A stretch of DNA of 22,327 nucleotides, from IMG/VR virus record IMGVR_UViG_3300043570_002128, positions 1 to 22,327 of that record; one strand, given 5' to 3'. This DNA comes from a virus. Of this stretch, positions 1 to 22,327 are shown piece by piece. Under the pieces are notes generated by a model. The model did not search any database and was not told the origin of the DNA. It saw only the letters and a list, made by a program, of their open reading frames with translations. Position 1 is the first letter of the stretch. Every line of letters begins with the position of its first letter. Made by a program: the position numbers and the translations under genes.

Positions 1-429
1 ATCTCCCTCAAATACCACTTGTTCACCTTCTCTAAAGAAGGATACCTCTACCTCCTTACCAATACACTCACTAATATCTTTCTTTACTTGATTCTCATAA
101 TTTTCAATAGCTTCAACAATCTTATCCCCCATCTTACACATATCGAATGTATTAAGATATAACTTAAACGATTTAGACTCTACCATAAATTCTGAATCAG
201 CAGGGCATACTATTTTTAACGTACCTGCAATAGGTAAACCGTTGTTTAGTAAAAAGGTTGCTTCGTGACAATGCCACGTATCATAACCTACAAATTCATT
301 TCCTTTAATACCCCAATCACCGCGTGCTAAAACTCTTGGCATAGGATTTAATTGACTTGGATCAAAGGTGTCTGTATAGACTGCGTATGAGTTGGCTGAA
401 CCTAGGGTTTTTGCAGCCACTTCTGACAT
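1..429 (-). CDS. queF: NADPH-dependent 7-cyano-7-deazaguanine (preQ0) reductase QueF, N-terminal half (cut by window edge)
   Basis: QueF reduces the nitrile of preQ0 to the aminomethyl group of preQ1. The reading frame starts with ATG at 427-429 and stays open for 143 codons to base 1, so the 3' end is missing. The QueF substrate motif ESKSFKLY is at residues 84-91, followed by LNTF. The preceding stretch (VGYDTWHCHEATFLL, about 47-61) and the early LGSANSY and PRVLARG segments match the N-terminal domain of the long, bimodal QueF type (E. coli YqcD), not the short B. subtilis type. In bimodal enzymes the catalytic cysteine lies in the C-terminal half, which here would be beyond the window. 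The gene starts 1 base after the dpdA-like stop codon, so the two are probably co-transcribed. A phage-borne reductase beside a base-exchange enzyme suggests that preQ1 is the base placed in DNA. Family assignment is firm; completeness and activity cannot be judged. Confidence 0.9.
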   Translation of the reverse strand, partial: MSEVAAKTLGSANSYAVYTDTFDPSQLNPMPRVLARGDWGIKGNEFVGYDTWHCHEATFLLNNGLPIAGTLKIVCPADSEFMVESKSFKLYLNTFDMCKMGDKIVEAIENYENQVKKDISECIGKEVEVSFFREGEQVVFEGD

Positions 430-430
430 A

Positions 431-1213
431 TTACTTGCTGACATAGCTTCTAAATGTTTTTATATTTTTAAAAATAAGGTTTATTTGTTCTTCTGTTAAC
501 TTAATATCTAAATTATCTGCTAATTTAACTTTTGGTTTAGGTACAGTTAAGCCATGAGGTCCTAATTCATTACCCGCCCAACCGTTAATAACTGGAGAAC
601 TAGTATCTAACGAATAGATAAGTCCTCTAAGAGCAGTACTAAGATTATTAATTAAAATAAACTCTACTGGATTTTGACAGCCTAGTAAATGAAATTTAGG
701 TAATCCAATCCCCATATTGAATCTATTTGCATACCACCAATTTAAGAATCTAAATCTTACTGTTACATAATCTGATTTTTCAATTAAGTCGAAAGGTAAT
801 GCTATAATGTCTACTCTCTCACTTAGGTAGTAGTCAATACAATCTGCAATCTGTTCGAAAGTATCTCCTTGACATACGCCGATGTACTTTTGTCCCTCTA
901 CTTTATAATTCGCTAAATATTCTTTAGCATTACTTAAAGTTTGATCGTAGTTATTAACTACATCAGGAAGTACGAGATGGGTAGGTTTATATTCCTTACC
1001 CAACTCATAAAGCTCTTCCATTGGTATAGATCTACCTAATTCAAATGCTGAATTATCTAATATAGAGTAATCGGCTGTTTTAAGCTTTTCTTTATAAAAG
1101 TCAGCATATTCTGTATCTAAGCTTAATAAATGACCTAACACATAAGGGTAATCACTTACCTCATCGTGACGGTTAAATAAAACTTTCGGTATTTCATGTG
1201 AAATTAAAGGCAT
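431..1213 (-). CDS. dpdA: DpdA-like DNA guanine transglycosylase (TGT-fold base-exchange enzyme)
   Basis: This 260-aa protein belongs to the tRNA-guanine transglycosylase/DpdA superfamily, which swaps guanine for a 7-deazaguanine. Visible landmarks: LDNSAFELG (52-60), equivalent to the DSGGFQ region that carries the general-base aspartate; LPDV (82-85), matching the substrate-recognition aspartate; GVCQG (112-116), matching G-(I/V)-x-Q-G; HLLG (175-178); and SLDTSSP (201-207), whose D203 sits where the covalent nucleophile is expected. The C-terminal CxCxxC...H zinc site of bacterial TGT is absent and the protein is far shorter than the usual 370 or so residues, as in phage DpdA proteins that act on DNA. 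It lies 3 bases after queC and 1 base before queF. Regulation is not visible. The main alternative is a tRNA-acting TGT supplementing host queuosine, which I consider less likely because of the missing zinc site and the phage context. Confidence 0.8.
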   Translation of the reverse strand: MPLISHEIPKVLFNRHDEVSDYPYVLGHLLSLDTEYADFYKEKLKTADYSILDNSAFELGRSIPMEELYELGKEYKPTHLVLPDVVNNYDQTLSNAKEYLANYKVEGQKYIGVCQGDTFEQIADCIDYYLSERVDIIALPFDLIEKSDYVTVRFRFLNWWYANRFNMGIGLPKFHLLGCQNPVEFILINNLSTALRGLIYSLDTSSPVINGWAGNELGPHGLTVPKPKVKLADNLDIKLTEEQINLIFKNIKTFRSYVSK

Positions 1214-1216
1214 AAT

Positions 1217-2089
1217 TTATTTTTTATATTCTGATAATACTTTCTCTACTTGGTTCTTTGCAAATTCCCAGCTAACAGGTCCTGTTTCGTCAGCATATGC
1301 TACCGGATCGGGACGTCCTAATTTAATAAATGCTTCAATACGTTCTACTGATGCTGCTGATTTATAATCAGAATACCAAGTACCTTCAAAGTCCGACCAG
1401 TTATGCTTAATAAAAATTGGTTTATAAGATGTATTCGTACGTTTATATACTTCATCAAAGTCTAAACCTAATGCTTCGCATGATCTCAATCCGTCTTCTA
1501 ATATCTCAAACTTAGTTACTTCTAAGTAAGGAGTATAAACCGATACTAATTCAGAATCCCAATTACCAATTTTAAATGCTTCGAAATCTGCATCTCTAAA
1601 TTCTTGACGGCAGTCAGGATAGATGGCGTGATCACCTGCATGAATACCCATTGCAATAGCTACCTCTTGACCGATAGTACAATCATCTCCAATATTCTTA
1701 GTAGCAATCGATAATGCTGCTGCTTGAATTAAAGAAGAGAAAATTTTATTACGGTTAGGAACAACAGTTGCTTTCATATTATCTTGCTCGTAATGTCCTT
1801 CTGGTACATCTGCACCGCCTGTTACTAAAGCTGAAGTTAATAATTGCTGTAATCCATCTAGCTTTATAACCTGATACTTTACTTTATGGTATGCTATATT
1901 TTCTGCTTCCGAATCATAACCATTGTTAATATACTCAACTAATGATTTTGCGCGCTCTAATTCTACTTTATGCTTTTGACCGTAATCAAAACCTAATGCT
2001 GTTACTTCATAGCCATTAACTAATAGGTGTAACAAAAGAGAGGAAGAATCCATCCCACCTGATAATGATAAAACTGCTTGTTTTGCCAT
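1217..2089 (-). CDS. queC: 7-cyano-7-deazaguanine synthase QueC (preQ0 synthase)
   Basis: QueC uses ATP and ammonia to turn 7-carboxy-7-deazaguanine into preQ0. The 290-aa product has the PP-loop ATPase motif SGGMDSS (10-16), the conserved VVPNRN (109-114) and GIHAGDHAIYPDCRQEF (148-164) segments, and a C-terminal RPDPVAYADET block, all typical of QueC. The family normally ends with a four-cysteine zinc site (T-x-T-C-Y, then CGxCxxCxxR). Here the corresponding stretches read TNTSY (218-222) and SDYKSAASVER (240-250), so the cysteines are replaced, mostly by serine. The protein is longer than the roughly 220-230 residues of bacterial QueC, with inserts near residues 50-100 and 220-240. No Shine-Dalgarno precedes the ATG. 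Function is well supported by the PP-loop and substrate motifs and by queD/queE nearby; how the C-terminus folds without zinc is unknown. Confidence 0.9.
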   Translation of the reverse strand: MAKQAVLSLSGGMDSSSLLLHLLVNGYEVTALGFDYGQKHKVELERAKSLVEYINNGYDSEAENIAYHKVKYQVIKLDGLQQLLTSALVTGGADVPEGHYEQDNMKATVVPNRNKIFSSLIQAAALSIATKNIGDDCTIGQEVAIAMGIHAGDHAIYPDCRQEFRDADFEAFKIGNWDSELVSVYTPYLEVTKFEILEDGLRSCEALGLDFDEVYKRTNTSYKPIFIKHNWSDFEGTWYSDYKSAASVERIEAFIKLGRPDPVAYADETGPVSWEFAKNQVEKVLSEYKK

Positions 2090-2151
2090 CTTATTTAAAA
2101 TTTATAATTTAGAGCGTATTATTTTGTAGATCGATTAGCTCTATAACCGAA

Positions 2152-2358
2152 TTATTTTTTATCTTCTTTACCGTTAAGGTCTTTCTGTAAAGAAAGTATT
2201 TGACTTGTTATATTTCCTACTAAAGTTCCTAACTGTGCCCAAATATCATCGCACTCTTTTTCTAGCTTCTTAATAAGTCTAAGCTGGTATATCTGTAATC
2301 CTGCAAGTATTACTATAATAACTATGTATAAATGTTCTTGTGTAAATGTAACTGTCAT
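2152..2358 (-). CDS. Small membrane protein with C-terminal coiled-coil-like segment, unknown function
   Basis: The 68-aa product is not recognised. Residues about 9-26 form one hydrophobic helix rich in I, V and L, ending in IYQLRLIKK. A charged, heptad-like region follows (LEKECDDIWAQLG, then ITSQILSLQKDL) and the tail KEDKK is highly charged. The layout suggests a single-pass membrane protein with the helix near the N-terminus and a coiled-coil tail, of the kind often seen in phage genomes (inference). It lies 12 bases downstream of the 85-aa gene and 62 bases upstream of queC, inside the deazaguanine cluster, and is probably part of the same transcript. Nothing shows whether it has any role in that pathway. 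Confidence 0.6.
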   Translation of the reverse strand: MTVTFTQEHLYIVIIVILAGLQIYQLRLIKKLEKECDDIWAQLGTLVGNITSQILSLQKDLNGKEDKK

Positions 2359-2370
2359 TAATTAAAGGTA

Positions 2371-2619
2371 TTATTTTTTATTCGTTTCAACAACTTCATT
2401 TACAAAATTAGCAAATTCTTTCGTACCTGGAAATCCAATGAAGTTAGGATTGTCCATTACCCTCTGTAATGCTTTAATAGTTAAATCTTTGTTCTTAGTA
2501 TCTACAAGTAAGGGCTCTAGAATATACTCTTCTCCTGATTCGTTTTTACGGTTTAGGTAGAATAAAGTGCCTGCTGCAGCACCTAAAGCTTGATAATACT
2601 CCTCTGCGGTAGTACTCAT
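2371..2619 (-). CDS. Hypothetical 82-aa protein in the deazaguanine cluster
   Basis: No family is recognised. The frame is open from an ATG at 2626-2628, but a second ATG three codons later (2617-2619) starts 1 base after the queE stop and avoids an overlap, so I prefer that one (82 rather than 85 aa). The product looks like a small soluble domain: an acidic, alanine-rich N-terminus (TTAEEYYQALGAAAGTLFYL), a middle ending in EYILEPLLVDTKNKDLTI, and a C-terminal helix-like segment FANFVNEVVETNKK. There are no cysteines and no membrane segment. It sits between queE and a small membrane-protein gene and is tightly packed with both, so co-expression is likely. No function can be inferred. Confidence 0.6.
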   Translation of the reverse strand: MSTTAEEYYQALGAAAGTLFYLNRKNESGEEYILEPLLVDTKNKDLTIKALQRVMDNPNFIGFPGTKEFANFVNEVVETNKK

Positions 2620-2620
2620 A

Positions 2621-3505
2621 CTATACATTTAAAGTTTTATTCCAAGCTGCAATATGCAATCTAGTTAAACCTCTAAATCTATACTTCTTAGCCATCTCCA
2701 TTACGAATCGAGTACGCTCTTCAAAGTTAGCTGCATCATCTAAACCTGGCATACAGACTACATTCTTTAAAGGTATGTTAAATGGCTCTACAAAATCTCT
2801 AAAGATCTCTTTAACATCGTCTTCAGTACTGATAACAAACTTAAATTGATAGTTACTATGCTCCATAATACGACTAATTGCTTGAGGAACAATACGTTGC
2901 TTAGCTGTCATACCTGAGTTAGCTAATTTAGGTGAGCAGTTAATTTGATTCAATAAATCAAACAGATCATTTTCAATATAGTTTGTACCGTTAGTTTCTA
3001 TCTCATTATAAAAGTTATAACTTAGTACAGGACTTTTACCTCTTACTACTCTATATCCATTAAGGTTTATCATTGAAGGGTCAGTTAATAACCAGTACTT
3101 ATGAAAATTAGCGATTGCTTCTTGATGACCCTTAATTGTTGGTTCACCACCTGTCCAAATAATATGAACTAAACCGTTTTTAATATCTTCGTATACACCT
3201 TCCTCTTTCCATCTATCAATTAGATATTGGAACTCTTTATCTTCGCCTCTCCATAACCATTGAGAAGTAGAATCACAAGTCCAAGTAGCTTTACCCTCTT
3301 TATGTAAATCCCCTTCAAAGATTTCTCCGTCTTCTAACTTTTTTTCTTTCTCTAATTGATTAGTAAACTTCCTAGACATACCACATGTTAGGTTACAAAT
3401 ACCTAAGCGAACAAAGTACGCTGGAATACCAGATGAAATACCTTCCCCTTGTACTGTATAAAAGTCACTAGTAATAAGTAACTTCTTCGGATCTATTTTA
3501 CTCAT
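2621..3505 (-). CDS. queE: 7-carboxy-7-deazaguanine synthase QueE (radical SAM)
   Basis: QueE converts 6-carboxytetrahydropterin to 7-carboxy-7-deazaguanine with a [4Fe-4S] cluster and S-adenosylmethionine. The 294-aa product shows the family's N-terminal YTVQGEG (16-22) and the FVRLGICNLTC start of the cluster motif. GGEP (119-122), ETNGT (170-174) and CSPKL (190-194) follow, all QueE signatures. The cysteines are C37 and C41, but the third (C77, in TWTCDS, equivalent to the usual W-C-D-T) is displaced by about 35 inserted, strongly charged residues. Variable cluster loops are known in QueE (for example C-x14-C-x2-C in Burkholderia), so a functional enzyme is plausible. The ATG overlaps the end of a 51-aa gene by 8 bases, and no Shine-Dalgarno is seen at its own start, so translational coupling is possible. 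Assignment is confident; the loop is the unusual part. Confidence 0.9.
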   Translation of the reverse strand: MSKIDPKKLLITSDFYTVQGEGISSGIPAYFVRLGICNLTCGMSRKFTNQLEKEKKLEDGEIFEGDLHKEGKATWTCDSTSQWLWRGEDKEFQYLIDRWKEEGVYEDIKNGLVHIIWTGGEPTIKGHQEAIANFHKYWLLTDPSMINLNGYRVVRGKSPVLSYNFYNEIETNGTNYIENDLFDLLNQINCSPKLANSGMTAKQRIVPQAISRIMEHSNYQFKFVISTEDDVKEIFRDFVEPFNIPLKNVVCMPGLDDAANFEERTRFVMEMAKKYRFRGLTRLHIAAWNKTLNV

Positions 3506-3653
3506 TAGTTACTGTTTTAGAGGTTTCTACTTTTTTAAATTGAGCTTTCCATTCAGATTTAGGTATAAACTTCCATTCCCTAGTAGCTTGTTCAGCCTTT
3601 TCATTTGTTACTCGGATAATTTCTCCGGTCTTAGAACTCTTTAAACACTTCAT
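3498..3653 (-). CDS. Hypothetical 51-aa protein with a strong ribosome binding site
   Basis: This short frame starts at ATG 3651-3653 and ends in TAA at 3498-3500, overlapping the queE start by 8 bases. It begins MKCLKSSKTGEIIRV and contains two tryptophans (REWKFIPKSEWKAQF); it is lysine-rich and ends TVTNE. The start GEIIRVTNEKAEQ resembles small phage proteins that begin with a beta-hairpin, but I cannot name a family. Support for a real gene comes from the leader GGAGGAAAAACTATG, the only clear Shine-Dalgarno sequence I saw in the window, and from the fit between its neighbours. Overlap with queE suggests translational coupling that would help queE translation (inference). No function can be given. 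Confidence 0.6.
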   Translation of the reverse strand: MKCLKSSKTGEIIRVTNEKAEQATREWKFIPKSEWKAQFKKVETSKTVTNE

Positions 3654-3667
3654 AGTTTTTCCTCCAT
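3654..3667 (-). promoter_or_regulatory. Shine-Dalgarno ribosome binding site of the 51-aa gene
   Basis: On the minus strand the sequence GGAGGAAAAACT lies directly before the ATG at 3651-3653, giving GGAGG seven bases from the start codon. Other genes in the window have A/T-only leaders, so this is an exception and supports the start chosen for the short gene. Confidence 0.5.
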
Positions 3668-3671
3668 GTTT

Positions 3672-3806
3672 TTATTTGAATAATGTCTTTATATAATTTA
3701 ATACAGGGTTAAAGGTATGCCACTCACTAAGCAAGTAAATGATACTCGGATGCTTTTCTCCACATACTCCTAACGCATGTTCTATAATATGTAAAATTTC
3801 GTGCAT
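3672..3806 (-). CDS. Hypothetical 44-aa protein with an HEILH motif
   Basis: The frame starts at ATG 3804-3806 and ends with TAA at 3672-3674. The peptide opens MHEILHIIEHALGVCGEKHPS and ends LNYIKTLFK. It contains HEILH, which fits the HExxH pattern of zinc metalloproteases, plus further histidines (H10, H19) and one cysteine (C15), but 44 residues is too short for a zincin domain, so metal binding or chance is more likely. It starts 3 bases after the stop of the 94-aa gene and ends 18 bases before the next small gene, with a typical AATAAGTTATG leader for this genome. Packing, leader and a composition unlike random translation support it as a gene. I do not recognise a family. Confidence 0.55.
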   Translation of the reverse strand: MHEILHIIEHALGVCGEKHPSIIYLLSEWHTFNPVLNYIKTLFK

Positions 3807-3809
3807 AAC

Positions 3810-4094
3810 TTATTTTTTATCTACATAATGATGTAGCTTACTTCTTAACCTATCAATTCGTATTTGACAGTACCATTTTCCCATATTGCTAGATGCATTA
3901 GCATACCTCTCTTGCCAGTACTTAATACCTTTATTAGTTTTAGCATTAGCTTCTTCTAAGTAGTCTATATCCCAATAGCTATTATTCTCTTGTATTTCTT
4001 CATCGGTAGGAATATAAGGATTTTCTTCTCTATACTCCTCGATAAGCATTTTACGTCGAGACTTCTCTTGTTTTTTTTCGAATTTCTTATCCAT
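3810..4094 (-). CDS. Hypothetical 94-aa charged protein
   Basis: The product is not recognised. It begins with a very basic stretch (MDKKFEKKQEKSRRK), turns acidic and proline-containing (EEYREENPYIPTDEEI), and ends with a basic segment (CQIRIDRLRSKLHHYVDKK). Tryptophans and tyrosines are frequent in the middle (YWDIDYLEE, KYWQERYA). There is no membrane segment. It is probably helical and may bind nucleic acid or another protein, but that is only a guess from charge. Its ATG overlaps the queD stop codon by one base (TAATG), the kind of junction seen in translationally coupled phage genes. It is followed after 3 bases by the 44-aa gene. It is therefore likely expressed with the deazaguanine genes. 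Confidence 0.6.
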   Translation of the reverse strand: MDKKFEKKQEKSRRKMLIEEYREENPYIPTDEEIQENNSYWDIDYLEEANAKTNKGIKYWQERYANASSNMGKWYCQIRIDRLRSKLHHYVDKK

Positions 4095-4561
4095 TAGCCT
4101 ATATAAATTGCTGAGTTTCTTTTATTCTCAAAAAATTCTACTTTTAAAACCTTAACGCGACCTTTCGTTTCTTCTTGTACAAAGGTGTTGATTTTACCGT
4201 AAATATATTTTGCAAATTGTTCAGCGCCTACTGGACCTTCGAGTATCCTCAACTGAACTACCTCTTTTTTATCTAATTCTTTGAAGATTTCTAGTTCAGG
4301 ATCGTCTGGTGCTAGTACTGTAGTATGGTCGAACATGTAGTCCATCCATGCTTTTGGATTCATACCATCGATATTACCCTTAGCTCTTTTCATACCACCA
4401 AAGTCCCATACCCAGTTTCTATGGTCTAACTCTCCTTCGAAAGTTACTCTAAACTCGATATCGTAGCCATGTAAGAACCTACAATGCGTTCCTTCTGCAG
4501 CCCATTGACGAAAGACGGTACTAAAGCCGTCGTATAATTTTGTTGATTGAAATGTACTCAT
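4094..4561 (-). CDS. queD: 6-carboxy-5,6,7,8-tetrahydropterin synthase QueD (PTPS family)
   Basis: QueD converts 7,8-dihydroneopterin triphosphate to 6-carboxytetrahydropterin, the first step specific to deazaguanine synthesis. The 155-aa product has the family pattern: HCRFLHGY (26-33, matching C-x3-HGH), then VTFEGELD and WVWDFGGMK (the ...G-x-xxDF-xxLK block), FDH (77-79), GAEQFAKYIYGKI (112-124, the [T/S]xE-x-LA region) and a C-terminal VEFFENKRNSAIY. The catalytic cysteine is C27. Of the three zinc histidines of bacterial QueD, only H31 is plainly kept: the FxxAH position reads FSTVF and the HGH position reads HGY. A FRQW...HC...LHGY arrangement is, as far as I recall, shared by other phage QueD-like proteins, but I cannot verify this. 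The gene follows the cysteine-cluster gene by 18 bases and overlaps the next gene by one base. Confidence 0.85.
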   Translation of the reverse strand: MSTFQSTKLYDGFSTVFRQWAAEGTHCRFLHGYDIEFRVTFEGELDHRNWVWDFGGMKRAKGNIDGMNPKAWMDYMFDHTTVLAPDDPELEIFKELDKKEVVQLRILEGPVGAEQFAKYIYGKINTFVQEETKGRVKVLKVEFFENKRNSAIYIG

Positions 4562-4579
4562 AACTGTATTTTTATAAAA

Positions 4580-4792
4580 TTAAGTATTTTCTCTTAAATG
4601 ACCAAATTTTTCATCAAGTATTTGGTTTCCTTTTTTTGCTTTAGGAGTATATGGGCAATGTCTGCAGCCATTTCCACAGCATTGACCTCTTTGATAGAGG
4701 AAGAGAGGTGTGAAAATTACACGCTCTCCCTCTAAGTAATAATGTAGTACTTCTTGTGTACCTATATTTCTAAAATGGTTATCTTCTACCAT
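4580..4792 (-). CDS. Small cysteine-cluster protein (CCGNGCRHCPY motif, DUF5522-like)
   Basis: The 70-aa product carries CCGNGCRHCPY at residues 38-48, followed by a basic segment (TPKAKKGN). This cysteine motif is the hallmark of the DUF5522 family of small proteins of unknown function, found in Bacteroidota and other organisms. Four closely spaced cysteines and one histidine could hold zinc or an iron-sulfur centre (inference). The N-terminal part is a short domain with an EGERVIFTPLFL strand-like stretch. The gene lies 4 bases after the ribonucleotide reductase stop and 18 bases before queD, linking the nucleotide-supply and deazaguanine genes. The upstream AGGGTAAATTTATG may give a weak ribosome binding site. 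Family name is a recollection of the motif; role is unknown. Confidence 0.65.
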   Translation of the reverse strand: MVEDNHFRNIGTQEVLHYYLEGERVIFTPLFLYQRGQCCGNGCRHCPYTPKAKKGNQILDEKFGHLRENT

Positions 4793-4796
4793 AAAT

Positions 4797-6650
4797 TTAC
4801 CCTATTTCACAAGCACCACCTGCGCAAGCAGCTTCTCCCATTAAATTGGTATTATCAGCATGTTCTAATACCTTAGATAAATCGATATTATGTAAAGATT
4901 GCATCATCTCATTATATTTCTCTTCTGTACAGTCCTCAAAAGGTGCTTGAATATAAGTTCCTCCGTTATAAGGAAGTACTGATAATCCGTTGTAGAATTT
5001 TTTATTATCCCACATCCACTTACCTACCTCTTCCCATTGGTCTTCTTTAATAGAAACTGTAGCTGAGATATTATGTGTATTTTGTCCTGATCTATGACCT
5101 GGTTTAACCCAGTTCTGATAAACATATTTAACTCTTTCAAGTAAGTCTAAAGCAGATTCATGTCTTAGGATAGATCCTACTGGAGCTTTTTGTGGTACAG
5201 AGATGACTGCTGTATCATGAGGTCTAAAGTATTCGTCTTCGATAAGCTCTGGATGATTAATTGCTAAGTATGTGTATATAGGTTCGTTCTTACCTACTCT
5301 AATTCTTCTAATATAAAAGTCATTATGCCATGCATGAATTCCAGATGATGTTCCTAATGCAAGAGAAGAAGTACCTGAAGGTTTTACAGTAGTAGTTCTA
5401 GCTGCTTTATTAATTCCTAATAATTTAGCTACTCTCTCATTTTCTTCGTTAACAATCTTAGTTGCTTGTTTAAGATCTAACTGTTGAGCTTTACCAGAAC
5501 CAATACCTGTCATTCCTACACCTATTAAAGCATCTTTCTCAGTTGTTCTTTGCCATACTGGACGTAAGTAATGAAAGCTAGTATAAGATGCTTGTAAGGT
5601 ACCAATAAATGCAGCTGCTTTAACTCTTGCATTTAAGTCATCTTGATCTACAACATCTGAAACATTTACTTCGCATAAGTTACAGAATTGAAAAGGACGT
5701 AAAGCAATTTCACAACAAGGATTAGTTCCCCAATCTTTATCGTTAGATAAGTAAATGCCAGGTTCACCAGCACCGCTTGCCTTAATTTTGTCCCACAAGC
5801 CGAAGAAAAATTCTTCAGTTACTTTATTTCTTAGTAATACTGCTGAATTATTAGCTCTTCCGCGTTGTGGGTTAAGTTCCCACCATGCGCCTGACTTAGC
5901 TGAAATCATATCATCGTCATCCGCACTAAAGAGGCTAATTAAAGCAGCTCTTCTAATACCGCCTGTTAATACTGCATCTGCAATATGGCAAACTATATCG
6001 TGTACTTCAATAGAAGTTAATCTGTCGTTTTCTTTGCTATCTAAAATACCTTGTATCTTAATTAAACATTCTTTTAATGGTTGAGGTCCAGGTGCTTTAC
6101 CGCCTGTAGTAATTAAGGCAGCTCCCTTTGCTCTAATATCTGAAAAGTCAAATGCTGGAGTCGATCCGCCTTCAAAATAAGAGCGAACCAATACCTTAAC
6201 TGCATCAGCCCATCCTTCAATAGAATCACCAATTAAAAAACGTCTAGTTTTCTTTGGATCTGGTTTTCTAATTTCAGGTAATTGCTCAACGTGATGCTTC
6301 TGTACTGAATAACCTACCCCAGTACCGCCTAATAATAAGAACATCGTTTCTCCAAAGGCTCTCCAATCATCAATTGGAAGATAAGCACAGTTGTAGATGC
6401 GGTTAGGACTGATTTCGATAGGCTTGCCTGCAAATTGCATAGAGCGCATTGAAGGTAATGCTTTTCTATCGTAAACATACTGATAAGCATTTTCAATTTC
6501 TTTCTGTAACTTCGGAAATTTCTTCAAGTGCATTGCTTTGTTTCTATCTACTAACTCTTTCCATGTCTCCCTTCTCTGTACTTCGGGATTAAATTTGGCA
6601 TATTTCATATATACCGTAATGTCACTTAAAATGCTCTGTGAAATGTCCAT
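4797..6650 (-). CDS. nrdJ: Adenosylcobalamin-dependent (class II) ribonucleoside-triphosphate reductase
   Basis: This 617-aa enzyme would make deoxynucleotides for phage replication using coenzyme B12 to generate a thiyl radical. It resembles the monomeric Lactobacillus leichmannii-type reductase: YNCAYLPIDD (C88, matching C119), GGTGVGYSVQ (108-117), LTGGIRRAA (228-236), NNSAVLLRN (267-275), GEPGIYLSND (295-304), NPCCEI (310-315; C312 as thiyl-radical cysteine, E314) and FCNLCEVN (C323 as partner cysteine). KPSGTSSLALGTSSGIH and a C-terminal CAGGAC (C609 and C614) for thioredoxin-type re-reduction complete the set. It is shorter than the 739 residues of the Lactobacillus enzyme. No class I radical subunit gene is nearby, consistent with class II. 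A 5'-deoxyadenosylcobalamin supply from host or environment is required. The 88-base upstream gap is too short for a cobalamin riboswitch. Assignment is secure. Confidence 0.93.
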   Translation of the reverse strand: MDISQSILSDITVYMKYAKFNPEVQRRETWKELVDRNKAMHLKKFPKLQKEIENAYQYVYDRKALPSMRSMQFAGKPIEISPNRIYNCAYLPIDDWRAFGETMFLLLGGTGVGYSVQKHHVEQLPEIRKPDPKKTRRFLIGDSIEGWADAVKVLVRSYFEGGSTPAFDFSDIRAKGAALITTGGKAPGPQPLKECLIKIQGILDSKENDRLTSIEVHDIVCHIADAVLTGGIRRAALISLFSADDDDMISAKSGAWWELNPQRGRANNSAVLLRNKVTEEFFFGLWDKIKASGAGEPGIYLSNDKDWGTNPCCEIALRPFQFCNLCEVNVSDVVDQDDLNARVKAAAFIGTLQASYTSFHYLRPVWQRTTEKDALIGVGMTGIGSGKAQQLDLKQATKIVNEENERVAKLLGINKAARTTTVKPSGTSSLALGTSSGIHAWHNDFYIRRIRVGKNEPIYTYLAINHPELIEDEYFRPHDTAVISVPQKAPVGSILRHESALDLLERVKYVYQNWVKPGHRSGQNTHNISATVSIKEDQWEEVGKWMWDNKKFYNGLSVLPYNGGTYIQAPFEDCTEEKYNEMMQSLHNIDLSKVLEHADNTNLMGEAACAGGACEIG

Positions 6651-6738
6651 TTTTTCGTCGTTTTTTATAATATTAAAGATACGTTTTTCATTCGGGGCTT
6701 TAACACCACCGTTAAGTCTATAACCTAATTAGTTAAAT

Positions 6739-6951
6739 TTACAGGTTTTTGTTTAGACCGTCTTGGAAGACTGTCTCAAGGTATGAATTAGCAGCAGTAG
6801 GAGGTCTAAAGGTAGGATCTACCATATTTCTCTCTACTAAATCGTTAGTGCCATTTTTCTCCATCTCAAAAACAAACTCATTATAAGTCTCTTGATTTAC
6901 GGGAGGTGCAAGTGCTGTCTTTTTTTCGTTGTATAATGCAGTTAAACTCAT
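6739..6951 (-). CDS. Hypothetical 70-aa protein
   Basis: The product is not recognised. It is a small, mostly polar protein beginning MSLTALYNEKK, with an acidic middle (FVFEMEKNGTNDLVER) and a proline-containing segment (MVDPTFRPPTAANSYLE), ending FQDGLNKNL. There are no cysteines and no membrane segment. It lies 30 bases downstream of the helicase gene and 88 bases upstream of the ribonucleotide reductase, so it sits between replication and nucleotide-supply genes. The leader AAAGGTATTTTATATG holds a weak AAAGG. A small accessory or regulatory protein is possible, but nothing in the sequence says which. The reading frame and dense packing are the main reasons for calling it a gene. Confidence 0.55.
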   Translation of the reverse strand: MSLTALYNEKKTALAPPVNQETYNEFVFEMEKNGTNDLVERNMVDPTFRPPTAANSYLETVFQDGLNKNL

Positions 6952-6981
6952 ATAAAATACCTTTTGTAGTAATAAATAGCA

Positions 6982-8358
6982 TTATTTCCCTAATTCAAAG
7001 AATCTTTGCTGTAAATAATTTCTCTCTTCTGCGCTAAAATTAGTAGTAGGAGCCTTAGGTCCTTGAGTACCATTTTCTACCGTAAATTCCCCTTCTTCCA
7101 TCTCTCTATTTAAAATCTCTATATTACCGTTTTCAGTGTTAATTTTCATCGGGTAGGTCATTCCATCACCGCCATATCGATTCTTCATAATATGTGCTCT
7201 TCCAGTACCGTTCATCTTATCTAGACGCTTTCTCGATAGAGACATTGCAAAATCGGCAATCATAACTTTATTATACGAACCTGCTGCTTTATCTCCTTCA
7301 ATTACATCGTCTTTTGCACCTGCTCTATTAACCTGAGATACAGTCCAAATTGGAAGTTTGAGGTCCCTTGCTAAGGCCTTAGTGGAGATATAAATATCGT
7401 CGATTTCATCCTTCCTATCAATAGATTTACGTTTAGATTTTAATAAATCTACGTAGTCGATGATAATTAAATCTGGTCGAGTTCCAAGGTCGGTCATTTT
7501 CTGAATATGAGATTCTATGCTTGCTATAGATGCTTTACCCATTGAGAATTCTTTAATAATCAACTTGCCTTTAAGTTTCTCAATCATTTCATTAACTTCC
7601 TGTCTGTGTAAACCTAATTCTTGTACTTTTAATCCTGTAAAGGTAGCATCATATCTTCTACCCATATATCCTTCTGATAATTCTAAGGTATAGTGAGCTA
7701 CAGTATAACCTAATGATACAGGCATAGCACCTAATGCAGTTAGCATCCAGCTCTTACCTCCGCCAGGATTACCGAAAATAATTCCTACATCACCAGCTCC
7801 TAATCCTCCCTGTAATAAGTCATTAACATGAGGCCAAGGTGTTGGTATAGGATTTCTATCTTCTGCTCTATAACGAGTTTCAGTATCTTTTTCGTATTCA
7901 TGACCTAGGTTTTTATCCATACCGGCTTTTAATGCTGAATCGATTAAGTATCTAATGTCATCGTATTGTCCTTTTTCTAATAAATCACCAGAAGATAGTA
8001 ATGCTTTTTTTAACTGCTGATTTTTACAGAAGTTAGCAAACTCCTGCTCTACGTACTCCTGATCTTCGTTAGATGCTTTATAAGCTTCTTTTAATTGCTC
8101 AATAACAGATACTTTTAATACCTCATTATCAATTTTTTTAACCTCTACCTGTAATGCGTCTAAAGAAGGTGTAGTATGGTACTTATAATGGTACTTTAAA
8201 ATCTCCTCTACAATCCATTTATGTGCAGGATTATCAAAATACTCCTCTTCTAATATATCATGTATATTCTGTAAAAATTCTTTATGCTTTAGTAAGCTCG
8301 ACATCACCTTTACCTGAAAGCCTACTCCGTATTGATTCAACTGATTTAAAACTGCCAT
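6982..8358 (-). CDS. Replicative DNA helicase (DnaB / T4 gp41-like)
   Basis: The 458-aa product is a hexameric-type replicative helicase of the RecA fold, which would unwind the phage fork 5' to 3'. An N-terminal helical domain (about 1-150) includes a LKHKEFLQNI start similar to the DnaB/gp41 N-terminal domain. The ATPase core follows: Walker A GNPGGGKS (196-203), a Walker B-type strand DLIIIDYVDLL (296-306), and SQVNR (341-345), the glutamine-containing motif characteristic of DnaB. A glycine-rich MKNRYGGDGMTYP near 391-403 completes the core. Its length is close to T4 gp41 (475 aa). It lies in a run of recombinase, exonuclease and helicase genes, matching a T4-like replication module. No primase is visible in the window, so a primase must be elsewhere or host-provided. 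Confidence 0.88.
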   Translation of the reverse strand: MAVLNQLNQYGVGFQVKVMSSLLKHKEFLQNIHDILEEEYFDNPAHKWIVEEILKYHYKYHTTPSLDALQVEVKKIDNEVLKVSVIEQLKEAYKASNEDQEYVEQEFANFCKNQQLKKALLSSGDLLEKGQYDDIRYLIDSALKAGMDKNLGHEYEKDTETRYRAEDRNPIPTPWPHVNDLLQGGLGAGDVGIIFGNPGGGKSWMLTALGAMPVSLGYTVAHYTLELSEGYMGRRYDATFTGLKVQELGLHRQEVNEMIEKLKGKLIIKEFSMGKASIASIESHIQKMTDLGTRPDLIIIDYVDLLKSKRKSIDRKDEIDDIYISTKALARDLKLPIWTVSQVNRAGAKDDVIEGDKAAGSYNKVMIADFAMSLSRKRLDKMNGTGRAHIMKNRYGGDGMTYPMKINTENGNIEILNREMEEGEFTVENGTQGPKAPTTNFSAEERNYLQQRFFELGK

Positions 8359-8390
8359 AACTAATTCTCTTTATTCTTTAATGTAGTAAA

Positions 8391-9428
8391 CTATTCTTGA
8401 TCTTTCAACTTATACTGTGTTAATTTTGCAAAAGTTTCACTTAACCATATTTGAGGACTAAGTAAAGTTTTACCTAACAAGTCTTCGTTATATAACTTTA
8501 CAAACCTAGTAGGATCGTATTCATTATTCGGGTTATTTAATAGATGATCTATTGTAACCTTATCTTCTTGAGGTATATTTGGATTATGTAAATCCATTAA
8601 CTTCCTGTTTATATCTAATTGGTAGCTGTAGTTAAGTATATCACCATAATGCTTACTTTTTGCTATATTTTGCTTAGCATGTTCTAGTAAAACTACTAAC
8701 CTAAACTTTTCTTCTTCTTTTAATTGAGGAAAAAGCTTTATTAATGTCTTTACACCAATACCTTTTACCCCGGGTACATTATCGCCTTTATCTCCTAGTA
8801 TAACTTTACCTACTAAAAAGTTTTGAGGTGTAATTCCGTACTCTTTTACTACTCTAGCCGGGTCGTAGATTACCTTCTTAACTGGTGAATAAACAGATAT
8901 TTTATCTGATACGAGTTGTAAGTAATCTTGATCAGTAGATAGTATAGTTACCTTTTCGGGAAACCTAGTTGCAAGATATCCAATTACGTCATCTGCTTCA
9001 ATTTTATCTACTGCAATTAAATCAACAGGTAGACATTTTAAATAAGAAACTAAACGTAAGATTTGATTTGTAATAGACTCAGATTCTTCTTCTTGATTAT
9101 CGAATGCATCCCAGTTTGATATTTTAGTAATATGTCTATTAGCTTTATACTCCGGGTAAAGATATCTTTTATTTGTTGAACCACCAACACCGTCAAAAAC
9201 TAAAATAACCCTTGTAGGTTGTATTTGTTTTATCACAGCACCGACTGATTTTAAAAAACCTCCTAGTCCTCCTACGTGGTTACCTGCTGGATTTACGTGA
9301 TGTATTGCTACAAAACTACGTAAAAACGTATTTAACGAATCCACAATAAGAACCCTGCTATCTTTATGCAGGGTCGTTACCGGTTCATTTTCCATTTCCG
9401 TAAACATTTTTCTATAGTCTGTATTCAT
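8391..9428 (-). CDS. 5'-3' exonuclease / flap endonuclease (PolA N-terminal-like, T4 RNase H-like)
   Basis: This 345-aa protein has the PIN/FEN nuclease fold used to remove RNA primers and trim flaps. Numbered from the preferred start, acidic metal ligands are visible in order: VLIVDS (D30), LVFDG (D79) with the following KRYLYPEYKANR helical-gateway region, IEADDVIG (E144, D146, D147), STDQDYLQLV (D166, D168) and the helix-3-turn-helix LGDKGDNVPGVKGIGVKT (211-228, with D213 and D216). The frame is open from ATG 9450-9452, but that would overlap the recombinase end; ATG 9426-9428 lies 4 bases after the recombinase stop with a typical TAATAAC leader, so I prefer it. The phage polymerase gene here lacks such a domain, so this protein probably supplies the 5' nuclease activity separately. 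Confidence 0.87.
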   Translation of the reverse strand: MNTDYRKMFTEMENEPVTTLHKDSRVLIVDSLNTFLRSFVAIHHVNPAGNHVGGLGGFLKSVGAVIKQIQPTRVILVFDGVGGSTNKRYLYPEYKANRHITKISNWDAFDNQEEESESITNQILRLVSYLKCLPVDLIAVDKIEADDVIGYLATRFPEKVTILSTDQDYLQLVSDKISVYSPVKKVIYDPARVVKEYGITPQNFLVGKVILGDKGDNVPGVKGIGVKTLIKLFPQLKEEEKFRLVVLLEHAKQNIAKSKHYGDILNYSYQLDINRKLMDLHNPNIPQEDKVTIDHLLNNPNNEYDPTRFVKLYNEDLLGKTLLSPQIWLSETFAKLTQYKLKDQE

Positions 9429-9432
9429 GTTA

Positions 9433-10509
9433 TTATTCTTCTGAAGCGTCAAAAATATCCTTACTGTCGTCGTCGGTTTCTATTATTACATCAAAGTCAG
9501 TGGTACCTAAAGTCTTTAACCAGCCTTTTGAGTATTCTTTCTTATAAGCATCAATAGCTTGCTTAGTATCGTCAATAAAACCGTGTGCAGTCATAATAAC
9601 TCTACCGGCAGAAGTAACATCGTTAACGTGATTCTTATCACAACTAACTTTAGTACGCTTTGCAAACTCTACATCCTTACCGTTTTTAGTGGCTTTGATC
9701 TTATTTGTACCTGAACTAGTAACGTTACCGAAAGTAACAATTAACGAAGAATCAAAATACATCGTATCTCCCCCTTTATTTTTCATCTTAGGCTGTGCCA
9801 TGATGTTTTCTGCTTTAGCTACCCAGATTTTATTAACTGCTAGCATTGAGTTGGTATAGGGTTGACTCTCTTTACGTGATAATACGATTTTTTGGTTAAT
9901 AAAGTTACCAAATGTCTTAGACATAGCACCTGCATTCCACTCGTTATTATTCTTATTAGATGTTATAGACATTTCACAAGGTATACTACCTACTGAATCC
10001 CATAAAAATAATAAGTCGTAAGGTAGTTTACCGTTTTTCTGTTCGTCTAACAGGTCTGCAATAAATGCACCTACGTCTTCAATACTATTTAATCTTTCTC
10101 TATCAATATACAAGAAAAATCCTTTGTAATCTTTAACTACTCCATTCTCATCAGCTACTTCTTCATACTCTAATCCCATTAACCTAGCATGTTCCCAATT
10201 CCACTTCATCTCAGTAACAATAAAAACAGGTAAGACGCCCATTTTCTGGGCGCTTACTGCTGCTTCTAGTAGAGCTGTTGTTTTACCGGTGTCAGAATGA
10301 CCGCGGAGTAGTGTAATATGGCCTTGTGGGATGCCAGGTATAGATAAACAGTCTTGAAAGGCTTTTGACAAAGGTATCCATTTTTGTTCTTTCATCTTAA
10401 TCGATGTACTAGATAAGTTCTTTGCTTCTTTGAAGCTATCTAGATTAAAAGTACCCTTTAGGGCACCAGCTATACTCTCATTAAGAGAAGCTTTAGTTCC
10501 TTTTGCCAT
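9433..10509 (-). CDS. uvsX: RecA/UvsX-like strand-exchange recombinase
   Basis: The 358-aa product is a RecA-fold recombinase for recombination-dependent replication and repair. After about 60 N-terminal residues comes GHITLLRGHSDTGKTTALL, with Walker A GHSDTGKT (70-77). Then follow TEMKWNWEHAR (99-109), the Walker B-type LLFLWDSVGSI (166-176) and a GAMSKTFGNFINQ segment (194-206), typical of phage UvsX-type proteins. A short acidic tail (DDDSKDIFDASEE) ends the protein. It lies 8 bases downstream of the single-strand binding protein gene, as expected for partners that act on the same DNA. I prefer UvsX over host-type RecA because of the length and the T4-like neighbours, but the exact subfamily is inferred from motifs alone. 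Confidence 0.82.
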   Translation of the reverse strand: MAKGTKASLNESIAGALKGTFNLDSFKEAKNLSSTSIKMKEQKWIPLSKAFQDCLSIPGIPQGHITLLRGHSDTGKTTALLEAAVSAQKMGVLPVFIVTEMKWNWEHARLMGLEYEEVADENGVVKDYKGFFLYIDRERLNSIEDVGAFIADLLDEQKNGKLPYDLLFLWDSVGSIPCEMSITSNKNNNEWNAGAMSKTFGNFINQKIVLSRKESQPYTNSMLAVNKIWVAKAENIMAQPKMKNKGGDTMYFDSSLIVTFGNVTSSGTNKIKATKNGKDVEFAKRTKVSCDKNHVNDVTSAGRVIMTAHGFIDDTKQAIDAYKKEYSKGWLKTLGTTDFDVIIETDDDSKDIFDASEE

Positions 10510-10517
10510 GTATTTGT

Positions 10518-11327
10518 TTATTTAAATAATTCGTCAAACTCGTCGTCAATACTTGCTTTAGGTTTTGTATTTAAAGCAAACGAAGCTGGTTTATTAGCAG
10601 GAGTTGATGCTTCTACTACAGGTGCTGCAGGTACGGCTGGTTCGTCAGTAGCTGCTTCAGGGTGTAACCAACTTAACAGAGATTCTTTCATTTCGTCATA
10701 AGAATACTTCTTAAAGATAGTAAATGCTTCTGGTTGAGTATTTAACCACTTCTCGACTTCTTTAGCATCTTCTGATAGAGGAGTGGTTTTAGTACGAACA
10801 CGTACTTTAGATTGATTATAACCAGTACCATTAGTTGCTGCATCAGTAGTTTCAATCGTAATATCACGACCATCGATTACATCTGTGTAATCACCTACAT
10901 CTGGATCGTCAGCTAATGATAATAACTCGGCATATACTTGCTTACCGAACTCCCATAAACGTACACCTTTCTCTTCTTCACCTCTAACGATGACAGGAGC
11001 AAATACACGCATCTTTGGTTCTAATTTCTTAGACATAACCCAGTTTTCTTTATCGCCTGCTGTAGCTAATTGCTTAGCGAACTCAACAATCGGATCTTTT
11101 TCACCAAAGTTAACTAATGAAATCATTGTACGGTTACCAATACCGTAATGTACTAATACCTCTTTAAAAGGATTTGATCTGTCCCATGTAGCTGGAACGA
11201 TACGAACGAAGTGTTTGCCTGGTGTAGGCTTCCATAAGATCAAAGACATGTCTCTTTTTTGACCGCCTGACTTCTGGTTTTGTAGCGAACTAAGTTTCGA
11301 CTTAATCGCAGATAGGTCCATTGCCAT
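10518..11327 (-). CDS. Single-stranded DNA-binding protein (T4 gp32-like)
   Basis: The 269-aa product resembles T4 gene 32 protein, which coats single-stranded DNA and recruits replication proteins. The basic N-terminus (AIKSKLSSLQNQKSGGQKRD) precedes WKPTPGKHFVRIVPATWDRSNPF, matching the start of the OB-fold core. SNPFKEVLVHYGIGN and KMRVFAPVIVRG follow, and then LWEFGKQVYAELLSLADDPDVGDYTDVIDGRD, which is the gp32-type central segment. A proline/alanine-rich linker (about 225-255) leads to an acidic tip, DDEFDELF, typical of protein-interaction tails. The protein has no cysteine, so the zinc site of T4 gp32 is absent. It is upstream of uvsX, and a possible promoter lies before it. Assignment is good, though the core is divergent. 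Confidence 0.82.
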   Translation of the reverse strand: MAMDLSAIKSKLSSLQNQKSGGQKRDMSLILWKPTPGKHFVRIVPATWDRSNPFKEVLVHYGIGNRTMISLVNFGEKDPIVEFAKQLATAGDKENWVMSKKLEPKMRVFAPVIVRGEEEKGVRLWEFGKQVYAELLSLADDPDVGDYTDVIDGRDITIETTDAATNGTGYNQSKVRVRTKTTPLSEDAKEVEKWLNTQPEAFTIFKKYSYDEMKESLLSWLHPEAATDEPAVPAAPVVEASTPANKPASFALNTKPKASIDDEFDELFK

Positions 11328-11363
11328 AACTTATTGTTTTAGTTTAAAAATTTACTCTATAAG

Positions 11364-11394
11364 GAAATGTAAGAAGAAAGATCCGAATTAGCAA
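11364..11394 (-). promoter_or_regulatory. Candidate Bacteroidota-type promoter upstream of the ssDNA-binding protein gene
   Basis: On the minus strand TTG (11392-11394) is followed after 20 bases by TACATTTC (11364-11371). This resembles the TTG / TAnnTTTG promoter elements of Bacteroidota, with one mismatch, and sits about 37 bases before the SSB start in one of the few non-coding gaps. The match is short and AT-rich DNA gives many chance hits. Confidence 0.3.
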
Positions 11395-11395
11395 C

Positions 11396-11815
11396 TTATA
11401 AGTTAACTATTTTGTGGATTTTTGTAGAAAGTTTTCTAAGATCATCGCCTTGAGTAAGCAATACAGTGTTTCTGTAATTTTGCCATTCTACTCTAAAGGA
11501 CGTGTCTAAGATTCCCTCGTTTAGGGATTTAATTAGAAGGTTTAAACTGTTAATCGTGTATAACGTATTAGTTTCCTTCTTTCTATGTAAAAGTATCGTA
11601 TTTGGAAGTACTCTTGTATTGGTACTTTGAACCTCAATATTATAGGTGCACAAAAACTCGTCAGAATCTTCAGATTCCAATACAAATATCTTATCGTACA
11701 TGATAACATATTCGGATTTAATCGTATCTAAAACCTCTTCCAACTTGCTTTTAGGAGAGAATGTGCAAAATAACTTATTCTTCAATTGATCTTGTGTTAA
11801 CTGTATAAATTCCAT
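11396..11815 (-). CDS. Hypothetical 139-aa protein between polymerase and SSB genes
   Basis: No family is recognised. The frame is open further upstream to 11947 but that would run deep into the polymerase gene; ATG 11813-11815 (MEFIQLTQDQLKNKLF) is 22 bases after the polymerase stop and has a typical AT-rich leader, so it is the likely start. The product looks like a compact alpha/beta protein, with repeated strand-like stretches (EYVIMYDKIFVLES, TRVLPNTILLHRK) and helical segments (INSLNLLIKSLN, DLRKLSTKIHKIV). There is one cysteine and no membrane segment. Its position between a DNA polymerase and gp32-like gene suggests a role in replication or late transcription, where T4-like phages keep small accessory genes, but the sequence does not show which. 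Confidence 0.6.
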   Translation of the reverse strand: MEFIQLTQDQLKNKLFCTFSPKSKLEEVLDTIKSEYVIMYDKIFVLESEDSDEFLCTYNIEVQSTNTRVLPNTILLHRKKETNTLYTINSLNLLIKSLNEGILDTSFRVEWQNYRNTVLLTQGDDLRKLSTKIHKIVNL

Positions 11816-11837
11816 AATAAATAGTTGGTTCTTAGTG

Positions 11838-13133
11838 TTAAAAGTTATAGTTATCGCCTTTTTTAGCTTTAACCTTATATCCGCCCTCTTCCAATATATC
11901 TTTAATGTGAGATAATGTACCTTTTCCGTCTGATACTGCATAGTCAATTAGTATTGAATCATATACAACTAAGAGGACTTTACTTTGCTTGTCTTTTAGG
12001 TAATCTTTTAGCTTATCTAGCTTTTTTACGTTATTTACCGTTTCTAGGCACTGAATATAGTAGTTAAATAGCTTTTGAGGATTAGCATTTTCTTGGATAA
12101 GTTTTCTACCGTTTGGTAACTCTAAAAAACCGTTACTTGTATAGGTAGTCCACATAGCTCTTACTGTATGATATACGTCTTCGAAGAATTCAATATACAA
12201 ATACTCTTCTTCTACCCCGTTATACATCTGTCTAAAAGTAATTTTCTTAGCTTCTTGGTATTCTTCAGGTGTCAATTCCTCTTTATTAAAATACTGCTTA
12301 CCTAAATACTCGTGAATTGATTGATTCTGTGGAATATCAGTATGCATTGCATCAGCAATTAATCTTATATGATATCCATCGAAGTCAAACTCTACAAAAG
12401 CGTCGTTTTGCGGTATAAAAGCCGTTCTAGAACCGTTTTCTTTATTAAAAGCAAGAAAATTTATACTATTAAATGCATTAGTCGGACGTGAAGTAATGTT
12501 ATATAGGTTATAACTTGAATAAACCCTATTATCCTGTAGAGATCTCCCTTTCCAAGGAGTTTCAAAGTACTTATCAAAGAGCTTTTCATCTACTAAGATT
12601 CCCTGCTCTTCTACCCATTTATATACCTCCGTGTATTTGTCTTGCCATTCAGTATTTGACTCCTTTCCTACATAGTCTTTAACCATTTCAAACATACATT
12701 CACATCTTTCGTAGTGTTTTGAAATTGGAATGAGGGTATTTACTTGTGGAGAGTATTTAAGCTTTTCGTAAAAGTCTAAATGTACTGGTGTATAGCATTG
12801 AAAATCCTGTATCTTACCCTCTACGTCTAGAACAGTAAAGTATAGGTCGATTGAATTAGGTAAATCTAAGTAATAGGAATGCCACTTTTTATCTAAAATA
12901 TAAACTTTAGGAATTTCCTTTAAAAAGTCCTCTATTTGAATGGTAGTAAGAGAGAAAGCTTCTGAATGATTGATTGGAATAATGTATCCTTTCTCAAAGT
13001 CATTATAGTATAAGACGCATGGTGTAGTTAAAGTTGGATGAGTATGTTCAGACATTGACATTAACTCAATAAAGCACTTTTCTGGTCTAGGCAACTGGGA
13101 AAGCTGCTCTACTGTCTCAATAATGAAATACAT
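11838..13133 (-). CDS. Compact family-A (PolA-like) DNA polymerase
   Basis: The 431-aa product matches the PolA palm and fingers. NITSRPTNAFNSIN (212-225) corresponds to the T-x-RxSS...PNLQNIP block. GSRTAFIPQNDAFVEFDFDGYHIRL (234-258) carries motif A, with D250 at the catalytic aspartate and H255 where Pol I has the E710 position. KKITFRQMYNG (296-306) is motif B, with K296, F300 and Y304 matching K758, F762 and Y766. LLVVYDSILIDY (387-398) is motif C, with D392 as the second catalytic aspartate. Residues 1-155 look like a worn 3'-5' exonuclease domain (CFIELMS where FDTET is expected). Only about 60 residues remain for a thumb, and the whole is much smaller than Klenow (about 605). It follows the virion genes and precedes SSB. 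I favour the replicative polymerase, but a repair or partner-dependent role is possible. Confidence 0.82.
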   Translation of the reverse strand: MYFIIETVEQLSQLPRPEKCFIELMSMSEHTHPTLTTPCVLYYNDFEKGYIIPINHSEAFSLTTIQIEDFLKEIPKVYILDKKWHSYYLDLPNSIDLYFTVLDVEGKIQDFQCYTPVHLDFYEKLKYSPQVNTLIPISKHYERCECMFEMVKDYVGKESNTEWQDKYTEVYKWVEEQGILVDEKLFDKYFETPWKGRSLQDNRVYSSYNLYNITSRPTNAFNSINFLAFNKENGSRTAFIPQNDAFVEFDFDGYHIRLIADAMHTDIPQNQSIHEYLGKQYFNKEELTPEEYQEAKKITFRQMYNGVEEEYLYIEFFEDVYHTVRAMWTTYTSNGFLELPNGRKLIQENANPQKLFNYYIQCLETVNNVKKLDKLKDYLKDKQSKVLLVVYDSILIDYAVSDGKGTLSHIKDILEEGGYKVKAKKGDNYNF

Positions 13134-13156
13134 AACTTTTATTTACAGTAAATATA

Positions 13157-13828
13157 CTATATACTACCCGAAGTAGCAACTGATGTGCTTGTTATTTTTG
13201 CAAATTTAGTATAATCTCCTCCAATATACTCTATAATACCTCTAAAACTTTTCTGCTTAGCTTCTGTTACACGTTTATTAGTGGTAAAGACTCCTCCTTG
13301 AATTTGGTATTGGGAAATTCTTGTATCATTCAATGGTCCAGTCAATTGCCATAGCATGCTAGTAGTTTCATACCCTAGTACGGTATCACTTACATTACCG
13401 TCTTGAATTTTAGTCCAATCAAGTTGTGATATTTCAATAATAAAACCAGGGCCGCTTACGTTCTTAGCGAAGTACCTTGTAAAGTATCCTCGTGTATAGT
13501 CTGAATCTAAGGGTATAGGGTAGTAAGGACTTAATGAAGTCAATTCAGCATTAGTATTAACTGTCTCTAAAGCCGATCTTTGAGTTTCAGTATAAGCAAA
13601 AATGCTCGTAGCATTAGCTCCTACTCCTCTACTTGCGTTAGACAACTGTGCTACTGGAGTTAATCTTAGATTCTGTCCGAGTACGGGATTAATACCGGTA
13701 AAACTAGTATCATTATAAGTAGTATAGTATCTTCCAGTATAAGGTTTTCCATCGGGAGTTACATATTCTCCTCCTCTTGTATACTTATTTGAAATTATTC
13801 TAGTTAATGGGAAATATTTTAATGGCAT
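13157..13828 (-). CDS. Hypothetical 223-aa protein, probably virion-associated
   Basis: The product is not assigned to a family. It starts MPLKYFPLTRIISNKYTRGGEY and has a tyrosine- and glycine-rich N-terminus (DGKPYTGRYYTTYND, FTGINPVLG). A segment rich in T, N and S follows, then LDSDYTRGYFTRYFAK and a C-terminus rich in threonine and serine. Tyr/Gly/Thr/Asn richness and beta-strand-like composition are common in phage structural proteins. It lies 3 bases downstream of the baseplate hub gene and 23 bases upstream of the polymerase gene, at the end of the structural block, so I infer a virion or baseplate-related role. No transmembrane or signal segment is seen. Function is unknown. Confidence 0.6.
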   Translation of the reverse strand: MPLKYFPLTRIISNKYTRGGEYVTPDGKPYTGRYYTTYNDTSFTGINPVLGQNLRLTPVAQLSNASRGVGANATSIFAYTETQRSALETVNTNAELTSLSPYYPIPLDSDYTRGYFTRYFAKNVSGPGFIIEISQLDWTKIQDGNVSDTVLGYETTSMLWQLTGPLNDTRISQYQIQGGVFTTNKRVTEAKQKSFRGIIEYIGGDYTKFAKITSTSVATSGSI

Positions 13829-13831
13829 ACT

Positions 13832-16800
13832 TTATAGATTTAACCCTACCGTTTTATAATATTCTCTCAAAGCAGGTAGAGCTGCAGGTGTTAACTCTGT
13901 CCACTGATTTGTTCTCCATAACTTATATTGTGTTACTGCGACACTTACTATGTTACTTACGTCATTTTGAGGCGGCCTGAGAACTACAAAGTAATCAGAC
14001 TTACCTAACTTACCGCCAGTAAGTCCGATGCTCTTTATAGATACAGATTGGCTAACATTGCCTCCAATTCCTACAGCTACATTACCGCTTATACTACTTA
14101 TAATATCTCCATGACTGTCTCCAGACCAAGTCTTAGTTCTAAAAGTGAGATTATTTGATGCTCTATTTGCTACTACTAAATCTCCTACCTGTAAAATAGT
14201 GTTAGCAGGATCTAAGACTTGGAATCCGTTATTGTTTAGTCTTAAAGCTTGAGCATAAAGAGCATGACTGGCATTGAAAGGGAAATTACTTACTCCTGCT
14301 GCTTTCATTACGTAGCTTATAAAGGCAGCGCTCCAAGGTTTGTTTATTATAAAGCTATTTACATTTCCAGTTGAGTTCCCACTAGTTGATGCCTGTATTA
14401 CTTGCTTTTGTATATCTCCTACAAGAGCAGCGGCGGTTACTTGTTTAGTACTTTCTCTTAGCTTAATCATTTGACCTTTAATCTTAGTTAACCATTCATT
14501 ACTTTGAATTGTATGCGTTAAACCGGTTACAATAAAGGCTATTTTCGCAAGACCGTCTTTTCCTCTTAGAGAAAGAGGTAACCTATCCTGTGGAATAGTA
14601 AAGGCATTACCCATTATAATACCGCTAATACCGTCTAAGGTCATTTCTAATTCAGCAGGAATAAAAGGTGCTGCTGATACAATCGGATCGCCAGATTTAA
14701 CTTTAGACATTCTCTCGATATAGTAGTTCTTAGCAAGGCTAATTCTATCTGTATTTAACTTAAAGTTAGAATATATGTTTATAATGTGGTCATTAAACAA
14801 TTCAGCTGCTTTTTGGTCATTCGACTCTGCATTACCTGATGAGTTTTTAGAATTAGTATTGTTACCAGACTCTCCGTTAGAAGCATCTTGTATATAGGGT
14901 TTATATCTATCTTGAAAGTTTTCATTTAAGTAGCTTAAGGAAGAATGATCAGTTGCATTTACAGATCCTGTATTTGCTTGTGCTGATATTGCTATCATAC
15001 TTGCAAGCTTGGTAGTCATTACAGACCTTAACTGGAATTGTCTTGCTAAGCCTAAGTTACCTGCTACAGGTAGTTCCTGTGGATCTTTAGATATAGGTAG
15101 TAGACCTGCAATTTTTCTATCTTTACCTTCTCCTAACTTAGATTTATACTCCTGTGCATTTAACATAGAAGCTTCAGTTCCATTTAGACTAGGTACCCAC
15201 TGATCATCTTGAATTTGAACTGTATTTGAATCGTCCCTATAAGCTGCTCTAAAAGCATTTGTATTACCTAAAGCTTTATTAATATCTGTTAGAATTTGCT
15301 GTAAAAAAGGTTCTAGCTTAACAGCATGTTCTGCATCTGATCCTGCAGAATTCTTTACAAGATTTAATAAGTAGTCTATGTTTAGTAAGATATCCATTAC
15401 TCTACCCTGATATGCGTTTGTTTGTGTTTTATAAGGAAATCCTGCTTTATTTATTACTGTTGATACTCCGTTAAACTTGCCTGCTGGATCAAAAATAGGA
15501 GTTGCTTTATTAGTTCCTTGCCAGTTTTTAACTATGTTTTGAGGAAAAATACTTTCGTATTGAGCTTTTGTAGCCTGTAATGGTATTAAGCAGGTCAAAG
15601 GATCAACAGAAAGTTGTTGAGGGGAAGTTAAGCAAAAATTCGTCTCTGGATTAAAATCAATATAAACGTAAGGTCGTTTTGGAGTACCTGTTGTTACGTT
15701 ATTATTTGTAGGTAATGCTTTATCGGGTGAATCGTAAATTAAGCACATGTTGTTTAAAAAAGCAAGCAAGTATCCAAATGAAATATACGTAGGAGAATAT
15801 AATTGACTAGTAGTTCCGTCTTCTCCTCCCTGTCCATATGCAAATGCAAATGCATTACACAATTTAGTAAAGTCTACTTTAGGAATAGTGTCATACAAAG
15901 ACGGATCAATCATTAAACTACTATTAAACCCTCTTGATGCATATGCAACTAAAAAATCTTTTTCTTGGAGATTTAAAATTGATGCAGGTATATTATTATT
16001 GTCTAAAACCCCGTTCATTATCCCGTCTTGAAAAAACTTTTTAGTTAACTCTAAAATAGAGACTGTAATTCCTTGATTAGTTGATTTAGCTATTTTAAGC
16101 TGTGCTTCTGCCTGTACGACAGTTAGCATCGCCTGTAATGCTGATGCAAATCCTTCAGCAGCTTCATCTTGTGGTGCAGTAGCTTGATTAATAGCTCCGT
16201 TAGTATCTCCTGCATTAGCAGTCTGAGCTACTGCCGCTGTAACATTACCTATTTGAGTAGCAGCTTCGCCATTTAACAGTAATCCAGTATCGTTGGTTTC
16301 AAAAGTAAACCTAATAACAACATCTTGATTTGATTGTACGGTAGCATTTGTTTTTATAGCCACGTCTTTTAATACTACATCGCTCGTACCTTTAATAATA
16401 AGTTCTCTACTAGTACCGCTTCCTTTAGGGTTAAAAGTTACATTATTAATTGTTCTAGAATTATTTGCTACATACGTACTAGTATTAAGTCCGTCAAACC
16501 AAGTACCTAAAGCATCTACAATTTGACCTTGTGTAGGATAGAATTGCTGTGAATTAGGAGAGATTAAGGAATATCCTATTTTAAAGTAGAATGTTTTATC
16601 ACCAACACTAGTAGGAAGAGATCGAGTACCGTTTTGTAGTATAAGGTTAAATTGAGCTTCTGTATTATTTGTTAAACGACTAAATTGATTTACTCCGTTA
16701 ACTGAACTAGCTGTTTGACTGTCAAATATAAACTGTACCGGATATCGGTAGTTTGTATTAGTAGGTTTTTGATAAGGGCTAGTAAGTGCAGCTAAGTAAG

Positions 16801-18121
16801 CTTTTGCCCAATCATCTAAAGCAGCGGTATTAATAGTAACATTTTTAGAATTATCTGGAATAAAACTAAAAAACTTAAAATTACCGGGGGAGCTTCCTGC
16901 GGTCAGGGTTTTGTATAAACCTCCGTACTTAGCTTTTAAGTCGCCTATAAAAGTCGGAGTATCTTCTCCTGATTTTCCTACGGGGATATAGTAGAAGTCT
17001 GGAGTTAAGGTAGCAGTATCGTTTATAGTCTGTCCAGGCTCAGAAGCTTTATAGTAAGCATTATTAGAAGTAAAGAAAGTATTGTAATTACTATCATAAG
17101 TAGAGGATACGGTAGATAACTCCGATAAAGTACTTGGTACAGGGAGAAGTATTTTAGGCTGTCCTTCTGTAGGATTCTTCGCGTTGTTAACTATTTCATT
17201 TAGTGCATCTATCTGAGCTTGATAAAACGCGTTTAGAGCGTCTTTATTTTTTTTATACTGCTTTAATAAGCCGTCTGGTAGCTTGTAAGCTTGATTAATC
17301 CTCATAGAATCCATTACCGAGCCTAGTCCTACCAACTTAACAGTACAGTCAAAACCTCCATCTTGGTTCATAGACCAGTTAAAGTTAGAAACTATACCTA
17401 ACATCCCGTCGTAATTACCGAAAGTATTTCTTGATCTTTTTGCAATATCTTGCTGTATCTGTTCTTTTCTTTTTCCCTCTATGAACGGATCGTCAATTCC
17501 AAATGCATTACGTTGAAAATTTCCATCGTTCTCAAAATACTGTGTATGCCCCCATTCAAGTAGCATAGAATAACCTAGTCTAAAGTACAAAGCTTCTATT
17601 ACGTTAAGTTGGTTCATATTCCAAACTTTAAACTGAATATTTGCTTGTCTTAGAGAACCTAAACGTCCTGTAGTTTCTATTGTTACTCCTGTTAATCCTG
17701 GTAACGGTCTATACCCTAATTCTTGTGTACCTCCTAGTCCGTATGCACCATCAGGTCCGATACCGGCTCTTAAATTAATCCCGTTTCCATTCTGTATAGA
17801 AGTACCTGCTTCGAGGATCCAGTTCTTTGCTAAGGAATCTGGAGCATTATAAGGTAATGTAGAATTTAAATTGAAGCGTCCGTAGTAAGTTTGATAATCT
17901 TTATCTGATAATTTAAGTATATTAGAGGTTGGCTGTAATTGAATATTTACAGAAGATACAAGACGTGCCCATCCTGCTTTATTAGCTAAAAATAAAACAT
18001 CTTCGTTTGATCTATTAACTGTACTATTTTGTGCAGCTCTTTGATAGAGCTGTAATAGTACATAACTGCTAAACGGAGCACCTATAACATTAGATAACTT
18101 TACGTTACTATTAATATCCAT
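13832..18121 (-). CDS. Baseplate hub protein with C-terminal cell-wall-hydrolase-like domain
   Basis: This 1429-aa protein is the largest in the window. Its N-terminal region (FKVWNMNQLNVIEALYFRLGYSMLLEWGH, about 161-189) and a later block (FIPAELEMTLDGISGI...FIVTGLTHTI...NEWLTKIKG, about 1153-1216) resemble the hub/late-control-D-type proteins at the tail tip of contractile phages. At the C-terminus, PWSAAFISYVMKAAGV (1262-1277), FPFNASHALY, SHGDIIS (1336-1342) and VAVGIGGNVSQSV resemble DUF2272, a CHAP/NlpC-like domain. A serine (S1264) stands where CHAP enzymes have the cysteine, and H1337 could be the histidine. The middle is long, S/T/N-rich and unrecognised. The gene overlaps the LysM-like gene by 11 bases. 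It probably anchors the spike and acts on the cell wall during entry, as T4 gp5 does (inference). Confidence 0.72.
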   Translation of the reverse strand: MDINSNVKLSNVIGAPFSSYVLLQLYQRAAQNSTVNRSNEDVLFLANKAGWARLVSSVNIQLQPTSNILKLSDKDYQTYYGRFNLNSTLPYNAPDSLAKNWILEAGTSIQNGNGINLRAGIGPDGAYGLGGTQELGYRPLPGLTGVTIETTGRLGSLRQANIQFKVWNMNQLNVIEALYFRLGYSMLLEWGHTQYFENDGNFQRNAFGIDDPFIEGKRKEQIQQDIAKRSRNTFGNYDGMLGIVSNFNWSMNQDGGFDCTVKLVGLGSVMDSMRINQAYKLPDGLLKQYKKNKDALNAFYQAQIDALNEIVNNAKNPTEGQPKILLPVPSTLSELSTVSSTYDSNYNTFFTSNNAYYKASEPGQTINDTATLTPDFYYIPVGKSGEDTPTFIGDLKAKYGGLYKTLTAGSSPGNFKFFSFIPDNSKNVTINTAALDDWAKAYLAALTSPYQKPTNTNYRYPVQFIFDSQTASSVNGVNQFSRLTNNTEAQFNLILQNGTRSLPTSVGDKTFYFKIGYSLISPNSQQFYPTQGQIVDALGTWFDGLNTSTYVANNSRTINNVTFNPKGSGTSRELIIKGTSDVVLKDVAIKTNATVQSNQDVVIRFTFETNDTGLLLNGEAATQIGNVTAAVAQTANAGDTNGAINQATAPQDEAAEGFASALQAMLTVVQAEAQLKIAKSTNQGITVSILELTKKFFQDGIMNGVLDNNNIPASILNLQEKDFLVAYASRGFNSSLMIDPSLYDTIPKVDFTKLCNAFAFAYGQGGEDGTTSQLYSPTYISFGYLLAFLNNMCLIYDSPDKALPTNNNVTTGTPKRPYVYIDFNPETNFCLTSPQQLSVDPLTCLIPLQATKAQYESIFPQNIVKNWQGTNKATPIFDPAGKFNGVSTVINKAGFPYKTQTNAYQGRVMDILLNIDYLLNLVKNSAGSDAEHAVKLEPFLQQILTDINKALGNTNAFRAAYRDDSNTVQIQDDQWVPSLNGTEASMLNAQEYKSKLGEGKDRKIAGLLPISKDPQELPVAGNLGLARQFQLRSVMTTKLASMIAISAQANTGSVNATDHSSLSYLNENFQDRYKPYIQDASNGESGNNTNSKNSSGNAESNDQKAAELFNDHIINIYSNFKLNTDRISLAKNYYIERMSKVKSGDPIVSAAPFIPAELEMTLDGISGIIMGNAFTIPQDRLPLSLRGKDGLAKIAFIVTGLTHTIQSNEWLTKIKGQMIKLRESTKQVTAAALVGDIQKQVIQASTSGNSTGNVNSFIINKPWSAAFISYVMKAAGVSNFPFNASHALYAQALRLNNNGFQVLDPANTILQVGDLVVANRASNNLTFRTKTWSGDSHGDIISSISGNVAVGIGGNVSQSVSIKSIGLTGGKLGKSDYFVVLRPPQNDVSNIVSVAVTQYKLWRTNQWTELTPAALPALREYYKTVGLNL

Positions 18122-18419
18122 TATTTACTAAATTATAATTACTTAGAATTGACTGTATATTGGTTGGAATTCTTAGTTGAATACCGATAGGAGGGTATAT
18201 AGAATCGCCCGGTAATGCGTTTGCTGAGGCAATAACCCACCATAGACTTGAGTCTTGGTAGAAATCAAGAGCTATTAAATCTAATCTATCCTCTACAGTT
18301 GTAATAACGTAATAGTCGTTATTGGTTGGCTGTATTTCAGGGTATGTATTAGTTTCATAATAGGTACTTCCTGTTACGTTTAACTTAGTAGTCGGTATAT
18401 TTTGATATCTTGATTGCAT
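18111..18419 (-). CDS. LysM-like baseplate wedge protein (gp53-like)
   Basis: The 102-aa product has a C-terminal LysM-like domain, DYYVITTVEDRLDLIALDFYQDSSLWWVIASANA (about 36-68), followed by YPPIGIQLRIP. This is the pattern of baseplate proteins in contractile tails, such as T4 gp53 and the LysM proteins of contractile injection systems, where the domain joins hub and wedge rather than binding peptidoglycan. The N-terminal 35 residues (NIPTTKLNVTGSTYYETNTYPEIQP) are polar and probably an extended arm. Its stop overlaps the hub start by 11 bases, and it follows the 601-aa protein gene, an order (tail protein, LysM, hub) that is widespread in myophages. The LysM call is good; the gp53 equivalence is inferred from size and position. 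Confidence 0.7.
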   Translation of the reverse strand: MQSRYQNIPTTKLNVTGSTYYETNTYPEIQPTNNDYYVITTVEDRLDLIALDFYQDSSLWWVIASANALPGDSIYPPIGIQLRIPTNIQSILSNYNLVNNGY

Positions 18420-18431
18420 AGGGTACTATAA

Positions 18432-20237
18432 TTAAGCGTAAAACTGATCTGTTGAGGTTGTACTAGGATTACTTATAAGAGTTTCTTGCTCTGCTGTAAG
18501 TAGAGCGTCTGGTATAAGTGGATCTATTAAAGTCGGATCTAGGTAACGATCTTTATTTGCTATTAATGGTACAAATGGATTAGTATAATCTTGCTTTCTT
18601 GGTAGTATGTCCATAATAGGTTTAAAGCTACACTGCACTGTAACCATATGCGGCAATTGTCTTACGTCTCTTTCGTCGAATTCTTGTAATGCAATCTCCC
18701 AAGGTGTATTACTGTTATCAATAGTTACATTTACATTATCTAAAAATCCCGGCATTCTATAAATATAATCTCCTATTGTCAATTTAACAACATTTCCACG
18801 CATTAAGTTATATTCGGGAGAGTAATCTGGATATACTTGAGAGATAAGTTGATTTAGTCTTTGGTACATCGGTTGCATTTCTTGTCTACTCTGTGCGTAC
18901 ATTTTAAAACTGAAGCTAATACTTCTCTCAAATCCTTGATAAGTTCTAAAGGTTTCGCCTCTACCTAAATACTTAAAGGTATTATACTCTGCAGTATTCG
19001 AATCGCTGATTTGTCCTTCTAAGAAAGCTCTAAAAATTAAAGCTACAGAAAAAGCAGGGTTATTGTTATCAATACACTCAAAAGCAAACTTAATAATATC
19101 TTTACTCTCTTTTTGATCTACAGCCCAAGGATCTGTTTGAGTTGGATCAAAATAAAAAGGGTTTAGTAGGTTTAAAGTATCTTCGCCTACTCTAGTACCA
19201 TAGTCAGTATAATTTATTCTAGAATTAGGCGCTCCTGGACTACCGACTTTTAATCTATTAACCAAACTATTTAAGTTATAATCTGATCTAGGGGACCCTA
19301 ACGGAAGACTATCTCTAAAATCTCTAATTTTAGCTTGAACAGGAGAGTTTCCTGCTTCCCTAGTGTTCTGTTCGGCAATTTGTTGGTATGTAAATGCTAT
19401 AGTAGAGTAAGGTTGCCCTATCTTTCCATTAGACATGAATAGAGGATCAGGATTGACTTGGCTTAACCTAGTAATATCTGTGTTTGTTGCTCTAAAAATT
19501 CTCGTAAAGCCGATTCCGTAATTTGAGCCAGGACCTCCTGGGTAATTAAATAACTGATTCTGTATTGTGGAGATACCTAGTCTATCTACTAACGTAGGAT
19601 CGATTCCGATACCGTTTACTGTATCTGAATTTATAAGAAAATTTGTATTTCCAATTAATTTTAAAGCTCGTAAGATAGCTAGTCTGTTAGTAACTTCTGT
19701 ATTATTTTCAGGATTACCTGCAACGTACTGGTAGGTCTGTCTAACTGATTCGTACAGATTAGGATTTACTCCGTGTCTATTAAAATGCGCGCCTGTTCCT
19801 TGAACCCCTACTTGTGCAAGAGTATTATTAGGATTATAAACCTGCGTTACAGGTATTACGGCATTTCTCAAAGAAAAGCCTGTAAATTGTAAAGAGTTAG
19901 GTACTTGAGTTCTAGGATTACTTAACTGTAATCCTCTTTGTTTTTCAATAAAAGCAGTACCGCGTGGTGAAGAGTTAAAAAACTTCTTAATACGGTCAGC
20001 ATCAATAATAGCAGCTTGTGTTGTATAGCTTCCATTTACTAGAGAGCTTATCGCTCCCCCTCTTATTGGAAAATCTAAACTAGTTCTATTAAGCTCATAA
20101 AAGTTCTTAATATCCGTAGGGGTATTAGCATCTTCAATAGGATTCTGAATGAATGGCTGACCGCTATCACCGCCTCCTGGTTGATCTAGTCCAAATCTCA
20201 GGTTAGTAAAGTTTGTCTTAAAGTTAATTAATGGCAT
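18432..20237 (-). CDS. Baseplate / tail-tube-associated structural protein
   Basis: The 601-aa product is probably a baseplate or tail-tube initiator component. The N-terminal two thirds are N-, T- and P-rich with many short repeats of polar residues (for example TRIFRATNTDITRLSQVNPDP). The C-terminal third is more ordered: KFAFECIDNNNPAFSVALIFRAFLEGQISDS (about 379-409), RTYQGFERSISFSFKMYAQSRQEMQPMYQRLNQL (about 429-462), IGDYIYRMPGFLDNVNVTID and FDERDVRQLPHMVTVQCSFKPI. The 'MYQRLNQLISQVYP...GNVVKLTIGDYIY' layout resembles proteins that cap or start the tail tube in myophages. It is followed by the LysM-like and hub genes. I cannot name an exact homolog; the structural role is supported by composition and neighbours. 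Confidence 0.6.
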   Translation of the reverse strand: MPLINFKTNFTNLRFGLDQPGGGDSGQPFIQNPIEDANTPTDIKNFYELNRTSLDFPIRGGAISSLVNGSYTTQAAIIDADRIKKFFNSSPRGTAFIEKQRGLQLSNPRTQVPNSLQFTGFSLRNAVIPVTQVYNPNNTLAQVGVQGTGAHFNRHGVNPNLYESVRQTYQYVAGNPENNTEVTNRLAILRALKLIGNTNFLINSDTVNGIGIDPTLVDRLGISTIQNQLFNYPGGPGSNYGIGFTRIFRATNTDITRLSQVNPDPLFMSNGKIGQPYSTIAFTYQQIAEQNTREAGNSPVQAKIRDFRDSLPLGSPRSDYNLNSLVNRLKVGSPGAPNSRINYTDYGTRVGEDTLNLLNPFYFDPTQTDPWAVDQKESKDIIKFAFECIDNNNPAFSVALIFRAFLEGQISDSNTAEYNTFKYLGRGETFRTYQGFERSISFSFKMYAQSRQEMQPMYQRLNQLISQVYPDYSPEYNLMRGNVVKLTIGDYIYRMPGFLDNVNVTIDNSNTPWEIALQEFDERDVRQLPHMVTVQCSFKPIMDILPRKQDYTNPFVPLIANKDRYLDPTLIDPLIPDALLTAEQETLISNPSTTSTDQFYA

Positions 20238-20238
20238 C

Positions 20239-20469
20239 TTAAGATTTATTAGAAGCTTTTAAATAATCTAAGTAGGTAGGTTGCGGTTTTGCGCCGTAAG
20301 TAACATCTATTGGATTTTGACTTACAGGAATTACAGAAGAAGCTAATGGAACAGAAGAGCCTCTTACAACAGTTGTTACATTTTGAGGAGTTCCTTCAAA
20401 CTGCCCTGTAGTGTTAGTTCTACCTTGCTTACTTAGCTGTGAGTTTTTTATTTGATTTAATACTGACAT
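20239..20469 (-). CDS. Hypothetical 76-aa protein in the tail gene cluster
   Basis: No family is recognised. The product is low-complexity and polar, rich in S, T, N, Q and V (QLSKQGRTNTTGQFEGTPQN, then VVRGSSVPLASSVIPVSQNP), and ends with TYLDYLKASNKS. There are no cysteines and no clear membrane segment, and much of it is probably disordered. It lies 3 bases after the tape-measure stop and 1 base before the 601-aa protein gene, so it belongs to the tail transcript. A small connector or chaperone-like tail protein is possible, but the sequence does not decide. Tight spacing and a frame with no overlap are the evidence that it is a real gene. Confidence 0.55.
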   Translation of the reverse strand: MSVLNQIKNSQLSKQGRTNTTGQFEGTPQNVTTVVRGSSVPLASSVIPVSQNPIDVTYGAKPQPTYLDYLKASNKS

Positions 20470-20472
20470 GTT

Positions 20473-22327
20473 TTATCTTGTATTTTGACCGTAAACGTTT
20501 GGATTATACTTCGAAGCAGATTTAGCTATAACTTCTCCGTCTACTGTAGTGTATACAACGAGTTCTATAGGTTGATTACTGCTTTGGTTACTGTTATATG
20601 TACCGGCAACATTACTACCTTGCTGCTTCGATCCTTTTTCAACATTACCGCTAATAGAACCAGCAGGAGTACCGCCTAGAGAATCTGTAGAAGATCTAAT
20701 ACTTCCTGCTAATCCGCCAGCACCAGATCTAACTTGAGCGGCCATTCCTGACCACTTTTCTTTATCAGTAAAAGGTAAACTCCCTACTCCGTCAAGCATC
20801 ATAGCTATGATTTCACCAATCATATTAATTGTACTTGCAAGCTTATCAGCCATTCCTTTAATAAAGTTATTAATTTTTACTGGATCAGTAATAAATTCAA
20901 ATAGACCTGAATTTCTTAGGAAATCTACAAAGGTCTTTTTAATTCTTTCCATTACTTCAGATAACTTCTCTGCTGTACTTACTTGTGTGTAGGTATTATA
21001 GGCATCTTTACCTATCATAGCACTAATTTGCTCTTGTGTCTTACCTTGCTTTTCTAATAACTCTATTTTTTTATTAAAAGTAGTTACGTCTGTAGCACCT
21101 AGCTTAGAGTATAATGTCTGTTTCTTTAGAATATCTGCAAGACTATCTCTTGATAAACCAACAGACTGTGCAATTGCCTCTTGTTGAATCCTATTCATCT
21201 TCAAGTAGGTATTTGCATCACCTATATTCTTAGTTATCTCCGATGCAAGCTTTGCATTATCGTTATTTAGAGCAGCCTCTCTTGCAGCTGTAAGGTTCAT
21301 ATCTTTACCTGTCAAGACTTGTGCTTCCATCTCTTTAGAAATACTTCCTTCAAAGTCTAAAAAACTTTCTGCTGTACTGTCTAGCTGCTTTAATTCAAAT
21401 CCAAGTGTTTTTACTGATAGTAGAGCTTTAGTAAGCTTTTCTGGATACTTAGCAAATGTTAGTCCCATTACGCCACTCATCTTTGAAGCCTCTCCTATAA
21501 TATCATTGAACTTAAAACTAGTTCCTACTAATTTATTAAATGCACCTACTGTGCCTATTACGCTCTGTGTTAGCTTAGTTGCATTTCTACCCGTTACAAT
21601 AGATGATTCAGCAATCTGCTGTCTTGATTCTGCTTCTAACCCTAGAATATCTCTTAACTTAACGTCGTTTACTAGTATATCAGCACTTAACTGTTTATTT
21701 GTACCTAATTGCTTACTAATCTCGACTTGAGACTGTAACATTCTTGTAGAGTTAACTACTATGTTATCACTAGCTGCTGCAATACCGTCGAATTGCTTTC
21801 TCATATCATCAGCTGCTTCAGCTGAGATATTTAAAGCTCTACCTACTCTAAAATTTGCTTGTTCTATACCTAAAACGGCATCAAGCATTGCTTTAAAACC
21901 ATCTACTAATCCTCCTAGAATACCTCCTACAAGCGGAATTGTCTTTAACATGCTACTTAAACCGCCTAAAATACTAGTTGCACCGGATGCGCTAGCTTTA
22001 CCGCCGCCCATTCCGTAATCTTGACCAGTAAGTAGGTTAGCTGCTCCTGCTAAAGAAGCTGTTAATCCCGCTTTCATTTGATTACCTAATTCTTTTATCG
22101 GGCCCATAGCTGCTTTAGCGCCTGCAACTAGGCCGCCCAATGCTCCTGATAAACCTTGTCCTAGTTTACTTTCTTTAAAAGAGTCTATTAAGCCTTTATT
22201 AGAAGCAGTTCCTGGTCCTGTATTTGTACCGCCGCCTACTTTCGCACGTGCTACATCTATTGATCTTTGCTTTGCTTCTTTTGTTCTAAATAGGTCAGTT
22301 ATCTTTGCTCCAATACCCCTTTCTTTA
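20473..22327 (-). CDS. Tail tape-measure-like protein, C-terminal part (cut by window edge)
   Basis: The frame is open from the right edge (first full codon ends at 22326) to the stop at 20473, about 617 codons, so the 5' end is outside the window. A TTG at 22138-22140 could act as a start, but the frame continues upstream without a stop, so it is more likely internal. The protein has glycine/alanine-rich, hydrophobic stretches (ILGGLSSMLKTIPLVGGILGGLVDG and INMIGEIIAMMLDGVGSLPF) separated by long helical repeats (NSTRMLQSQVEISKQLG, EAESRQQIAESS, KQGKTQEQISAMIG). This mix of amphipathic coiled coil and membrane-active-looking helices is typical of tape-measure proteins, which set tail length and help DNA ejection. 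The tail is low-complexity (SNQSSNQP). Downstream are tail and baseplate genes, as expected. Confidence 0.7.
   Translation of the reverse strand, partial: KERGIGAKITDLFRTKEAKQRSIDVARAKVGGGTNTGPGTASNKGLIDSFKESKLGQGLSGALGGLVAGAKAAMGPIKELGNQMKAGLTASLAGAANLLTGQDYGMGGGKASASGATSILGGLSSMLKTIPLVGGILGGLVDGFKAMLDAVLGIEQANFRVGRALNISAEAADDMRKQFDGIAAASDNIVVNSTRMLQSQVEISKQLGTNKQLSADILVNDVKLRDILGLEAESRQQIAESSIVTGRNATKLTQSVIGTVGAFNKLVGTSFKFNDIIGEASKMSGVMGLTFAKYPEKLTKALLSVKTLGFELKQLDSTAESFLDFEGSISKEMEAQVLTGKDMNLTAAREAALNNDNAKLASEITKNIGDANTYLKMNRIQQEAIAQSVGLSRDSLADILKKQTLYSKLGATDVTTFNKKIELLEKQGKTQEQISAMIGKDAYNTYTQVSTAEKLSEVMERIKKTFVDFLRNSGLFEFITDPVKINNFIKGMADKLASTINMIGEIIAMMLDGVGSLPFTDKEKWSGMAAQVRSGAGGLAGSIRSSTDSLGGTPAGSISGNVEKGSKQQGSNVAGTYNSNQSSNQPIELVVYTTVDGEVIAKSASKYNPNVYGQNTR

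Follow-up and report, generated by a model that had tools for sequence, protein, structure and literature searches.

In the published view, the insertion of 7-deazaguanine bases is post-replicative, and it was reportedly presented in this way by Cui et al. in 2023, who are also said to have associated DpdA3 with complete replacement of guanine, to have described a formyl-dPreQ1 base, and to have named DpdN as the predicted formyltransferase acting on dPreQ1. In the DNA of phages CP220 and CPt10, dADG replaces 100% of dG (PMC8306585), whereas the modification is partial (1.7–32% of G) in the DpdA1 phages Dp-1, Rosebush and CAjan; dPreQ1 is carried by Dp-1 and HVTV-1 (PMC6884629).

The DNA analysed in this work (the window) is a 22,327-base IMG/VR virus fragment of an uncultured phage, in which queD, queE, queC, a dpdA-like gene and queF follow one another, in order of transcription, on the minus strand (positions 1–4561). 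We consider it probable that these genes belong to a pathway by which the phage makes its own 7-deazaguanine base, formyl-preQ1, and puts it in its DNA in place of guanine. The system is already of a known type, and it is the pairing of DpdA3-type enzymes with a kinase that is the part worth testing.

Gene Content of the Window and of Related Loci

The features of the module are listed in Table 1. The preliminary description of this DNA had recognized a five-gene deazaguanine set on one strand, and this is borne out both by Pfam and PHROG matches and by conservation across IMG/VR. Our survey of the family covered 43 IMG/VR loci in which DpdA is 68–93% (mostly 87–93%) identical to the window enzyme, and as the same genes are found together in dozens of IMG/VR contigs of this range, a chance grouping is excluded.

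Table 1. Features of the deazaguanine module, with positions in the 22,327-base window.
Feature	Positions	Strand	Match or conservation
queF, N-terminal 148 residues only	1..444 (444 to contig end)	-	PF14819 (QueF_N) E 3.5e-26
DpdA3-type guanine transglycosylase, 260 aa	431..1213	-	phrog_19058 E 1.5e-26
queC, preQ0 synthase type without zinc cysteines	1217..2089	-	PF06508 E 5.1e-35
Small conserved protein, no assigned function, 68 aa	2152..2358	-	same place in most relatives
Small conserved protein, no assigned function, 85 aa	2371..2628	-	same place in most relatives
queE, 7-carboxy-7-deazaguanine synthase	2621..3505	-	phrog_2076 E 9.3e-36
Small protein, no assigned function, 51 aa	3498..3653	-	present in many relatives
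Small protein, no assigned function, 94 aa	3810..4094	-	present in many relatives
queD, 6-carboxytetrahydropterin synthase, FRQW...HGY type	4094..4561	-	PF01242 E 2.3e-14; phrog_2389 E 5.8e-40
DUF5522 gene, small, cysteine-rich, directly upstream of queD	4580..4792		near the module family-wide

The window ends inside queF, which is truncated at residue 148 with its catalytic half lying outside, and folE is absent from the window; hence the formyltransferase, the kinase and folE of the pathway proposed below were read from the relatives. In relatives with long enough contigs, the order of genes is queC, dpdA, queF, a PurN-like formyltransferase and a P-loop kinase, and in most of them folE and a dCTP-deaminase-like gene are present downstream of the kinase. 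The queF gene is complete in the relatives, folE lies a few genes downstream, and all of the genes for preQ0-to-preQ1 were found either in the window or in close relatives. In the loci L037, L038, L040, and L041, queD and queE are located downstream of the kinase, and the block from queC through dpdA, queF and the formyltransferase to the kinase is intact.

The Transglycosylase

No match to the window transglycosylase was obtained in Pfam; the PHROG family that it matches is that of CPT_0056 from CP220. Its AF2 model (mean pLDDT 85) retrieved 2pot (E 3.6e-6) and the DNA preQ0 insertase DpdA 7ui4 (E 1.3e-5) in Foldseek searches, and a VIA structure comparison with TGT/DpdA folds gave Z scores of 16.6–17.1 over about 230 residues. 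The enzyme, as modelled, is a TGT/DpdA barrel. The residues D53, D84, and D203 are invariant in an alignment of 12 divergent homologues and, judging by the order of the motifs, they would be the counterparts of the catalytic aspartates of TGT. Beyond D203, the proposed nucleophile, the protein has only 57 more residues, none of them a cysteine, and it appears to lack the zinc subdomain of TGT.

In a quick phylogenetic tree, in which long branches leave CC_R7, phiST and a few further enzymes uncertainly placed, the window transglycosylase was part of a 31-row clade (support 97) together with the enzymes of CP220 and of the Flavobacterium phage vB_FspM_immuto (hereafter immuto), and the DpdA1-type enzymes formed a separate branch (support 100). 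We take the clade of the window, CP220 and immuto enzymes to be the DpdA3 subfamily. The TGT/DpdA fold and the shared clade with CP220 uphold the earlier proposal that the phage encodes a deazaguanine route, including an enzyme of the DpdA type, whose target is most plausibly DNA. Small size was considered as a hallmark of DpdA3 and rejected, as the phiSM enzyme on the DpdA1 side is 240 aa long. Small DpdA-like enzymes from many further loci (L147–L226) were also observed to form a large and divergent group, which is apart from both the DpdA1 and DpdA3 types; many of its genes adjoin genes of the queuosine type, and a kinase is mostly not nearby, overlapping dpdA in some cases.

Unusual Features of QueC, QueE, and QueD

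The QueC from the window matches the solved QueC structure 2pg3 with an E value of 2e-12, and the SGGxDS, YxQxHxxE, VPxRN and YPDC motifs are all kept in it. The zinc motif of canonical QueC is C(x)8CxxCxxC (PMC13329287), and all four of these cysteines are replaced in the window protein and its relatives; this conclusion is based upon the published motif and the family alignment. The zinc-less QueC proteins form a clade (window; L049; L307–L386) in which the cysteines have changed mainly to serine and the phage copies keep the catalytic motifs. The clade also takes in QueC from cellular contigs that are labelled as Poseidoniales, Pirellulaceae, and Thiotrichales and show the same replacement, on account of which the idea that the zinc-less QueC is a phage invention was rejected. 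A strict link between this QueC and the formyltransferase was likewise rejected, since the formyltransferase occurs with both types of QueC.

In QueE, whose family assignment rests upon phrog_2076, the cysteines of the radical SAM iron-sulphur motif are arranged as CX3C-X35-C instead of the canonical CX3CX2C, and the three cysteines are invariant in 19 distinct relatives. A motif survey placed QueD in the FRQW...THCxFLHGY type, which seems to lack two of the usual zinc-site histidines. An ordinary HGH-type QueD occupies the same place in some close relatives (L011, L025, L026). The departures from the metal-site motifs in QueC, QueE and QueD each count against the pathway that we favour, although QueC does retain its remaining motifs.

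QueF, the Formyltransferase and the Final Base

The part of QueF that is present in the window carries the NADPH-site motif ESKSFKLY, and the catalytic cysteine belongs to the missing half. This motif is kept in the QueF of the relatives (motif survey, 23 relatives), and a full-length homolog from one of them (L007) could be aligned over nearly its whole length with the solved QueF 3bp1 (E 4e-34), including the catalytic Cys and Asp. The QueF proteins of the relatives therefore have the features of nitrile reductases, viz. the catalytic Cys/Asp and the NADPH motif, of which the window contains the NADPH-motif half only.

A PurN-like formyltransferase directly follows queF in all close relatives with adequate flanks (16/16). 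It matches Formyl_trans_N (PF00551, E 5.1e-7) as well as PurN structures in a PDB profile search (E 8.6e-15), and its residues N101, H103, and D144 are invariant. When 50,697 phage records were searched by tblastn, a full-length relative of this protein was found in immuto only. Of the 65 DpdA3-type loci that had sufficient flanking sequence, queF and the formyltransferase were both present in 50 and both missing in 13, two had queF alone, and the formyltransferase was in no case present alone; queF without the formyltransferase is seen in the related DpdA3-type loci L087 and L088. Because the formyltransferase never occurs without queF, its substrate would most simply be the amine of preQ1, and the end base is likely to be 7-(formylamino)methyl-7-deazaguanine. 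The preliminary description had regarded preQ1 as the final base, and this part of it was not supported, since the formyltransferase comes after queF in those relatives with enough sequence and is also present in the immuto cluster. The linked kinase, the grouping of the enzyme with that of CP220, and folE did not figure in that description. The cluster of the window family would presumably fit the DpdA3/DpdN/formyl-dPreQ1 system of Cui et al.

The Linked Kinase

In counts made with a regular expression, 16 of the 21 DpdA3-type sequence clusters, including both of those from the window family, had a small P-loop kinase no more than 2.5 kb away from dpdA, as against 1 of 29 DpdA1-type clusters, where the single instance was a spurious ORF (Fisher p 6e-8, by a test that ignores relatedness). 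The kinase accompanies the DpdA3-type enzymes both in loci that have queF and the formyltransferase and in those that do not, i.e., whichever base is made. Its AF2 model is nearest to the ribosylnicotinamide kinase domain of NadR (Z 16.7), with thymidylate kinases in second place (Z about 13). In some other lineages with a small DpdA, kinases of other families lie beside dpdA, namely a DNMK in Vibrio D479 and AAA_18-like proteins in phiST and L188, and thymidylate-kinase-like genes are found in this position in Youna2, BSTP12, L151, L170, L184, and L204 (identified partly by eye, with weak Pfam hits). In the divergent small-DpdA group, 12 of 51 had a nearby kinase. Some DpdA3-type loci have no nearby kinase, and none was found in the other parts of their contigs, which are fragments. 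The possibility that the kinase is exclusive to deazaguanine systems was rejected, as a similar one occurs in the Bacteroides phage DAC16, whose record yielded no QueC; MazG-like or HD-domain genes were also rejected as components shared by these systems in general, being present in a few clusters only. A linked kinase is not known to have been discussed in Cui et al. 2023.

Proposed Pathway and Alternative Explanations

From the gene content and order, the protein families and the conserved residues, as established by sequence and fold comparisons, we infer the following reactions, final base and extent of replacement. FolE, encoded downstream in the relatives, would act on GTP; QueD, QueE, and QueC would take its product to preQ0, which QueF would convert into preQ1. 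The PurN-like formyltransferase would act on the primary amine of preQ1 to give 7-(formylamino)methyl-7-deazaguanine, either before or after insertion, and the DpdA3-type enzyme would put the modified base in the place of guanine, acting either on DNA or at the level of a free deoxynucleotide. The replacement of guanine is probably extensive or complete, and by analogy with other phages (PMC6884629) it may be of benefit against restriction.

It is unlikely that the base in the DNA is simply preQ1 and that the neighbouring formyltransferase serves some other role, e.g., in purine synthesis. The QueF residues are those of the nitrile reductase set, dPreQ1 is found in Dp-1 and HVTV-1 (PMC6884629), and L087 and L088 do without the formyltransferase, all of which would agree with preQ1 as the end product, but a role in general purine metabolism would not account for the location of the formyltransferase directly after queF in the relatives, or for its never being seen without queF in DpdA3-type loci. 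Less probable still is an action on tRNA, by which the phage would boost a queuosine-type modification of host or phage tRNAs. Formyl-preQ1 is not known to be a precursor of queuosine, and the apparent loss of the TGT zinc subdomain, a clade that includes CP220 with its fully modified DNA, and the absence of tRNA genes from the window all argue against such a target, although tRNA-guanine transglycosylases are among the closest folds and a role of this kind has been raised for phages that have the pathway but not DpdA (PMC6884629).

The remaining alternative differs from formyl-preQ1 insertion as outlined above solely in the level at which the base is inserted. A DpdA3-type enzyme could carry out its exchange on the base of dGMP in free form, or of some related deoxynucleotide, and the product would be phosphorylated by the linked kinase and then incorporated by the polymerase. 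The pairing with the kinase, together with the complete replacement of dG in CP220 as opposed to the partial replacement in DpdA1 phages, makes such an exchange a real alternative to post-replicative base exchange, and we regard it as a live if tentative one, somewhat short of an even chance. It is favoured also by the retention of the kinase irrespective of queF and the formyltransferase, by the occurrence of kinases from different families in the same position in other lineages, and by the mention of a modified-dGTP route as having been proposed for Campylobacter phages (PMC6884629). However, dNMP kinases are common in phages, as the similar one in DAC16 illustrates, the kinase is not near dpdA in some of the DpdA3-type loci and in most of the divergent ones, and relatedness among the clusters is ignored by the Fisher statistic. 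Furthermore, enzymes of the TGT fold are not known to act on free nucleotides, and insertion in the published view is post-replicative.

With dozens of uncultured contigs, the window family represents a second phage lineage that is predicted to have formylated 7-deazaguanine, beyond the single cultured species found, immuto. The DpdA3–kinase pairing makes the replacement of guanine throughout a genome biochemically testable with two small proteins. If exchange takes place on free nucleotides, it would be a reaction new to the TGT fold and would offer an enzymatic route to modified dNTPs; it would explain complete guanine replacement and would contradict the view that insertion is always post-replicative.

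Comparison with Known Systems

The DpdA1-type phages (the 9g/CAjan, Rosebush, and Dp-1 groups) resemble the window in having preQ0 genes and a transglycosylase of the TGT fold, but in contrast to the window family their enzyme belongs to a separate clade, and neither a formyltransferase nor a genuine kinase lies close to it. The phages of the Campylobacter CP220 group are closer, in that they share with the window family a DpdA3-type enzyme (about 32% identical to that of the window) and an adjacent kinase of the AAA_28 type. Within about 9 kb of the CP220 dpdA, however, neither queF nor a formyltransferase was detected, and the CP220 QueC retains the zinc motif that the window QueC has lost.

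The nearest cultured relative is immuto (Immutovirus), which infects Flavobacterium. Its gene order differs from that of the window family, its formyltransferase and DpdA are only about 36% and 32–33% identical, respectively, and it has upstream a pyrophosphohydrolase gene that the window family is without. Nevertheless, as in the window family, queD, queE, folE, dpdA, the formyltransferase, the kinase and queF are all present in one region of the immuto genome; its queC, although located elsewhere, is like that of the window in having no zinc cysteines, and its DnaB helicase is 53% identical to that of the window phage.
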